In this document: piece by piece, positions 1-64,000 of the stretch
Numbering within the stretch: position 1 is the stretch's first letter
Layout: every line of letters begins with the position of its first letter
Virus record (IMG/VR): IMGVR_UViG_3300011115_001056
Location: 62,001 to 126,000 of that record
Source: a virus
DNA: 64,000 nt
Direction: 5' to 3' (one strand)
Made by a program: the position numbers and the translations under genes
The notes under the pieces: generated by a model
Database searches by the model: none
What the model was told of the DNA's origin: nothing
Seen by the model: the letters and a program-made list of their open reading frames with translations, nothing else

Positions 1-25
1 ATAGTTTAATATGTGAGAGTTATAT

Positions 26-3000
26 ATGTCAACCTACAAATCTTTTAATGAAATAGTCTCCATAATGATGGAACAGCTAAAGCTTGTTCAACCAAACCTG
101 GATACAAAGACAGGTACAGTTTCAAGAGATCTTTTTATAGATATTCCTGCAGATCAATTAGAAAAATTATATAAATTAATTTCTATAATATCTGACAAGC
201 AATCTCCAGATACGGCGATTGCTTCTGATTTGGATCGTTATGCGGCAAACTACGGATTAACCAGAAGATATGGTTCTCCAGCGTTAGGCGTTGCAATTTT
301 TACAATTAACTCAATTTTTTCAGATATTCAAATTCCAAATGGATCTATTGTGACCTCAAAATCAGGAGTCAACTTTAGGACTGTTGGAAATTATTTATTT
401 TCATCTTCTGAAAAAGGAAGGCATGCTGCAACGGCATCGAGAATTAGAAAATCACTTCAAATAGCGGGTATAAGTGATAAGTATGCTATAGAAGTTCCAA
501 TTCAAGCATCCAGGCCTGGATCCCCTGGAAATGTTAGCTCATATCAAATTACAAATCACAATTTAGACTTTGAAATAAAAGTAATAAATCTATCATCCTC
601 TAGTGGTGGCTCTGATGGAGAATCAGACTCTCAATTCAGAACCAGAGTTTCTTCTTTATTTTCTGGAGCAAATACTGGAACTGCACTAGGTTATAAAAAT
701 GCAGTTCTTAGTCTCAATGGAATATCAGATGCATTAGTTGTAGAGCCTGGAAACTCACTAATGCTTAGAGATGGAACAGAAATTATTGAAATTAATGATG
801 GAACAAAAAGAATAATTTCTTCTGGTACCGGAGGAAAGGTAGATATATATGTTCTTGGCAGACAGCTGGTAGAGGTAGCAGAATCTTTTATCTTTACCGA
901 CTCTTCTGGAGTTGGGGCCACAAATGATGAAAGAAATGACTATATTTTAGGCCAAGGAAGTTTGGACCAGACCTTAACATCAGAAGAAAGAAGACTCTCT
1001 GCAATATCGTCTGGAAATTTACCACTTCAGCCAGTATCCAATCTTGTCACTATCTCTGGAAGCTCATCGGGAGTCTTATCTCCAAAATTAACCTCTTCTA
1101 CTGGCATAGTATCTGGAAATTATGAACTAATAAAAGATACAAATCCAGATACTGGAGGTAGCCCATTCTGTTTTGACAAGATTCATTTTATCTCTGGAAG
1201 CAAGACAGTTAGTGCAGAGTCTATTGTAAAAAGATCTTTTAATGCCATCTCAAGACTAAATTATACTGATGTAAAAGACATTGATTCAATTTATTCAGAT
1301 ATTATAATTTCTTCTGAAAATTCAAATGTTTCCGTTGCCGACAAATCAATAATTTATACTCTACATAAGCCTATTTTGTCAGTATCTTCCATTCAAAATA
1401 AAACAACTGGAGAATATTATACCGTTGAGTTATTAGAAACCAATACAGACACAGGACTAAATGATTCCGGTACTTTTAAAATAAGTGGAAAAAATCTTCC
1501 AAATCAATCTGACATACTTTCCGTATCATATACTTGGCGAAAGTATTTTGATAAATATATTGATTATAATGGATACAGCTTAAGATCTAAAGACTCTGAA
1601 ACATCAATAGATTCTATTGATTGGGGATATTCTAATTTTATTAGAGAAGAATCTTCTACAATAGAAAGATCTGATGATGAAAATTCATATATAGTTAACA
1701 TCTCAAATGATATAAGCAGAATCTCATCATTATTTTTGCAGGTTGTTGAAACATCAACAATTCAATCCATAGTATTTGGGGCTGCACCTAAAAGCGCAAT
1801 TGTTATTACTTTAGCAGCAGAAATAACTAACATAAACAGAATCACAAATACACTAGGAATGGAAATATTTAATACATCAAAGTCTGATGGTTATTTTTCT
1901 GGCACAACAATAGTTCTTCCTTCTGACTCTCCAGCTATAGTTGGAGATTCTGTAATTGTTTATTTTAATAAAGTTGAGCTCTATAATATTGAAAATACCG
2001 ATGCTTCTTTTTTTAATAGCACTATAAACTTACCATCAGATTCTGTTCTTGATCTGAATGGTTTAACCGATATTATTTTTGATGCATATACTGGTGGAAT
2101 AGAAGTTTTTGCATCTTATTATGCAAATCTAGAGATATTAGTAACAAAATACGCATTATCTGCCATACCAATTACTGGCTCTGAGTCATCTTCTTCACTT
2201 TCTGATTCATCTTTATTAAGTATAGACCCTTCGATTCAACCAGTAGTATTTGAATATAATGATTCTTTGGTTGTTACTGATTACATTAGATATTGTCCAA
2301 CACAATTACTGATGGAGCTGACTGACTCAAATAGATCTGGAAAGATTAGATTAACTGGAAATACACTAACTAGAGCCTCTTTCGATCTTACTTATGGTGT
2401 TGATGCCTCGGGCCTGACATTTGAGTTATCATCTTATATAAAGAATTTATTTTCAGTAGCGGCTCTCGACTCTTCTTACTATGTGGCCAGAGTCGATGAA
2501 GTTTTTGTTATGGGTGATTCTGGAGAAAAATTATATTCATTTGATACATTAGGATATCAGATCTTAAATAACAAATTTGATGTAGGTTTTTCATCATCAT
2601 ATCTTGGCTTATTACCAACAAAGTTTACTCTCTTATCAAATCAAGCCAATTCGGCAATACCATTATCTTCTGGTTCAAAAATATCTGTAAAATTATTGAT
2701 AGCCAAAGAAAATGATTCAGAAGATGTTTATTTTTCAACAAATGGACAAATTTATTCCTCCAAAACATATGCAACAATAACTAAAATAAGCATAGCCTCT
2801 GGATTTAGAGGACCTACGGGAAATATTATTGGAAATCTAGCACTATTTGTTGGTAACCAGCCTCCAACTAACAATGTTTTTTATGCTGATTATAATTTCT
2901 TAGCGCCAAAAGAAGGAGAAAGAATTTCAATTAGATATAATCTTAATAGATTGATTCTAGATGCAACAAACGGGGTTGAAAATGTCAGACCTATAGCTGC

Positions 3001-3343
3001 AGATGTTCTTGTAAAGGAAGCCTCAGAATTACTAGTAGATATTTCTGGGCAAATATTAATCAATGATAATCAAATACAAAATACTGACTTTATTGTTCAA
3101 AATGCTGCTGATGAAATCTCAAAAGCTCTATCTACAAATATTTTAGGTCCAACTGTAGATTATTCTGATATAATTTCTGCTGCAGCAAAAGTTTCTGGAG
3201 TTGACTCCGTAAATATATCTCTATTTAATATATCTGGCTCAACTGGAAGAAAATCTTTTATTAGAGCTTTAGACAATCAAACAATCAATCCTGGTAATAT
3301 ATTTTTAGAAGCTGTATCCCGAAAAGACTTCAGAATAAGCTAA
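26..3343 (+). CDS. Baseplate J-like wedge protein, greatly enlarged
   Basis: The 1105-residue product looks like a contractile-tail baseplate wedge protein of the Mu gpJ / baseplate-J family, which forms the ring around the tail hub. Seen in the sequence: a family-like N-terminus (DLFIDIPADQLEKLY), a PGSPGNVS segment near residues 165-172, and the family signature GGSDGESDSQFRTRV at about 194-208 (pattern GG.D.E.D..FR.R). Family members are usually 300-500 residues. Here roughly 700 further residues, rich in Ser, Asp and Ile and probably beta-structured, follow the core. The ATG has GAGAG seven bases upstream. The next structural gene starts about 10 bases downstream. The family call is fairly safe; the role of the C-terminal extension is unknown. 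Confidence 0.8.
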   Translation: MSTYKSFNEIVSIMMEQLKLVQPNLDTKTGTVSRDLFIDIPADQLEKLYKLISIISDKQSPDTAIASDLDRYAANYGLTRRYGSPALGVAIFTINSIFSDIQIPNGSIVTSKSGVNFRTVGNYLFSSSEKGRHAATASRIRKSLQIAGISDKYAIEVPIQASRPGSPGNVSSYQITNHNLDFEIKVINLSSSSGGSDGESDSQFRTRVSSLFSGANTGTALGYKNAVLSLNGISDALVVEPGNSLMLRDGTEIIEINDGTKRIISSGTGGKVDIYVLGRQLVEVAESFIFTDSSGVGATNDERNDYILGQGSLDQTLTSEERRLSAISSGNLPLQPVSNLVTISGSSSGVLSPKLTSSTGIVSGNYELIKDTNPDTGGSPFCFDKIHFISGSKTVSAESIVKRSFNAISRLNYTDVKDIDSIYSDIIISSENSNVSVADKSIIYTLHKPILSVSSIQNKTTGEYYTVELLETNTDTGLNDSGTFKISGKNLPNQSDILSVSYTWRKYFDKYIDYNGYSLRSKDSETSIDSIDWGYSNFIREESSTIERSDDENSYIVNISNDISRISSLFLQVVETSTIQSIVFGAAPKSAIVITLAAEITNINRITNTLGMEIFNTSKSDGYFSGTTIVLPSDSPAIVGDSVIVYFNKVELYNIENTDASFFNSTINLPSDSVLDLNGLTDIIFDAYTGGIEVFASYYANLEILVTKYALSAIPITGSESSSSLSDSSLLSIDPSIQPVVFEYNDSLVVTDYIRYCPTQLLMELTDSNRSGKIRLTGNTLTRASFDLTYGVDASGLTFELSSYIKNLFSVAALDSSYYVARVDEVFVMGDSGEKLYSFDTLGYQILNNKFDVGFSSSYLGLLPTKFTLLSNQANSAIPLSSGSKISVKLLIAKENDSEDVYFSTNGQIYSSKTYATITKISIASGFRGPTGNIIGNLALFVGNQPPTNNVFYADYNFLAPKEGERISIRYNLNRLILDATNGVENVRPIAADVLVKEASELLVDISGQILINDNQIQNTDFIVQNAADEISKALSTNILGPTVDYSDIISAAAKVSGVDSVNISLFNISGSTGRKSFIRALDNQTINPGNIFLEAVSRKDFRIS

Positions 3344-3353
3344 AGAGAGATTG

Positions 3354-6300
3354 ATGTTAAGACCAATATTATTTAAGATAATATCCACAACTCAGCTAAA
3401 AATTGGATTTAACTATCCAGTTGCTGATAATATATCTATTGATAACTTCAAAGTGGAGGCAATCTCCGGATCAGATACTGATATAGAGATATTATCTATT
3501 CAAATTGATGGAAGCTCAATTCTTTTAAATACTAGGCCACATCATGCTAAAGCCTATTACGTTCTCAAGCTACAGGATACAGATACTGCAGAATTTGTTA
3601 ACACAAAGGGTCTGCCTTTAATTAATGATGATATTTCTAGAGATATTTATTTTATTGGAATAAATAAACCCAATCAAATAAGAGATGACATCTTTTTCAA
3701 AACTCCAAGTATCTATAATCTTCAGGGTTCTCTTGTAGAGTCTGTTTTAAGTAATCAAGCATCTCAATTACTTCAAGCACAACATGATATTGGAAGCCTT
3801 CTTAACGATAATTATATTTCTCAGACAATTACCGATGAGTACAGAGTTAGAGGACAGGGTGCGACAGATCGCCTATCGAATGAAAATGGGTATCAGATAG
3901 ATCGAATCTCTACTTTTCCAACAAACTCCTCTATCCTTGCAAAGACTATAGAGATAGAACCTACCACCATATACCCCATCTGCTTGAGACAAGAGCTTGT
4001 TGATTCATTTCAGATTGATTCCAGTACAACGTCTGCAATATTTAAAGGATTTTTAGTCTCTCTTCCAAATAAGAATATTATAAAGGTTTCTTACGCAAAA
4101 TTAATAAAATCAAATGATATACAAGATTGCGATGGAAATATTGGAACAGAATATAATCTCGCCAGATTTAAATACTCCTTATTAAAAAACAGATATGATC
4201 AGGAAAATTCACTTCCCAATTATTCTTTAGAGAGTAATCAAATTTTATTTTCTGACTTTGGTAATTGGGAGAGGCCAGAGTTTGGTGACACAATAATAAT
4301 ATCTTATTATTATGATAACTCTGCAATTTCAATAATAAATAGCTCAATTCAAGTTTATGAAACAACTTCTGTTTTAAATGAAAGTATTCCATCTAACTCT
4401 AAAAACTTTTCCTTATCTCACGGATTAATTATAGACTCTTCAGATGAGCAGCCAGAATTGTATGGAGTTTCTTTTAAAAAATCAGAAAACTCTACATCTG
4501 TTCCTGCTCAATTTTTAAAAGAATTGATCTATAATTTTTCATCCTTACCATCTCAAACTGGTGAGTTCTCCATCAATTATGAGACTGGGGATGTGTTTGT
4601 CGTAGGTACGACCGTTGGCGAGGGAACTGGATATAACTACTTTTTTGCAGACTATAGGTACAAAAAAGTTTATAAACAAGATCTTGACTACAGTCTTTTA
4701 AATTCTGAAATAAATCTAAATTACCTTAGACCACTATTTGGTAAAACTATAAAAATATCATTTGATTATGAATTAATATTTGCAGAGGGAATAGACTATA
4801 AGCCAATGACTCACCAGGAGGTCCTTGGCGAAATGATTGAGAATAGAGTAACCTCATCATTCTCTCTAACTACAAAAAATAGTCCAATTACTGATGTCTT
4901 TAGAATATACAACCAGACCACTGGAGAGGTGTATTCTTTAAATTACTTTAATGGGAATGAAGTATTTTTCACAGGAAACAAACTTCCAAGCGGTAAAGAA
5001 GTTTTTGGTGAATCTCTAAAATTTACAAAAAAGAGTGGAGAAGAGCTTTATGCCTCAGGTATATTTATCTCTCCGGTTCATTATGGAACAATAACCTCTA
5101 ATTTAAGCAATTTAAATATTGAATTTTCTCCAGGCTTGCCATCAGAATTTATTGATGAGCTATCAACCAATTATGTTATTAGATTTTTAGAGCAAAATAT
5201 TGATGATTATAAAATCACTGCATTTTATGCTCCAGATACAAATGGCCTAATCAAAGGATTCTCTATAGCCTCCGGGTTAACACTTCCCAGTACCGGAACA
5301 GCAATTCAGATAGGAACAAATTCTTTAATCTTTAATTTGCCAGATAACAGAATTCTTAATGCAACGGGTGATGGAGTAGGCTCTGCCCTCAACTCATCTC
5401 TTGAGGTTGATGGCAATCTTTTTCAAAATGAAAAATTCTTCAAGCCAATATCTTCAAACAATGAGCTAACAGTTTCATCATCTGGAAGCCAGACTTATGT
5501 GATCTCTTCTGATCAGGCTGGAACTTTAAATACAAATTTATCTAGATTAAGAAAGTTTGGTGATTATTCAGTAGACTATCAGAATGGTGTAATTTACTTA
5601 TCAGTTAATTCTAACTCCAGCTTTAATGGTGGCCTTGTGGCATACCTTAATTCTATAGGCTTAGCTAAAAATAACAATGTAATATCTGTAATTAATGCTT
5701 ATAAAACACTTAACAATTCAGATAGCTCTAGCTTAGTTCCTTATTCATCTTTTGATTTTTCAAAATCAACAATAACTATAAAAGACTTAGAGACAACAAC
5801 ATCTATTTATGATGGCTCAGATATAATCAGCAATTCTGGAGAAATAAAAGAAAGGCTCTTCGTTGATGAGTCATACACTCTACTAGTAGATAGAAAAATA
5901 TCTTCAATAAAATATATAGGCTACTTGGAAGACATCTTTGGATTAAATTTAGACTCTACAGTTGAATCAGAAAGATATTTAGAAAGTGGTGCCACTACTT
6001 TGCTTTTAAAAGCAAATAACGGTGGTAAAAATATATATATTCCAGAATATGTTAGTTTCTCTGATAATATAATTGATTTCAAATCATCTTCCACTTCTAA
6101 GTTTTATACTTCTGGCCCTAGCCTTGAAATCAAATTTAAAACTATAGATTTTAATGCTATCTTTGAAGTATTAAATCAAGGCGGAACGAGACTTTTAGAT
6201 CCTAATCTTAATTTTATAGTTGACTCCGAAATTAATGTTAGCTCAATTATAAACTATTCCACTACAGAATATCAGGTATTTTTCGACTCTGTTGATTCAA

Positions 6301-9300
6301 AATATTCTTTTAATTCTGGGTTTGATTATATTTGGAATGGAACAGATAGATGGTTAATAACCGGCTTTTCTACTTCTGGATATTTTATTATAAATAAAGC
6401 CTCTGAAGTTTATTCCTTAAACTTCTCAGAGACATCTTTTGACTTAGTAATAAGACCAATTATTTTACCTGGCACCCAAACCACCATATCTTATCCGGTA
6501 AATAATTTCATTTCTGTAAACTCCATCGCAACATTGAAGTATGTTACAACATATTCTCCGCAACCAGGAAGTGGACTCGCAGTAGACTATAGTAGCGGCA
6601 ATATATTTGTAGATTATGTTCATCTAAATGATGAGATAATTGTTTACTATGAGTACGGTGATAATGAAATAGATTGGAGCATAAATAATTCTATATCAGA
6701 AGGCCAGTCTTATTTTGTTACATACAAATATGGTGCATTAAGAAGCGCACTTAAGAGAAATTTTGGAAGACTTACTTCTATTCCATTCTTTAACAATCAA
6801 TCCCTCTCTATTGATAGGGAGCTATATAGAGATGCTGTTGCTGGAGTTCTTTCTGCATTTCCAAAAGGACCAACTATTCCTGCAATCTCTGGACTAGTTA
6901 AGAGTGTAGTTAAAACTAATCCAGAAATAAATGAGCTTACCTTTGGATCTTGGATATTAGGAAGAGATTATCTTTCTCCAGAATCGGTTTCATACAAAGG
7001 TAGTCTTGAGTTTTTGGATGGTAGATTTGGATCTGGATTAAGGATAAATAAAGACAACGTAATATCGATTCCATCCGTCTCAAACCTATCACTCGATGAA
7101 GGTACTGTTGAGATGTGGGTTACTCCAGACTGGTACGGAGTTAATAACGACGCCGACTTAACATTCTCATTTACCAACATTGGTAATGCAAAGTGGTTCT
7201 ATATTGGTGGAGATCCATTCTCAAGCAAGTCGGGCTACGATGTTGTTGGCTCTTGGGATACTAATGATGCCAGACATGGCTTTGACTTTAGTGGAAATAA
7301 GCTTAGAATCTATAAAGTATCCTCAGAGCAAGATGGATATGTTACTAGCGATTACAATGCATTATTTGGAGTATATAAAAAAGAACTATCCCTAAATAGA
7401 GAAACTTCTATTTTACAAACATCAGAATTTTTAATAAATTATTCATATCTTCCAAGAAATAGTTCTTCTTTTTCTGAACTTGTAACATCAGGATCTTATA
7501 GGGCTGCTGGCCTGGTTATTGATAATGATCACAAGACTATGTTTGTTAAAGTTGCAGGCTCTACATACAAAGATGCCGGTTTAACAAAGCTCTTTTTGGT
7601 GGAATCAGAAACCTCTGATTCACTTCTTGATTTTGGACCTCCTTATCCTACGGCCAGTTGCAAATGCTCCTTTCCTTCCCAGATTGGTGTTTTGGAAAAT
7701 TTTGATAAATTAGAAATAAAGATCACTTTTAATGATTATCTCTTAAAGTCAGATCTTTTTAGCGAAAATTTCTGGGGAAGTGAATCTCCAGGATCACTCA
7801 TAATTGTCGATGAGAAGGGAAGATTCTTCCAGGTATCAGGTTTGGGTGATCTTTATGGCAAGAGATACACCTCATCTATACCAGATATTATTTCTGAAAT
7901 ATATTTATCAAGATATCCAATTAATTATCCAGAATTAACTGGAAAAGATTATAACTCAATAAACGATATCTCTTTTTCTCAGTTTATAATTGTAAAAAAA
8001 CAAATAAGCTTAGAATTAAAAGAAGATCAGAAGAGTTCCTTATTCTATTCTAATGACTATATTTGGAATTTCAACTGGGACAATAAGATAAAAGTTATTT
8101 CTTCAATTAATCCAATAACTAACCAGGCTAGTATAGGAAGCGGCCTATTTACCAGTCCATTCTTCTATACCGATCTTCCGGATAGTAACCTATATTCTAT
8201 AGTTGGTGATACAGTAACTTCCAAGTCTACCGCAATTGGCGTATTTGGAATATCATCAATGAATATTTTTAAAAACTTAATTGATGTTAAATATAAATTT
8301 AATTATAATGATATTTGGATAGGAAGTGCTGGAGTACATCCAAATTCTAATATCTTTACTTTGAATAGATTTGATTCAAAGATAGATTCTAATGGAATTT
8401 CTTATAAATTTGATACACAAGACGGAATTTATATTGGATATGATAGCGAGTGTCTTTCTCCAATAAATAATAATATTGGACAATGGGTATTACGCGCAAG
8501 ATTCTTAAAGTATAGTCAACTACCATATGATGTTGAGATTTCTGACTCTGGTGCAGAAAACCTGATGGAATATGTTTCTATTGACTCTCCTGTAATAGGG
8601 AGAATCACTAGCAGCGGTGCATTCTCCTCCATCACCAAGGGAAGACGGACTATATCTGATTCCTGCAAAGATACCGCAACTTGCTCTAAGCATTTTCGAT
8701 TCTTAGGAAACAAGCTGCTAGACTTTGACGGCTGGTCATTAATGCAAGAGTCAGAATCTGAATTTATAGATATTATTCATGGCGGAAGAGAAGCGGAGTC
8801 TTTCTCATGGAGAAGGCTTGGTGAATTTCAGACTGAAAATTCTTCCGGCATCTATAGAGTAAGCTCATTCACCTCTCTTGATAACCCCGAGGATTATTTC
8901 TCATCTTCTGCAGGATTAACAGTTCAAAATTCATGTAATCTTGGAAATATAGAGCTTGTCGTTAGTGCAAAAATTGTTTCCATAGATTCTGGAGTTTACT
9001 CCCTATCTAATAATGGTGTAATTCTATCGTCTGGTATCACTATTGCTGAAATTAACTCTGGAGATTATGATCTTGGAATAACACTGGATGTGGATGTTAG
9101 TTTAAACGGACTCGTCTCCATCTATAATTTTGCAAATGGTCAAACTGTCTCTTCTGAGTCATTTAATTGGAATGATTCATTATTTCACAAATATACTCTA
9201 TTAATCGATAGGGAAAACTCTATAGTTACTCTTTATATTGACAACGTTGTGGTTAGTCAAAAAGATCTATCTTCTATTGCAACTTATTCTGCGGATGAAT

Positions 9301-12300
9301 GCTCTTTTAATTCTAGTCCCAGTTTTTCCACAATATTTGTCGATCAAAGATTAATCTCTTCTGAGAATTATATTACAGCGCTGTCCTCACCAATAATAGA
9401 CCTAAACCTTGTTGAGTCTAATTCAAATTATAACCCCGGAATAATCAAGCTTGAAGATTCTGATATCTTTATTGTCTCAAACTCTTCTGCCACATTTGAG
9501 TTGCATCCAAATCCAAACGAATTTGATCAAATAGACATTGATGGCTACATTACAGAGTCAGATGTTGATGAAATTATGATCACTTCTGACAATGAGAGAT
9601 ATCTTCTTGACTCCGGATTGTCAGAAGATAATTCAAGATTCTCTATTTTTAAGGATGGAAAAGGATTTCTTAACTTTAGAATAATAGATGGTAACAAAAA
9701 AGATCCATCTATATACAACCTTGCTACAAATATTAAGAACTTTATCCCAGGGGAAAGACATCATATTGCTGCCAGCTGGAAATTAAACTCCACCTTTGAA
9801 AAAGACGAAATGCACCTCTTTATTGATGGTCAAGAATCACCAAATCTATTTAAGTTTGGAGGAACAGCCCCACTACGCTTTAACTCTAAATTCTCTGATA
9901 TTAGCAAGGAAGTTCTTTGGAATTACCTAGAAAAGAAGATTATTTTCCCAGACGAAATTCAAGACGGTGTAGTGGTAGGTGGAACAAATGTACTCAATTC
10001 ATCTACACTGGTAATATCAAGTGATTTGATTGGAAGATCAATTATATTTGGAGACCTGAGTAGCATTCCAGGAAAAATGGTTATAGTGTTGGAAGTTGGA
10101 TCTGGCTGGGTTGCAGTAGGTGATCCAATCACAACCGAGCCATATATTTTTCAAGGATCTGAGGTCGGTATGCCATTCTCCTTGGCTCCGTATTCCAATA
10201 ATATTCTTACCGACCTGGAAAATGAAAGATTCTCTATATTTAGAACCTCTTGCGATGGGATTGAGGAGGAGTTTGGAGGTCTGGGATACTCGATTCAAGA
10301 TGGGTCAATAATAATCTCGAATTATCCAGACTATGTTGGATATAGATATAACAAAATCTCTAAGCTTATAGAGTTTGTTAAAATAAATGAATCTTGTAGT
10401 TATGTTTCTTCAGCATCCAAAACAGATATAAATATTCATATCAAGACATATGGGTTGACTGGAAGACGCTTTAGAGATATCATGAGCTTGTCCGGTACGT
10501 CGTTATTTTCCGATGAAGGATCTGATCCTTTAGGAACTCCTAATTCTAGAGATGGTTATAGTCTAATTATGACGACTGGACCAAGACCTAGAAATCTTGC
10601 AGATGTTATTATCAAAAAATATCTATCTTACAATTACTCTATTCCCTCCGGTACGGTCACAGATGGTGGAGGCGGGATCTTCATATCTGATTTTGAACTA
10701 TCACTAACCGATGCTTTCACATCACTTCAGACTGTAAATATTTCCAAAAATAATGATGGAAGATATTTAGAAATTCAATTTGACTCAGATAACATTAATT
10801 ATGGTTCAACAAATACCATCGTAGTTCATGGCATAACTCCAGGTGGTCCATCAACAGAATCTATTTTGGTTAATAAAAACGGATCTTTCTTTACTCAGGA
10901 CAGATATCTTGAAGTTGAAAAGATTACCGGACAATTAGAAATAATAGACCCCGATTACGAGTTTGTATCAATTGTGAATGTTATTGAGGCAAATTCAATA
11001 TTTACTCAAGATGGCTCTGGTGATTATGCTGAAATATATCGATTCTCAAATGGAACATTTGTCTTATCTGTAGCAGGAAGCACATCTTATTCTGCATTTG
11101 AGTTGCCTCCTGGTTACTATTTGATTGATTACTCTTCAACATTAAGAGTATCTATTCCAGAGTTAGGACACAAGCTATATATTGGTAACGATATAACAGA
11201 AAGAAAGTATCTTGCAGGTTCTGTAGATGAGTTTCAAATTCTAAATACCAAGCTTAGCGATCTGAGACCCTGGGAACCTTCAGCCTCTGGGGTAAGGACA
11301 ATCACAGAAGATTTCTATAAACAAAATCCAGCCTGTATTACAAATTCTACTCTTGCCTTAATTGACTTTGAAAATCCAATTGAAAAGCAATCCAGAAGAT
11401 TAAGAAATAAAAAGTTTTTAGATACAGATCGAAACTTTACTTATACCCTCTCATTACAAGATAGAGAGACACTCTTAGAGCATATAAATAATGAAGAAGT
11501 ATTTGTCTCTTATATGATATTTCTAGGATATTCAGAAGAAACTGCGGAAGAAGTATTTTTTGAGTGCAGCAAAGCAGAATCTGGACCACTTTATAATTTG
11601 GCAAGTTATCTTCCAAAAATTGGAACTCAACAGATCTCGCCCAACTCAGTTAATTCTTCATTTGGACAGTCTGGCAGATTTGAAAATAGGGCTGGGTTAA
11701 TACTCGGCAATAATAACAATACCTTAAGGAATGATTCTGGAACAGTAGAGTTTTGGTATCAGCCAAAACTTGATACATTTAATGATGGCGATACTAGAGT
11801 TCTTTTTGAATCCTCTTCTATTCTGGCGAATAGAGTTACATCAGTAACTCCATACTTAATTAAGTTAGCTACACCTGCCTCAAAGATACTTTCTATAAAG
11901 TTGATTTCATCTGGTAAGCTTAATAATGAGCAGTATTATTCTCAATCTGAAAAATCTCAAATAATCTTTAATGAGATTACTACCGTAGAGTCAACTGGGC
12001 GATACTCCAGAGGAACCGGCACAGATAAGGACTTCTCCACAGGGGGCAGGCTTTCTCCAAACGGCTTAGAGGTAATCCTTGCCGATGGTCTTCCTGGGGC
12101 AATGATAGACGTAATAGTCACCTATATTCCTAAGCAATACTCTGGGGAAAAGATATCAATCTATAAAGATCCCTTCTCTAGAATAATTGCAAGAGTTGAA
12201 AGCACTGACTATGCATATCTTATTCCCTGTGATGTATATTGGGTTGAAGAGTCTTGGCATAGAATATCCTTATCCTACAACTTTAATGGCAACGTAAAGT

Positions 12301-12845
12301 TTATAAAAATGTTTATTGATGGTCAAGCAAATAATACAATTTATCAATATGATAAGACAGAATTCCCAGAAGCTTTTGATTCTGCGAAAATTATTAGCAG
12401 TATTAATTTTACACTAAAAGAGCAGATGTCACAAATCATCATAGGAAATAACTCCGATCTTTCTCTTTCTGCTGCCGGCCTTATTGATAATCTAAGGATC
12501 TCTAGACAGGCTAGATCTTATCCTAGAGATTCTTCTGGAACCGAATATGATTTGAATTACTCTTCTAATACTGGCTTGGTATCTCCGGTAAAATCTGACG
12601 ATCTAACTACATATATTCAGGACTTTGATTTTGAAGATATAGAAAGAAATATTCACTTAGCAAGCATAATTGATCCAAAGTATGGAATATTTGATTTTGA
12701 AGTTATCATAGGAGATGATTTCAATAGGGTGGTCGGTATTAATGGTGGAAGTATAGAGGATCTTATTGTTGATTTGATATCAAGAATTAAGCCGGCACAT
12801 TCTAATGCTTATGTTAAATTTATCGAGAAGAAATGTAAAGAGTAA
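3354..12845 (+). CDS. Giant tail/adhesin protein with LamG-like domains
   Basis: This is a single uninterrupted frame of about 3163 residues. Several stretches look like LamG/concanavalin-type beta-sandwich domains: GTVEMWVTPDW around residue 1250, HKYTLLIDRENSIVTLYIDN around 1950, HHIAASWKLN with MHLFIDGQ around 2140, and GTVEFWYQPK through WHRISLSYNFNG to IDNLRISR at about 2790-3055. Such domains usually bind carbohydrate or build adhesins. The N-terminus looks like an Ig- or fibronectin-like beta domain. No transmembrane segment or enzyme motif was recognised. The ATG at 3354 has AGAGAGA just upstream; a TTG one codon earlier is possible. Its position after the baseplate gene suggests a baseplate- or fibre-attached adhesin. 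The domain calls rest on motif appearance only. Confidence 0.7.
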   Translation: MLRPILFKIISTTQLKIGFNYPVADNISIDNFKVEAISGSDTDIEILSIQIDGSSILLNTRPHHAKAYYVLKLQDTDTAEFVNTKGLPLINDDISRDIYFIGINKPNQIRDDIFFKTPSIYNLQGSLVESVLSNQASQLLQAQHDIGSLLNDNYISQTITDEYRVRGQGATDRLSNENGYQIDRISTFPTNSSILAKTIEIEPTTIYPICLRQELVDSFQIDSSTTSAIFKGFLVSLPNKNIIKVSYAKLIKSNDIQDCDGNIGTEYNLARFKYSLLKNRYDQENSLPNYSLESNQILFSDFGNWERPEFGDTIIISYYYDNSAISIINSSIQVYETTSVLNESIPSNSKNFSLSHGLIIDSSDEQPELYGVSFKKSENSTSVPAQFLKELIYNFSSLPSQTGEFSINYETGDVFVVGTTVGEGTGYNYFFADYRYKKVYKQDLDYSLLNSEINLNYLRPLFGKTIKISFDYELIFAEGIDYKPMTHQEVLGEMIENRVTSSFSLTTKNSPITDVFRIYNQTTGEVYSLNYFNGNEVFFTGNKLPSGKEVFGESLKFTKKSGEELYASGIFISPVHYGTITSNLSNLNIEFSPGLPSEFIDELSTNYVIRFLEQNIDDYKITAFYAPDTNGLIKGFSIASGLTLPSTGTAIQIGTNSLIFNLPDNRILNATGDGVGSALNSSLEVDGNLFQNEKFFKPISSNNELTVSSSGSQTYVISSDQAGTLNTNLSRLRKFGDYSVDYQNGVIYLSVNSNSSFNGGLVAYLNSIGLAKNNNVISVINAYKTLNNSDSSSLVPYSSFDFSKSTITIKDLETTTSIYDGSDIISNSGEIKERLFVDESYTLLVDRKISSIKYIGYLEDIFGLNLDSTVESERYLESGATTLLLKANNGGKNIYIPEYVSFSDNIIDFKSSSTSKFYTSGPSLEIKFKTIDFNAIFEVLNQGGTRLLDPNLNFIVDSEINVSSIINYSTTEYQVFFDSVDSKYSFNSGFDYIWNGTDRWLITGFSTSGYFIINKASEVYSLNFSETSFDLVIRPIILPGTQTTISYPVNNFISVNSIATLKYVTTYSPQPGSGLAVDYSSGNIFVDYVHLNDEIIVYYEYGDNEIDWSINNSISEGQSYFVTYKYGALRSALKRNFGRLTSIPFFNNQSLSIDRELYRDAVAGVLSAFPKGPTIPAISGLVKSVVKTNPEINELTFGSWILGRDYLSPESVSYKGSLEFLDGRFGSGLRINKDNVISIPSVSNLSLDEGTVEMWVTPDWYGVNNDADLTFSFTNIGNAKWFYIGGDPFSSKSGYDVVGSWDTNDARHGFDFSGNKLRIYKVSSEQDGYVTSDYNALFGVYKKELSLNRETSILQTSEFLINYSYLPRNSSSFSELVTSGSYRAAGLVIDNDHKTMFVKVAGSTYKDAGLTKLFLVESETSDSLLDFGPPYPTASCKCSFPSQIGVLENFDKLEIKITFNDYLLKSDLFSENFWGSESPGSLIIVDEKGRFFQVSGLGDLYGKRYTSSIPDIISEIYLSRYPINYPELTGKDYNSINDISFSQFIIVKKQISLELKEDQKSSLFYSNDYIWNFNWDNKIKVISSINPITNQASIGSGLFTSPFFYTDLPDSNLYSIVGDTVTSKSTAIGVFGISSMNIFKNLIDVKYKFNYNDIWIGSAGVHPNSNIFTLNRFDSKIDSNGISYKFDTQDGIYIGYDSECLSPINNNIGQWVLRARFLKYSQLPYDVEISDSGAENLMEYVSIDSPVIGRITSSGAFSSITKGRRTISDSCKDTATCSKHFRFLGNKLLDFDGWSLMQESESEFIDIIHGGREAESFSWRRLGEFQTENSSGIYRVSSFTSLDNPEDYFSSSAGLTVQNSCNLGNIELVVSAKIVSIDSGVYSLSNNGVILSSGITIAEINSGDYDLGITLDVDVSLNGLVSIYNFANGQTVSSESFNWNDSLFHKYTLLIDRENSIVTLYIDNVVVSQKDLSSIATYSADECSFNSSPSFSTIFVDQRLISSENYITALSSPIIDLNLVESNSNYNPGIIKLEDSDIFIVSNSSATFELHPNPNEFDQIDIDGYITESDVDEIMITSDNERYLLDSGLSEDNSRFSIFKDGKGFLNFRIIDGNKKDPSIYNLATNIKNFIPGERHHIAASWKLNSTFEKDEMHLFIDGQESPNLFKFGGTAPLRFNSKFSDISKEVLWNYLEKKIIFPDEIQDGVVVGGTNVLNSSTLVISSDLIGRSIIFGDLSSIPGKMVIVLEVGSGWVAVGDPITTEPYIFQGSEVGMPFSLAPYSNNILTDLENERFSIFRTSCDGIEEEFGGLGYSIQDGSIIISNYPDYVGYRYNKISKLIEFVKINESCSYVSSASKTDINIHIKTYGLTGRRFRDIMSLSGTSLFSDEGSDPLGTPNSRDGYSLIMTTGPRPRNLADVIIKKYLSYNYSIPSGTVTDGGGGIFISDFELSLTDAFTSLQTVNISKNNDGRYLEIQFDSDNINYGSTNTIVVHGITPGGPSTESILVNKNGSFFTQDRYLEVEKITGQLEIIDPDYEFVSIVNVIEANSIFTQDGSGDYAEIYRFSNGTFVLSVAGSTSYSAFELPPGYYLIDYSSTLRVSIPELGHKLYIGNDITERKYLAGSVDEFQILNTKLSDLRPWEPSASGVRTITEDFYKQNPACITNSTLALIDFENPIEKQSRRLRNKKFLDTDRNFTYTLSLQDRETLLEHINNEEVFVSYMIFLGYSEETAEEVFFECSKAESGPLYNLASYLPKIGTQQISPNSVNSSFGQSGRFENRAGLILGNNNNTLRNDSGTVEFWYQPKLDTFNDGDTRVLFESSSILANRVTSVTPYLIKLATPASKILSIKLISSGKLNNEQYYSQSEKSQIIFNEITTVESTGRYSRGTGTDKDFSTGGRLSPNGLEVILADGLPGAMIDVIVTYIPKQYSGEKISIYKDPFSRIIARVESTDYAYLIPCDVYWVEESWHRISLSYNFNGNVKFIKMFIDGQANNTIYQYDKTEFPEAFDSAKIISSINFTLKEQMSQIIIGNNSDLSLSAAGLIDNLRISRQARSYPRDSSGTEYDLNYSSNTGLVSPVKSDDLTTYIQDFDFEDIERNIHLASIIDPKYGIFDFEVIIGDDFNRVVGINGGSIEDLIVDLISRIKPAHSNAYVKFIEKKCKE

Positions 12846-12850
12846 GATAT

Positions 12851-12881
12851 ACTATTATATTTTTTAAAAATGCATAATAGT
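12851..12881. promoter_or_regulatory. Inverted repeat in the gap between two giant structural genes
   Basis: The 54-base gap holds ACTATTAT (12851-12858) and its exact reverse complement ATAATAGT (12874-12881), with an A/T-rich centre that can extend the pairing (TTTTT/AAAAA). A good ribosome binding site TAGGAG follows before the ATG at 12900. It could be a weak terminator, an RNA-processing hairpin or a regulatory site. AT-rich palindromes arise easily by chance in this genome. Confidence 0.3.
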
Positions 12882-12899
12882 GCTTCTTAGGAGAAATTT

Positions 12900-15800
12900 A
12901 TGAAAAGCAGAGTTAGTTCCGTATTGCCAAAAGCAAATTTCTATGACGGACAGAAGGTTACTGAATCAGATCTTGATGCAGAGCAGCTTCATAATCAGTC
13001 TGTTACAAGCGGAATAATAAACGACTTTCATGGTAGCGGGATAGTTAGAGATTCTCTATTCGAATCTAACATTCTTCTGAACACATCTTCTCCTGGAGTA
13101 TATGCCAAAGAAGGAAGCCCAAATCTAACTAAAGAGACTATTGAGTTAGGGAGATACGATGGAATTCCCATTAAACTTGATCTTCAACCATCAGACTTAT
13201 CCTATGGTAATAGACTTGAGTTTGAATTAGCAAATGCAGATGTAGGAGGAAGAGTAGAGACAAAAGTTCTTATTGTGGGATTTTCTTTCAGTAGTCTTTC
13301 TTCTCGTGGGGAGCTTGTCAGCGAAGTACTTTCTTTTCAAAAAAATGAAGTATTGCTATCAAAGTATTATTACAAGGAAGTCCTTTCTATAATCTTTAAC
13401 AATTTTTCTGGTGGAACCGGAAAAACAGAATATGAGTCTAGCAAGGATAGCTTAAATGTTATAGGTGCTAACTCTGGTTATTTGGCAGTTAGAGAAGCAG
13501 AATCATTAAAGGTCTTCCCAAAATCAACAGTTGCAGAGCAGATAGAATCTCCAAGCTCAGATTTTAATAACTTTATCACCGGAGATGTCGGAACTTCAAT
13601 TGAAGCACTTCTTATGGAGGCGGTTGGAGATGATGTAAATTTTAGTGATTTATATTTCCAGCTAGCTCCAGCCTTAGTTGTTTCTTTTGAGAAGAACGGA
13701 AGTGTTACAAGATCTTTTGGACAAAAATTCCTCGCAAAAAGCAATAACCTTCAAAGAGTTGATTTTCTACTCTCCATCACTGCTGATACCTCTCTTCCCG
13801 TGGATGAACAATATGACTTTTCTGGAGAACTGGTACTATCAGTACATAGCCTTCAAACTGAGATAAGGTGTGCCACCGATCTTGTTCCAGACAGGCTGCT
13901 CGATTTTGATCCAGAACTAGATCCTATCATTGAGATTTCTTTTAGCCAATCTGATCTTGCAGATCTTGGATACTCCTTAGATGGTGTTCCACAGTCCGTA
14001 TCCTTCAATCTTGCCAGTACCCTGATTGCAGACCCAAACATAGATCCTGGAATTGTAGAGGGCCAATATTACGCAGTTATTCTTAGCAGAAGGGGTGATA
14101 CCAGAGCTGGAACTATAAATCTCCAGGTTGGATGGGATAAGCCTACCAAGAAAGAATCAGATGGCCAACTCCTAACTCCAGAAGAAAGATTCCAAAAGCA
14201 AACCAGCAGATTCTTTGAGTTCGATCCTGCCACAAAACGCTATGTTGATTATTCCTCTTATTCCTTGTGGCACAAAATCCATGCAGATTGTGTTGAGATT
14301 ACCACAGGTACCGCTTATTCAGATGATTCATTCCTAATTACCATTCCCAAAGCAGAAGGGTTTGTTGGTAGCACAGAGATTTCAAAATATGTTGATGGAA
14401 TTTCTCTTTCTAACGTAGCCTTTGGATCCTCAAATTATGTTACCCTAACACATATTCAATCTTTCAGATCTCCAACCACCCATCCAAGAACTGGGAATCT
14501 AGCTTATACCAGAATCCTAGACACAGGAGAGATTGCGGTTTACAATGAATCAGATTTTGCATCTATAGCTGATTCTAATCCACTTATTCTTGCTAAGGTC
14601 GTAGATAGAAACGTAAGAAGCGCCTCAAAGATAACTCAAGCTGTTTCTCTCCCAGGAACTGTCAATAAAGATTATATTCTTGTAATTGAACCTTCCACAA
14701 CTCTTCTAACTGATAACTTAGTAGGAAGAGTACTTACACCAGATGTATTTTGTGAATGTAATAAGAAATATAATATCATAAAGACCGAATGTCTTACATA
14801 TTCAGTTGGCGATATAAATAACGATGGAAAGATTGATAACCTAGATATCTCTGAGATTGTAGTTATTCTTGGTAATACGATCAATTCTCTTGCCACACAA
14901 AGATCTATTCTTTCTGGAAATCTTGAGATAGTAAAATTTAAACAATCAGATCTAAATGGTGATGAGACTGTCGATGGGACAGATCTTGAGATACTAGAAG
15001 ATGCTGTCGATGGATATGTAAACTTCTCAATTCCAGAAAAATTTAAAGTACTAAAGATTCACCTTCAAAATACTTTTGAAGCTTCTGATTATCCCGTAAT
15101 TCTTGATGATATTTTAATTACTGCTGCAACAACATCTATATCAAATGTTATCACCTTTACCACCACCGACTATAGAACTGCTCTTGCAACTAGAGTTGGA
15201 GATGTAATTTCTCTATCTGGAATTTCAGATTCTGGATTATTCTTGATATCCTCAAAGGAGCTAGACTCATCAGGACTTCAGGTAACACTATCCGTTACCA
15301 ATGATGATGTAACATCCCCATCCTTTGTAGGCGAAACTGGAATTTCATTCTCGATAACTAGCGGTACAGCAACAAACCTTCTTGCTGATAACTTAAATCT
15401 AGTTAAACTTCCATTCTCTAACTCAAGTATGGCAATAGACTTCATTGAAGCTCCATTTAAACAAGAGAATATTGAGGTTTGTGATCTCAGAAGATATGTT
15501 TCTCGTAATTTTATAGAAGAAAAGATAAAGAATGTTTGTATCTATACAGATGATTCTTGCGGAACAGTCGTAGATTGCTCTCCAGTATTAAAGAATCAGC
15601 AGTATATCTCTGGAGACATGTACATCCCGGAAGGCGAAATTCTTTCTGCTCCAGGTATTCCCTATCATGGAGATTTTGAATATACCACAGTATCTGTAGC
15701 TCTTCCACCTGGAAGCTTAGATGATTGCCAAATAGATCTTTATAATGCCTTCGTTAAGGCAGAATCAGGATCCATAAACACTGCCGCAGGTTATCCTGGT

Positions 15801-17456
15801 ATGAGGTATTCTGATGGTACTTATGTAGGATGCAATGATGAGTCTGAGATGAATGATATTCAGCGTGGCAGAGTTAAATTCTCCAGTGCCATTGCCAGTC
15901 TTCATGTTGACTCTCTTATTACCGGCCCAGTTACCGATGGCTATGTTCCAAGCCCAGATCAAAATACTTCCATCACTTCTGCGAAGGATATTGTTACCGA
16001 GAATTTTGTTGATCAGACTTTCTCAGAATTCTCCGGCTGGACAATAGATGGTCTTACCGATACCGGCATCTTCACCGCAACTTTCGGATCAAATCTAGAT
16101 GTCTCCTTTTCAACACTATATGTAACTGGAGCAGGAAATGAAAGATATGGTCTTTATTATCCCACATCTTTTACTGATCTTACCGGAGATCTTTTAATTG
16201 ACTTCACTATGGCAAGATATCTTTGGCCAACCACTAGCACAGGCGGTGGTGTTTATTCTGTTGTTAAGTTTGACGTAACGAATGGTGACGGAACTACTGC
16301 GGAATTAAGATTAGGATGGAAGCAATACTCAATAGACTCTGTTAAACTATTCTGGTCTGGGATCATTAAGGATTCTGGTAGCGCCGTAATAAGTTCTTTT
16401 GAATATTCAATAGAGGCACCAGATGCAGTAGGTGATGATCTTCTATTCAGAATTAGAAGAACTGATGATACTTTCTTTGCTTACTACATAAATCCAACTT
16501 CTATCTCTGAGTCTGTAGACTTTGGACAGTTTATCCGTATCGGTAGCAATCCATCCATGCAGCCTGGAAGTGGCTCTGTGGCGGTCTCCTTTGAGTCTAA
16601 GCAGGAGATCATGACACAGGCAGGGCTAGTCTACGAAGTCGTCCTAAAAGAGCTTGTAGCGCGAGATAGCTATTCTTCCGGGATGGCCTCCACAGGAAGC
16701 TTTGGTCTATCAAGAGTAGTCTCTACCAACGAGATTTCTAGAGCCGCAATTTCTCTTCCAATTGGAATTACACCAAGAACAAATATAGTCTCTGCCACTC
16801 TAAACTTTACTGCAGGCTCCGCAATTCTAAGCACTGATTCTTTCAATATAATTCCGATTCAAATTACAAACGCTGACAACCTTGTTCCAGGATATAACTA
16901 TCCATACATTCAGGATGTCTCGGTCTTAACTAATTTTATTCCTGGGGCACTCTCTACTGGGTCAACCTTCTCTGTAGATATCACCAACATAGTCATCAAA
17001 TATCTCTCTGATCCCGGCTTTCTGCCCGGATATTATAAGGCCCTTGTAATAGAGCCAGACCTTGATGTTTCTGTTGATTCTTCCATAATTCTGTCAGGCT
17101 CAATAACCATGGATATTATCTACGAAGATATTACCACTGGTGTTATCTTTAAGATTGGAGTTAGCGTTGATTCATCCACCGGAATAGCCTCATTCAAGAC
17201 AAAGAATATTCTTTATGATTCTTTAAATCCAGAAAATAGAACTGTCATTAAGTTTGGAGTTTATCTTAAAAAGTCTGGCTTTAGAAATCAGGACATTAGC
17301 CTTGGAATAACTGAACTAAAGAAGGTAGGACTAGGATCATGTTATGATCCGAACCTGATAATCTCAGAAGCAGAGCAGTGTTACTTCGTCGTATCTACAA
17401 CCGGAGTAGGAACATTTGTCGAGGGTCCATTTGATTGCGCCTTTAAGCTTCCATAA
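12900..17456 (+). CDS. Large structural protein with dockerin-like calcium-binding repeats
   Basis: The product has 1518 residues. At about 636-700 there are two dockerin-type EF-hand-like loops, GDINNDGKIDNLDI and SDLNGDETVDGTDLEIL, with the D.N.D..(I/V)D..D spacing of type I dockerins and thus probable calcium binding. A DNRLRE-like module lies around residues 1281-1405 (AAISLPIG, then FSVDITNIVIKYLSD, then ALVIEP). The start FYDGQKVTESDLDAEQ resembles the opening of other phage baseplate or tail proteins, recalled without verification. Small cysteine clusters (CECNKKYNIIKTEC near 620; ICVYTDDSCG-like near 880) may be structural. A TAGGAG ribosome binding site precedes the ATG. It is the last structural gene before the glycosyltransferase island. 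Virion location is inferred from context and domain content. Confidence 0.7.
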   Translation: MKSRVSSVLPKANFYDGQKVTESDLDAEQLHNQSVTSGIINDFHGSGIVRDSLFESNILLNTSSPGVYAKEGSPNLTKETIELGRYDGIPIKLDLQPSDLSYGNRLEFELANADVGGRVETKVLIVGFSFSSLSSRGELVSEVLSFQKNEVLLSKYYYKEVLSIIFNNFSGGTGKTEYESSKDSLNVIGANSGYLAVREAESLKVFPKSTVAEQIESPSSDFNNFITGDVGTSIEALLMEAVGDDVNFSDLYFQLAPALVVSFEKNGSVTRSFGQKFLAKSNNLQRVDFLLSITADTSLPVDEQYDFSGELVLSVHSLQTEIRCATDLVPDRLLDFDPELDPIIEISFSQSDLADLGYSLDGVPQSVSFNLASTLIADPNIDPGIVEGQYYAVILSRRGDTRAGTINLQVGWDKPTKKESDGQLLTPEERFQKQTSRFFEFDPATKRYVDYSSYSLWHKIHADCVEITTGTAYSDDSFLITIPKAEGFVGSTEISKYVDGISLSNVAFGSSNYVTLTHIQSFRSPTTHPRTGNLAYTRILDTGEIAVYNESDFASIADSNPLILAKVVDRNVRSASKITQAVSLPGTVNKDYILVIEPSTTLLTDNLVGRVLTPDVFCECNKKYNIIKTECLTYSVGDINNDGKIDNLDISEIVVILGNTINSLATQRSILSGNLEIVKFKQSDLNGDETVDGTDLEILEDAVDGYVNFSIPEKFKVLKIHLQNTFEASDYPVILDDILITAATTSISNVITFTTTDYRTALATRVGDVISLSGISDSGLFLISSKELDSSGLQVTLSVTNDDVTSPSFVGETGISFSITSGTATNLLADNLNLVKLPFSNSSMAIDFIEAPFKQENIEVCDLRRYVSRNFIEEKIKNVCIYTDDSCGTVVDCSPVLKNQQYISGDMYIPEGEILSAPGIPYHGDFEYTTVSVALPPGSLDDCQIDLYNAFVKAESGSINTAAGYPGMRYSDGTYVGCNDESEMNDIQRGRVKFSSAIASLHVDSLITGPVTDGYVPSPDQNTSITSAKDIVTENFVDQTFSEFSGWTIDGLTDTGIFTATFGSNLDVSFSTLYVTGAGNERYGLYYPTSFTDLTGDLLIDFTMARYLWPTTSTGGGVYSVVKFDVTNGDGTTAELRLGWKQYSIDSVKLFWSGIIKDSGSAVISSFEYSIEAPDAVGDDLLFRIRRTDDTFFAYYINPTSISESVDFGQFIRIGSNPSMQPGSGSVAVSFESKQEIMTQAGLVYEVVLKELVARDSYSSGMASTGSFGLSRVVSTNEISRAAISLPIGITPRTNIVSATLNFTAGSAILSTDSFNIIPIQITNADNLVPGYNYPYIQDVSVLTNFIPGALSTGSTFSVDITNIVIKYLSDPGFLPGYYKALVIEPDLDVSVDSSIILSGSITMDIIYEDITTGVIFKIGVSVDSSTGIASFKTKNILYDSLNPENRTVIKFGVYLKKSGFRNQDISLGITELKKVGLGSCYDPNLIISEAEQCYFVVSTTGVGTFVEGPFDCAFKLP

Positions 17457-17479
17457 TATATAATAAGTATAATCTTTTC

Positions 17480-18562
17480 ATGAAACCTCTTAAAATTAGA
17501 GCTCATGGAATGTTTGGAGCAACTCATTCCTGGTCATATACTGTCAGATCCCTTATGATGGAATTCCATAAGATGGGACATGATCTGTATGTTACCAGTA
17601 CTGATGGCTATTCTTTTGCTCCAAAAGAACTATCTCCTTATTTTAATAGAGACATCAATGAAGCAGATATAGACCTTTGCTATACTTTGCCCAGAAACTT
17701 CCAACAATGGTTTAATTCAAAATCAAAGTTAAGATTAGCAATATTCAATTGGGAGTCAACAACTCTACCTCCTGAATGGTTAGATTGCCTAAAATATACT
17801 GACCTTGTCCTTCCCTCCAGTGAAGCAGTAAGGGATATCTTTATCCAAAATGGTTGGGATCAAAAAAAATTAGTTACTGTTCCACTGGGAGTGGACTGGG
17901 AGGAGTTTTCTAATGCAGCTCCAATGGAGATATCTGGTCTAAATAAGTTTAGATTTTTAAATATCTCAATACCTCATCACAGAAAAAACTTAGATGTTCT
18001 ATTTGATGCTTATTACTCATCATTCTCTGCAAATGATGATGTGTCTTTAATTATAAAAAGTTCTTTATCTAATCCAAGACATAAATTTGAATGTAATTTA
18101 AATGAAATAATAAAATCAATGCAATCTAAACATGGCAAAAAGATGCTTCCAAAGGTGCATCTTGTGGTAGAAAAACTTCAGGATATAGCCACACTTTATA
18201 AGTCAGCAGATTGTCTAGTCAGTGCATCCTCATTTGAAGGATTTGGATTACCTATGCTTGAGGCCTTTGCGGCCAATCTTCAGGTAATTGCACCAAGAGC
18301 CTCTGGCCAACTTGATTTTTTAAATGATCAAAATTCATTCTTGGTCAATGTGGACAAAATTAAAGCAGGAGACAAATACCAATATTGGAGGCCTGATGAA
18401 ATATCCACTACCTTTTACCCAAGAGTGGATGAAATAGCACATTCTATGCTAGAAGTTTATAATGGAAAAAGAAAGCTCTTTGATGAATCAATAAAAGAAG
18501 ACTTTTCTTGGAAAAATTCTGCCAATAAGATCATTAATATTTATGAAAATATTCACAAGTAA
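17480..18562 (+). CDS. Glycosyltransferase, GT-B fold (GT4-like)
   Basis: A 360-residue GT-B glycosyltransferase that should transfer a sugar from a nucleotide-sugar donor in the cytoplasm; donor and acceptor are unknown. The N-terminal half holds an acceptor-domain-like start (KIRAHGMFG) and a mid-protein NWESTTLPPEW segment. The C-terminal donor domain shows VPLGVDWEEF, NISIPHHRKN and SSFEGFGLPMLEAF, with the E-x7-E pair at E253/E261 that contacts the donor nucleotide in GT4 enzymes. The length is normal for the family. No strong ribosome binding site precedes the ATG, but AAGTATAAT lies in the 23-base gap. The next gene begins 20 bases before this one ends. Confidence 0.85.
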   Translation: MKPLKIRAHGMFGATHSWSYTVRSLMMEFHKMGHDLYVTSTDGYSFAPKELSPYFNRDINEADIDLCYTLPRNFQQWFNSKSKLRLAIFNWESTTLPPEWLDCLKYTDLVLPSSEAVRDIFIQNGWDQKKLVTVPLGVDWEEFSNAAPMEISGLNKFRFLNISIPHHRKNLDVLFDAYYSSFSANDDVSLIIKSSLSNPRHKFECNLNEIIKSMQSKHGKKMLPKVHLVVEKLQDIATLYKSADCLVSASSFEGFGLPMLEAFAANLQVIAPRASGQLDFLNDQNSFLVNVDKIKAGDKYQYWRPDEISTTFYPRVDEIAHSMLEVYNGKRKLFDESIKEDFSWKNSANKIINIYENIHK

Positions 18563-19502
18563 ATTACCTAGGGCCTGGAAGTCTTCAGGAGTCACGGTTA
18601 AATCCGACCAACTTGAGATGTCAAACTTCTCATTTATCGAAGAGTATTTTACTTCTAATTCTACAAAGTTCAATATAACTATAATTGGCAAAAATATAAT
18701 TGGAAATGGAGCATTTTCAATCTCCATTTATAAAGATTCATTTTTAGTTTGGCAAGAAGAGTTCTTTTTTGAAGGGATTTCTTTTTCAAAAAAACAGATT
18801 GAAATAGAGGAATCTGTTGGTGAAACATTTAGAATTGTAATCTCTAGAGGAAAACGATCTAAGGGAAAGATTCTAATAAATCAAGTATTTATTTATCAAG
18901 AAAAGAAAAAAGAACTTAAAATAGAAAGCTATCTTGCCGAAGATTCTCCTGATGAAAATGAGCCAACTTATTTTATTAAAAAAGATCCCGTTTTAATTGC
19001 TGAAGAAATAATTGAAAATAAAGAATCTGTTATTAAGGAAGAGATTATCCTTCCGGAGTCTGCTCCTGTAAAAAAAGAAAGGGTTAAAAGAAAAGCAAGA
19101 TATTTGAAAGTAAGATTTATAAAAGAAAATACTCCAATTGATAATATGGCTTGTGACCCACCAGCCATTATTAATCATCTTCTTGAAGATAATGCAAGGC
19201 CAACAAAGGATGTCTGGGTTATAATCATTGATTTTAATATCACCAATGATGAAAGGTCTACTTTTAATTATCTAAATCAAATAAGTTTTGGTAGAGATAA
19301 ACAAATTTTCTTTGTAAAGCAATCATCTTTAGAGCCAATTGATTTTTCAAAATATGAACATGTCAAAGTTTTTTCTGAAGATATTCAGATAATAGAATTA
19401 TTGGAGTCTGAATGGCCTAAGAAAATAACCTTTTTGAAAGAAAATCTTCAAGGAGACTTATTAAAAGAGGTAGAAAGAATAAGGGATGAGATATCAAAAT
19501 GA
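18543..19502 (+). CDS. Unknown protein, paralogue A of a tandem beta-domain pair
   Basis: This 319-residue product is not recognised. Residues 1-110 look like a beta-sandwich, possibly carbohydrate-binding-like domain (W..SG..VK near 11-20, then IIGNGAFSISIYKD). A charged Lys/Glu-rich linker follows at about 125-215, then a C-terminal alpha/beta domain (VWVIIIDFNITND to KKITFLKENL). The next gene is clearly related along its whole length: both start M-x-x-F, both have GNG.FS and RGK..(K/I)G+..IN, and both end with a matching alpha/beta domain. The co-aligned N-termini support this start although it lies inside the preceding glycosyltransferase gene. Its setting among glycosyltransferases suggests a glycan-related job, which is inference only. 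Confidence 0.7.
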   Translation: MKIFTSKLPRAWKSSGVTVKSDQLEMSNFSFIEEYFTSNSTKFNITIIGKNIIGNGAFSISIYKDSFLVWQEEFFFEGISFSKKQIEIEESVGETFRIVISRGKRSKGKILINQVFIYQEKKKELKIESYLAEDSPDENEPTYFIKKDPVLIAEEIIENKESVIKEEIILPESAPVKKERVKRKARYLKVRFIKENTPIDNMACDPPAIINHLLEDNARPTKDVWVIIIDFNITNDERSTFNYLNQISFGRDKQIFFVKQSSLEPIDFSKYEHVKVFSEDIQIIELLESEWPKKITFLKENLQGDLLKEVERIRDEISK

Positions 19503-20251
19503 TAGTATTTTCTCTTCAAAAGAATAATCTATGGAATGGTTCCGGCTTTGTGGTCAAGCCTGGTTCATTAGAGTTATTATCATTTTGCTTTGCAGAGCAA
19601 CAGGTTAAAATTGGTTCTGGAAAATATAGGATAAAAATAGTTGGGGCATCTATCTCCGGTAATGGAATTTTCTCCGTGCAATTATTATTAGGCGATAAAG
19701 AGGTTTTTTCAAAAACAATATCTTTAAATAGCAAAGCAAATACAGAATCTTCTTTCGAGTTAGAGTTAAACTCTCCTGGTCCATATAATATTAAAATTCT
19801 TCGAGGGAAAGAATCAATAGGAAGAGTTTCAATTAATTTAATTAATTTTATTAAGACAATTGAAAAGTTACCCGAAGCAATTCTGCCAATAGTTAATGGT
19901 GAAGCAAAAGATTTTGAAAAAACATTTGTAGTAATTAATTATGATGAGTTAAACTCACCTTCCGAAATATCTTCTCTGTTTTTAGACCTGAAGAGTTATA
20001 AAAATTGCTTTTTTCTTCTAAAGACATCTCAATCTTTTGTGGAGAAGATAAAGGATGCTAACTTTAGAATGTTTTTTGAGTGGGAAGATCTTTTTGATTA
20101 TATTTCTATCTCTAATTTAAAAAAAATTATCTATTTAGAGTCAAATCTAAATAAAAGCATTTTTTCTAAGTATAACTGCGATATTGGAATTACTAGCCCA
20201 ATAATGGTTGGTAAAAAAACTCCAAATAAAATATCTGGAATTATATTTTGA
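19499..20251 (+). CDS. Unknown protein, paralogue B of a tandem beta-domain pair
   Basis: The 250-residue product is a paralogue of the preceding gene. N-terminal W.GSGFVVKPGSLELL, ISGNGIFSVQLLLGD and ILRGKESIGRVSIN match the same positions in paralogue A. The linker is much shorter, and a C-terminal alpha/beta domain (TFVVINYDELN to KKIIYLESNL) matches A as well. It overlaps A by ATGA (start inside the stop of A) and ends by overlapping the next glycosyltransferase, so the three are probably translationally coupled. No catalytic motif was seen. It may be a glycan-binding or scaffold partner of the glycosyltransferases on either side; no function is proved. Confidence 0.7.
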   Translation: MIVFSLQKNNLWNGSGFVVKPGSLELLSFCFAEQQVKIGSGKYRIKIVGASISGNGIFSVQLLLGDKEVFSKTISLNSKANTESSFELELNSPGPYNIKILRGKESIGRVSINLINFIKTIEKLPEAILPIVNGEAKDFEKTFVVINYDELNSPSEISSLFLDLKSYKNCFFLLKTSQSFVEKIKDANFRMFFEWEDLFDYISISNLKKIIYLESNLNKSIFSKYNCDIGITSPIMVGKKTPNKISGIIF

Positions 20252-21282
20252 AAAATAAAACAATAAATTTTCACTACATGACTGTTGATAAAAATATTGG
20301 CTATGGAAAGGCGTCGGCCAATATGCTTGAAGTTTTTAGGTTGACGGAACATAGGATTAACCCTGTTCAATCTGGAAGACCGGCTCCTCATGCTGATATT
20401 GATTTTTTCCTTAGGCCTCCACCTTGGAATATGGGTAGATCCAGAAGAAAGATTGCTTACTTCTACTGGGAAGCTACACCACTACCTGATGGGTGGGCGG
20501 CTTGCCTAAATACCGTAGATGAGATTTGGGCACCATGTCAATTGGTAGCAGACTGTTGCAAAATGGCAGGATTCAAAGGAAAGATTATAATAGTTCCAAC
20601 TCCCGCAATGCCGATTGACTTTTCCACCGTACCAGAGATGGATATTGCAGGAGTTCCGGTGGATTCCTTTAAGTTCTATTCAATATCACAATGGCATAAT
20701 AGAAAAGGGTGGGTGGAGCTATTAACTGCCTTTTTTGATGAATTTTCAGCAGAAGATAATGTCTCATTGATTATAAAAACAAATCCAATAAATCATCTTC
20801 TTCAAGATGAAATAAAAAAAGATATTTTTAATATAAAGTCTAATTTTTCTTATAAAAAAACAGCACCACTTGTTGTTATTCCGTCAATTATATCAGAGCA
20901 AGAACTATTATCAATTCATAAGTCATCACACTGCTATGTGGCTCCTCATCATGGCGAAGGATGGGGAATGCCAATTCATGATGCTATATTGGCTGGAAAA
21001 CAAATTATAGCCACAAAGTTTGGTGGAGTTGTTGAGTTTTTAGATGATGAAGCTTTTCACCCCATACCATTTTCTATGATTCCAGTATCAGGAATGGAAT
21101 GGAATGGAGCATATAATTCCAATCAGAGGTGGGCCCAGCCTGATATCATTGCCTTAAAAAGCATCATGAGGGATGTTTACAATAATTTTAAAGTTTATAT
21201 TAAAAAAAATATGCTAATCAACAAAAATATAGAAAATATATCTATAGAAAAAATAACAAGCTTAATAAAGAGCATAATTTAG
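20248..21282 (+). CDS. Glycosyltransferase, GT-B fold (GT4-like)
   Basis: A 344-residue GT-B glycosyltransferase. Seen: an N-terminal strand and loop with NIGYGKAS, a central IAYFYWEATPLPDGW segment similar to one in the glycosyltransferase at 17.5 kb, SISQWHNRKGW at the start of the donor domain, and APHHGEGWGMPIHDA, where E237 and D245 occupy the usual E-x7-E positions (second Glu replaced by Asp). FGGVVEFLDD follows, as in GT4 enzymes. The start is TTG at 20248, overlapping the previous stop as TTGA. An ATG ten codons later would cut off the first beta strand, so TTG is preferred. Donor and acceptor are unknown. Confidence 0.85.
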   Translation: MKNKTINFHYMTVDKNIGYGKASANMLEVFRLTEHRINPVQSGRPAPHADIDFFLRPPPWNMGRSRRKIAYFYWEATPLPDGWAACLNTVDEIWAPCQLVADCCKMAGFKGKIIIVPTPAMPIDFSTVPEMDIAGVPVDSFKFYSISQWHNRKGWVELLTAFFDEFSAEDNVSLIIKTNPINHLLQDEIKKDIFNIKSNFSYKKTAPLVVIPSIISEQELLSIHKSSHCYVAPHHGEGWGMPIHDAILAGKQIIATKFGGVVEFLDDEAFHPIPFSMIPVSGMEWNGAYNSNQRWAQPDIIALKSIMRDVYNNFKVYIKKNMLINKNIENISIEKITSLIKSII

Positions 21283-21290
21283 GAATTAAT

Positions 21291-21914
21291 ATGGAACAAT
21301 TTTTAGATCAAAAAGATAATCAATGGCACATTACAATGTGGATGGTTGTGCCGACTGTTAATGTAAAACATAGCTATAATTTTAGAGTTCATAGTATTAC
21401 AAATAATGATGGCTCCATCATTCGTGATCCCTCCATATCAAATAGTCATTATGTTTTTGGGATTAGTACAAAGTTTTTTGGCAAAAAAGTATTTTTCAAT
21501 GCATCATTTGATCCACTAGAAATACAAAATGTAAAGAGCTTTAAATTTGGATTCTGTAATGAACAGGTCGCATGGCTAAATAACACCTTTGTTGTGTTTG
21601 AGAATGATTGTCCAAAAGTAATAAATAATAATGATATAGTTGAAGGGCAAGTCTTAGAAGTGAAAACTTCAGATACATTAGAAGAATCTTCCTTAGTAAG
21701 TGTTGAAGCATCTATAAACATGAATGAATCAGAGACTATATCTGATGATCAAATATCTGCCGAGGTTATGATATTATCAAACGTAATTCCTGATGATGCT
21801 CTAGCTGAAAAAAAAATTGAAGTACCTATAGTGGAGGCAAAAGGTGAGCCTTTTGAGAAAGATGTTGTTCAAGTTGCAAAAAAGAAACTTGGAAGAAAAA
21901 GAAATAAAGTATAA
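21291..21914 (+). CDS. Unknown protein; free-standing copy of a domain fused to a glycosyltransferase next door
   Basis: The 207-residue product is unknown. Residues about 10-105 form a beta-rich domain (NFRVHSIT, IRDPSISNSHYVFGI, SFKFGFCNEQVAWL). The same domain, clearly homologous, forms the first 110 residues of the next gene, where a glycosyltransferase is attached. The second half is acidic and low in complexity, and the end is Lys/Arg-rich (AKKKLGRKRNK), resembling a flexible tail. AGGA precedes the ATG. It may bind the same glycan or protein acceptor as its fused paralogue. Confidence 0.65.
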   Translation: MEQFLDQKDNQWHITMWMVVPTVNVKHSYNFRVHSITNNDGSIIRDPSISNSHYVFGISTKFFGKKVFFNASFDPLEIQNVKSFKFGFCNEQVAWLNNTFVVFENDCPKVINNNDIVEGQVLEVKTSDTLEESSLVSVEASINMNESETISDDQISAEVMILSNVIPDDALAEKKIEVPIVEAKGEPFEKDVVQVAKKKLGRKRNKV

Positions 21915-21921
21915 TTAAAAA

Positions 21922-23292
21922 ATGAATTATGTTGTTAAAAATAATGTAAATGGAAGCAGATATAAACTTATTATATCCGCTACTATTCCAAAGTTACAAA
22001 TTACAAATATTTTAAACTTTAGAATAAAATCAATTACATTATTAAATAATGAAGTAGTTAATGATCCTCAGATAAATAATTCAAATTATATTTTTGAAAT
22101 AAAAGAAACCCAAATTAATAAAAAAAATGATTTTATATTTGATTTTGATATTACAGAAATGTCAAATATAAAAGATATTGATATTGGATTTTGTGATGAG
22201 TTTGTCAGATGGTATGACCATACTGCAAAAAAAATAAATGTTAATTTATCTCAAGTTAAGTTATTTAATAAAAAAGAAAATAATAAAATTTGTATTTTAT
22301 CTACATGGAACATAAAATGTGGTATAAGCCAGTACTGTAAAAACTTTTATGATGCCCTAATAGACAAAGGATGTGCGACAAAAGTATTTTCAAATACTGA
22401 AAATTATACTGATATTTTTAATTTTATAAAAACAAATAATGTTAATATATTTATTGTTCAATATGAACCATCAATAATTCAAAACTTTGAAGTTTTATTA
22501 TCAAATATTTTAATATTAAAAAGACATAATAAAAGAGTAAAAATATATTTTGTAATTCACTCTGAATATAAAGATCTTTTTAAATTAGATGGAATAATTG
22601 ATGGATTTATTTATCATAAGTCAAATACGTTAAACTTTAAGAATACAAAAGTCAACATTATTCCGATGGCAGTTCCTATATTTGCTCCAGATAATGAAAT
22701 CCCTTTTTATAGGCAAAAATATGGAATATCAAATGATACATTTGTTATATCTACTGTTGGATTTATGTTTGGATGGAAACAACATGCAAATGTTCTGCAG
22801 GGTATGGTTCCTATATTAAAACAAAATAAAAATGCAATGATTCAGCTGTTAACATCATTTCATTCAATAAATAATGGCGAGTGTATAGAAGAATATAATA
22901 AAATACGAAGGGTTGTATCTGAAAATGGCATCGAGTCTCAGGTAATACATGTCACTGAGTATATTCCGCAGCAAGAATTAAGCGAAAGACTGTTTCTATC
23001 AGACCTTGGATTTTTATGGTCAGGAATAGAAACAACAAGCTCGTCCGCATCATTAAAAGAATTTGTATCATCAAGACTGCCTGTCGTTAGAACAAACTCA
23101 TCACATTACCATGATATAGAATCTGGATGTGAGATAACAGGGCAAGATATGGGTCAGTTTATATCGGCAATAGAGGGCCTAATTTCAAATAAAGAAAGAT
23201 TAACTACTTTAAAAAATTATATGAATAAAAACTATGAAGAAATGAATTATAAAAATATAATATCTAAATTTTTAGAGGTGTTCGATGTATAA
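21922..23292 (+). CDS. Two-domain protein: unknown beta domain fused to a GT4-like glycosyltransferase
   Basis: The product has 456 residues. Residues 1-110 are homologous to the preceding gene (LNFRIKSIT, VNDPQINNSNYIFEI, DIDIGFCDEFVRW). From about residue 118 a GT-B glycosyltransferase follows: STWNIKCGISQYCKNF, with the CGI..Y motif common in GT4 enzymes at 133-138, then HSEYKDLF, STVGFMFGWKQH and SSRLPVVRTNSSHYHDIE. A clean E-x7-E pair is not obvious. The gene is strongly AT-rich with many Ile, Asn and Lys codons. It overlaps the next gene by 8 bases. The beta domain may position the acceptor. Glycosyltransferase assignment is good; substrate is unknown. Confidence 0.8.
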   Translation: MNYVVKNNVNGSRYKLIISATIPKLQITNILNFRIKSITLLNNEVVNDPQINNSNYIFEIKETQINKKNDFIFDFDITEMSNIKDIDIGFCDEFVRWYDHTAKKINVNLSQVKLFNKKENNKICILSTWNIKCGISQYCKNFYDALIDKGCATKVFSNTENYTDIFNFIKTNNVNIFIVQYEPSIIQNFEVLLSNILILKRHNKRVKIYFVIHSEYKDLFKLDGIIDGFIYHKSNTLNFKNTKVNIIPMAVPIFAPDNEIPFYRQKYGISNDTFVISTVGFMFGWKQHANVLQGMVPILKQNKNAMIQLLTSFHSINNGECIEEYNKIRRVVSENGIESQVIHVTEYIPQQELSERLFLSDLGFLWSGIETTSSSASLKEFVSSRLPVVRTNSSHYHDIESGCEITGQDMGQFISAIEGLISNKERLTTLKNYMNKNYEEMNYKNIISKFLEVFDV

Positions 23293-24100
23293 GGTTGTTG
23301 TTGGTATTACAACATTAAATAATCCTGATATACTTAACAACTGTTTAAAATCAATATACAAAACACATGATATGTATAAAGGCTTAGATATAAAAATTTT
23401 AGTGATTGATGATTGTAGCTCTGATGAGAATCTAGAAAGGAATAAAGAAGTTTGTGCATCACATGGTGTAGATATGTTGATGAATAGACAGAGGCTTGGT
23501 GTAGCTAAGTCTTGGAACAATCTATCTAAGCATTTTAAATCTGAAATAGTTATACTTCTAAATGATGATGTTGAAGTTTTTCATAATTGGACAGATGTTA
23601 TGATATATACATTGGATAATAATCCTGAGATTGGAGTAGTTGGATTTAATGCATATGAAGGGGATAATAGCTTACTTCCAGCAAATAATGTACCAACTTA
23701 TATCGAATCAAAAATAATGCTTGGCGGAAATTTACACCCCATATTATCTGCCAGAGGCTTTGGGTTTGGATTCAGAAAGGAAGACTTTGATAAGATTGGC
23801 GGTTTTAATAATGATTATTTTTGTTTTTTTGAAGAAATAGATTTTAATTTATCTATGATGAAAAATCTTAATAAAAGAAATTGTATATTGTCCTATCCAG
23901 TATTAAAGCATACTCATGGTGCTACAACATTCAAGGAGCTTGGAGATCATTCTCTTATTTTTAAAGAAAGCAAGGCAATATTTGAATTAAAGTGGGGAGT
24001 TGCCTGGGAAGATTTAAGAAATTTGTTTCATAATAATAACATACCTAGAATAAAAAATATTTTAAACGAATGGAACTCTAACTTTAATATCTGGAGTTAG
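23285..24100 (+). CDS. Glycosyltransferase family 2 (GT-A fold)
   Basis: A 271-residue inverting GT2-type enzyme. It opens with the nucleotide-binding strand VVVGITTLNN, followed by VIDDCSSDE and the DXD-like metal site LLNDDVEVF with D94/D95. GFGFGFRKEDFDKIGGF and EEIDFNLS match the GT2 acceptor and general-base region. A ribosome binding site AGAGGT lies ahead of the ATG inside the end of the previous gene. It is homologous to the next gene, so the two may add successive sugars. Donor and acceptor are unknown. Confidence 0.85.
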   Translation: MYKVVVGITTLNNPDILNNCLKSIYKTHDMYKGLDIKILVIDDCSSDENLERNKEVCASHGVDMLMNRQRLGVAKSWNNLSKHFKSEIVILLNDDVEVFHNWTDVMIYTLDNNPEIGVVGFNAYEGDNSLLPANNVPTYIESKIMLGGNLHPILSARGFGFGFRKEDFDKIGGFNNDYFCFFEEIDFNLSMMKNLNKRNCILSYPVLKHTHGATTFKELGDHSLIFKESKAIFELKWGVAWEDLRNLFHNNNIPRIKNILNEWNSNFNIWS

Positions 24101-24123
24101 TATAATTAAGTTTTGGAGATATA

Positions 24124-25020
24124 ATGGAAGATTTTGTTACTATAGGAATTCCCACGTATAATGGTTGGCAACGTGTTGCTAACTTATTAGAAAATATAAA
24201 ACAAAGAACTGAACAAGATATAAAGTATGATATAGTTATATGTGATGATTCCGGAAGGCCCGAGCATCGCGAAAAGATAAAGTCAATTTGTGCTCAATAT
24301 GGAGCAAGATTTATTTTTCATCAGAATAATAGGGGTGTTCCTGCTGCATGGAACACTTTGGTAAAATCAAGTAATTCTAAATATGTGATTCTACTAAATG
24401 ATGATATACTTGTTGCAAAAAACTGGTTGAGAGCTCCACTTCATGCAATAAAAGAAAATCCATTAGTTGGCTCATTTGGTCTATATTGTTATTTTATAAG
24501 TCCAAGCGATGTGCAACCTCTGCTTGCCGGCCCAGATGCAAAAATTATTCCTTTAAATATCAGATGGGAGGGCCCAAATCTAATTCTAAACGAAAGGTTT
24601 GATTCTGTTCCAACCTCGGCCGGTTCAGCTCCAGGAAGAACAATGTGTCCTACCGGCTGTGCATTTGGATTTAGAAGAGAGATGTGGGAGAAGGTAGGAG
24701 GCTTTGATGAAAGATATCAGGCATTTTATGAGGAAACTGATTTTGGGGTAGCTTGTGCTGAGCTTGGGTTTCCCTCTGTACAATTATCATGCCCCGGAAA
24801 TTATCACATTTGGTCACAAACATTCGGATCTGCTCCAGAGATAAATGCAGGGCAGGTTATGGCTGATTCAAAAAGAAAATTTCTTGAAAAATGGAGAGCA
24901 AGACTTGCAATAGAGATAAATGATGCTCCAGATATTCATCCATTTTTAATGGACAAAATTGGTCCAATTGAAATATCATGGCTTGATGAAGACCAAAAAG
25001 AAAAAACCTGTTTTATATGA
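24124..25020 (+). CDS. Glycosyltransferase family 2 (GT-A fold)
   Basis: A 298-residue GT2 enzyme. Motifs seen: VTIGIPTYNGW at the start, VICDDSGRPEH, LLNDDILVAKNW with the metal-binding D93/D94, CPTGCAFGFRREMWEKVGGF and EETDFGVACAELGF, the usual GT2 order. A GGAG site lies six bases before the ATG, and TATAAT occurs in the short gap upstream. It is related to the preceding gene. Substrates are unknown. Confidence 0.85.
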   Translation: MEDFVTIGIPTYNGWQRVANLLENIKQRTEQDIKYDIVICDDSGRPEHREKIKSICAQYGARFIFHQNNRGVPAAWNTLVKSSNSKYVILLNDDILVAKNWLRAPLHAIKENPLVGSFGLYCYFISPSDVQPLLAGPDAKIIPLNIRWEGPNLILNERFDSVPTSAGSAPGRTMCPTGCAFGFRREMWEKVGGFDERYQAFYEETDFGVACAELGFPSVQLSCPGNYHIWSQTFGSAPEINAGQVMADSKRKFLEKWRARLAIEINDAPDIHPFLMDKIGPIEISWLDEDQKEKTCFI

Positions 25021-25029
25021 GGCTATTAT

Positions 25030-26271
25030 ATGAAAATTTTATTACTTGAACATCCACAACTTACTAACGGAACATGGATGCTATATGAAGGATTAGTTCG
25101 TGTGCTCGGAAGAGATGCTATCACAATCTTTCCTCCAAAACCATTATTTGATGGAAAATATCCATCAGCCGTCATGAAGCTGATGGATATTAGGTGGTAT
25201 CGTGATGTATATAAAGATCTTCAAAATCTTCCCGCAGGAATTCCTCCACTATCAAATGGAGAGTTATTAACTGCAAATGATGATAGAGTTATGATTTCTG
25301 CCATATGCCCTGTTCCACCATCACCAGATAAGACAGATCAAATACCAATTGATGAGGACGAAGTTATAGAACTACTTAACCAAAATTATTATGATTTAAT
25401 AGTTCTGGGAAATAGCCATAGAGTTCCAACCATTGCATTAGCAAGATTTCGTGATAAGTGTAGGACCCTACCTCCAATCATTTATTTTGACGCAGGAGAA
25501 AGGGATGAGTTTAATGCTCATTGGTGGCACGTATTTAAACCAGCGTTAGTTTTTAAAAATATATTAACACCAGAGTTATTATTAAAAAAAGGAACTCCAC
25601 AGGTTCCATGTGATATATATCCAATGCCGATGTCACATACAACTATATTATCTGATAAATCTGATAAATTTAATATAAATATTGATAATTTAAAAAATAG
25701 AAGTATTGACTTAACATCTAATTTTGGAAGTACATGGGAAACTAGAAGATTAGTTCAGCAAACAGTTGAAAAAACATGTTTATCAATATCAAGAGATAAT
25801 AGAAAGTTAGTTACAAAACTAGATATATTTACTCAGAGTGATTTACTTAATTCTAAAATTTCAGTATCTATGAGAGGATCCGGAAGAGATACTGAAAGAT
25901 ACTGGGATATGCCTGCAGCCGGTTGTGCTCTGATTTGTGACGGAACAATGGGTTGTATACATCCATTTCCTTTTAAAAATAATGAATCTGCAATCTTTTA
26001 TAAAAATTTAAAAGAACTTGATATAGCTATAAAATTTTTGGTAAATAATGATGATGAAAGAATTAGAATTGCACAAAATGGACACAATCATATTAGAAAA
26101 TATCATAGCGTTGAAGCAAGAGCATTATTTTTTCTTGGTATTATAAACACCAAAATTGGATGCAATTACTCAGTGGAAAATAAAGATAGGATAAAAAGTC
26201 TGATAAAAGATTTAAAGTGGGATTCAGAGCTTCCAGACTGGACAGGCCCAGTTGTAGGTTTTGATGAATAA
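25030..26271 (+). CDS. Probable glycosyltransferase, CgeB-like / GT1-2 C-terminal domain
   Basis: The 413-residue product starts with a Rossmann-like strand (MKILLLEHPQL). The C-terminal segment ERYWDMPAAGCALICDG, followed by FKNNESAIFY, LKELDIAIKFLV and DDERIRIAQNGHNHI, matches the pattern of CgeB-like glycosyltransferases, whose C-terminal lobe holds R(Y/F)(W/F)..PA.G. The N-terminal half contains a His/Trp-rich stretch (FNAHWWHVF) and is less typical. GAGG precedes the ATG. It lies in the same run as the two GT2 genes and very probably acts on the same glycan. Confidence 0.65.
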   Translation: MKILLLEHPQLTNGTWMLYEGLVRVLGRDAITIFPPKPLFDGKYPSAVMKLMDIRWYRDVYKDLQNLPAGIPPLSNGELLTANDDRVMISAICPVPPSPDKTDQIPIDEDEVIELLNQNYYDLIVLGNSHRVPTIALARFRDKCRTLPPIIYFDAGERDEFNAHWWHVFKPALVFKNILTPELLLKKGTPQVPCDIYPMPMSHTTILSDKSDKFNINIDNLKNRSIDLTSNFGSTWETRRLVQQTVEKTCLSISRDNRKLVTKLDIFTQSDLLNSKISVSMRGSGRDTERYWDMPAAGCALICDGTMGCIHPFPFKNNESAIFYKNLKELDIAIKFLVNNDDERIRIAQNGHNHIRKYHSVEARALFFLGIINTKIGCNYSVENKDRIKSLIKDLKWDSELPDWTGPVVGFDE

Positions 26272-26307
26272 TGAACATTAATAACTCATTGCAAACTAGG
26301 AGATATT

Positions 26308-27033
26308 GTGAATTATAGTGATGTAATAAATACATTGATTAAAAACAATCTAATAACAAAAGAATCTGTTGAATATTGGTATAATAAATTATTCTTATCA
26401 CCACATCCAGAGGGTGGTACGCCGTGGGATCAGGTCTTATGTGACGTATGGAATGAAAAAAATCGGGATTCTATTGATTTAATGTCTGACTTTTATGATT
26501 CTGATTGTTGCGTCGTGTTTCAAGGCTCAATGTCTGGGTCTTGGGCTGGAAATTCTATAAATAAAAAAATAGAACCATATATAACTCCAGGCTTAAATGT
26601 ACTTGAATATGGCTCAGGAGGAGGAAGAGAAGTTGTTAGTGTTTTAAAGTCTGGAGCAAAGATAACAGCGTGTGATGTTTCAATAAGATTACTTGATGGA
26701 GTAAAATTATTAGCCAAAGAACACGGATATATTGTCGAAACAATTATAATAAAAGATGATGTTCCAGTTCTGCCAATTGGCTATGATGTAGTAATTACTA
26801 CAGATTGTTTAGAGCATGTAAAAAAACCAATAGATGTATTAAATACTTTATCAAGATCATTAAAACAAGGTGGAATCATGTATTGCGAAGTATTTTTTGG
26901 TGGGCATGACTTATCTCCATATCATTTAGTTGAAAATAATCATCTTGGTAATGTTGATCTCTGGAGATCTGTGATGAAAAATGCTGGACTGAAACAAATA
27001 GATCAAGAAGGACTTATTTGGGAAAAAGAATGA
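26308..27033 (+). CDS. Class I SAM-dependent methyltransferase
   Basis: The product has 241 residues. It shows the SAM-binding loop LEYGSGGGRE at about 98-108, a motif II acidic segment (ITACDVS), VVITTDCLEHVKKP typical of methyltransferase-11-type enzymes, and LSRSLKQGGIMYCEV as the strand after motif III. The start is GTG at 26308 with an AGGAG site seven bases upstream. Between glycosyltransferases and a sugar formyltransferase it may methylate a sugar of the glycan or cap it. The substrate is not readable from the sequence. Confidence 0.75.
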   Translation: MNYSDVINTLIKNNLITKESVEYWYNKLFLSPHPEGGTPWDQVLCDVWNEKNRDSIDLMSDFYDSDCCVVFQGSMSGSWAGNSINKKIEPYITPGLNVLEYGSGGGREVVSVLKSGAKITACDVSIRLLDGVKLLAKEHGYIVETIIIKDDVPVLPIGYDVVITTDCLEHVKKPIDVLNTLSRSLKQGGIMYCEVFFGGHDLSPYHLVENNHLGNVDLWRSVMKNAGLKQIDQEGLIWEKE

Positions 27034-27896
27034 TAACATTTTTTTTAATGAATTTAAAAGGACTTAATGTATTAAAGTCTATTATATCATCTGGAAAAAA
27101 AAATATAATAAAAGAAGTTATTTCATCACAAGATAAAAATGTTATAAATGATTATTATCTTGATATAGTTGAGTTATGTGAATCAAACTCAATTATTTTT
27201 TTTAATAAAAATAATATAAAAAATATTTCTTTTGATTATGGAATTGCAATTGGATGGAGGTGGATGATTAAAAATAATAAAAATTTAATAGTACTTCATG
27301 ATTCTTTGCTTCCAAAAAATAGGGGATTTTCACCACTAGTAACATCAATTATTTCTGGAGATGAAAGGATAGGAGTTACGGCATTATGGGCATGCGAAAA
27401 TTATGATGAAGGAGATATTATATCATCAAGTTTTATTAATATAGAATATCCAATAAAAATTCAAAAAGCAATTGAACTAATATCGGAATGTTATTCTGAC
27501 TTAGTCTTATATATTCTTAATATAATAGAAAAAAAACAGGAATTACCGAGAATAAAACAGGATGAATCTCTTGCAACGTATTGTTTATGGCGTGATGAGG
27601 AAGATTTAAAAATAAATTGGAATGATTCTGCTTCAATAATAGTAAGACATATAGATGCAGTTGGCTTCCCATATAATGGGGCATATTTTGTATATAATGA
27701 TTTAAAATATATTGTACATAATGCAATAGAAATTTGTGACAAAAATATAGAAAATAGAACACCAGGAAAAATATTTAAAATAGAAGAAGATGGAATAATT
27801 ATTGTTTGCAAAACTGGTCTTGTAAAATTAACAGATATTTTTTTAGAAAATAAAGATAAAATAATATTTAATAAATTAAAAGTTAGGTTAAAATGA
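27030..27896 (+). CDS. Sugar N-formyltransferase-like protein (formyltransferase family)
   Basis: A 288-residue member of the formyltransferase family (Met-tRNA formyltransferase / VioF / ArnA-N type), which transfers formyl from 10-formyltetrahydrofolate to an amine. Seen: HDSLLPKNRG with catalytic His90, and YDEGDII with Asp129. The Asn that normally sits two residues before His is Val88 here. A C-terminal beta domain (IDAVGFPYNGAYF, TPGKIFKIEEDGI) resembles the Fmt/ArnA C-terminal fold. The ATG at 27030 overlaps the methyltransferase stop as ATGA. Its gene overlaps the WecE-type aminotransferase that would make the amine. The likely substrate is dTDP-4-amino-4,6-dideoxyhexose (inferred). 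Confidence 0.75.
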   Translation: MITFFLMNLKGLNVLKSIISSGKKNIIKEVISSQDKNVINDYYLDIVELCESNSIIFFNKNNIKNISFDYGIAIGWRWMIKNNKNLIVLHDSLLPKNRGFSPLVTSIISGDERIGVTALWACENYDEGDIISSSFINIEYPIKIQKAIELISECYSDLVLYILNIIEKKQELPRIKQDESLATYCLWRDEEDLKINWNDSASIIVRHIDAVGFPYNGAYFVYNDLKYIVHNAIEICDKNIENRTPGKIFKIEEDGIIIVCKTGLVKLTDIFLENKDKIIFNKLKVRLK

Positions 27897-29011
27897 TTAC
27901 TTTTAATAAACCATTTATCTCAAATAATGAATTAAATAATATATCAGAATCTATAAAATTAAAAAATTTAAGTGGTGATGGCCCATTTACAAAACAGGCA
28001 ACGTCACTATTAAATAAAATTCATAATTCGCCAGACTCTAAGATTCTTCTAACTACATCCTGTACTGATGCGCTTGAAATGTCTGCTATTCTTCTAAATA
28101 TTGGGCCTGGAGATGAAGTTATCATACCCTCCTATACATTTGTGTCTACGGCATTAGCATTTGAAATGCGTGGAGCAAAGATAGTATTTGCCGATAGCAA
28201 AGTGGACTGCCCACACATTGATTCTTTACATGTTGCAAAACTTATTACACCAAAAACTAAAGCAATTGTTCCTGTTCACTATGCAGGAATAGCTTGCGAT
28301 ATGAATTCCTTATTATCTTATAATATTCCAATTATTGAAGATAATGCTCAGGGTATCACAAGCACATTAAACGGAAGGGCCTTAGGTACAATTGGATGCC
28401 TTGGAACGCTATCATTTCATGAGAGCAAGAACATTAATTGTGGCGAAGGTGGAGCCATAATTATAAATGACCAAAACCTTGCTGCCCGTGCTGAAGTAAT
28501 CAGAGAAAAGGGAACCAATCGATCATCCTTTTTTCGTGGAGAGGTTAATAAGTATGGATGGTGCGATATTGGTTCATCGTATCTTCCTAGCGATATTCTG
28601 GCAGCATTTCTATGTGCTCAGCTTGATAATATCGATCATGTTCAATCAAAGCGTCATGCAATATTTTCAAAATATCTTACTGAGCTTTCCTATACAAAAA
28701 GCTATGGATGGCAACTTCCTATAGTGCCAGAAAACTCAACTAGCAATGCACATATATTTTACATTGTTATGAACTCATTAGAAGAAAGAAGTAATTTTAT
28801 AAAATATATGAAAGAAAATAACATTCATTCTGTTTTTCATTACCTATCATTACATAAAAGTGAATATTTTAAAAATAAATATAATGGAGATGAACTTATA
28901 AACTCTGATAAATATTCTGATTGCTTAGTTCGATTGCCATTATATCCAGACTTAACTGAAGATCAGGTTAGCCATATAATAAATGTAGTAAAAAAATGGA
29001 ATGGTAATTAA
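27893..29011 (+). CDS. wecE: dTDP-4-amino-4,6-dideoxygalactose transaminase (WecE/RffA type)
   Basis: A 372-residue PLP-dependent sugar aminotransferase of the DegT/DnrJ/EryC1/StrS family, close in length to E. coli WecE (376). It resembles WecE over much of its length from memory: SYTFVSTALAFEMRGAKIVF, VPVHYAGIACDM, REKGTNRSSFFRGEV and KYGWCDIGSSYLPSD. The PLP lysine is K179 in SFHESKN. WecE converts dTDP-4-keto-6-deoxyglucose to dTDP-4-amino-4,6-dideoxygalactose using glutamate. The ATG overlaps the formyltransferase stop as ATGA. Genes for the two enzymes that make its substrate (RmlA, RmlB) lie just downstream, giving a coherent pathway. Confidence 0.88.
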   Translation: MITFNKPFISNNELNNISESIKLKNLSGDGPFTKQATSLLNKIHNSPDSKILLTTSCTDALEMSAILLNIGPGDEVIIPSYTFVSTALAFEMRGAKIVFADSKVDCPHIDSLHVAKLITPKTKAIVPVHYAGIACDMNSLLSYNIPIIEDNAQGITSTLNGRALGTIGCLGTLSFHESKNINCGEGGAIIINDQNLAARAEVIREKGTNRSSFFRGEVNKYGWCDIGSSYLPSDILAAFLCAQLDNIDHVQSKRHAIFSKYLTELSYTKSYGWQLPIVPENSTSNAHIFYIVMNSLEERSNFIKYMKENNIHSVFHYLSLHKSEYFKNKYNGDELINSDKYSDCLVRLPLYPDLTEDQVSHIINVVKKWNGN

Positions 29012-29025
29012 TTTAGTCTATTCAA

Positions 29026-29063
29026 AAATATTAAACTTAGTAATATTTATAAAATATAGTATC
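29026..29063 (+). promoter_or_regulatory. Hairpin and promoter-like element upstream of rmlA
   Basis: The 63-base gap holds the inverted repeat AAATATT (29026-29032) / AATATTT (29042-29048) and then ATATAGTATC at 29054-29063. This last element recurs upstream of the genes at 55268 and 57459. A GGAG ribosome binding site follows at the end of the gap. It is probably an internal promoter for the rml genes; the hairpin could be a weak terminator for the upstream run. Confidence 0.35.
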
Positions 29064-29074
29064 GGAGAATCAAT

Positions 29075-29818
29075 ATGAAAGGAATAATTCTTGCAGGAGG
29101 GACCGGATCTAGACTGCTTCCATTAACAAAAGTAACTAATAAGCACCTACTTCCAGTCTACAATAAGCCAATGATCTATTATCCTATTGAGTTTTTAAGA
29201 GACTCTGGAATAACAGATCTCATGATTATACTTGGTGGAAACTCTGTTGGAGATTTTGTAAATCTACTTGGAGATGGCGCACAACTTGGTGTCTCAATAA
29301 CCTATAGGTATCAATACAAGGCCGATGGTATCGCCGGAGCATTAAAGCTTGCCGCTGACTTTTGTGGAAATGAGCCTTTTGCGGTATGCCTTGGTGATAA
29401 CATATTTGGATCTCCGATTGATAATCTATCAGGTAGCGTTCAGAGGTTAGGCGAAAAGGAACTTCCATCTGCAGTAATATGTATTCATCCTACTGATAAA
29501 CCAAGTAGCTTTGGTGTGCCATCTTTTGATGGTGATAATATTATTAAGATAACAGAAAAACCAGAAAATCCAGACTCAAACTATGCAGTTACTGGATTAT
29601 ATCTTTATGATAGAAATATCTGGTCTATGATTGAATCTCTTGAGCCAAGTGCAAGGGGTGAGCTGGAAATAACAGATATTAATAATTGGTATATTAACAA
29701 TGGGTCTTTGGAGTATATTAAACTAAAGTCCTGGTGGAATGACGCAGGATCTATATCATCTTTGTTTAAAGTTAGTCAGTTAGTTATGGAAAAAGAAACA
29801 AATGTCATTAAAGAATAA
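29075..29818 (+). CDS. rmlA: Glucose-1-phosphate thymidylyltransferase (short RmlA type)
   Basis: A 247-residue nucleotidyltransferase that joins glucose-1-phosphate and dTTP to dTDP-glucose. Seen: the signature GTGSRLLPLTKVTNKHLLPV from residue 9, YNKPMIYYPIEFL, LGDNIFG with the metal Asp, ITEKPENP, VTGLYLYD and WWNDAGS. The usual RmlA is about 290 residues; this short form lacks the C-terminal helical extension, as in other short RmlA proteins. GGAG lies nine bases before the ATG. It overlaps rmlB by 17 bases. Its product feeds RmlB and then WecE or the RmlC/RmlD-like pair. Confidence 0.9.
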   Translation: MKGIILAGGTGSRLLPLTKVTNKHLLPVYNKPMIYYPIEFLRDSGITDLMIILGGNSVGDFVNLLGDGAQLGVSITYRYQYKADGIAGALKLAADFCGNEPFAVCLGDNIFGSPIDNLSGSVQRLGEKELPSAVICIHPTDKPSSFGVPSFDGDNIIKITEKPENPDSNYAVTGLYLYDRNIWSMIESLEPSARGELEITDINNWYINNGSLEYIKLKSWWNDAGSISSLFKVSQLVMEKETNVIKE

Positions 29819-30749
29819 AAAAGTAATACTGACTGGTGGATGCGGATTCATAGGTAATACTATGTCTCAAATGTTACATCATAGTGAGCTAAATGATCTT
29901 GTTGTAGTCGATAAAATCTCATATGTTTCAAATGATAGATTTCATTATGAAAATAAAATAAAAGTATTAAAAGAAGATATTCAATCTTTAAGTATTTTTA
30001 AGTTTATAAAAGACTATAAGCCAGATGTCATAATCAATATGGCGGCAGAATCGCATGTTGATGTTTCAATTAAAAATCCAAATATCTTTCTTGAGTCAAA
30101 TGTATGCGGAACAATGAATCTTTTGAATGCAGCACTCACATTGGAAACGGCACCGATCTTTGTTCAGATATCAACAGATGAGGTCTATGGCGACGTTTCT
30201 GAGGGCTGGAGTAAGGAATGCGACCCGAGGGTAACCTCATCACCTTACTCTGCCTCAAAAGCCTCAGCAGAGCTTTTTGTTGAGTCCTATGGGAGAACAT
30301 ATGGACTTCCATATTTTATAACAAGATCTTCAAATAATTATGGTCCATATCAAAACGAAGAAAAGTTAATTCCAAAAATAATAAATAATATACTTGCCGG
30401 AAAAAAGATTCCAGTCTATGGAGACGGAAGGCAGGAAAGGGATTGGATTTATGTTGATGATAATTGTTCCGCAATACTTCATCTGATAAACGAATATAAT
30501 GGCAGTGATATATATAACGTTGGTGGACTTGAGACAACAAATAATTTAGAAATTATTAAACAAATTTGTTCAATAATGAATAAAAATGAGGATGATTTTA
30601 TAGAATTTGTTAAAGATAGACCAGGTCATGATAGAAGATATGCAATAAGCATTGACAAAATAAAGAGCAAGTCTGACTGGAAACCAACTACAGATCTTAA
30701 GACTGGACTGATAAAAACTATAGACTGGATTTCTTCTAGAAATGTATAA
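29802..30749 (+). CDS. rmlB: dTDP-glucose 4,6-dehydratase
   Basis: A 315-residue extended short-chain dehydrogenase that converts dTDP-glucose to dTDP-4-keto-6-deoxyglucose with bound NAD. Seen: GGCGFIG at 12-18, AAESHVDVSIKNP, ISTDEVYGDV with T125/D126/E127, and Y149-x3-K153 in SPYSASKAS. NNYGPYQ and YGDGRQERDWIYVDDN complete the RmlB-specific pattern. The length is near the family norm (about 330-360). The start lies inside rmlA. It provides the shared intermediate for the aminosugar branch and a possible rhamnose branch. Confidence 0.92.
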   Translation: MSLKNKKVILTGGCGFIGNTMSQMLHHSELNDLVVVDKISYVSNDRFHYENKIKVLKEDIQSLSIFKFIKDYKPDVIINMAAESHVDVSIKNPNIFLESNVCGTMNLLNAALTLETAPIFVQISTDEVYGDVSEGWSKECDPRVTSSPYSASKASAELFVESYGRTYGLPYFITRSSNNYGPYQNEEKLIPKIINNILAGKKIPVYGDGRQERDWIYVDDNCSAILHLINEYNGSDIYNVGGLETTNNLEIIKQICSIMNKNEDDFIEFVKDRPGHDRRYAISIDKIKSKSDWKPTTDLKTGLIKTIDWISSRNV

Positions 30750-31428
30750 TTTATTAATTGGAGCATCAGGACTTTTGGGTTCTAATTTAAAAATAGACTC
30801 TTTAAGACCGAGTAGTTTTGAATTAAATATATTATCAGATGAATCAGTTTTATCATATTTTAATTTAATTGATGAGCCAAAAAATATAATACTATCAGCA
30901 GCATACACAAATGTTATTGGTGCAAATTCTGATAAAAAATCTGCATATAATTTAAATGTTTTAGCTGTGCAAAGAATATGCAAATTTTTAAATAAATTAT
31001 ACTTAGGAAGACCAAGGTTAGTATATATCTCCACTGATTATGTCTTTGATGGTTTAATAGGATCTTATAAAGCCGATGATCCAATTAATCCGGTTCAAAA
31101 TAATTATTATGCCTTAACAAAAGCCTTAGGAGAATCTTCGGCTACAACTTATGAAAATCATTGTATTATAAGAACTTCTTTCTGTAAATCAAATATTTGG
31201 CCATATGAATTTGCGTTTGAAGATCAGTTTACATCAAGAGATCAGGTAAATGTAATTGCACCAATGATTGACAAAAAGATAAACAGCTCTAATGTTGGAA
31301 TTTTTCATATTGGAACTAAAAGAAAGTCTGTCTTTGAGCTTGCAAAGACAATAAAAGAAGATGTAAAACCATCTTCAAGACTACTAATAAAAAATGTAAC
31401 TATACCATATGACACGAGCCTAATATGA
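30742..31428 (+). CDS. RmlD-like dTDP-4-dehydro-6-deoxysugar reductase (short SDR)
   Basis: The 228-residue SDR protein has GASGLLGSN at the N-terminus, VYISTDYVFDG in the middle and YYALTKALGE with the Tyr-x3-Lys pair. These match RmlD, which reduces dTDP-4-keto-L-rhamnose to dTDP-L-rhamnose. It is shorter than usual (about 280-300), with a reduced substrate-binding part. It overlaps rmlB by 8 bases and the RmlC-like gene by ATGA. The context supports a dTDP-sugar reductase; the exact product could be rhamnose or another 6-deoxyhexose. Confidence 0.72.
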   Translation: MYNLLIGASGLLGSNLKIDSLRPSSFELNILSDESVLSYFNLIDEPKNIILSAAYTNVIGANSDKKSAYNLNVLAVQRICKFLNKLYLGRPRLVYISTDYVFDGLIGSYKADDPINPVQNNYYALTKALGESSATTYENHCIIRTSFCKSNIWPYEFAFEDQFTSRDQVNVIAPMIDKKINSSNVGIFHIGTKRKSVFELAKTIKEDVKPSSRLLIKNVTIPYDTSLI

Positions 31429-31847
31429 AAGAACCAAAATTAAGAAATATAAAAGCATTTTGTGACAGCAGGGGTTTCTCATTCTTCAATATTTTTGGAA
31501 AAGTGACTGACGGCCAAATTAACCTTGGAAATCTACATCCAGGCGTTGTTAAGGCATTTCATTATCATAACCATCAATATGATTATTGGTTTTGCCTAAA
31601 AGGAGACATAAGGGTTATTTGCATCTCTCCAGATAAGCAGATTGTAAAAAACTTCTATATTGGAGAGCATAACCCATCAGTTCTTGATATACCTCCAGGA
31701 TGGCTGCACGGATACAAGAATGTCTCAAATGATATTAGCACATTACTCTATTGGGTAACAAATGAATATAACCCAGAAAATCCTGACGAAGAAAGAGTTT
31801 CTTGGGATTTTCTGGGAAAAGATTTGTGGGAACCAGAAAATAAATAA
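31425..31847 (+). CDS. RmlC-like dTDP-sugar epimerase (cupin)
   Basis: The 140-residue cupin resembles the dTDP-4-dehydrorhamnose 3,5-epimerase family. Seen: DSRGF near the start, GVVKAFHYHNHQYDYWFCL, IPPGWLHGYKN and a C-terminal EYNPENPDEERVSWD. It lacks part of the RmlC length (about 180 residues) and the lysine near the active His is not in the classical place, so it may be a variant epimerase. It overlaps the RmlD-like gene. Together RmlA, B, C-like and D-like could complete a dTDP-L-rhamnose route. Confidence 0.72.
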   Translation: MKEPKLRNIKAFCDSRGFSFFNIFGKVTDGQINLGNLHPGVVKAFHYHNHQYDYWFCLKGDIRVICISPDKQIVKNFYIGEHNPSVLDIPPGWLHGYKNVSNDISTLLYWVTNEYNPENPDEERVSWDFLGKDLWEPENK

Positions 31848-32369
31848 TTATCCTGGTTTAACTCCAGACATTTTAAGTGATATTCTTCCTCCTAAATGCT
31901 TTTCCCAAAACTCATCATGTCCATCATATACGTCATGAGTAAAATCATTTATATTTATAAAACCATTTGCATTAAAGACTTCTTTTAGCATTTGATGATT
32001 GTAAAGTCTTTTATGTGCGTAATTATAAGTTAATGAATTTTCCGCTTCCGATCCATAGATCGGACCCTGTGTGATGAATGGGTTATTTAAATAAGCCCGA
32101 CATATGACATCTCCATTTGGAACGTGAATTTTAAAAATTCCTCCGGGAGCCAAGCACCTAAAGACTTCTGAAAATACATTATTTACTACAGATGAATCAA
32201 AGTGCTCTATAACATGCATTGCTAATACTTCAGAATACTTGTTTGATTCAATTGGCCACTCTTTTGTTAGTGACATATCAAAGCAATATGGCTTTCCATA
32301 TTCTTTCTGATAGTCAATAAAGTCATATCCCTCTGATCCTACTGAACCAGGGCCTAGCTCTAATTTCAT
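31848..32369 (-). CDS. Class I SAM-dependent methyltransferase (small)
   Basis: A 173-residue methyltransferase-11-like protein on the minus strand. Seen: LELGPGSVGSEGYDFIDY as the SAM-binding loop, VLAMHVIEHF as the strand before the active site, and FRCLAPGGIFKIHVPNGD. A strong GGAGG site lies upstream of its ATG. It ends directly against the RmlC-like gene, with no bases between them. It may methylate a sugar or another metabolite; no substrate is indicated. Confidence 0.75.
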   Translation of the reverse strand: MKLELGPGSVGSEGYDFIDYQKEYGKPYCFDMSLTKEWPIESNKYSEVLAMHVIEHFDSSVVNNVFSEVFRCLAPGGIFKIHVPNGDVICRAYLNNPFITQGPIYGSEAENSLTYNYAHKRLYNHQMLKEVFNANGFININDFTHDVYDGHDEFWEKHLGGRISLKMSGVKPG

Positions 32370-32427
32370 AATACCTCCATAAATTGTACTGGCTATTAAT
32401 ATTAATTATACTGCTGATGGAGTAATT
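32370..32427. promoter_or_regulatory. Divergent intergenic region between methyltransferase and glmS
   Basis: The 58-base gap separates two diverging genes and must carry both promoters. It holds a ribosome binding site on each strand (GGAGG for the methyltransferase, GGAG for glmS) and an AT-rich core ATTAATATTAATTATACT, in which TTATACT is a plausible -10 element towards glmS. A -35 element was not recognised. Confidence 0.4.
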
Positions 32428-34263
32428 ATGTGTGGCATAGTAGGAATCCTAGGTAAAAAAGATTTTTATGGAGAGCTTAAAGAGCTTCTCTCAAACATTT
32501 CATATCGAGGTTATGACAGCTGCGGTATGAGCATAGTTCATCAAGATCGGTTTGACATTGTCAAGGTTGTCGGACATCCTGAGGCAATGCCGGATGGAGT
32601 CCAAACTGGCGATTCTATTGTTGGATTTGGTCATGATCGTTGGGCATCTCATGGTGGTATCACTGAGGAGAATGCTCACCCTCATCTCTCTAATGATAAA
32701 AAGATTTCTGTAGTTCACAATGGAATTATAGAAAACTATACTGAATTAAGAACATTCTTAATCTCTAATGGATATACTTTTTATTCCGAAACAGATACCG
32801 AAGTAATTCCAAATCTTATTCAATATTGGTATGCTAAGTGTGGAGACATTGAAAAAACACTTAATACGGTTTTCTCAGAGCTAAAGGGAGCCTATGCTTT
32901 TGTTATGGCTCATTTAGATCATCCAAATAAACTTTTTCTTGCCAGACTCGGATCCCCACTTTGTATTGGTGTTGATTCTGGGACTTTTTATATTTCGTCT
33001 GATATTCCCTCCCTTCCTTATTTTATTAAGAAGACTGTTGTACTTGAAAATAATAGGTATGCTATTCTTGAGCCTGGCAAGAATATTTTAATCAAAAACT
33101 TCTCTGGTGTTAATTCTACATTTTCTTTTGAGGAGCTATCTGCCGTTCAATCAACCTATACCAAGGATGGCTATAAGTATTTCCTTGAAAAAGAAATCTT
33201 TGAGCAACCAGACTATATAAGAACAACCCTGGCAGGAAGGGTTAATCCGCAGGCCGAAATTATTAAGCTTGGAGGAATTGAATCGCACCTTTTTAAGCTG
33301 CTAAAGACCGATGAGTTTATCTTTACTGGCTGTGGCTCTGCCTTCTATGCTTCGCAAGTTGGCTCCTATGCTATGGAATCTCTTGCTAGAGTTAAGTCCA
33401 AAGCCATTTCTGCCGGAGAGCTTCAATATTATGATGTTATTGCTGGAGAAAGAACCTCATTAGTGTGCGTAACTCAATCTGGAGAAACTGCAGATACTAT
33501 TGGCTGCATTAACAACTTTAAAAAGAAAGGCTCCAGCACCATAGGGATCGTAAATGTTGTTTCTTCCACTATCTCTAGAATGGTAGATTGCGGAATCTAC
33601 ATTCGTTCTGGAAAAGAAGCCTCTGTTGCCTCAACAAAATCTGTAACAAATCAGATTTTAAATATGATACTTATGGCAGCAATGTTAGGATCAAAGGGAA
33701 CAATGCCTACTAGTCAGTACCTCAGTCTGATAAATGAGCTTTATAGTCTTCCTGATAAGGTGGCAAAGATATTGCTAAAGTCTGATGATATTAGGACAAT
33801 TTGCGAGATCTATAAAGATAGAGAATCATTGTTGGTGATAGGAAGAGATAAGCTGGAGCCAATAGCAAAAGAATATGCCTTAAAGATTAAAGAGATTAGT
33901 TACATTCATGCCGAAGGATATTCTGGTTCTGAGCTAAAGCATGGTCCTCTTGCCCTTATTAATGCCGATAGGCCTACCATCGCCTTGGTTGAGAATAATA
34001 TCCTTGGAACAAAGATGATGGCCAATATAAAGGAAATCACCAGCCGTGGTGGCCATGTAATTGGCGTCTTTGAGGAAGGCTGTGCTAATGAGCTAATAGA
34101 GTCTGCACACTATAGTATAGTTATTCCATCTAATGAGAACAAAATTCTTAACACAATTACCTTCCTAATTGTGGGACAACTAATCTCGCTGCATCTCGCA
34201 GACCTGAGAGGCTGCCATGTTGATAGGCCCCAGAATTTAGCGAAGTCCCTTACAATTGAGTGA
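32428..34263 (+). CDS. glmS: Glutamine:fructose-6-phosphate aminotransferase (isomerising)
   Basis: The 611-residue protein is full length compared with E. coli GlmS (609). It makes glucosamine-6-phosphate and glutamate from fructose-6-phosphate and glutamine. Seen: the N-terminal nucleophile Cys2 in MCGIVGILG, RWASHGG, HNGIIENYTELR, a first SIS domain with GCGSAFYASQVG and VTQSGETADT, SVASTKSVTNQI, a second SIS region with YSGSELKHGPLALI, and the conserved C-terminus DRPQNLAKSLTIE. It uses glutamine, which the neighbouring minus-strand glutamine synthetase could supply. GGAG precedes the ATG. It is a rather unusual phage cargo and fits amino-sugar supply. Confidence 0.95.
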   Translation: MCGIVGILGKKDFYGELKELLSNISYRGYDSCGMSIVHQDRFDIVKVVGHPEAMPDGVQTGDSIVGFGHDRWASHGGITEENAHPHLSNDKKISVVHNGIIENYTELRTFLISNGYTFYSETDTEVIPNLIQYWYAKCGDIEKTLNTVFSELKGAYAFVMAHLDHPNKLFLARLGSPLCIGVDSGTFYISSDIPSLPYFIKKTVVLENNRYAILEPGKNILIKNFSGVNSTFSFEELSAVQSTYTKDGYKYFLEKEIFEQPDYIRTTLAGRVNPQAEIIKLGGIESHLFKLLKTDEFIFTGCGSAFYASQVGSYAMESLARVKSKAISAGELQYYDVIAGERTSLVCVTQSGETADTIGCINNFKKKGSSTIGIVNVVSSTISRMVDCGIYIRSGKEASVASTKSVTNQILNMILMAAMLGSKGTMPTSQYLSLINELYSLPDKVAKILLKSDDIRTICEIYKDRESLLVIGRDKLEPIAKEYALKIKEISYIHAEGYSGSELKHGPLALINADRPTIALVENNILGTKMMANIKEITSRGGHVIGVFEEGCANELIESAHYSIVIPSNENKILNTITFLIVGQLISLHLADLRGCHVDRPQNLAKSLTIE

Positions 34264-34294
34264 AAATTTATTGATTCTCAATAGAAAGTTTAAC

Positions 34295-35218
34295 TTATCC
34301 TAGTAGCTTGTTCCAGGCCAATTTGGCAGCTCTCTCAGAAAAGAGCTGCCTTATTTTGTCGTCTGCACGGAATTTATAAATATTTCCGGTAACTCTCTCA
34401 TAGGACTGTCCAAAGGAAAATCTTTCATCCCAGTCCATACCATTCTTATTTATAAAGATATCTATATCTGACATTATAGCTTCAAGGAAGCCTAGAGTAT
34501 AAGGTGCCGGATAACTACTCAGGCAAAAGACTTTTGAGTATGTTCGGTAAAGATTTAGCTGATCCTCTGGTGATAGGAATCCGCCACAGTTAGGGAGATG
34601 CTCGTTTCCCCCTCCAAATATTCTTAGTCCGCTATTGGTAATAAAATCTTTTGATATATTCCAATCATTATGGGTAGCTCTTTGTGTTATTGAGTTATAA
34701 CAAAGAAAGCCTAATCCATTTCTATCTTCACCATTTTTAAAATCAGATTCTTTTTTATAGAACCTAATTAAGGCATCTTCGCCGGCAAATCCTGCTGTTT
34801 TGCTTTCCATAGGAGAATATCTGATTAGTTTTACTCCAGACTGTTTTAGTCTCTTCAATTTTGATTCAATTACGGAATTTGATTGACCTATGCCTCTCCA
34901 GATTGTAACTGTATTTTTTTCTATATTTTTAAGATTAAGGGCTATTGCATCATGAGCATGCATTCCTATTATATAGTCAAATTTTGATAAGAATTCTTTA
35001 GATAGCTTTATAGGACTACCACCACAACCCGTCTTATGAAAGATATCTTTCCACTCAGGATCTTGATGGAGTTTTAATGGAGGCCTTATGGTTTCACCTG
35101 GAGACTCTGGATTAAAATAAGAGCCACAGGAAAAAATCCTGTGGCCCAAAGAAGTGAGCAGACGAAGCTCGTCATACTCTAAGACAGAGTGGCAGGATAG
35201 ATAGAGTATATCTGCCAC
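34295..35218 (-). CDS. Probable GT-B glycosyltransferase
   Basis: The 307-residue product has a Rossmann-like N-terminus (DILYLSCHSVLEYDELRLL) and FDYIIGMHAHDA, as in acceptor domains. A C-terminal stretch LSPEDQLNLYRTYSKVFCL is followed by PYTLGFLEAIMSD, which resembles the donor-binding part of GT4-like enzymes with E in the usual place. It starts with GTG at 35218, eight bases after the glutamine synthetase gene, so it is the last of three co-oriented minus-strand genes. The gap to glmS on the other strand is 31 bases. The glycosyltransferase role is likely but not certain. Confidence 0.6.
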   Translation of the reverse strand: MADILYLSCHSVLEYDELRLLTSLGHRIFSCGSYFNPESPGETIRPPLKLHQDPEWKDIFHKTGCGGSPIKLSKEFLSKFDYIIGMHAHDAIALNLKNIEKNTVTIWRGIGQSNSVIESKLKRLKQSGVKLIRYSPMESKTAGFAGEDALIRFYKKESDFKNGEDRNGLGFLCYNSITQRATHNDWNISKDFITNSGLRIFGGGNEHLPNCGGFLSPEDQLNLYRTYSKVFCLSSYPAPYTLGFLEAIMSDIDIFINKNGMDWDERFSFGQSYERVTGNIYKFRADDKIRQLFSERAAKLAWNKLLG

Positions 35219-35224
35219 TCTGGA

Positions 35225-36235
35225 TTAGCCTAGTGTGGTCTGGAGAAGTAACCTGCAGACGATGTATGGGTCTAGGTTTGCGGCAGGTCTACGGTCTTCA
35301 AAGTATCCCTTTCCTTCCAGTCTGGTACCGAGAGGGATTCTGATGGAGCAGCCTCGATCAGACTTTCCAGCTTTAAAGGTATCATAGCCGGAGGTTTCAT
35401 GAAGTCCTGTCATACGCTCCCTATTTCCTTCTCCATATCCCGCCATATGAAGTGCATGTGCCGCCTCCAGCTTCTTGCAGGCGGCATTAATCTCTGCAAT
35501 GCCCCCATCTTCTCTCATCTTCTTTGTACTGAAATTAGTGTGTCCGCCAGATCCATTCCAATCTCCGCTAAGTGGCTTGGGATTTAGATATACGGTGACT
35601 CCGTGTTTCTCTGCTACCATATTGAGAATATATCTTGACATCCAAAGTTGGTCGCCCATACTGATCGGATCTACTGGTCCAACCTGATATTCCCATTGTC
35701 CGGGAGCCACCTCAGCGTTGGTTCCGCAGATAGATAATCCTGCATTCATACAGGCCGTGGCGTGCTCTACAGAGACATCTCTTCCGTAGACCCTATCCGC
35801 ACCCACCCCGCAATAGTAAGTGCCCTGAGGAGGAGGATACGCGTTGTATTCTGATGGCCATCCTAGTGGCTTTCCATCCTTATAGAGAAAGAATTCCTGC
35901 TCTATTCCAAACCAAGGCTCCTCTGAGCTAAACTTATTTGCAGCTTCAACTAGAGCCGCTCTAGTATTTGTGGAATGGGGAGTTCCGTCTTCATTCATAA
36001 CCTCACAGAGAACAAGTACGGATTTTGCCTCTATTGGATTTCTGCAAAAATAAACTGGCTTGAGATAACAATCGCTATCCTTTCCCTCTGCCTGTTTTGT
36101 GCTTGATCCATCAAAACTCCATCCGGAGAGAGTATTCAGACTAACATCTCCCATATTCTGATTTGTAATCTTTACCTTTGATCTAAGCTGCTGAGGCTTG
36201 TTTCCATCAAGCCAAATATATTCTAGTTTAATCAT
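35225..36235 (-). CDS. glnA: Glutamine synthetase, eukaryotic-like type II (GSII)
   Basis: The 336-residue product makes glutamine from glutamate, ammonia and ATP. The sequence is of the short GSII type (about 330-360 residues), not the 470-residue bacterial GSI. Seen: EYIWLDG at the start, GWSFDGSSTKQAEGKDSD, WFGIEQEFFLY, GTNAEVAPGQWEYQVGP, LSGDWNGSGGHTNFST and YFEDRRPAANLDPY. All major GSII motifs are present, so it looks functional. AGGAG lies before the ATG, which overlaps the flavin reductase gene by 8 bases. The gene looks richer in G+C than the surrounding glycan genes, perhaps a sign of separate origin. It may relieve nitrogen limits or supply GlmS. Confidence 0.95.
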   Translation of the reverse strand: MIKLEYIWLDGNKPQQLRSKVKITNQNMGDVSLNTLSGWSFDGSSTKQAEGKDSDCYLKPVYFCRNPIEAKSVLVLCEVMNEDGTPHSTNTRAALVEAANKFSSEEPWFGIEQEFFLYKDGKPLGWPSEYNAYPPPQGTYYCGVGADRVYGRDVSVEHATACMNAGLSICGTNAEVAPGQWEYQVGPVDPISMGDQLWMSRYILNMVAEKHGVTVYLNPKPLSGDWNGSGGHTNFSTKKMREDGGIAEINAACKKLEAAHALHMAGYGEGNRERMTGLHETSGYDTFKAGKSDRGCSIRIPLGTRLEGKGYFEDRRPAANLDPYIVCRLLLQTTLG

Positions 36236-36908
36236 TTTTTTCTCCTAGTATTTCCTTTACAAAGCTCTTCACTTGTCTTGCCCCATCATCATCTAAAAGA
36301 AAATGATCACGAGCATATTTGAGATCATTATCAGGATGTTCAAATGACATATCCATAGTTCTTTGCCAGGCCAAAATTCCGTTAATAGGGCTCTGCATTC
36401 CTAATGTTCTCATTACTTCCTGAACATGTGATCCAACTCGCTGAACTTGATAGTGAAGTCCCGTAACTATTACTCCGCAAATTTTATCTTTTAATGGATT
36501 TTTTTCACCATAAGAAGAATGTCTATTTTCAAGAGTATTCATTCTTTCTATAATGGTCTGAAGTAAGGCCGAATGACTCATCCATCTGGTAGAGGTTGCA
36601 AATAGAATTATATCTGCAGACTCTATTGCATCATAAATCTCTCCCATCTCATCTTTCCCGCCAAACTTTTCTGGCTCATCATGGGATTTCTTATGTGCCC
36701 AGCATCGGTACTTTCCAGAATCAGGATGAGCACAGGATTCCTTTCCAGAAGTATAACAAGATAAGTTTTTTACAATATGAAGTTTATTAGCATCAATAAA
36801 ATCAACATCATGGCCTTCTTGTTCTATTCTGGAGAGAACATGCTTTAAAAGATATTTGCTAGAAGACTTGTCCTCGTTAGTAGTAGTGCTTATTCCTATT
36901 ATTTTCAT
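36228..36908 (-). CDS. NAD(P)H-dependent FMN reductase / flavodoxin-like protein
   Basis: The 226-residue product has a flavodoxin-like fold. It opens with MKIIGISTTTNEDKSSS (phosphate-binding loop pattern of FMN reductases), has ADIILFATSTRWMSHSA in place of the usual A..ii..sP.Y..s, and GVIVTGLHYQVQRVG. A Cys-containing insertion lies at about residues 50-75 (LSCYTSGKESCAH, YRCWAHKK), as in iron-sulfur-associated flavoprotein subfamilies. It is the first gene of the minus-strand trio ending in a glycosyltransferase. Its reaction in this phage is unknown. Confidence 0.7.
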   Translation of the reverse strand: MKIIGISTTTNEDKSSSKYLLKHVLSRIEQEGHDVDFIDANKLHIVKNLSCYTSGKESCAHPDSGKYRCWAHKKSHDEPEKFGGKDEMGEIYDAIESADIILFATSTRWMSHSALLQTIIERMNTLENRHSSYGEKNPLKDKICGVIVTGLHYQVQRVGSHVQEVMRTLGMQSPINGILAWQRTMDMSFEHPDNDLKYARDHFLLDDDGARQVKSFVKEILGEKND

Positions 36909-36981
36909 AAATAATATAACCTCATTATGTTAGTTTCTTCAATTAATAGTACTATATTACTAAATACGTTATGGAGTTAAA
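36909..36981. promoter_or_regulatory. Divergent intergenic region with a 10-bp palindrome
   Basis: This 73-base gap is the longest in the window and lies between the diverging flavin reductase and gmd genes. It contains the perfect palindrome ATAGTACTAT at 36946-36955, followed by ATTACTAAATAC, and TATGGAG just before the gmd ATG as ribosome binding site. The palindrome sits where a promoter or operator for both directions would be expected. Confidence 0.4.
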
Positions 36982-37962
36982 ATGAAGACGGCAATAATAA
37001 CAGGATGTTTAGGACAAGATGGTGCATTTCTTACTGAGCACTTATTAGATTTAAATCATAAAGTTTATGGTGTCAGTAGAAGAAAATCTACTGATGCAGA
37101 TTCTTGGGGATTTCTTGAACATTTAAAAGGCCATCCAAATTTTAAACTTGTTCATGGAGATATTACCGATTCAATATTTATGTCTAATATAATTTCTGAC
37201 ATAAGGCCAACAAAGCTTTTTAATCTTGGAGCGCAGTCACATGTCGGATACTCATTCCAAAATCCATATACAACATTTGAAACAGATGCTTGTGCGGTGG
37301 TCCACATGCTATCTGCCATACAAAAACACTCTCCCGCAACAAGATTTTACCAAGCGAGCACTTCGGAATTATTTGGTGGGATCGATTGTCCTAGTGCTGG
37401 ATACAGTGAGATTTCTCCGTTCCATCCTCGTAGCCCGTATGGAGTTGCAAAGCTCGCAGCACATTGGGCGACGATTAACTTCAGAGAAGCATATGGAATG
37501 TTTTCCTGCGCCGGAATCCTCTTCAATCACGAATCAGAAAGACGCGGACTAGATTTCGTTACCAGAAAAGTTACCAATGGTGTAGCCAGAATTAAGGCCG
37601 GACTAGATACAAAGATTGTCATGGGAAATATAGATGCCTACCGAGATTGGGGCTATGCAAAAGATTACGTGAAGATGATGAACCTAATGTTGGAGGCAGA
37701 TGTTCCTCAAGAATACGTTATCGCAACAGGGAAAACTTACTCGATAAAAAATCTTCTAGAGTTATCTTTCTCACTCATTGGAATAGATAATTGGGAAAAT
37801 TATCTTGAGTTTGATGAAAGATTCATGAGACCCTCAGAAGTTCCTTATCTCTTAGGAGATCCAACAAAGGCCCAAAAAGAATTGGGGTGGGAGCCTGAGA
37901 CCTCTTTTGAGGATCTTATAAAAATAATGCTAGAATCAGACCTAAGAAGATATGGGATTTAA
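36982..37962 (+). CDS. gmd: GDP-mannose 4,6-dehydratase
   Basis: A 326-residue extended SDR that converts GDP-mannose to GDP-4-keto-6-deoxymannose. Seen: TGCLGQDGAFL as NADP-binding loop with the Gmd-specific GQDG, YGVSRRKS, NLGAQSHVGYSF, STSELFGG at 126-133, Y153-x3-K157 in SPYGVAKLAAHW and LFNHESERRG. Typical Gmd has 340-370 residues, so it is slightly short but complete. No fucose synthase (Fcl) or perosamine synthase partner is visible here; the product may go to an enzyme outside the window or to the RmlD-like reductase. The next gene starts within its last codons. Confidence 0.92.
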   Translation: MKTAIITGCLGQDGAFLTEHLLDLNHKVYGVSRRKSTDADSWGFLEHLKGHPNFKLVHGDITDSIFMSNIISDIRPTKLFNLGAQSHVGYSFQNPYTTFETDACAVVHMLSAIQKHSPATRFYQASTSELFGGIDCPSAGYSEISPFHPRSPYGVAKLAAHWATINFREAYGMFSCAGILFNHESERRGLDFVTRKVTNGVARIKAGLDTKIVMGNIDAYRDWGYAKDYVKMMNLMLEADVPQEYVIATGKTYSIKNLLELSFSLIGIDNWENYLEFDERFMRPSEVPYLLGDPTKAQKELGWEPETSFEDLIKIMLESDLRRYGI

Positions 37963-38260
37963 ACTAATAAAGGTAGAGAGAAAAGAATATACCAAGATAG
38001 ATGATAATAGTTTTATGTCTTTCCTGTTGGAAGAACATAATAGATGCTTATCTACTAGATCTCAGAATATACATGTAGATAATAATTCTATACCTAGCGC
38101 CTCATCCGAAAGCAAAAAAGAATTTGATTTTTTTTGGGACGAAAAGAAAGAGTCGGCTCGAAAAGATGCCATTTATGATTTAGAACATAGTATTATTGAA
38201 AGACCAGTAATTCAAAATGAAGAGCAGGTTGTGGATCGCAGAAGATCTAAACGGAAGTAG
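37952..38260 (+). CDS. Hypothetical protein
   Basis: A 102-residue charged protein, not recognised. It contains a central FDFFWDEKKESARKD segment and a Lys/Arg-rich end (DRRRSKRK), and looks largely disordered. It overlaps gmd by 11 bases and ends two bases before the UvsW-like helicase gene, suggesting co-expression with replication genes. Confidence 0.55.
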   Translation: MGFKLIKVERKEYTKIDDNSFMSFLLEEHNRCLSTRSQNIHVDNNSIPSASSESKKEFDFFWDEKKESARKDAIYDLEHSIIERPVIQNEEQVVDRRRSKRK

Positions 38261-38262
38261 TC

Positions 38263-39813
38263 TTGATTACCATAAAAGTCACCAATACAAAATGCCAAAT
38301 CCTGGGGCTATCAGATCAAAAGATGATAAAAATCTTGGATCACGAGCTTAGCTACCAGCTGGCGGGGTATGACTTTGCTGCAACCGCAGGCCGAATCTAC
38401 TCGGGCTGGGACGGCAGGGTTCGCCTTATGGACAAGAAGCTACAGTTTCCGGTTGGACTTCTCAAACGTGCTGGCAAGGCTATGATCGAAGAGGGATTTG
38501 AAGTTCAAGTAGAGGATTTGCGAGATGAACCAAAGGGTAAGTTGATTCCACTTAATCCCTCCTTTAAGGCTAGAGACTATCAGCTAGAGGTTGTAGATCT
38601 TGCCGAAAAGAAGGGCTCCGGAATTATCAGAATGTGTACCGGCTCAGGCAAGACATCAGTAATCGCTATGTTGGCAGGAAGATTTAACGTCAAGACTGTC
38701 ATCTATGTTATCGGTATAGAACTCCTATATCAAATGAAGGAAACGATAGAAAGAGTCCTCCGCGTTAAGTGCGGAGTTATTGGGGATGGAATATGCGATA
38801 TCCAGCCTAATGGAATTAATATCTGCACTATCTGGACTGCAGCCCAAGCCTTTGGAGAGAAGATAGAGCTAATTGATTGTGACGTTACGGCCTCAGCCAA
38901 GTACAAGCCCGGAGCAATTCAAAAGGGAAAAATTCAAAAGATGGTACATGAGGCAGAACTATTTGTCCTAGATGAATGCCAGTATGCTGCCTCAAAGTCT
39001 CTTCAATTCATTCATAGGGTATCTGTCAATTCCAGATATAGATTTCTTCTGTCTGGAACTCCATGGAGAGAGATGGGTGACGATCTTTTGATCGAAGCTG
39101 TTTCTGGTCCTAAGTTTTATGATCTTCCTGCTTCAAAATTGATTGCAGAGGGGGTGCTTGTTCCGCCCAAGATATACTTTATGAGCGTTCCTAAGATGAA
39201 GAATCTACATGGAACATATGCTGAGGTTTATAATGCATATGTTATGAGGAACGTCACTAGAAATAAGATGATTTTTGATGCTACCAAGACTTTGGTAGAC
39301 GCTGGAAAAAGAGTTCTAGTTTTAATATCGAAGGTAGAACACGGACAGATTTTGCTGGATATGATGAAAGATCAGTTTAGGGTTGATGCCCTAAACGGAT
39401 CCTCTACTACCGAAAGCAGAATGTCTGCAATTCAAAATATGCGCGATGGAAAGGTAGACGTTCTTATTGCCTCCAAAATATTCGACCAAGGCATTGACAT
39501 TCCAGAATTAGATGCACTTATCCTTGCAGGGTCTGGGAAATCTTCTGCTAGAGCACTTCAGCGAATCGGAAGAGTTATCAGATCCTACCCAGGAAAGAAG
39601 TGGGCCAATGTTATTGAGTTTTGGGACAACGCCAAGTATCTAGAGTCTCACTCCACCGCGAGATTAAAAATTTACAAAAGTGAGCCCGGTTTTCAAATTA
39701 AGATTGAAGAGCGTACAATGGTAGACGAGGAGGCTCCGGCCCTAAAGCCCAAGAGTAAAAAAAATGACAGAAGAAGAGTTTTACCAGAAGATTCCGACAT
39801 GGATTGGAGCTGA
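38263..39813 (+). CDS. uvsW: UvsW-like superfamily 2 helicase
   Basis: The 516-residue SF2 helicase resembles T4 UvsW, which acts in branch migration and in the switch from origin- to recombination-dependent replication. Seen: Walker A CTGSGKTS at 125-132, motif II DECQ at about 237, motif III LSGTP, domain 2 VLVLISKVEHGQ, and motif VI QRIGRVIRSYPG. The N-terminal 90 residues (YDFAATAGRIYSGWDGRVRL) match the UvsW-type damage-recognition domain position. The start is TTG two bases after the previous stop; no earlier ATG fits. The next gene begins 50 bases before this one ends. Confidence 0.88.
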   Translation: MITIKVTNTKCQILGLSDQKMIKILDHELSYQLAGYDFAATAGRIYSGWDGRVRLMDKKLQFPVGLLKRAGKAMIEEGFEVQVEDLRDEPKGKLIPLNPSFKARDYQLEVVDLAEKKGSGIIRMCTGSGKTSVIAMLAGRFNVKTVIYVIGIELLYQMKETIERVLRVKCGVIGDGICDIQPNGINICTIWTAAQAFGEKIELIDCDVTASAKYKPGAIQKGKIQKMVHEAELFVLDECQYAASKSLQFIHRVSVNSRYRFLLSGTPWREMGDDLLIEAVSGPKFYDLPASKLIAEGVLVPPKIYFMSVPKMKNLHGTYAEVYNAYVMRNVTRNKMIFDATKTLVDAGKRVLVLISKVEHGQILLDMMKDQFRVDALNGSSTTESRMSAIQNMRDGKVDVLIASKIFDQGIDIPELDALILAGSGKSSARALQRIGRVIRSYPGKKWANVIEFWDNAKYLESHSTARLKIYKSEPGFQIKIEERTMVDEEAPALKPKSKKNDRRRVLPEDSDMDWS

Positions 39814-40357
39814 TCGCTCTAGCTGGAATCATATAACCTTATTTGCTTATTTTTGCCATAAGTATGAGCAAAAGACTGGAGTTAGATTCAAGATGGTCAG
39901 GTCAAAAGCAGGACCGACCTCTACAAAGGAAACCCGAGATTTTGCAAAAATTGTTAAGGGATTTTGTTCCGATGAATGGGATGATCTTCCGGAAGGTCCA
40001 AAGTCCGAGGAAAAATCTTTTGCCTTAAATAAGGCTTACAACTACATTAATTGGATGTTTGATTATAAGTATAGAAGTTCACCCGCCGTCTCCGGATCTC
40101 AGGTTTTTCTGGTACCATCGGTGATGAACGAGTTCGAAAGAATGTACGCAGCACACCTAAGCACAAAAAAATCCGAATCTGGAATAGAATCTCTTATCGT
40201 ATGGATAAATAAAAATTATCCAGAGGCTTTAGATCAGTATCAGCTGGAAAGCAAAGAAGATCTTGCTTTGTTTGCCAAGTATGTTTCTAATCATCGCTCG
40301 CCAAGTCAAGAATGTAGAAAAATTTTGGAAAAAATCAAGGAGATGAATTTATTATGA
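39764..40357 (+). CDS. Hypothetical protein in replication operon
   Basis: The 197-residue product is not recognised. It is mostly helical by appearance, Trp- and Tyr-rich (PTWIGADRSSWNH, NYINWMFDYKYRSS), and starts inside the helicase gene in another frame (50-base overlap). It ends by ATGA overlap with the next gene. The position between UvsW-like and DnaC/DnaB-like genes suggests a replication accessory such as a loader or single-strand DNA binding partner; no motif proves it. Confidence 0.6.
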   Translation: MTEEEFYQKIPTWIGADRSSWNHITLFAYFCHKYEQKTGVRFKMVRSKAGPTSTKETRDFAKIVKGFCSDEWDDLPEGPKSEEKSFALNKAYNYINWMFDYKYRSSPAVSGSQVFLVPSVMNEFERMYAAHLSTKKSESGIESLIVWINKNYPEALDQYQLESKEDLALFAKYVSNHRSPSQECRKILEKIKEMNLL

Positions 40358-40848
40358 GCAAGTCAAGCCTACTAGTCGGAAAGATGGTCAAAGCACTTGT
40401 AGATGGAGGCTGGGAGTTAACTGGAAAAGTAACTCATGATAAGGATGATAGAGTAGTTCTTGCTACCTCTGATGGAGAAACCCTCTTGGTCTTTAAAAAG
40501 AAGATATCTGCAATCCTTCTTCTAAAGGAAGAAGCCTCTATTCCAAACTCACCAAGAGATGCGGAGCAGGCCGAGGTTCCTACGCATGATAAAAACTTTG
40601 TGCTGTTTAAGCCCGGCAGGCCTGATGGTGGTAGAAAAAATACCACCAGATATCAGGAAGAGGATGTAGATCCGGACGACCTGAGTGAAGGAGGAGTATC
40701 ACTACCTCATGAGGTTCTTCTTTCTTCTCCTACTCAAACAAAGGTAACAACAAGATCGGATGATGATGATTTTTCAATCTCCATGACATCTTTATTTGGT
40801 GGAAATAAAAGCAGAATTTCGGTGACATCTGATGACGACACAAAATAA
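40354..40848 (+). CDS. Hypothetical protein with possible Sm-like beta-barrel
   Basis: The product has 164 residues. The first 55 (SSLLVGKMVKALVDGGWELT, then DDRVVLATSDGETLLVFKKK) have the alternation of a small five-stranded barrel like Sm/Hfq or SH3 domains. The remaining part is acidic and low in complexity, ending in a Ser/Asp-rich tail. ATGA overlap with the previous gene; the next gene starts inside it. Nucleic-acid binding would fit the replication context, but this is inference. Confidence 0.5.
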   Translation: MSKSSLLVGKMVKALVDGGWELTGKVTHDKDDRVVLATSDGETLLVFKKKISAILLLKEEASIPNSPRDAEQAEVPTHDKNFVLFKPGRPDGGRKNTTRYQEEDVDPDDLSEGGVSLPHEVLLSSPTQTKVTTRSDDDDFSISMTSLFGGNKSRISVTSDDDTK

Positions 40849-41506
40849 TAAAGTAGCGAGAGTGTGTGATGGAGTTCAGAAGTCATGTGAGGAGTGCGAG
40901 GGGTCTGGCTGCATAAAGTGTGCCAGAACAATATCGAGAATACAAAAATACTCTGAGGCAGGAATTCCTGCAAGCTATTGGACCACCTCCTTTAATAATT
41001 TTAAAGGAGACGCCTCTTATGCAGAGCTTGTCAGAGATGTAATATCAAGCATAGACTCCGTATATGACTCTGGAAAATCATATATGTTTGCTGGACCGCT
41101 TGGAGTAGGAAAGACCTTTGGAATATCTTCCATTCTTAAGATGGCACTTTGCAAAGAATACTCTGCCAGATACTCTAGCATGGTGGAAGTTATCAATCAA
41201 ATACTATCCGGCGGGAATTCAAATGCGGTTGCTGAGCTTCTTAAGTATGATTTCTTAGCCATTGATGAGTTTGACAACAGATGGATTTTTCCATCCGAGA
41301 AATCCGAACAAATTTTTGGCTCCACGATGGAGTATATTTTACGGAGCAGGTTCCAGAACGGGCTCCCTACCATCCTTGCTACAAACAACGCCGAGATTGA
41401 CGATATCTTAACCGGCATGTATGGTAAGGCTTTTGCATCTCTAAGAAGCCAATATATGGAAACTGTATTTTTATCTGGCAAAGACTTTAGAAAGAGGACT
41501 AAATGA
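40832..41506 (+). CDS. DnaC-like helicase loader / AAA+ ATPase with zinc-ribbon N-terminus
   Basis: The 224-residue product resembles DnaC/IstB-type AAA+ ATPases, which load the replicative helicase. Seen: an N-terminal zinc-site pattern CEECEGSGCIKC at about 18-29, ASYWTTSFNNFKGD (the usual entry into DnaC cores), Walker A AGPLGVGKTF near 88-97, Walker B FLAIDEFDN near 141-149, and ILATNNAEIDDIL as sensor 1. It overlaps the DnaB-like helicase gene by ATGA, which strongly supports a loader role. Family length is about 230-250. Confidence 0.85.
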   Translation: MTTQNNKVARVCDGVQKSCEECEGSGCIKCARTISRIQKYSEAGIPASYWTTSFNNFKGDASYAELVRDVISSIDSVYDSGKSYMFAGPLGVGKTFGISSILKMALCKEYSARYSSMVEVINQILSGGNSNAVAELLKYDFLAIDEFDNRWIFPSEKSEQIFGSTMEYILRSRFQNGLPTILATNNAEIDDILTGMYGKAFASLRSQYMETVFLSGKDFRKRTK

Positions 41507-42858
41507 TTGAATCTAAGATTTTGAATTGGATGCTTCGTGGACCAATTCAGCTTGCCGATGTCTACAGAAGTATTGAACCAGGACTATTGCTGGAAGCCTT
41601 TAATAAAAATTATAAAGGTGTATTGAGAGCGATCCAAGATTATCAGAGCAAATATAAGACACCACCATCTCCATCAATTCTTGCCGGAATGTTGGATGAG
41701 AGGGATCGTACAATCCTAGACTCAGTCTGTGATGATGATTGCGCTCAAAATGAGATTCAGTTCTATGTTGATGAACTGAAGAAGTCATTCAATAAGCACC
41801 TAGCTAATGAGTTGGCTAGGATTATTGAAGCTAGCGATGATAACCTTGGAAACATTAATCAGAATCTTAGAAATGTCGTAGTTAAGATTGAAAAGCTAGG
41901 AAAAAATGCAGTCTTTTCTGAGGGAAACTTTCCTGACTCAGCGAAAGAGCGAGTGGATGATTACCAGTATACAAGAAACAACCCAAATCAGGTGATGGGT
42001 GTATTCTCTGGATTTAAAAATCTAGATGATTATACTTGGGGTATTAAAAACTCAGAGATGATGATTATCTCCGGAGCAACCTCCAGTGGAAAGAGCCTTC
42101 TTATGATGAACATGGGAGTCAATGCTTGGTTGGGCAGCAATGATCCTGCCAACTTTGATGGAACCTATCTTGGTGACGGAAAGAATGTAGTCTACGTCAC
42201 ACTTGAGATGTCAAAGCGTCAACTAGAACAGCGTGTTGACGCAAATATTGCCAGAATTAGGCATCGTTCCATTATGCGCGGAAGTCTAACAGATTCTGAG
42301 ATGAAAGATTGGCAGAGATCTCTAGAGTTTCAAAAGGGATATGATAAGAAGTTCTATATTGTCGATATGCCACGAGGAACCAAGACTATGGAGATCGAGG
42401 CAAAATTTGATGCTATTATTGGACAGTTTAAGCCAGATCTTCTTTGTGTTGACTATTTGGGGATTATGAAGCCCAACAAGTCCTATGGTGCGGACTGGGA
42501 GGATGTTGGTCATACTGCGGAGGACTTGCACGAGCTTTGCAGAAAAAAGAACATTCCTCTTATCACCGCCGCCCAAAGAAAGGGAAGACTTCGTGGAGCA
42601 GGAAAGAATAAGGGAGAAAATATTGAAGACTCAGAAGAGATCGGAAGATCTAAAATGATTGGCGATAACGCCAACATCATTCTTTTGATTGAAAATAGAA
42701 ATGAAGAGCATCTTCGCGAAGACATGATTGTTCATGTCACGAAGAATCGTGATGGTGCAAAGGGAAAAGTAGTTCTCCTAAAAGACTTTGAAAGATCAAG
42801 GGCAATTAGTGCTCCAGATGATTGGTCAGGTGGAGAGGATCTTGAAAATGAAGTATGA
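41503..42858 (+). CDS. dnaB: DnaB-like replicative DNA helicase
   Basis: The 451-residue superfamily 4 helicase unwinds DNA 5'-3' at the fork as a hexameric ring. The N-terminal domain (1-150) is helical and DnaB/T4 gp41-like. The RecA-like core has Walker A GATSSGKS near 192-199, NVVYVTLEMSKRQLEQR (motif 1a with catalytic Glu), Walker B LLCVDYLG near 312, ITAAQRKG (motif 3) and IGRSKMIGDNANIILLIENR (motif 4). The acidic C-terminus is typical of gp41/gp4 proteins. It follows its probable loader by ATGA overlap. Confidence 0.92.
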   Translation: MIESKILNWMLRGPIQLADVYRSIEPGLLLEAFNKNYKGVLRAIQDYQSKYKTPPSPSILAGMLDERDRTILDSVCDDDCAQNEIQFYVDELKKSFNKHLANELARIIEASDDNLGNINQNLRNVVVKIEKLGKNAVFSEGNFPDSAKERVDDYQYTRNNPNQVMGVFSGFKNLDDYTWGIKNSEMMIISGATSSGKSLLMMNMGVNAWLGSNDPANFDGTYLGDGKNVVYVTLEMSKRQLEQRVDANIARIRHRSIMRGSLTDSEMKDWQRSLEFQKGYDKKFYIVDMPRGTKTMEIEAKFDAIIGQFKPDLLCVDYLGIMKPNKSYGADWEDVGHTAEDLHELCRKKNIPLITAAQRKGRLRGAGKNKGENIEDSEEIGRSKMIGDNANIILLIENRNEEHLREDMIVHVTKNRDGAKGKVVLLKDFERSRAISAPDDWSGGEDLENEV

Positions 42859-43159
42859 TGACCTAAAGGGATTTATAAAAAAACACGACTTCGTTGAACT
42901 CAGCACAAAATTTCAAAATAATTTAAATAAATGTTTGATAGTTGGGATGTCAAAAGACATCCTAAAGATTGCTATAATCTTAGAGGAAAATGAGGTCGCA
43001 GCAGTATCTCCGATAGTGGCCATACCTTATGAGATTTTATTAGAAGTGAATAAAATAGAGCCTCATAATCTACTTTTTTATTCAAATCTCAATAATTCCC
43101 ACTTAGAAAAAGCCATTGTGAGTAAAAATAATAATAGAAGATCCAATGCCAAAATATAA
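42848..43159 (+). CDS. Hypothetical protein
   Basis: A 103-residue protein, not recognised (MKYDDLKGFIKKHDF, then IAIILEENEVAAVSP). The ATG at 42848 sits within the last codons of the helicase gene; a TTG 60 bases earlier would force a long overlap and is not preferred. It overlaps the next small zinc-ribbon gene by 14 bases. The compact arrangement supports a real gene. Confidence 0.55.
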   Translation: MKYDDLKGFIKKHDFVELSTKFQNNLNKCLIVGMSKDILKIAIILEENEVAAVSPIVAIPYEILLEVNKIEPHNLLFYSNLNNSHLEKAIVSKNNNRRSNAKI

Positions 43160-43442
43160 TTTTTCATGTCAAAATTGTAATAATAATCAACAAGACCAGC
43201 TCACTATCAGTGAGTATCAGTCTTTAAAAGATATTAATTATTTTTGTAATAGATGTGGATCCAAAGATCTAGTTAGAGTTTTTAAAAATACATATTCAAA
43301 CATTGATCGAAACACTGAGGAAATACTGGCAGAAATAAAAGATGAAGTAAGAGCAACAGTTGAAAAGGTGAACTCTGGAGATATTTCATCAATTTCTGAT
43401 ATCTATGGTCAGGAGGTTAATAAGTTAAAGACGAAAGGCTGA
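43146..43442 (+). CDS. Small FmdB-like zinc-ribbon protein
   Basis: A 98-residue protein starting PKYNFSCQNCNNNQ, followed by CNRCGSKDLVRVF. The P.Y.F.C..C...C..CG spacing is that of the FmdB zinc-ribbon family, putative regulators in bacteria. The C-terminal half is helical and charged (EEILAEIKDEVRATVEKV). It lies directly before prkA. It may be a transcription-linked zinc protein; no target is known. Confidence 0.65.
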   Translation: MPKYNFSCQNCNNNQQDQLTISEYQSLKDINYFCNRCGSKDLVRVFKNTYSNIDRNTEEILAEIKDEVRATVEKVNSGDISSISDIYGQEVNKLKTKG

Positions 43443-43460
43443 ATAAAAATAGGAAATAAC

Positions 43461-45374
43461 ATGGCGGGTAAACTATCAATTCTATCAAATATCAATAAGT
43501 TTATCAAAGCTCAGGATGAGAAGCTTTGGACAGGAACTTTAGAGGACTATCTATCTCTAGTTGTTAAAAATCCCGCTATCCATATGACTTCCCATACTAG
43601 AGTTCTCAAAATGATTGAGAGCCATGGGTTTGAGAAGGATGCTTCTGGAAAAATTGTTAAATATAATTTTTTCAAAGATGAGATCTTTGGAGTTGATTCA
43701 TCTATTGATGAGATAGTCTCCTATCTTCGTGCTGCCGCAGCAGGCAGCGAGGTAGGCAGAAGAATTCTCCTCATGTATGGTCCAACCTCCTCTGGAAAGT
43801 CTCAGCTAGCAATCATGCTTAAGAAGGGACTTGAGAAGTTCTCTCAGACTGAAGCTGGCTCCATCTATGGTCTATCAGAGTCTCCGATGAACGAAGATCC
43901 CCTTACTGCCATTCCACATGAGCTTAGAGATGAGTTCTTAAAAGAATATGGTATTAAAATTGAGGGTGAGCTTAGCCCGCTTATGTCAATAATATTAAAA
44001 GAAAAGTACGCAGGAAATTTCCTAAAATTACCAGTCAGAAGATACTTCATCTCTGAAAAAAATCGTGCTAGCATTGGAACCTTTGTGCCTTCTGATAAAA
44101 AGAGCCAAGACATTTCAGAGCTAATTGGATCAATGGACCTATCTACCGTGGGACAATACGGCTCCGAATCAGATCCAAGAGCTTACAAGTTCGATGGGGA
44201 ACTTAATGTTGCCAATAGAGGCATCATGGAGTTCATCGAAATGCTTAAGGTCGATCAAAAGTTCCTTTATGTTCTTCTCACTTTGGCACAAGAAAAGAAT
44301 ATCAAAACTCCAAGATTCCCACTTATCTACGCCGATGAATTTCTGCTTTCTCATACCAATGAGAATGAATTCCGTAAGTTCTTAGCTAAAGAGGAAATGG
44401 AAGCACTTCATGACCGTATCATTGTAGTTAAGGTTCCATACAATCTTTCCGTTAATAATGAAGTAAAGATTTACGAAAAGCTTATTGCTCAGGCCGACTT
44501 TAATGGTGTCCACGTATCTCCCCATGCCCTATACTGTGCGGCAATGTTTGCCATCCTCTCTAGACTAAAAGAGTCTGCAAATAAAAATCTTGACATAGTC
44601 ACCAAAATGAAGCTCTATAATGGAGAATCAGTTGAGGGATTTACTGGAACTGATGTAACAAATTTCATGGGAGAATATCACGACGAAGGCATGGGTGGAG
44701 TTTCTCCTCGTTATGTTATCAATAGAATTTCATCTATTCTCGCAGAAACTGGCGCAACCTGTATTACTCCTATTGATGTTATCCGCTCTATTAGAGACGG
44801 GTTTAAGTCTAACGCAAAACTAGATTCAAAAGAAGTTTCTCGCCTAGAAGATCTTCTCACCAAAGTAATTGATGAATACTCAAAGATTTCAAAGAATGAT
44901 GTGCAGAAAGCATTCTTCCTCAACTTCGAAGAGGAAGTCTCCAATCTTCTATCTAACTACCTAGAAAACGTCAATGCATTCCTTGATGGATCCAAGCTTG
45001 AAAATGATCTTGGTCAGCATGTTGAGCCAAACGAAAAGCTAATGAGAGCTATCGAAGAGAAGATCCAAGTAACCGAATCTGGCAAGCGCTCTTTCCGTCA
45101 GGAAATAAGCCGCAAGATGGCAAGATCTGGCTCTCAGAACTCTGGAGTTCCAAACTACAAGGATCACTTCAAGCTCCGTGAGGCTCTTGAGAAGCAACTC
45201 TTTGAAGAAAGACAGGACGTAATTAGACTTACCGTCAGCACCAGAATAACTGATGAGGGTGCACTAAAGAAACTCAATGTTGTCATCAATACTCTCTGTG
45301 AAAAATATGGATACACTGCAGAATCAGCTAACAAACTTCTGAGATATGTTAGCTCTGTTATGGCTAGGACCTAA
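43461..45374 (+). CDS. prkA: PrkA/YeaG-family serine protein kinase
   Basis: The 637-residue product matches PrkA (E. coli YeaG, about 644). In bacteria the family has an AAA-like N-terminal domain and a C-terminal kinase-like domain and acts in starvation, stress and sporulation. Seen: WTGTLEDYLSLVVKNP (start pattern), Walker A GPTSSGKS at 107-114, FPLIYADEFLLSHTNENEF (PrkA pattern aspartate followed by HTNE), YNGESVEGFTGTDV and DEGMGGVSPRYVINRISSIL (EGM.GIS.R signature). All key features are present, suggesting function. It shares a TAATG junction with yeaH. With yeaH and spoVR it forms the same triad seen in many bacterial chromosomes. Confidence 0.9.
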   Translation: MAGKLSILSNINKFIKAQDEKLWTGTLEDYLSLVVKNPAIHMTSHTRVLKMIESHGFEKDASGKIVKYNFFKDEIFGVDSSIDEIVSYLRAAAAGSEVGRRILLMYGPTSSGKSQLAIMLKKGLEKFSQTEAGSIYGLSESPMNEDPLTAIPHELRDEFLKEYGIKIEGELSPLMSIILKEKYAGNFLKLPVRRYFISEKNRASIGTFVPSDKKSQDISELIGSMDLSTVGQYGSESDPRAYKFDGELNVANRGIMEFIEMLKVDQKFLYVLLTLAQEKNIKTPRFPLIYADEFLLSHTNENEFRKFLAKEEMEALHDRIIVVKVPYNLSVNNEVKIYEKLIAQADFNGVHVSPHALYCAAMFAILSRLKESANKNLDIVTKMKLYNGESVEGFTGTDVTNFMGEYHDEGMGGVSPRYVINRISSILAETGATCITPIDVIRSIRDGFKSNAKLDSKEVSRLEDLLTKVIDEYSKISKNDVQKAFFLNFEEEVSNLLSNYLENVNAFLDGSKLENDLGQHVEPNEKLMRAIEEKIQVTESGKRSFRQEISRKMARSGSQNSGVPNYKDHFKLREALEKQLFEERQDVIRLTVSTRITDEGALKKLNVVINTLCEKYGYTAESANKLLRYVSSVMART

Positions 45375-46534
45375 TGAGCAGCAAGGTCAATCGAGAGTTA
45401 AGTGATATCTGGAAGCTAAGGCAGAGAGGTAAACAAGACTCAGAGAGACATAAAGAGCTCTTAAAAAAGGCTATCAAAGAGAAGGGCAAGCATATTATCT
45501 CAGAATATAATATTGTCACTTCTGATGGTAGCAAAAAGGTGCGAGTTCCCGTCAAGGTTTTGGAGCCCTACAAACTAAAGTGGGGTCCATCCAACAAGTC
45601 TGATGGGACTGGCCAGGGTCTAGATGGAAAGCCAGGCCAGAAGTACCGTATAGGCAGCGGAAAGCCACAGCAGGGCTCTGGTGGTGAAGGCGAAGGTGAA
45701 GACGGCGAAATGCTTTTCGAGTCAGAGATTACTATCGATGAACTAGTAGATCATCTAATAAGAGAATTAAATTTGCCGTGGATGGAACCAAAGTCTACTT
45801 CTGAAATAGAAGTAGATAATGAGGAGTTAGTCTCTAGGGAGAAGAAAGGTATTTGGCCAAATGTAGATATGAGAAGAACCGTCATTCAGAATCTCAAGCG
45901 TAATGCCTCAAAGGGAGTACCTTACGTTGGAGACTTTAAGAAGGATGATCTTATTTATAAAAATTGGGAAGAGCAAAAGGAATATGAGTCCCAAGCCGTA
46001 GTCTACCTGATGATGGACATAAGTGGATCCATGACCAAGGAGAGACAAAAGCTAGCAAAGACCTTTTATTTCTGGATGATTCAATTTATCAAAAGAAGAT
46101 ATAAGAGAATTAAAATTCATTGCATTGCTCATGATACAAAAGCAGTATTTGTTTCTGAGGAAGAGTTTTTTAAGACATCCGATGCAGGAGGAACTCTTTG
46201 CAGCTCTGCCTTTGAAGCTGCATATAATCATATGTCTGTAAACTACGATCCTGCTAGCTGGAATATCTATGCTATGGAATTTTCAGATGGAGATAACTGG
46301 GGTGATGATAATAATAAGTGTCTAGAGATAATTAAGAAAATGGTGCCTATATGTAGCATGATTGGCTATGGAGAAGTAGCAGAAGAAGAGCAGCCATCTT
46401 GGTCAACACGAGGACTTCTTTCGTCTTTAATTAAAAATGCTTTTATAAAAGAACCAAAGGTAATTACTGTAGACGTTAGAAATGATGATGCAGTATTTCC
46501 TGCCCTTCAAACTTTCTTTGGGGTGAAAAAATGA
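45374..46534 (+). CDS. yeaH: YeaH/YhbH-family (DUF444) von Willebrand A protein
   Basis: The 386-residue product matches the YeaH/YhbH family, which is encoded beside PrkA in bacteria. Seen: a charged N-terminus, a Gly-rich linker (GSGKPQQGSGGEGEGEDGE) as in YeaH, and a vWA domain with MIDAS motif D215-x-S-x-S in MMDISGSMTKER, SDAGGT (MIDAS Thr) and EFSDGDNWGDDN. Length is near the family norm (about 390-430). ATGA overlap with spoVR indicates coupled translation. Its biochemical role in bacteria is poorly defined; it probably acts with PrkA. Confidence 0.9.
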   Translation: MSSKVNRELSDIWKLRQRGKQDSERHKELLKKAIKEKGKHIISEYNIVTSDGSKKVRVPVKVLEPYKLKWGPSNKSDGTGQGLDGKPGQKYRIGSGKPQQGSGGEGEGEDGEMLFESEITIDELVDHLIRELNLPWMEPKSTSEIEVDNEELVSREKKGIWPNVDMRRTVIQNLKRNASKGVPYVGDFKKDDLIYKNWEEQKEYESQAVVYLMMDISGSMTKERQKLAKTFYFWMIQFIKRRYKRIKIHCIAHDTKAVFVSEEEFFKTSDAGGTLCSSAFEAAYNHMSVNYDPASWNIYAMEFSDGDNWGDDNNKCLEIIKKMVPICSMIGYGEVAEEEQPSWSTRGLLSSLIKNAFIKEPKVITVDVRNDDAVFPALQTFFGVKK

Positions 46535-47916
46535 GCAATTTAAATGACAGATTAAAAGAATTTGAAAGTATGGCAGATGATATTGGATTGACCCATTTTC
46601 CAATTGAATTTGAAATAGTTCCTCAAGATGTAATGCTAGAGGTCGTTACCTATGCGCTTCCTGCTAGGGCACGGCACTGGGTATACGGACAATCATATGA
46701 TTATCAGAAGTATTCTGATGGTATGGGTTACTCCAAAATCTACGAAGTCATTATGAATAATGATCCTTCCTACGCATTTATGCTGGATTCAAATTCTGAC
46801 ACCATCAATACGATGGTAATGGCACACTGTTTTGGTCATAGTCATTGCTTTAAGAATAACTATCTTTTTCAAAATACTGACAGAAAGATGGTTTATAATG
46901 CAGCAGAGAGGGCACAAAGAATAACAGAATATGTTCAAAGGTATGGTATAGATAAAGTAGAACATACAATGAATATAGCTTTTGCCATAGATAAGCATAT
47001 TGACTGGTCAAAGGGCGAAAATAGAATGGTCTATGGAAAGCCTAAGAAGATTATAAAAGAAGTAAAAAAGAAAGAATTTGATGATCTTTTAAATCCAAAG
47101 AAGCCTTCAAAGATTGAGATTATTCAAAATGGAAGCTTTCCTCCTCACCCAGAAAGTGATCTGCTTTGGTTTCTTTCTTCCTATGGTAACTTAGAGGATT
47201 GGCAGAAGGATATTTTTGAAATTATTCGTCAGGAGAGCTTTTATTTTTATCCTCAATATTCCACAAAGATTCTCAATGAAGGAATCGCCTCTGTTATTCA
47301 TGCAGAATTCATGTCAAAGCTTGATTCTCTTTCTCCAGAAGAACATCTTGATTTCTGTAGAGTTCATGAGAGAGTAGTTCAGCCTGGCGGAAATCCATTA
47401 AATATTAATCCTTACTTTTTAGGATTTACTATCCTTCAGGACATAAGGAAGCGGTGGGATAATTATAAGTCTGCAGGAGAGTCTAGTATATCTGGTATGG
47501 AGAAGATGCTTGAGGTCGTATCTCAAGAAGATGATATTTCACTAATCAAAAATTATCTAACCAAAGAGCTTGTAGAAGAGATGAATCTTTTTGCATATAA
47601 GTCTGATAAAGATAAAACTGGAGATACCATCATTACTATCAAAAGTAGAAATCCAGATGATGTAGCAGAAAGTTTGACCAAAGATATGCATAATTATCGA
47701 TCACCAGTCATCACAATAGAGAAGGCATCTTCAAATGGGATGGAGCTAATTCATCATCCTCATAATGCAAAGACTCTTGATGAAAGAAATCTTTCAAAAG
47801 TTATGGAATATATTTATGAGCTTTGGGGCTCTCCAATTGATATGCAAACCATTGATGATCAAGGAGAAGTTGTTCACCATACCTACGACGAGGATGGATT
47901 CTCTGGCGAAGAATAA
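46531..47916 (+). CDS. spoVR: SpoVR-family protein (YcgB-like)
   Basis: The 461-residue product matches SpoVR/YcgB (about 470-510), a protein needed for the spore cortex in Bacillus and co-conserved with PrkA and YeaH. Seen: FPIEFEIVPQDVMLE, ARHWVYGQSYDYQKY, YEVIMNNDPSYAFML and HCFGHSHCFKNNYLF from H99, all SpoVR hallmarks, and ERYG-like VQRYGIDKVEHTMNIAFAID. The C-terminus (NLSKVMEYIYELWGSPIDM) also fits the family. Molecular function is unknown in any organism; the His/Cys cluster suggests metal binding. Confidence 0.9.
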   Translation: MSNLNDRLKEFESMADDIGLTHFPIEFEIVPQDVMLEVVTYALPARARHWVYGQSYDYQKYSDGMGYSKIYEVIMNNDPSYAFMLDSNSDTINTMVMAHCFGHSHCFKNNYLFQNTDRKMVYNAAERAQRITEYVQRYGIDKVEHTMNIAFAIDKHIDWSKGENRMVYGKPKKIIKEVKKKEFDDLLNPKKPSKIEIIQNGSFPPHPESDLLWFLSSYGNLEDWQKDIFEIIRQESFYFYPQYSTKILNEGIASVIHAEFMSKLDSLSPEEHLDFCRVHERVVQPGGNPLNINPYFLGFTILQDIRKRWDNYKSAGESSISGMEKMLEVVSQEDDISLIKNYLTKELVEEMNLFAYKSDKDKTGDTIITIKSRNPDDVAESLTKDMHNYRSPVITIEKASSNGMELIHHPHNAKTLDERNLSKVMEYIYELWGSPIDMQTIDDQGEVVHHTYDEDGFSGEE

Positions 47917-47931
47917 TTAATTTCAACCAAG

Positions 47932-47971
47932 ATCCTGCGTATTATCTTCCAGCGAGGATTTTATGCAGGAT
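47932..47971 (+). promoter_or_regulatory. Inverted repeat covering the cupin start codon
   Basis: ATCCTGC (47932-47938) and GCAGGAT (47965-47971) are exact complements separated by 26 bases. The right arm begins within the ATG at 47963 of the next gene and is followed by TTTTT. Pairing could hide the start codon and modulate translation. The long loop makes a terminator unlikely. Confidence 0.3.
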
Positions 47972-48331
47972 TTTTTGCATCCAAAAAAAGTGGAAAAAGA
48001 TTGGGGTTATGAATTAATTATCCATAATGATGAGATGTATTGTGGAAAAATCCTTTTTATAAAAAAAGGATTCTGCATAAGTCTCCAATTTCACAAAAAA
48101 AAGACAGAGACATTCTTTCTGCAATCAGGAGAGCTTCTCTGTAAATTTTCCGATCCTTCCGATTTCATTAGTGCGGAAGAAACAAAAATCGTAAAAATGA
48201 AGGCGGGCGACGTAAAGGAAATCCCGGTAGGATTTATTCATCAGGTCCTTGCCGTTGAGGATTCTACAATTTTAGAGTTTTCAACTCAGCACTTTGATGA
48301 TGATACTTACAGGCTAAGCAGATCATTTTGA
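47963..48331 (+). CDS. Cupin protein, mannose-6-phosphate isomerase-like
   Basis: A 122-residue single-domain cupin. KVEKDWGYELI, YCGKILFIKKGFCISLQFHK with KKTETFFLQSGEL, and MKAGDVKEIPVGFIHQVLA match the type II mannose-6-phosphate isomerase/cupin pattern, with metal-ligand positions HKKK.E and the final His in FIHQ. GAGG lies before the ATG. It could act in sugar-phosphate metabolism linked to the glycan genes, or only be a metal-dependent sensor; the reaction is unproved. Confidence 0.65.
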   Translation: MQDFLHPKKVEKDWGYELIIHNDEMYCGKILFIKKGFCISLQFHKKKTETFFLQSGELLCKFSDPSDFISAEETKIVKMKAGDVKEIPVGFIHQVLAVEDSTILEFSTQHFDDDTYRLSRSF

Positions 48332-48371
48332 ATGACCTGCTAATTGAAACATGCGAAACACAGGATATAAA

Positions 48372-50783
48372 ATGACAAAGTTTTTAGATATCGAGATTGA
48401 TCTGTCCAGAGACAGTCTGTTTGATGAGCTAGGACTGAAAAGACTCAAAGAATCCTATATGAAGGATGAAGAGTCTTCTCCACAGGAAAGATTTGCTTTT
48501 GTATCCAAATCCTTTGGGACAAATCTTGAGCACTCTCAAAGACTTTACGATTATTCCAGCAAACATTGGCTAAGTTATTCCACGCCAATTCTTTCTTTTG
48601 GTCGTACCAAATATGGACTGCCCATTTCCTGTTTTCTATCATGGATCCCAGATACGGCAAAGGGCCTAGTGGATACTCTATCTGAAACTAATTGGCTATC
48701 CATGCTAGGTGGTGGAGTAGGACTTGGATTTGGAATTCGCTCTGCCGGAGATAAATCTACTGGTGTTATGCCACATCTTAAAACCTATGATGCATCTTCT
48801 TTGGCATACAGACAGGGGAACTGTTACCTTCCCGGCACAGAAATTCTAACATCTTCTGGTTGGAAGGCGATGGAGCTATTACAGCAAGATGATGTTGTTG
48901 CGGTTATTGATGACGACGGAAGTATTTCGTTTGAAATGCCACTAGAGATAGTAGCCGAAAAATATAATGGAAATATCATAAACTTTACAAATAAAACCCG
49001 AGGAATAGATATTTCTGTTACAGAAGATCACTCAATGGTTATTGAAAGGAAGATTAAATCTGGATGGTCCAAAAGACTAGAAAAAGTTCGTGCTTCAGAA
49101 CTCAAATTTCATAATGAAGTCAGGTTTTGGACTGCAGCAAAGCCAGCAAATTCTGCCTCTAAACTAGATTCACTCACTCGTCTAAAAATTGCAGTTCAGG
49201 CTGATGCTCATATTAGGGCTGATGGTGTGTGTGAATTTCACCTAAAGAAAGAGCGAAAGATTTCAAGGATAAATAAAATCCTTTCAGATTTGAATCTAGA
49301 GACATGGCAAAGCGATCATAAGGATGGCACCGTATCTGTATATGCAAAGGGTATGAGTTTCGATGGACTAAAGAGTTTATCTTGGATTAATTTATCAAAA
49401 GTTACTCCATCAGAAGCTGCAGCAATGCTAGAAGAGATTGCAGAATGGGACGCAACTAGAAACAGAGGGCACAGCTTCATATACTTCAGCACCATAAGAG
49501 AGAATGCATCCGTAGTTCAATCTCTGGCCGTAATTGCTGGTCGCCCAAGTCGTATCTGCAATAGGAAGAGACAAGCTCCTCGCTTAAATATGCATTCGGT
49601 ATTTGTTGGAAATAAAAATTATTTTCTTCTCGAAAAGCTTAAGAGAGAAAATATTCAATATAACGGAATGGTTCATTGTTGTGTCGTTAGAACTGGAAAG
49701 ATTGTCGTCAGGGCTGGAGAGACACCAATTGTTTGCGGCAATACTCGTCGCGGATCTTATGCTGCATATCTAGATATTTCTCATCCAGATCTAATGATGT
49801 TCTTGGACATGAGAAAGCCCACTGGCGATCAGAACATGCGCTGCCGCAATCTTCATCAGGGTATCAATATCACTGATGATTTTATGAGAATTATTGAAAA
49901 GTGTATGCTTGATCCTGCTGCAGATGATAAGTGGGAATTAAAAGAACCCCACAATGGAGTAGTAAAAGAAGTAGTGTCTGCTAAGGAACTTTGGCAAAAG
50001 ATTTTGGAACTTAGAGTTCAAACTGGAGAACCATATCTTCATTTTATTGATACCTCAAATAAATTTATGCCTGAACACTTAAAGAAACTGGGACTAAAAA
50101 TTAGACAGTCAAACCTCTGCTCTGAAATTCTTCTTCCTACGTCAGAAGAAAGAACTGCAGTCTGTTGCCTTTCCTCTCTAAACTTAGAGAGATTTGATGA
50201 ATGGAAGGATGAGCCACTATTCCTTCGTGACGTAGCAGAAATGTTAGATAATGTATTGAATTACTTTATTAAAAATGCTCCTGATGAAGTAAGTAGGGCA
50301 AAATTTTCTGCTATGCGAGAAAGATCGATTGGTGTTGGAGCATTAGGATTCCATGCCTATCTGCAGCAGAATAAGTTACCGTTTGAGAGTGCTCTTGCTA
50401 AGTCAGCAAATATCAGAATGTTTAAGCACATCAGAACAGGACTTAACGAGGCTAATATTGAACTTGCAAAAGAAAGAGGTGAAGCTCCAGACGCAATAGG
50501 CACAGGGATGAGATTCAGCCACCTTATGGCGGTTGCGCCAAACGCCTGTGTTGTTGGAGAAACAAAGATAATTATGTCAGACGGAACAACCAAATCGATA
50601 GAGGATATCGGAACGTCTCTCGATATTGACATGAGGTCATTTGACTATCTCACAATAAATACTGATGATGGATCAACAATGGAACTGCACCTCGGGCAAA
50701 TGCTATTGATTGAAAGAGATGGCAAGAAAATATCAATAATAGCTGCAGAATTAATAGAGAATGATGATATTTTAGAGACTTGA
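48372..50783 (+). CDS. nrdA: Ribonucleotide reductase alpha (class I), N-terminal part, with one intein and the start of a second, split intein
   Basis: This frame encodes the first two thirds of class I NrdA, the catalytic subunit that makes deoxynucleotides. Extein parts: residues before 48822 (LPISCFLSW with the first active Cys; LGGGVGLGFGIRSAGDKSTG), then 49743-50546 (TRRGSYAAYLDISHPDL; QSNLCSEILLPTSEE with the N-x-C-x-E radical-site triad; CCLSSLNL with the second redox Cys). A complete intein sits between AYRQGN and TRRGSY. A second intein starts at C (50547) after LMAVAPNA, and the frame ends inside it at 50783. The rest of NrdA is in the gene at 52161. The ATG at 48372 has AGGA six bases upstream; an ATG at 48351 lacks one. 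Confidence 0.92.
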   Translation: MTKFLDIEIDLSRDSLFDELGLKRLKESYMKDEESSPQERFAFVSKSFGTNLEHSQRLYDYSSKHWLSYSTPILSFGRTKYGLPISCFLSWIPDTAKGLVDTLSETNWLSMLGGGVGLGFGIRSAGDKSTGVMPHLKTYDASSLAYRQGNCYLPGTEILTSSGWKAMELLQQDDVVAVIDDDGSISFEMPLEIVAEKYNGNIINFTNKTRGIDISVTEDHSMVIERKIKSGWSKRLEKVRASELKFHNEVRFWTAAKPANSASKLDSLTRLKIAVQADAHIRADGVCEFHLKKERKISRINKILSDLNLETWQSDHKDGTVSVYAKGMSFDGLKSLSWINLSKVTPSEAAAMLEEIAEWDATRNRGHSFIYFSTIRENASVVQSLAVIAGRPSRICNRKRQAPRLNMHSVFVGNKNYFLLEKLKRENIQYNGMVHCCVVRTGKIVVRAGETPIVCGNTRRGSYAAYLDISHPDLMMFLDMRKPTGDQNMRCRNLHQGINITDDFMRIIEKCMLDPAADDKWELKEPHNGVVKEVVSAKELWQKILELRVQTGEPYLHFIDTSNKFMPEHLKKLGLKIRQSNLCSEILLPTSEERTAVCCLSSLNLERFDEWKDEPLFLRDVAEMLDNVLNYFIKNAPDEVSRAKFSAMRERSIGVGALGFHAYLQQNKLPFESALAKSANIRMFKHIRTGLNEANIELAKERGEAPDAIGTGMRFSHLMAVAPNACVVGETKIIMSDGTTKSIEDIGTSLDIDMRSFDYLTINTDDGSTMELHLGQMLLIERDGKKISIIAAELIENDDILET
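48822..49742 (+). other. Contiguous intein in NrdA with degenerate LAGLIDADG-type endonuclease
   Basis: The intein spans 307 codons, from Cys1 (CYLPGTEILTSSGWKAME) to the final Asn in PIVCGN, followed by Thr as +1 residue. Block B has VTEDHSMVIE with the T-x-x-H. The middle part holds two LAGLIDADG-like repeats, LKIAVQADAHIRADG and MLEEIAEWDAT, with a catalytic-type Asp in each but without the usual Gly. The last block F/G region is YNGMVHCCVV to VRAGETPIV. The penultimate residue is Gly rather than the common His, as in some phage RNR inteins. After splicing NrdA would read AYRQGN-TRRGSY, a conserved class I RNR stretch. Splicing is likely; endonuclease activity is uncertain. Confidence 0.88.
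50547..50780 (+). other. N-terminal half of a split intein in NrdA
   Basis: A 78-residue intein N-fragment that starts at Cys1 in CVVGETKIIMSDGTTKSIED (block A) right after LMAVAPNA of the extein. It ends at a stop codon following ELIENDDILET. Its last part (LLIERDGKKISII, then AELIENDDI) resembles an intein N4-like segment. The conserved RNR sequence continues in the gene at 52527 (SSSILMGNTSPS), which proves the split at the level of sequence. See the IntC entry for the unusual split position. Confidence 0.85.
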
Positions 50784-50790
50784 TAGCGGC

Positions 50791-50825
50791 GGCTCCTACT
50801 AATACAAAAAATAAAGGTAGGAGCC
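50791..50825 (+). promoter_or_regulatory. Hairpin that buries the ribosome binding site of the homing endonuclease
   Basis: GGCTCCTAC (50791-50799) and GTAGGAGCC (50817-50825) form a perfect 9-bp stem with a 17-base loop. The right arm contains AGGAG (50819-50823), the only good ribosome binding site for the ATG at 50834. Folding would hide it. Free-standing homing endonuclease genes of T4-like phages are known to be controlled by similar structures that repress early translation. Confidence 0.7.
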
Positions 50826-50833
50826 ACGGCAGT

Positions 50834-52171
50834 ATGAAGAATAATTTAAATAAAAAAATAGATAAAATAAAGTCTTATAACCTTTTTTCCGATCTTGAAA
50901 TACAGGAGCTTTTAAAATTAAAGTCAACAGAGATTTTAAAAATCTTAAAATGGAAAGAATGTGCAAAATTTGCCGGTATTGATGTAAAAATATCAGATTA
51001 CATGAATCATCCAGATTGGAATACCATAACATCAATGTATGATTTTAATTATTACAAAATAAAATATTCAAGTTATGACTATCATAAAATATATAATATT
51101 TCAAAATCAAAAATAATAAAAAAGAGAGGATCTATGTATGATCCTGAAAATATAGCAAAAAAGAAAAATATCTCAATAGAAGAGGCAACTCTTCTTTCGG
51201 AGAGAAGAAAGGATTCTACAAAAATAACTAAAGAAAATTTGATAAAAAAATATGGACCTGAAGTTGGCATTATTAAATATCAAGATTTTGTAAATAAATC
51301 GATGTCAACCATTGATAATTATAAAAAAAGATATGGTAACGACTGGAAAGAGAGGTGGGGTTATTTTTTAAGCACAAGAGACTCCTCAAGCTTGAGTGCC
51401 TGCATTTCAAAGTATGGAGATGATGGTGAGAGAATTTTTGCAGAAAGAGTTCTTAAATTTAAAAAATCATCCGATATAAATTACTATATGGAAAAATATG
51501 GTGATGACGAAGGGCTTAAGATCTTTGAAAAAATAAACTCAATGAAGGCAGAGGGCGCAATCAGATCTTGGTCTTTTGAAGAGTTTAAAAAAAAGAATTA
51601 TAATAATTCATCAGAAGAAGAGTTAAGGGAAATTTTTAATTTAAAATTAAAAAAAAGAAGCACAAAGACAATAGAATATTTTCTTCAAAAAGGCTTCTCT
51701 CTAGATGATTCAAAAGAATTAAGGCTTAAGTCAATAGAGAAATTATATAGAAGCTCTGAGAAAAATTCACCAGTATCAAAAGAATCAATTAGGCTTTTTT
51801 CAGCACTGCAATCTGAGTTAAATAGAGTGTGTAAGTTTGGAACAAAAAAAGAAGAGTTATCATTAAGATATGATGATAGGCTATATTTTTTTGATTTTTT
51901 TGATGAAAAAACAAATACAATAATAGAATATAACGGATCTATTTTTCATGCTCCAGAAAAACTATCTATATCAGAAAGAGAGATGTGGAAGAGTAAGTAT
52001 GGTTTAGGTTGGCACGATGTTAACAAGAAGGACAATCAAAAACTTGATGCGGCCAAATCGGCTGGGTACAATATTATGGTAGTCTGGGATTATGAAGTAA
52101 GGTCCAAGACAAAATTAAAAGAAAAGATAAAAGAGCTTGCAACTACCTTAGGAAGAACAAATGAAAGTTAG
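50834..52171 (+). CDS. Free-standing homing endonuclease, Vsr/EDxHD-like, inside split nrdA
   Basis: The 445-residue product from ATG 50834 lies between the two halves of nrdA. The C-terminal catalytic region has RYDDRLYFFDFFDEKTN, IIEYNGSIFHAP and VWDYEV, the E/D-x-H-D arrangement of Vsr-like homing endonucleases such as the family of I-Bth0305I. The middle contains repeated KYG-type motifs (KKYGPEVG, KRYGNDW, SKYGDDG, EKYGDDEG) as found in the DNA-binding part of phage homing endonucleases. The gene is much more AT-rich than nrdA, consistent with a mobile element. It overlaps the downstream nrdA fragment by 11 bases. A TTG frame extension upstream (50780) is not preferred because the hairpin-embedded AGGAG fits the ATG. 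Confidence 0.82.
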   Translation: MKNNLNKKIDKIKSYNLFSDLEIQELLKLKSTEILKILKWKECAKFAGIDVKISDYMNHPDWNTITSMYDFNYYKIKYSSYDYHKIYNISKSKIIKKRGSMYDPENIAKKKNISIEEATLLSERRKDSTKITKENLIKKYGPEVGIIKYQDFVNKSMSTIDNYKKRYGNDWKERWGYFLSTRDSSSLSACISKYGDDGERIFAERVLKFKKSSDINYYMEKYGDDEGLKIFEKINSMKAEGAIRSWSFEEFKKKNYNNSSEEELREIFNLKLKKRSTKTIEYFLQKGFSLDDSKELRLKSIEKLYRSSEKNSPVSKESIRLFSALQSELNRVCKFGTKKEELSLRYDDRLYFFDFFDEKTNTIIEYNGSIFHAPEKLSISEREMWKSKYGLGWHDVNKKDNQKLDAAKSAGYNIMVVWDYEVRSKTKLKEKIKELATTLGRTNES

Positions 52172-52526
52172 AAGTGTGAAATTGAAACAACCTCAGTGGT
52201 TTGAATCAGAAAGTAATGTTGAGGTAAAAACATCATCTGGAACTGCAAAAGTAAATAAACTATATTTCAATGGTTATTCAGAAGTATTAGATCTTATTAT
52301 GAAAAAAGAAGATCTAATTCATACTGCAAGATGCACTGCAAACCACAAATTCCTAACAATAAATCATGGGTGGCTCAAGATCATTGAGCTGATTCCAGGA
52401 ATGGAACTTACGGATGGCTGGTATGTAGAATCTGTACTTGCTACCAGAGAAATTATGCCAACCTTTGATATAGAGGTCCCAATAACACACGATTATGTTC
52501 TTGAAAACGGTGTGGTGACACATAAT
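52161..52526 (+). other. C-terminal half of the split intein, unusually long, with its own B-block
   Basis: The 122-residue fragment contains VEVKTSSGTAKVNKL, a B-block-like CTANHKFLTINHGW (T-x-x-H), ELIPGMELTDGW (N4-like), block F TFDIEVPITHDYVLENG and block G VVTHN, with Ser as +1 residue. Normal split-intein C-fragments are about 35-50 residues and lack block B. Here block B sits on the C-fragment, so the split lies between blocks A and B, or part of the HINT fold is duplicated. Confidence 0.8.
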
Positions 52527-53066
52527 TCCTCATCAATTTTGATGGGAAATACTTCTCCTTCAATTGAACCATTCAAGGCCAATTGTTATAGACAGGATAC
52601 ACTTTCTGGTGCATTTATGAATAAGAATAAATATCTTGATGCAATTATTAAATCAAAGTGTAATGAGAATAAAAAGCTTGATTATCAAGATGTTTGGTCG
52701 AGCATTATTTCAAGCAACGGGTCTGTTCAGCACCTAGAAATCTTAGATGATTGGACAAAATCAGTCTTTAAAACTGCAATTGAAATTGATCAGAGATGGA
52801 TTGTAGAGCACTCGGCAGACCGTCAGCAATTTATTGATCAGGGACAATCAGTTAACCTGTTCTTTATGCCAGACTCTAATGTAAAATATCTTCATGCAGT
52901 TCATTTTCTAGCATGGAAGAAGGGGTTGAGAACCCTCTACTACTGTAGATCTGAAAAGATTATTAGGGCAGATAATGTTTCTCAAAAAGTAGAGAGAAAT
53001 ATAATTGAAGAAATAGATATGAAACAAATTGCTGAAGGCAACGAATGCCTGGCATGTGAGGGATAA
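52161..53066 (+). CDS. nrdA: Ribonucleotide reductase alpha, C-terminal part, with C-terminal half of split intein
   Basis: The 301-residue product begins with a 122-residue intein C-fragment ending VVTHN, then NrdA continues from SSSILMGNTSPSIEPFKANC (conserved after APNA in class I RNRs). Further NrdA features: NKYLDAIIKS, EHSADRQQFIDQGQSVNLF, YLHAVHFLAWKKGLRTLYY and the C-terminal redox pair CLAC. Trans-splicing with the N-part would give a complete NrdA of about 597 residues. AACAAATG start lies within the end of the endonuclease gene, without a clear ribosome binding site, so translational coupling is possible. The next gene starts one base after the stop. Confidence 0.9.
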   Translation: MKVRSVKLKQPQWFESESNVEVKTSSGTAKVNKLYFNGYSEVLDLIMKKEDLIHTARCTANHKFLTINHGWLKIIELIPGMELTDGWYVESVLATREIMPTFDIEVPITHDYVLENGVVTHNSSSILMGNTSPSIEPFKANCYRQDTLSGAFMNKNKYLDAIIKSKCNENKKLDYQDVWSSIISSNGSVQHLEILDDWTKSVFKTAIEIDQRWIVEHSADRQQFIDQGQSVNLFFMPDSNVKYLHAVHFLAWKKGLRTLYYCRSEKIIRADNVSQKVERNIIEEIDMKQIAEGNECLACEG

Positions 53067-53067
53067 A

Positions 53068-53670
53068 GTGTTAGATACTATTTGTGATGTTTTAAAGGAA
53101 TCATATAGAAGAGAATGGATTACAACTAGGGATGGCAACGCATCAATTAGAATGTACGGACAGCCATGGTTCCATGTAACTCCGTCTGGAACAAGAAAGA
53201 ACCTTTTAAATTCCGATCTTTTAATCAAACTATCTTTACCAGATTTATTAAGAGATTGGGACAAAGATGGTGAACAGAAGTTTGCCAAAGGACTAAGTCC
53301 AACTGGAGAACTTCCTATGCATCATTTTCTGCAACAAAGTCATAACAAAACTAGGATGGTACTTCACCTTCATCCCACCTATACTATTGCTGCAATGCAT
53401 AAGGGAGTTGATCTAATTCAGCTGGCAGCGGACTTTCCAGAGTTAAAAAGATATACTAAGGTAGGGCCATCGGCTCCAATTATTGAGCCCGTATCTATGG
53501 AGTTGGCACATGCCGTAGTAAAGCATATTGGACTTCAAGAGAACGGAGAGGTACTATATGATATAGTCGGTCTGGATCGGCATGGCGTAGTTGCAATCGC
53601 AGATGATCCTTGGTCGGCGTTTGAGCACATTGAAAGGTTGGAGCATATTTGTAAGATCTATCTAAGCTAG
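53068..53670 (+). CDS. Class II aldolase/adducin-family protein
   Basis: A 200-residue member of the class II aldolase family (fuculose-phosphate aldolase, MtnB, adducin head). Seen: GNASIRMYGQPWFHVTPSG near the N-terminus, ELPMHHFLQQSHNKT, and the zinc-binding HLHPTYTIA; a later His (LDRHGVV) can be the third ligand. The start is GTG at 53068 with GAGGGA eight bases upstream, just after the nrdA stop; a TTG within nrdA is less likely. It lies between nrdA and tdk, so it may act on a sugar phosphate linked to nucleotide metabolism. The substrate is not clear. Confidence 0.75.
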   Translation: MLDTICDVLKESYRREWITTRDGNASIRMYGQPWFHVTPSGTRKNLLNSDLLIKLSLPDLLRDWDKDGEQKFAKGLSPTGELPMHHFLQQSHNKTRMVLHLHPTYTIAAMHKGVDLIQLAADFPELKRYTKVGPSAPIIEPVSMELAHAVVKHIGLQENGEVLYDIVGLDRHGVVAIADDPWSAFEHIERLEHICKIYLS

Positions 53671-53678
53671 GAGATAAA

Positions 53679-54257
53679 ATGTTAGAAGTGGTTGTAGGAT
53701 GCATGTTTTCTGGAAAGTCTGAAGAGCTAACAAGACGGTTGCGCCGTGCAAAAATTGCAGGTCTAAATGTTGTTGCATTTAAGCCGGCAATAGATAATCG
53801 GTATGACGCAGAGAAGATTGCAACACATTCTTCAGCCACCTTTGAAGCAAAGACCTTTAGGAACTTTGAAGATTTAATTAATAAACTAATGTCTATGAGA
53901 CAAACTAATGGGGATCGGTTTCCAGATGTCATAGGAATTGATGAAGCTCAATTCCTACCAAAAGACTTTGTAGCATTTGCAGAAATGCTCGCAAATTCTG
54001 GATCCGAAGTAATTATAGCAGGTCTAGACATGGATTACTTAGGAAAACCGTTTGGACCAATTCCAGAGTTGATGGCGATTGGAGACAAGGTTATAAAGTT
54101 AAGTGCTATTTGTGTTGCTGAGGACGAAAGCGGTAAAATTTGTGGAGAGCCTGCAACCCGATCCTATAGGCTGGCTGCAAAGAATACCGGGGAGCTTATC
54201 CAGGTTGGTACTACAGACTCGTATCAAGCAAGATGCAGAAAATGTTGGAATAAATAG
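53679..54257 (+). CDS. tdk: Thymidine kinase
   Basis: The 192-residue type II thymidine kinase makes dTMP from thymidine and ATP. Seen: Walker A GCMFSGKSEEL at 8-18, FKPAIDNRY, IGIDEAQFLP (Walker B and base), AGLDMDYLGKPFGP (lid and substrate region) and a C-terminal zinc site built by ICVAEDESGKIC and CRKC. AGGAG precedes the ATG. It sits in the nrdA-aldolase-tdk-nrdB run and supports salvage for phage DNA synthesis. Length fits the family (about 190-205). Confidence 0.93.
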   Translation: MLEVVVGCMFSGKSEELTRRLRRAKIAGLNVVAFKPAIDNRYDAEKIATHSSATFEAKTFRNFEDLINKLMSMRQTNGDRFPDVIGIDEAQFLPKDFVAFAEMLANSGSEVIIAGLDMDYLGKPFGPIPELMAIGDKVIKLSAICVAEDESGKICGEPATRSYRLAAKNTGELIQVGTTDSYQARCRKCWNK

Positions 54258-54265
54258 GACTAAAA

Positions 54266-55243
54266 ATGAAGGCAAAGAAATTAAAGATTACCGAGGAACG
54301 TACTTACTTTAAGCCATTTAACTACTCTTGGTGTTATGAGGCTTGGCTGCAGCATGAGCAAGCACACTGGCTTCACACCGAAGTGCCAATGCTTGAGGAT
54401 GTAAAGGATTGGAAGAACCGCCTCTCAGATAAAGAGAAATATTTTTTAACAAATATATTCCGTTTTTTCACACAGGGTGATATTTCTGTCGCTGGAGCAT
54501 ACGTGAAGAATTATCTTCCAGTATTTCCACAGCCAGAAACAAGAATGATGCTTCTTGGATTTGCGGCTAGAGAGGCTCTTCACATTGCAGCCTATTCACA
54601 TCTCATTGAAACTCTGGGTATGCCAGAGTCTACCTATAATGAGTTTCTTCAATATGCCGAAATGAAGGAAAAGCATGATTATGTCGAAAGTTTTATCGCT
54701 CAAGATGAAGATACAATAGCTCAGCAGATTGCAGTATTTTCTGCCTTTACTGAAGGTATGCAACTATTCTCCTCCTTTATCATGCTACTAAATTTCCCAA
54801 GACACGGTAAGATGAAGGGAATGGGGCAGATCATTTCTTGGTCAATAGCTGATGAAACATTACATTCGGAATCAATGATAAAATTGTTTAGAGCCTTCAT
54901 TGAAGAGAATCGTCATGTCTGGAAAGATGAGCTAAAGTCACAGATCTATACCATTGCTACCAGAATGGTTGAGCTAGAGGATCAGTTCATCGATCTTTCC
55001 TTTTCAATGGGAACAATGGAAAATCTAACTGCAGAGGATGTTAAGAAATACATTAGATACATTGCTGATCGTCGTCTAATATCACTTGGACTAAAGGGAA
55101 TATTTAAGATTAAAAAGAATCCTCTACCGTGGGTAGAAGAAATTATTAATGCTCCAACTCATGGAAACTTCTTTGAAAACAGAGTCACTGACTATGCAAA
55201 GGGTGCTTTGACAGGAACTTGGGGCGATGTTTGGGCTGGCTAA
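54266..55243 (+). CDS. nrdB: Ribonucleotide reductase beta subunit (class I, tyrosyl radical)
   Basis: The 325-residue ferritin-like protein carries the diiron centre and radical for NrdA. Metal ligands and radical are seen: D in FTQGDISVAG, E103 and H106 in AAREALHIAAYSH with Tyr110 at the radical position, E in FTEGMQLFSSF, and E-x-x-H in SIADETLHSES. The C-terminus holds RVTDYAKGALTG. AGGA precedes the ATG. All active residues are present, so it is probably an active partner for the spliced NrdA. Length fits class I beta (about 320-375). Confidence 0.93.
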   Translation: MKAKKLKITEERTYFKPFNYSWCYEAWLQHEQAHWLHTEVPMLEDVKDWKNRLSDKEKYFLTNIFRFFTQGDISVAGAYVKNYLPVFPQPETRMMLLGFAAREALHIAAYSHLIETLGMPESTYNEFLQYAEMKEKHDYVESFIAQDEDTIAQQIAVFSAFTEGMQLFSSFIMLLNFPRHGKMKGMGQIISWSIADETLHSESMIKLFRAFIEENRHVWKDELKSQIYTIATRMVELEDQFIDLSFSMGTMENLTAEDVKKYIRYIADRRLISLGLKGIFKIKKNPLPWVEEIINAPTHGNFFENRVTDYAKGALTGTWGDVWAG

Positions 55244-55250
55244 TCATCTA

Positions 55251-55262
55251 ATATAGTATCAT
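55251..55262 (+). promoter_or_regulatory. Promoter-like element ATATAGTATCAT
   Basis: ATATAGTATCAT lies in the 24-base gap between nrdB and the next gene, a few bases before its ATG. A nearly identical 10-mer is found at 29054 and 57441, each in an intergenic gap directly before a gene. This repetition suggests a promoter or RNA-level signal; no matching -35 was recognised and the start is very close. Confidence 0.4.
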
Positions 55263-55267
55263 ATATC

Positions 55268-55789
55268 ATGAAGATAATCTTATTAAGAAAATTAGCATCA
55301 GAATTACAGAAACTTTCCAGTTCTGATGCTTCAAAAAAGACTAATAATCTTGCCGATATTATGTCTGGAAAGAAAAAAATAATCAAAACACCAAAAGCCC
55401 TTTTTGGATTCCTGCGAGATAACGAAGATCTAAAGATCAACATAGACTCTCCTAAGGGATCTAAAAAGGGCTTTGGTGATAAGAAAAGGGTACTGCCATT
55501 TGATTATGGTGAGATTGTTGGAATCATAAATCCTGCAGACAACATGGGATGGGATATCATCTTCCCTCCATCAAAAGAACCAAGGGGAAAGAAAATGACC
55601 CCCGTTGGTATAATCAAAGTGAATGACGATGAGGAGGTATGGAAGGAGAAGGCAAATAAATCTCCACCAATTGGAAATGACAAAATAATAGTTTCAAATG
55701 ATGGTAAAATATCAGAAGAGGATAAAAAAATCATATCAGAATTTTTTGAACCAATGTGGCAATTTAAGAAAATAAAGTGGTTAGATTGA
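55268..55789 (+). CDS. Probable inorganic-pyrophosphatase-like protein
   Basis: The 173-residue product has RVLPFDYGEIVGIINPADN, GWDIIFPP, TPVGIIKVNDDEE, GNDKIIVS and FFEPMWQFKK in the same order as the DYG.I.GT, DvlV, GvlkM.DE.E.DdKIiaV and I..FF..YK segments of soluble family I pyrophosphatases. Several catalytic Asp positions appear kept but the DGDP motif is altered, so activity is uncertain. The first 70 residues are basic and low in complexity. It follows nrdB and would remove pyrophosphate from DNA synthesis. The next gene starts by TTGA overlap. Confidence 0.5.
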   Translation: MKIILLRKLASELQKLSSSDASKKTNNLADIMSGKKKIIKTPKALFGFLRDNEDLKINIDSPKGSKKGFGDKKRVLPFDYGEIVGIINPADNMGWDIIFPPSKEPRGKKMTPVGIIKVNDDEEVWKEKANKSPPIGNDKIIVSNDGKISEEDKKIISEFFEPMWQFKKIKWLD

Positions 55790-56145
55790 AAAAGATATTT
55801 TTATCAGATTTAGAGTCATGGAATAAGGTCTTAAACGAAGAGTCATCCGAATGGGTTCGATTAGTTATAAAGCATGTTGGTCTAGATGAAAATATTGTAT
55901 TTCACAATGACAAAGGAAAAGCCGTTAGTTATTTGGTTCAAAATAAAACTTTTATTGATTTTAATATTGGAAATTCTTCAATAAGAATTTCAAAAGATGG
56001 TCAGACGATTGGTGAATGGAAAGATATCATCATAAAAACAAAGATTGAAGATGGATCGCCGTTTGCAGAAATATCTGTTGATGTTTGGTCAGTTAAAGAT
56101 AAAATACAATCCACAGGTAAGGAAAGGTCTATAGGTAAAAAATAA
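55786..56145 (+). CDS. Hypothetical protein
   Basis: A 119-residue protein, not recognised (KKIFLSDLESWNKVL, then GNSSIRISKDGQTIGEWKDI). The second half looks beta-rich. The start is TTG overlapping the preceding stop as TTGA; a GTG at 55777 is an alternative. It ends next to the phoH ATG, so the genes are likely co-expressed. Confidence 0.5.
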   Translation: MKKIFLSDLESWNKVLNEESSEWVRLVIKHVGLDENIVFHNDKGKAVSYLVQNKTFIDFNIGNSSIRISKDGQTIGEWKDIIIKTKIEDGSPFAEISVDVWSVKDKIQSTGKERSIGKK

Positions 56146-57429
56146 ATGAACAAAAACATACTCGTATTGGATACCTCCTCAGTAATTAATCATCCAAATA
56201 TATTTATGCTTCTGGAAGATACAACTTTTATTATTCCAATAGAAGTTCTAGAAGAGCTTGATAATGCAAAAGCAAAGAATGATGCAGCCGGCTTTAATGC
56301 AAGAAAAGCAAATAGAATGATAGATGAGATTAGAGCAGGAAGAAGTCTAACTGACGGGGTTACCTTTGGGAAGAAAAATTTTCTTAAAGTATCAATGGAA
56401 TCAGACCTTAGTTTGGTTCCATCCGTTTTTTCTCAGAATATTGATTCAAAAATCATATCTGTAGCTAAAAAATACGAGGAAGAATCACTCTATGTGAAAT
56501 TAGTTTCGGCAGATATATCTCTTAGGCTTAAGTCAAACTCAATAGGAATAGACTCTGTTTCTGATGATGAACTCCTCTTCGGTAAAGAAGACCTTCTTTA
56601 CTCTGGATGCAAGGTAATTAATACCGAACCAGAGAATATAGCAGACTTCTATAGGGATGGTTATGTTAGCCATACTAGAGTAGACCTTTATCCAAATCAG
56701 GCCGTGATTCTAAAGTCAGGTGATAGCTCTAGCGCAATAGGAGTAGTTAAGGGAAGTAAGATTGTAAAGCTGAGAGCTGACAAGAAAGAATCCTCTATTA
56801 TGGGTATATCTCCAAAAAATAAAGAACAAAGATTTGCTATGGAATATCTGTTAGATCAGGATATTCCAATGGTTACTATAGCTGGTGTAGCCGGAACTGG
56901 AAAAACTATGTTTGCAGCAATTGCGGCAATGCATATGCTTGATAAAGGAATGTATGATAAATTAGTTATCTGTCGTCCTGCAGTCAGTGTATCGGCCGGA
57001 ATAGGATTTCTTCCTGGCACAAAGCTAGAAAAACTTCAGCCTTGGATTCAGCCAATCTTTGATAACTTAAAACATATTATGAAATGCAGCGATATGTACC
57101 TAAACCTTCTTATTGAAAAAGGAAAGATTGAAGTCGAATCACTTTCCTATATCAGAGGAAGAACATTTCCAAATACAATTATGATCATTGATGAGGCACA
57201 AAACTCTACTCCCTCAGAGATGAAGGCTGTAATCACAAGAATGGGAGAAAAATCAAAGCTAGTTATCACCGGAGATTTGGAACAGATCGATTCCCCAAAA
57301 ATTGATATTTATAGTTCTGGGTTATCTACTGTAGTTAATAAGTTTAAGCAGACCGAACTATCCGCCCATATTACACTTCAGAAAACAGAAAGATCTGAAT
57401 TAGCAGCCCTCGCTGCAAAATTACTCTAA
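56146..57429 (+). CDS. phoH: PIN-PhoH ATPase (PhoH2-like)
   Basis: The 427-residue product joins an N-terminal PIN RNase-like domain (about 1-140: VLDTSSVINHPN, PIEVLEELDNAK, LVSADISLRLK with acidic active-site residues) to a PhoH ATPase domain (about 225-427: Walker A AGVAGTGKT near 247-254, VICRPAVSVSAGIGFLPG, MIIDEAQNSTPSEMKAV as Walker B, ITGDLEQIDSP). This is the PhoH2 architecture, a toxin-like RNA helicase/RNase in bacteria; phages often carry plain PhoH. The function in infection is unknown, perhaps RNA turnover. Confidence 0.9.
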   Translation: MNKNILVLDTSSVINHPNIFMLLEDTTFIIPIEVLEELDNAKAKNDAAGFNARKANRMIDEIRAGRSLTDGVTFGKKNFLKVSMESDLSLVPSVFSQNIDSKIISVAKKYEEESLYVKLVSADISLRLKSNSIGIDSVSDDELLFGKEDLLYSGCKVINTEPENIADFYRDGYVSHTRVDLYPNQAVILKSGDSSSAIGVVKGSKIVKLRADKKESSIMGISPKNKEQRFAMEYLLDQDIPMVTIAGVAGTGKTMFAAIAAMHMLDKGMYDKLVICRPAVSVSAGIGFLPGTKLEKLQPWIQPIFDNLKHIMKCSDMYLNLLIEKGKIEVESLSYIRGRTFPNTIMIIDEAQNSTPSEMKAVITRMGEKSKLVITGDLEQIDSPKIDIYSSGLSTVVNKFKQTELSAHITLQKTERSELAALAAKLL

Positions 57430-57440
57430 ACTTTCTATAA

Positions 57441-57452
57441 AAATAGTATCAT
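57441..57452 (+). promoter_or_regulatory. Promoter-like element AAATAGTATCAT
   Basis: AAATAGTATCAT lies in the 29-base gap after phoH and six bases before the next ATG. It is a further copy of the element at 29054 and 55251. The gene downstream lacks a ribosome binding site, so the element may be part of a promoter for a leaderless or weakly translated message. Confidence 0.4.
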
Positions 57453-57458
57453 CAAAAT

Positions 57459-57659
57459 ATGAAGATACTATTTGGAAATCAAGAATACCTAGACTTAAAG
57501 CTCTCTTCCAAAGAAGACTTTGTAGTGCTAACTACAAAGACAAAATGGGATGAGGGCTCTTTTGCTATGTCTTCAGTAAATTTAACTGAGGAGCAAATTG
57601 ACAAATTAATTGCTGAGTTAATTCAGCTAAAGACAAAAGTAAGAAATGTCAAAGTTTAG
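57459..57659 (+). CDS. Hypothetical protein
   Basis: A 66-residue protein, not recognised (KILFGNQEYLDLKLSSKEDF, then LTEEQIDKLIAELIQLKTK). It is preceded by the recurrent AGTATC element but no clear ribosome binding site. It overlaps the next gene by 14 bases. Confidence 0.5.
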   Translation: MKILFGNQEYLDLKLSSKEDFVVLTTKTKWDEGSFAMSSVNLTEEQIDKLIAELIQLKTKVRNVKV

Positions 57660-58164
57660 CTGCAAAGAATCTTGTAAAAAAACAAAACAACTAAGAGAGA
57701 GCAGTCTTTGTACTGGACTGTGTGAAAATATTGGAGGAAAGTTAGTTTTTGATTGCGAGGCATCAATGAAAAGCCTCTCTATGGAATCCAATAATTTTTT
57801 AACCTGCCATTTTTGGGACATGGGAATAAAGGACAACTGTCAAGTCTGTCCACTCGGATGTCCAGAAAATAAAAACCCGACCGTATTGAGGGCAAAATCT
57901 GCAATTAAAAATGTTTCTAGTATAATGGAATCTCTTGGTCCCATCATTCAAATGAGCGGTATAGATCCTGCTACTGTAAAAAAAGCATATGACACAATGA
58001 ACTCTGCAGACATAAATACTAATACTTCTACAGAAGTAGAAGAGACAATAAGGCTAACTAATTATGCCAGAGACGTTATGAATACTGTAATGTCTGGCGG
58101 AACAATTAATATAGTTGAATTTAAAAGAATAAAAGAAGAGATAGAAAAAAAATATAAAAAATGA
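57646..58164 (+). CDS. Hypothetical Cys-rich protein
   Basis: The 172-residue product is not recognised. Nine or more Cys residues cluster in the first 75 positions (FSCKESCKKTKQL, SSLCTGLCEN, CQVCPLGCPEN), suggesting zinc or an iron-sulfur site. The C-terminal half is helical (IMESLGPIIQMSGIDP). The gene overlaps its upstream neighbour and precedes a 58-residue gene with a Cys-rich start. Confidence 0.55.
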   Translation: MSKFSCKESCKKTKQLRESSLCTGLCENIGGKLVFDCEASMKSLSMESNNFLTCHFWDMGIKDNCQVCPLGCPENKNPTVLRAKSAIKNVSSIMESLGPIIQMSGIDPATVKKAYDTMNSADINTNTSTEVEETIRLTNYARDVMNTVMSGGTINIVEFKRIKEEIEKKYKK

Positions 58165-58171
58165 GGATTGT

Positions 58172-58348
58172 ATGGCTTGTGGATGTAATAAATCAAAATC
58201 AATGACTACAGTAAATTCTACTACAAAAAAGGTTGACACTTCTGCTGCCCAAAGAAAAGTGGCTCAGAATCTTCCTCTTGTTACAGTAAAGAAGCCACTA
58301 ACAACCACAATTCCTGCAGCAAAAAGTATAAGTAAGAGGCAGAAATGA
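58172..58348 (+). CDS. Small basic protein starting MACGC
   Basis: A 58-residue protein from the ATG at 58172, with GAGGA just upstream and an ATGA overlap to the next gene. It starts MACGCNKSKS and is rich in Lys, Thr and Ser throughout, ending SISKRQK. The coupling and ribosome binding site support it. Its function is unknown; short MACGC-type proteins occur next to structural genes in other phages, recalled without verification. Confidence 0.55.
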   Translation: MACGCNKSKSMTTVNSTTKKVDTSAAQRKVAQNLPLVTVKKPLTTTIPAAKSISKRQK

Positions 58349-58713
58349 TTTCATATATAAAGGAAATAAGAGGCATAACTCCAGGCACAATCACAACTGC
58401 AGGGCTAACTATTGAAGTCGATATGGGTAGCTATGGCACTCCGACAGGAATAGAGATTGTTAGGGTGACTGTAAAACAAACTGCAGGATCCGCACCACAT
58501 TTTATATTCTCTGTAGGAAATAAAGCAGGATTTGCAACTGGAACTGTTCATGAAAAATATCTTAGTGGTTCTACTGATACTACAGGTATACTTGATGAGT
58601 CAGACGTTGCAGCATTTTGTATGACAAGCGACTCTGGAAAGCTTTATATCAGGTTTCTACCAGATGCCGGATCAGATAATGTTTATATGTATTCGGTAAT
58701 GTACAGACGCTAG
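58345..58713 (+). CDS. Hypothetical beta-rich protein, possibly virion
   Basis: The 122-residue product is beta-rich and Gly/Thr-rich (ITPGTITTAGLTIEVDMGSYG, HFIFSVGNKAGFATG, LYIRFLPDAGSDNVYMYS), resembling jelly-roll or fibre-end domains. It has no Cys-rich or enzyme motifs. It starts within the stop of the small MACGC gene. A virion decoration or fibre accessory is plausible. Confidence 0.5.
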   Translation: MISYIKEIRGITPGTITTAGLTIEVDMGSYGTPTGIEIVRVTVKQTAGSAPHFIFSVGNKAGFATGTVHEKYLSGSTDTTGILDESDVAAFCMTSDSGKLYIRFLPDAGSDNVYMYSVMYRR

Positions 58714-58716
58714 CCT

Positions 58717-59115
58717 ATGGCAATTAAGAAGTCAGAACTTCTGAAACTGGTTGATTGGGCAGAGGCTCTTGGCTACGAAGTCTTCTTTGATAAGACTGGC
58801 GGAAATAACATTTGTTTTAAAACAAAAACAATTGAGATTTCTTCAAAAGTAAAAATTGAAGAGAGGATATATATTCTCTCTCATGAGTGTGGACATATAT
58901 TAACTAATAAAAAAAAAGGCTTGCCACACGTAAAGGCAAGCTCTAATGATAAAAAAAAGATCAATAGACTTTGGGAAGAAATGATGTCTTGGGTAGAGGC
59001 ACGAAAGATATTGATTGAGTTACAAATTGATTTTAATGAGAAAAGATTCTCTGCTTATGCCGCCAAGTGTTTGGCTAATTACCTTTACGCATTTGCAACA
59101 GAAGAGGAAATTTAA
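58717..59115 (+). CDS. Putative zinc metallopeptidase (HExxH, ImmA/IrrE-like)
   Basis: A 132-residue protein with HECGHIL at about 52-58 and MMSWVEARKIL some 37 residues later, giving the HExxH zinc site and a downstream Glu as in ImmA/IrrE-type gluzincins. The early part (WAEALGYEVFFDKTGG, then ICFKTKTIEI) forms the expected N-terminal half. In mobile elements such proteases can cut repressors; that role here is only inferred. It ends against a minus-strand gene with a 4-base overlap. Confidence 0.6.
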   Translation: MAIKKSELLKLVDWAEALGYEVFFDKTGGNNICFKTKTIEISSKVKIEERIYILSHECGHILTNKKKGLPHVKASSNDKKKINRLWEEMMSWVEARKILIELQIDFNEKRFSAYAAKCLANYLYAFATEEEI

Positions 59116-59345
59116 GCCTCTGCTATTTCAGTCATATAATTTATAAAGTCAGTATCATCAACAGTTTCAAAGTCATTTTCCAGCTTAACAATATTCTTAT
59201 GCTTCATAAACTTGGCAATAAGTTTAGACATCTCTAGCATAACTTTGTCTTTCTCTGATTCTTCTACCATGATGGTTCCTGAGATTGCAAATTCTATATA
59301 GATTTTGTGCAAGAGGCCTCCGATAAAATATGAAATTATATTCAT
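59112..59345 (-). CDS. Small hypothetical protein on the minus strand
   Basis: The frame has 77 codons, with an internal ATG at 59270 (52 codons) that has AGGA six bases upstream and may be the true start. The shorter product (MVEESEKDKVMLEM, then NDFETVDDTDFINYM) is acidic and helical. It is convergent with the peptidase gene, fills an otherwise empty 270-base gap and is not antisense to another gene. Function is unknown. Confidence 0.45.
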   Translation of the reverse strand: MNIISYFIGGLLHKIYIEFAISGTIMVEESEKDKVMLEMSKLIAKFMKHKNIVKLENDFETVDDTDFINYMTEIAEA

Positions 59346-59386
59346 AGTTCTCTGTTCGGAGGGGTATCATAGGATGCGAGGTTTAA

Positions 59387-59917
59387 ATGAGCACAAAGAG
59401 TTTTGGTACAAAAATAAAGAGAATTAGCGAGAAGGCAGAGATCCCCACTAAGGGCCACCCATCAGATTCGGGATGGGATCTAACAGTGATCGGAGTTGAT
59501 AAGATCAAGGGAGATACAATATTCTTTAAGACTGGACTGCAGGTAAGGCCGCCGGCAGGTCATTACTTTGAGATTTATCCAAGAAGTTCTATTGCACCAC
59601 TTCCTCTCATGCTTGCTAACTCAGTCGGAATTATTGACGAAAATTTTTCCGGCGAGCTGATTGTCGCTATCAGAGTTCTTCATTCTGAGATGGGTCTTTC
59701 AAATGAAAGAACCTCATTCCCATCGGGGATGATTAATGCTCTTGACGCCCGACCATCATCAATCACAGAGGTTGCGAACCTAATTCTTGGAAAGAAGCCA
59801 AAGATTGCCCAAATGATTCTTAGAAAGAGATTGGACACTACCTTTGAGGAGGTTGAAAATCTTGAGGAGACAGACCGAGGCTCTGGAGGATTTGGAAGTA
59901 CAGATTCTAAAAAATAG
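59387..59917 (+). CDS. dut: dUTP diphosphatase (dUTPase)
   Basis: The 176-residue trimeric dUTPase keeps uracil out of phage DNA and makes dUMP for dTMP synthesis. All five motifs are present: SDSGWDLT (1), YPRSSIAP (2), NSVGIIDENFSGEL (3), KIAQMIL (4) and TDRGSGGFGST (5). A stretch of about 25 residues between motifs 3 and 4 is longer than in the E. coli enzyme (about 150 residues). GAGG lies before the ATG. A strong terminator follows immediately. Confidence 0.93.
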   Translation: MSTKSFGTKIKRISEKAEIPTKGHPSDSGWDLTVIGVDKIKGDTIFFKTGLQVRPPAGHYFEIYPRSSIAPLPLMLANSVGIIDENFSGELIVAIRVLHSEMGLSNERTSFPSGMINALDARPSSITEVANLILGKKPKIAQMILRKRLDTTFEEVENLEETDRGSGGFGSTDSKK

Positions 59918-59923
59918 TTAATT

Positions 59924-59949
59924 AAGACCCTGGGAAACCGGGGTCTTTT
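59924..59949 (+). terminator. Rho-independent terminator after dut
   Basis: AAGACCCTGG (59924-59933) pairs with CCGGGGTCTT (59938-59947), ten pairs including one G-T, closed by a GAAA tetraloop and followed by TT and an AT-rich tract. It ends the dut transcript and separates the metabolic genes from the fibre block. It is the clearest terminator in the window. Confidence 0.88.
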
Positions 59950-59986
59950 AATTTCTGCTATTATTTTTTACATAAAAGAGGCCGAA

Positions 59987-60382
59987 ATGTTTGGAGAACA
60001 GGATTGTGATTGCGGTATTTGTAACTATTGTAATGGAATGGGAGATGACACCATAATGATTGGTGATGACTCCGATGTTATAAATATAAAGATTTTAGAT
60101 CCTGCTAAAAATAAAATGCTAGAGGATCTATCAACTGCATTAATACCAATTGATCCCCAAGAGGTTGTTATATTGAGTAACTTAAAGATAAGCTCCGGTA
60201 TAATAAAGATTGCCGCTAAGCACAAGCCAAACAACCCTAAGCTTTGGGCAAAATGCCTAGCAGATGCAAGAGGTAGATTTAAAGTCTGCCCAAGTGCTTA
60301 TTGTAATGCGTTTGCAGCAAAGACTTATAAAAAGAAGGGTGGAACCTGGAAAACTGTGAAGCCAAAGAAGGGAGATAAATAA
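59987..60382 (+). CDS. Unknown protein with PSAY-type small domain
   Basis: The 131-residue product starts with a Cys-rich head (QDCDCGICNYCNGMG) and ends with LWAKCLADARGRFKVCPSAY, followed by NAFAAKTYKKKGGTW. The PSAY..(A)..A..Y...GG.W pattern is a short module I recall from other phages and from large DNA viruses of eukaryotes; not verified. GAGG lies before the ATG. It shares a TAATG junction with the fibre gene. Role unknown, perhaps virion or packaging. Confidence 0.5.
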   Translation: MFGEQDCDCGICNYCNGMGDDTIMIGDDSDVINIKILDPAKNKMLEDLSTALIPIDPQEVVILSNLKISSGIIKIAAKHKPNNPKLWAKCLADARGRFKVCPSAYCNAFAAKTYKKKGGTWKTVKPKKGDK

Positions 60383-62421
60383 TGTCAACAATCAGACCAA
60401 GAAAACCAGCAATATCTCCGGGTGGTGCAGCGGGTGGAGATCTTTTTGGAGAATATCCAAATCCTGAAGTCTACGGACTTGAAGGATACCCAATGGAACC
60501 TCCTCCACCCTCAAATGGCGATACCATCACTTTTAATGCCGCCTTACAGATGTGGGAGCATAATCCCCCAATATCAACCGGAGGAAGCCCAATTGGCCCC
60601 GCTGGAGGAGATCTTTCTGGCTCTTATCCGGATCCAACCGTTGCTCAGTTATTAGGTAGACCAATGATTAACTCAGCACCATCCACAGGCAACTCGCTTG
60701 TTTGGAATGGAACTCAATGGGCTCCTGCTACACCCGGAGCAACAGGCTCTGCGGGCGGAGATTTAACTGGATCTTATCCAAACCCAACCCTTGCCGCTGT
60801 AGGTTCTGCGGCAACATACGGAAGTGCATCTCAAGTTGCGGTGGTTACAACAGATTCCAAGGGAAGAGTCTCATCTGCATCAAATACTTCTATTCAGATT
60901 ACAGAAACCCAGGTAACGAATCTGACAACCCACCTCGGAGATAAGGCAGATAAAACCACAACAGTCTCCGCAGGAACGGGCCTTTCTGGTGGTGGAGATC
61001 TTTCTGCAAATAGAACAATCTCAATGCCAAATGTGGGAACCGCAGCAACATATGGTTCATCCACAGTAATTCCGGTAATCACTACCGATGCTCAGGGTAG
61101 AGTCTCTGGAGTTACGGCTACCGCACTTAGCACCTCTCTAAGCTCTGCAGCATTTCCAAGGATGGGAAATGTTATTATTGTTGACCAGATAAATGGAAAT
61201 GATTCAACCGGAGTAATAAATGGTCTTTCATTTCAGACAATAAATGCAGCAATAACTTATCTTAATGTAATTATAGCATCACCGGGTATTCCGGCAGGAG
61301 GCGTGACAATATGGGTTATGCCAGGGGTTTATTCACTATCAGCCGGAATAACAATACCTGACACATGCTCAATTCGTGGTATTAGTACTCAAACAACCAC
61401 AATACGGTTAACAACATCTGTAACTGCAACTCTATTGACCATGGGTGAGAACACAAGAATAGAAGATGTGACACTATCATTAATAAGTACCAATGATACT
61501 GCAAATCTTATAGGAGTAAGTCTTCCAGGCACAACGATGGCAACATCTAAGATCAGAGGTTGCGTACTTACCGTAAATAATAGTACAGTTTCTGTCGGAT
61601 CTACTACAACGGTAACCGGAATACTATCATCTGGAACCTCTTCATTACTGCCAAATAGTTTCGTAGCCACACTGACTAGAGCAGTTACTATAAATGTTCT
61701 TAGTAATGGATCTGGTAACAAAAGAGGAGTATTGGTAAACGCCGCAAATATAGTTTCTCTCAGAGATACTCAAATCTATGTTGCCATACCATCCAACGTA
61801 GCTTCAACAGGCTCTTATGTTGGAGCCGAAACTACAAACAACCTTGCTAAAATATCCCTAGTAGGATGCTCTGTTTATGGGCCAAGTTCTGTAGCCCTTG
61901 CATATTCTGGATCTGATATTCTTCAAACTCTGCCGGTAGAGCGAGACTCATACGGTATTAATATTGGCCCCGGAACAGACCTTATAAATAGAAATGCAGG
62001 AGATTTACCATTTGAATTGACGACAACTCCTGCCATAGTTCCATTTGCCATAAATGCTCAACTCTTAGCGCCGGGTGGGACGGGAAGGTGGCTTTGGCCG
62101 GGTACTCTGCCAACTGGTGGCGACACAACTCCTGTATTTTTCAGATTTGATAGAAAGATTATTGTTCAAGGTATGTCTGTAAATATGAGGATTGCACCAG
62201 GAGTAGGAAATAATGTAGTATTTACAATGTATAAGAGTACTCTTGGAACACTAGCGACAGCAACAGCAACTGCAATGACTATTACAATATCAAACGCCAA
62301 TACATCTGGAGTAAATCTTAACTCATCGATAGCGATAAAAGCAGGAGAATATATAGCCATTCGTGCAGATAGAAGCGCATCCGGAGCTGAGGATATTTTC
62401 GTACAGGTTGATTTTTACTAA
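60382..62421 (+). CDS. Tail fibre protein
   Basis: The 679-residue product has the composition of a phage fibre. The N-terminus (STIRPRKPAISPGG) is followed by three GGDL.G.YP.P repeats and by two AATYGS repeats with TTD..GRVS. The centre (about 265-560) resembles a right-handed beta-helix (TINAAITYLN, VMPGVYSLSAG, CSIRGIS). The last 120 residues (LLAPGGTGRWLWPG to AGEYIAIRADRS) look like a receptor-binding beta-sandwich. It follows the PSAY gene by TAATG. Confidence 0.82.
   Translation: MSTIRPRKPAISPGGAAGGDLFGEYPNPEVYGLEGYPMEPPPPSNGDTITFNAALQMWEHNPPISTGGSPIGPAGGDLSGSYPDPTVAQLLGRPMINSAPSTGNSLVWNGTQWAPATPGATGSAGGDLTGSYPNPTLAAVGSAATYGSASQVAVVTTDSKGRVSSASNTSIQITETQVTNLTTHLGDKADKTTTVSAGTGLSGGGDLSANRTISMPNVGTAATYGSSTVIPVITTDAQGRVSGVTATALSTSLSSAAFPRMGNVIIVDQINGNDSTGVINGLSFQTINAAITYLNVIIASPGIPAGGVTIWVMPGVYSLSAGITIPDTCSIRGISTQTTTIRLTTSVTATLLTMGENTRIEDVTLSLISTNDTANLIGVSLPGTTMATSKIRGCVLTVNNSTVSVGSTTTVTGILSSGTSSLLPNSFVATLTRAVTINVLSNGSGNKRGVLVNAANIVSLRDTQIYVAIPSNVASTGSYVGAETTNNLAKISLVGCSVYGPSSVALAYSGSDILQTLPVERDSYGINIGPGTDLINRNAGDLPFELTTTPAIVPFAINAQLLAPGGTGRWLWPGTLPTGGDTTPVFFRFDRKIIVQGMSVNMRIAPGVGNNVVFTMYKSTLGTLATATATAMTITISNANTSGVNLNSSIAIKAGEYIAIRADRSASGAEDIFVQVDFY
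60430..60792 (+). repeat. Three GGDLxGxYPxP fibre repeats
   Basis: Copies at 60430-60471, 60601-60642 and 60751-60792 encode AGGDLFGEYPNPEV, AGGDLSGSYPDPTV and AGGDLTGSYPNPTL. Such repeats are common in phage fibre shafts. A second repeat type (AATYGS...TTD.(K/A/Q)GRVS) follows at about 60802-60880 and 61036-61116. Confidence 0.8.
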
Positions 62422-62981
62422 TGAACAAAGAATCCGATCTAAAGAGATGGTTTAAAGAAAAGTGGGTGGATATATCCAAAAAGGACGAATCAGGTAAGCA
62501 CCCAGAGTGCGGCAGATCCGATGCTGATAAGGGAGCTTATCCAAAGTGTCGCCCATCAAAGAAAGTTTCAAAGGAAACTCCTACTACTTCAAAATCTCTA
62601 TCAAAGAGAGACAAAAAGAAAGCTGTATCAATAAAAAGAAGAAAAGAAAGTGCCGCACCAGACGAATCGGCCGGTGGATCAGCTAGAAAGCCAAAGTATA
62701 CTAAGTTATCTGGAGAAAATATGTCAAGATCTATTTCAAAAAGAGCGGGCGAACAAGAGCATGATGGCGAGCAAATGTACATGGTAAAGAAGAATTTATT
62801 TACTATGGCAAAAGAAGCTGGAGAGCTTTATCATGCTGCAGAGGGGATGGGAAAAATTCCAGAATGGTGCCAAGAGAAACTTGCAGTAGCTGCCGCAGAC
62901 TTAGATGCAGTCTTTGAATATCTTATGTATGATATGGAGTCTGGAGAATCATCTGAAAGCTCAGAAGATGATCCTGATTGA
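62421..62981 (+). CDS. Unknown protein with short viral cysteine domain and C-terminal helical domain
   Basis: The product has 186 residues. The first 60 (KWVDISKKDESGKHPECGRS, then AYPKCRPSKK) resemble a small domain known to me from phage and large-virus proteins, with K-W-V-D-I and paired Cys; the database name was not checked. A basic, disordered middle follows. The last 60 residues (LFTMAKEAGELYHAAEGMGK, IPEWCQEKLAVAAADLDAVF) form a helical domain that is common in phage structural or neck proteins. It shares TAATG with the fibre gene. Function unknown. Confidence 0.55.
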   Translation: MNKESDLKRWFKEKWVDISKKDESGKHPECGRSDADKGAYPKCRPSKKVSKETPTTSKSLSKRDKKKAVSIKRRKESAAPDESAGGSARKPKYTKLSGENMSRSISKRAGEQEHDGEQMYMVKKNLFTMAKEAGELYHAAEGMGKIPEWCQEKLAVAAADLDAVFEYLMYDMESGESSESSEDDPD

Positions 62982-63046
62982 AGAGGTGATGGCAATATAT
63001 AAATGAAGATTCTATTTATATTTAAATAGTAATTGCAGGAATAAGA

Positions 63047-64000
63047 ATGACAACAGCTAGACCAACAAAACCCAATAATGGATCCACCATAACCTATGGT
63101 TTTGTGGAGGGTACTGCCTTAGAGGGGGACACTAGAGCTATTGACATTGGTGGTGCTTCACTAACACCTAGCTATGTAGTGCTTGCATTAGATGCGAACT
63201 TAACAAATGAGAGAGTTTTTATTGCAGGAACTGCGCTAACTGTTGTTGATGGCGGGGCCGGAAGTAATTTAACCTTAAATCTTGATGATACTGCAGTAAC
63301 TCCCGGATCATATACGAGTACAAATATAACTGTTGACGCACAGGGAAGAATAACTTCTGCTGCCAACGGATCATCGCCGGCCTCTGGTTGGACAGACGGT
63401 GGTTCTACAGTATATACTACAACCTCATCGGACGTTGTCGCAATAGGAGGAAGTACACCGGAGCCAGCAAGAAAGCTTTCAATTATAAATGATGCAACAT
63501 ATGCAGGCATAAGAGTACTAACAAACTCATCAACTCAAAATATATTAGATACACAGAGTACAAACGGTGCTTCTCCAGATGATATAGCATCAAGATTCAG
63601 TGTAACAGGTGAAGGCTCAGTTGTATGGGGGCCTGGCTCTGCAGTCGCTGACTTGAGAATGAGGAGACACTCAGTAAATGCTTCAACACTAGTTATAGAT
63701 GCTAACGGTGTTGGTGGGGCCACCGTAGTCCCGGCTACAGATGGTTCGGGCTCTTTCGGAACCTCATTATTAAGATGGTCTGATATTATTGCAAATACAC
63801 ACAGAGTATTTCCATCTGCCGGTGCCACAAATGCTTCGGCATCACTTTCATCTGGCGCATTGAAATTGGGAGTCGGAGCATCTACCGCTCTTGACACTCA
63901 GATTTCAAGAACTGCATCAAATACGCTTACCATTGATAACAACGCCTCTGGTGCAGCAAATCTGATTCTTACTGGAAACTTTCAATCACAAGGATCTATT
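63047..64000 (+). CDS. Tail fibre protein, incomplete at window end
   Basis: An open frame of 318 codons runs without a stop to the edge of the window, from ATG 63047 with AGGA upstream. The product begins TTARPTKPNNG, similar to the other fibre's STIRPRKPAIS start. It shows the fibre motif PGSYTSTNITVDAQGRITSA and, later, GSGSFGTSLLRWSDI and LKLGVGASTALDTQI, typical of long fibre shafts. No C-terminus is visible. The motif and composition support a fibre. Confidence 0.8.
   Translation, partial: MTTARPTKPNNGSTITYGFVEGTALEGDTRAIDIGGASLTPSYVVLALDANLTNERVFIAGTALTVVDGGAGSNLTLNLDDTAVTPGSYTSTNITVDAQGRITSAANGSSPASGWTDGGSTVYTTTSSDVVAIGGSTPEPARKLSIINDATYAGIRVLTNSSTQNILDTQSTNGASPDDIASRFSVTGEGSVVWGPGSAVADLRMRRHSVNASTLVIDANGVGGATVVPATDGSGSFGTSLLRWSDIIANTHRVFPSAGATNASASLSSGALKLGVGASTALDTQISRTASNTLTIDNNASGAANLILTGNFQSQGSI

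What the first reader, a model, noticed from the sequence alone, without database searches (positions are those of the whole stretch)
50547..52526. NrdA intein split at an unusual place, with a homing endonuclease gene between the halves
The conserved RNR stretch APNA-SSSILMGN is interrupted by a 78-residue intein N-fragment, a free-standing Vsr-like endonuclease gene and a 122-residue C-fragment. The C-fragment carries a B-block-like CTANHKFL (T-x-x-H) and an N4-like segment in addition to F and G, whereas known split inteins usually keep block B in the N-half. The N-fragment also ends in an N4-like ELIENDDI. Either the split is between blocks A and B (atypical split), or part of the HINT fold is duplicated on both halves. 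Such an arrangement could be a new type of trans-splicing pair.
Basis: partly seen in the sequence, partly recalled or inferred. Interest (0 to 1): 0.85.

Follow-up and report, generated by a model that had tools for sequence, protein, structure and literature searches.

The report
Split intein with overlapping halves
A phage ribonucleotide reductase gene is cut in two by a self-splicing protein element whose halves overlap: the first half still carries a worn but conserved second copy of a region that the second half also carries, which looks like a step in how such elements move their breakpoint.

Summary
NrdA (APNA^SSS) is interrupted by a 78-aa intein N-fragment, a free-standing endonuclease gene and a 122-aa C-fragment. 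A second phage contig (L011) has the same pair (55% and 74% identical) with no endonuclease, only a 24-bp spacer, so the split is a conserved, selected trait and not a sequencing error. The catalytic HINT is split between blocks A and B: N residues 1-33, plus C residues 11-122 with TANH, F, G and HN^S. In addition, N residues 34-76 are a second, degenerate B/N4 copy (HxxQ in place of TxxH). It comes from a canonical N-fragment and is under purifying selection. The C-fragment also begins with a probable extra copy of the canonical C-intein first strand. AlphaFold2 folds everything confidently (pLDDT 93). The best structural match is a Campylobacter phage contiguous intein at the same site (rmsd 3.8 Å). 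Most likely it is a functional trans-splicing intein, born by recombination between split and contiguous alleles, with the relic tail and head serving as a docking interface. Splicing and docking are inferred, not shown. New variant of a known kind.

The parts
48351..50546 (+). NrdA N-extein ORF, with a separate contiguous intein at 48822-49742 (RQGN^C...CGN^TRRG)
   Evidence: PRK09102 / Ribonuc_red_lgC matches to both sides; translation
50547..50645 (+). N-fragment residues 1-33: block A plus the SID element; catalytic Cys1
   Evidence: TIGR01445 match to residues 1-25; aligns with residues 1-33 of inteins in the same NrdA stretch
50646..50780 (+). N-fragment residues 34-78: extra degenerate B/N4 copy (HLGQ in place of TxxH) ending like canonical N-fragments (ELIENDDIL)
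   Evidence: Ungapped homology to canonical N-fragment B-N4 of L099, z 11.9 and 14.7; conserved in L011 under purifying selection, Fisher p 1.6e-6
50791..50825 (+). RNA hairpin (50791-50800 with 50816-50825) whose 3' arm contains AGGAG (50819-50823), the likely ribosome-binding site of the endonuclease gene
   Evidence: Fold -24.9 kcal/mol, z -5.2, 0 of 200 shuffles as good
50834..52171 (+). Free-standing homing endonuclease gene, 445 aa; N-terminal repeats like endonucleases between split NrdA inteins, C-terminal EDxHD (Vsr-like) type nuclease domain
   Evidence: blastp to L099 endonuclease E 1e-6 and L095 endonuclease 2e-6, to CP21 endonuclease 8e-14; phrog_22677 1e-18; 3r3p E 0.14
52161..52190 (+). 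C-fragment residues 1-10, MKVRSVKLKQ: probable extra copy of the canonical C-intein first strand
   Evidence: Only 4 of 883 phage gene starts score as high against canonical C-intein starts (2 of 883 for L011); strand in both AF2 models
52191..52412 (+). C-fragment residues 11-84: PQW segment, N2, block B (T59-A-N-H62) and N4 of the functional HINT
   Evidence: Alignment A5; z 10-18 to inteins in the same NrdA stretch
52413..52526 (+). C-fragment residues 85-122: blocks F and G, ending H121-N122
   Evidence: TIGR01443 above cut-off; z 11-15 to canonical C-inteins L099, L105 and L095
52527..53066 (+). NrdA C-extein (SSSILMGN...; LYYC and C-terminal NECLACEG)
   Evidence: Ribonuc_red_lgC 1.2e-28

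Best explanation
This is a naturally split class 1 intein in phage NrdA whose catalytic HINT domain is assembled from N-fragment residues 1-33 (block A) and C-fragment residues 11-122 (N2, B, N4, F, G); it joins the two NrdA halves by trans-splicing. It arose when a canonically split allele (full N-fragment, stop, ATG, C-intein first strand) recombined with a contiguous allele of the same NrdA-site intein. The C-fragment thereby gained its own N2-B-N4. The N-fragment's now redundant PQW-N2 segment was then lost and its B block lost the catalytic Thr and His. The retained N tail (residues 34-76, charge -7 in both phages) and the basic C head (residues 1-10, charge +4 in both) are the relics of the old canonical interface. 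Most likely they still pair as a docking module that brings the fragments together. The endonuclease gene sits in the spacer between the halves and probably moves the cassette into spacer-only alleles such as L011. Shown: anatomy, homology, conservation, selection. Predicted by AF2: the complete HINT plus a folded tail and head. Inferred: splicing, docking, the recombination history.
For: A second phage has the same pair without the endonuclease. Alignment puts the break between residue ~33 and PQW of contiguous relatives and leaves the tail and head as extras. The tail is homologous to canonical B-N4 end to end, and only the ~37-aa PQW-N2 stretch is missing from N. The tail is not detectably similar to the C-fragment's own B-N4 (scores 22 and 17), which is closer to other sublineages, so two alleles contributed. 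Purifying selection: tail p 1.6e-6, C p 5e-16. Charge complementarity is conserved. Both presumed parent kinds occur at this site within Campylobacter phages: contiguous in CP220 and CC_R7, canonical split with endonuclease gene in CP21 and WX1. AF2 full model pLDDT 93.2; best BFVD match is the contiguous same-site intein of phage F356, E 3.8e-10, rmsd 3.8 over 218 columns, which requires block A and the C-fragment in one HINT. Without the C-fragment body, block A falls to pLDDT ~70 while the tail stays at 79-88 and the head still forms a strand. Engineered halves with sequence overlap do cross-splice (PMC7090010). Electrostatic capture between the N2 lobe of the N-intein and the C-intein is the known canonical mechanism (PMC11923092).
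Against: Only two loci are known. Model coordinates could not be inspected, so tail-head pairing rests on DSSP strands and pLDDT. The AF2 construct used a read-through of L011 with a 9-residue linker (stops read as Gly), which could force the hairpin. The PDB fold matches have high rmsd (mostly 14-17 Å), which I attribute to Foldseek gap placement but could not verify. The head's homology is short and only modestly significant. No intermediate with a full canonical N-fragment plus an extended C-fragment was found. No splicing data exist.
Confidence: 0.6

Rival explanations
1. Natural caging: the N tail, a copy of the region that the partner supplies, packs on block A in the free N-fragment and keeps it inactive and soluble until the C-fragment displaces it, as in engineered caged split inteins.
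For: The N-fragment carries a piece homologous to part of its complement, the design principle of intein zymogens (PMC11766414; PMC11923092). The tail has lost the catalytic TxxH but keeps its fold residues under selection.
Against: In the model without the C-fragment body, block A has low confidence (67-75) although the tail is present. The tail lacks the N2 strand segment that block A normally packs against.
Confidence: 0.15
2. A plain atypically split intein: the N tail and C head are vestiges with no function beyond tolerated folding.
For: Minimal atypical split inteins work with N-fragments of 15-25 aa (PMC11923092; PMC10189870), so residues 34-78 are not needed in principle.
Against: The tail is conserved as well as block A (57% vs 56% identity) with a strong excess of synonymous change, pN 0.25 vs pS 0.79, and is predicted folded at pLDDT ~92.
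Confidence: 0.17
3. It functions as a canonical split intein: the N tail is the working B/N4, and the B/N4 of the C-fragment is the redundant copy.
For: The N-fragment ends exactly like canonical N-fragments.
Against: The N copy has HLGQ/HIGQ in place of TxxH and lacks PQW-N2, while the C copy has TANH and all other blocks.
Confidence: 0.04
4. The two NrdA halves work without splicing, as in the genes-in-pieces NrdA of phage Aeh1, or the locus is decaying.
For: An unspliced split NrdA is functional in Aeh1 (described in PMC3653736).
Against: All class 1 splicing residues are intact in both phages (Cys1, TxxH, HN, Ser+1), and both fragments are under purifying selection.
Confidence: 0.04

Closest known systems
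Fractured genes: canonical split inteins with free-standing homing endonucleases (gp41-1, NrdJ-1, NrdA-2, IMPDH-1; named from memory, the 2009 paper is not held)
   Same: Phage metabolic gene split by an intein with an endonuclease gene between the halves. Canonical members found here in the same NrdA stretch: L099, L095, CP21, WX1, Klebsiella KP13-7 (insertion point within about one residue).
   Different: Those N-fragments (105-120 aa in the examples read) carry A-N2-B-N4 and the C-fragments (~35 aa) only F-G. Here N2-B-N4 is in the C-fragment and a dead B-N4 remains in N.
Atypically split inteins (AceL-TerL, GOS-TerL, VidaL, PolB16 OarG)
   Same: Break between blocks A and B, long C-fragment with B, N4, F, G.
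   Different: Known N-fragments are 15-25 aa. Here N is 78-79 aa with a homologous extra tail, and C has an extra first strand.
Contiguous NrdA mini-inteins of Campylobacter phages (PC14, CP220, CC_R7, F356)
   Same: Same insertion region, same SID and PQW elements, same HINT.
   Different: Single ORF of 146-153 residues, no duplication.
Engineered caged split inteins (intein zymogens)
   Same: A fragment carries a piece of its complement.
   Different: Man-made, protease-released and blocked; here natural, with no evidence of inhibition.

Membership tests
Class 1 intein | Nucleophile at position 1, TxxH in block B, HN at the end, nucleophile at +1 | tested here: met
   C1, T59-A-N-H62, H121-N122, S+1 in the window; the same positions in L011
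Class 1 intein | HINT fold | tested here: met
   AF2 pLDDT 93.2; all leading PDB matches are inteins, best BFVD match rmsd 3.8; prediction only
Class 1 intein | Splicing activity | not testable with these tools
   Needs a bench assay
[quoted passage not shown]
   Functional B/N4 in the C-fragment, C-fragment 122 aa
Atypically split intein | Break between blocks A and B, long C-fragment | tested here: met
   Alignment A5, residue ~33 | PQW
Atypically split intein | Short N-fragment (15-25 aa) with nothing beyond block A | tested here: not met
   78-79 aa with a B/N4 copy
Fractured-gene arrangement | Free-standing homing endonuclease gene between the split intein halves | tested here: met
   Window 50834-52171; related endonuclease genes between canonical split inteins in the same NrdA stretch; absent in L011
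EDxHD (Vsr-like) homing endonuclease | Recognisable EDxHD nuclease domain | tested here: inconclusive
   3r3p E 0.14; shared D..IIEYxG..H..D motif with the L099 endonuclease
Caged split intein | Appended complement piece inhibits splicing | not testable with these tools
   Sequence arrangement similar; inhibition unknown

The most novel reading that the evidence does not exclude
A naturally overlapping split intein in which the relic canonical interface (N tail and C head) has become a dedicated docking or caging module, and which records how a canonical split site is converted to an atypical one by recombination between split and contiguous alleles.
Probability: 0.4. Interest if true: 0.78.

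Novelty: new variant of a known kind. Interest (0 to 1): 0.62.

Why it matters
The literature read here describes canonical and atypical split inteins but gives no route from one to the other. This pair looks like that route caught midway, and it makes a specific prediction: intermediates with a full N-fragment plus an extended C-fragment. If the tail and head dock, the pair would combine an atypical split with the fast electrostatic capture of canonical ones, a property sought in protein ligation tools; it would also be a natural counterpart of engineered caged inteins.

Tried and rejected
Sequencing error or frameshift: rejected, because a second contig has the same break between the halves and both fragments are under selection. 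One frame joined by read-through: N and C are in the same frame in both loci, but two stops separate them in L011 and a whole gene in the window; chance for two loci is about 1 in 9, so nothing was built on it. Tail as an unrelated domain (rof, enterotoxin-like or DUF6799 hits, E 0.05-1): rejected as chance. Tail as a recent copy of the C-fragment's own B-N4: rejected, no detectable similarity. A similar short N-fragment in Bacteroides phage BS-TP1 DNA polymerase (E 0.09): not pursued beyond annotation, no intein organisation seen. Single-sequence scans with the C-fragment and the endonuclease found nothing; scans with two DNA patterns and the N-fragment alignment found only L011. The genome-contig scan gave only a large contiguous NrdA intein, L124.

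Full report
What is there. The window lies in a 132.6-kb IMG/VR virus record. NrdA is encoded in two ORFs. The first (48351-50783) carries a complete contiguous intein at RQGN^T and ends in a 78-aa intein N-fragment inserted after APNA. Then come TGA TAG, a strong hairpin that buries an AGGAG, a 445-aa endonuclease gene (50834-52171), and a second ORF whose ATG overlaps the endonuclease stop; it carries a 122-aa intein C-fragment followed by SSSILMGN and the rest of NrdA. Each NrdA half matches its own part of the RNR profiles.

A second, simpler copy. Of the 80 closest NrdA relatives in IMG/VR, 79 have an empty site (APNASSS) and one, L011, has the same intein pair. Its N-fragment is 55% and its C-fragment 74% identical to the window's. 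Between them lie only a TAA and a 24-base spacer, with no endonuclease gene. So the break is conserved and is not an assembly fault. Synonymous change is near saturation while protein change is limited: N residues 1-34 Fisher p 4e-4, residues 35-76 p 1.6e-6, C-fragment p 5e-16.

Relatives in the same NrdA stretch. Inteins in this stretch (insertion points vary by about one residue) occur as contiguous mini-inteins (Campylobacter phages PC14, CP220, CC_R7), as canonical splits with an endonuclease gene (L099, L095, CP21, WX1, Klebsiella KP13-7), as a canonical split without one (L105), and as a large contiguous intein (L124). This allows precise placement. In alignment A5, N residues 1-33 match the first 33 residues of these inteins, and the C-fragment from PQW (residue 11) to HN matches all the rest. 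The HINT is therefore split between blocks A and B, as in atypically split inteins.

The extra pieces. N residues 34-76 do not align to the next part of the relatives. They align to the B-N4 stretch of canonical N-fragments, including their C-terminal ending, so that exactly one ~37-aa PQW-N2 stretch is missing from N. The match to L099 is 45 residues without gaps, z 14.7 for L011 and 11.9 for the window. The catalytic TxxH is replaced by HxGQ in both phages. The tail is not detectably similar to the C-fragment's own B-N4, which is closest to NrdJ-type (L093), helicase (L100) and L095 inteins. The C-fragment's first ten residues (MKVRSVKLKQ, MKVKNVKMKQ) resemble the first strand of canonical C-inteins better than about 99.5% of phage gene starts. 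The true counterpart of that strand is already present later, since C residues 87-122 align without gaps to the 36-aa canonical C-intein of L095. Charges are complementary in both phages: tail -7, head +4.

Structure. AF2 on the in-frame L011 read-through (stops read as Gly, 210 aa) with 11 sequences gave pLDDT 93.2 and pTM 0.83, with tail and head confidently folded. The best BFVD match is the contiguous same-site intein of Campylobacter phage F356: E 3.8e-10, TM 0.63 by query, rmsd 3.8 Å over 218 columns. An alignment of that length with that rmsd implies that block A sits in the C-fragment HINT as in the contiguous protein; this is inference, because coordinates are not released. PDB matches are all inteins but mostly with high rmsd, which I attribute to the 65-residue gap being placed wrongly. 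A second prediction of N plus linker plus C head only gave tail 79-88, head ~73 as a strand, and block A down to 67-75. This favours a tail-head module that does not need block A, and disfavours a cage in which block A packs on the tail. Its PDB matches are weak intein hits.

How it probably arose. A single unequal crossover joining the end of the head of a canonical-split allele to the PQW start of a contiguous allele would give two B-N4 copies, two C-intein first strands, one block A and one F-G. Deletion of PQW-N2 from N and loss of TxxH finish the present form. Contiguous and canonical-split alleles do coexist in closely related Campylobacter phages (CP220 and CC_R7 against CP21 and WX1). 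No intermediate was found.

Endonuclease. Its N-terminal repeats match endonucleases between canonical split inteins in the same NrdA stretch (CP21 8e-14, L099 1e-6). Its C-terminal domain looks EDxHD-like, while that of WX1 looks HNH-like by sequence, so catalytic domains appear to have been exchanged. L011 shows a spacer-only allele that could be its target; this is inference.

Literature. Canonical splits have N-fragments of ~100 aa and C-fragments of ~40 aa, atypical ones N-fragments of 15-25 aa (PMC11923092; PMC10189870). AceL NrdHF is a canonical split in the fractured-gene arrangement (PMC7891396). Engineered halves with overlapping sequence still cross-react (PMC7090010), and engineered cages append complement pieces (PMC11766414). 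No natural split intein with duplicated HINT parts turned up in the searches, but the 2009 paper that introduced fractured genes and most subscription papers are not held, so absence there is not proof.

Verdict. The anatomy is well supported, trans-splicing is likely but untested, and docking is the favoured but unproven role of the extra segments.

Noticed in passing
48822-49742: A contiguous intein at RQGN^TRRG in the same NrdA, ending CGN without the usual penultimate His; conserved in L011.
   Followed up: partly
L011:5161-5943: L011 NrdA carries a third, contiguous intein in the active-site stretch SNL^C...HN^CSEI, absent from the window phage.
   Followed up: partly
43461-47916: The phage carries a complete PrkA - DUF444 (YeaH) - SpoVR gene row, a bacterial stress or sporulation-linked set that is unusual in a phage; DUF444-like and SpoVR-like ORFs also precede nrdA in L011.
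   Followed up: partly
50791-50825: Hairpin sequestering the endonuclease ribosome-binding site, recalling (from memory) a hairpin described for the mobE endonuclease gene in Aeh1 nrdA.
   Followed up: yes
L007:3877-5844: Vibrio phage vB_VmeM-32 UvsX is split by a canonical split intein with a SegG-like GIY-YIG endonuclease ORF between the halves; its block A is very like the window's (CVVEGTQIIMGDGTTKSVEDI).
   Followed up: partly
L127:1085-4139 and L004:2536-5232: Campylobacter phages CP21 (split plus endonuclease, apparently broken at its 3' side) and CP220 (contiguous) show presence and absence of an endonuclease gene in one and the same NrdA intein.
   Followed up: partly
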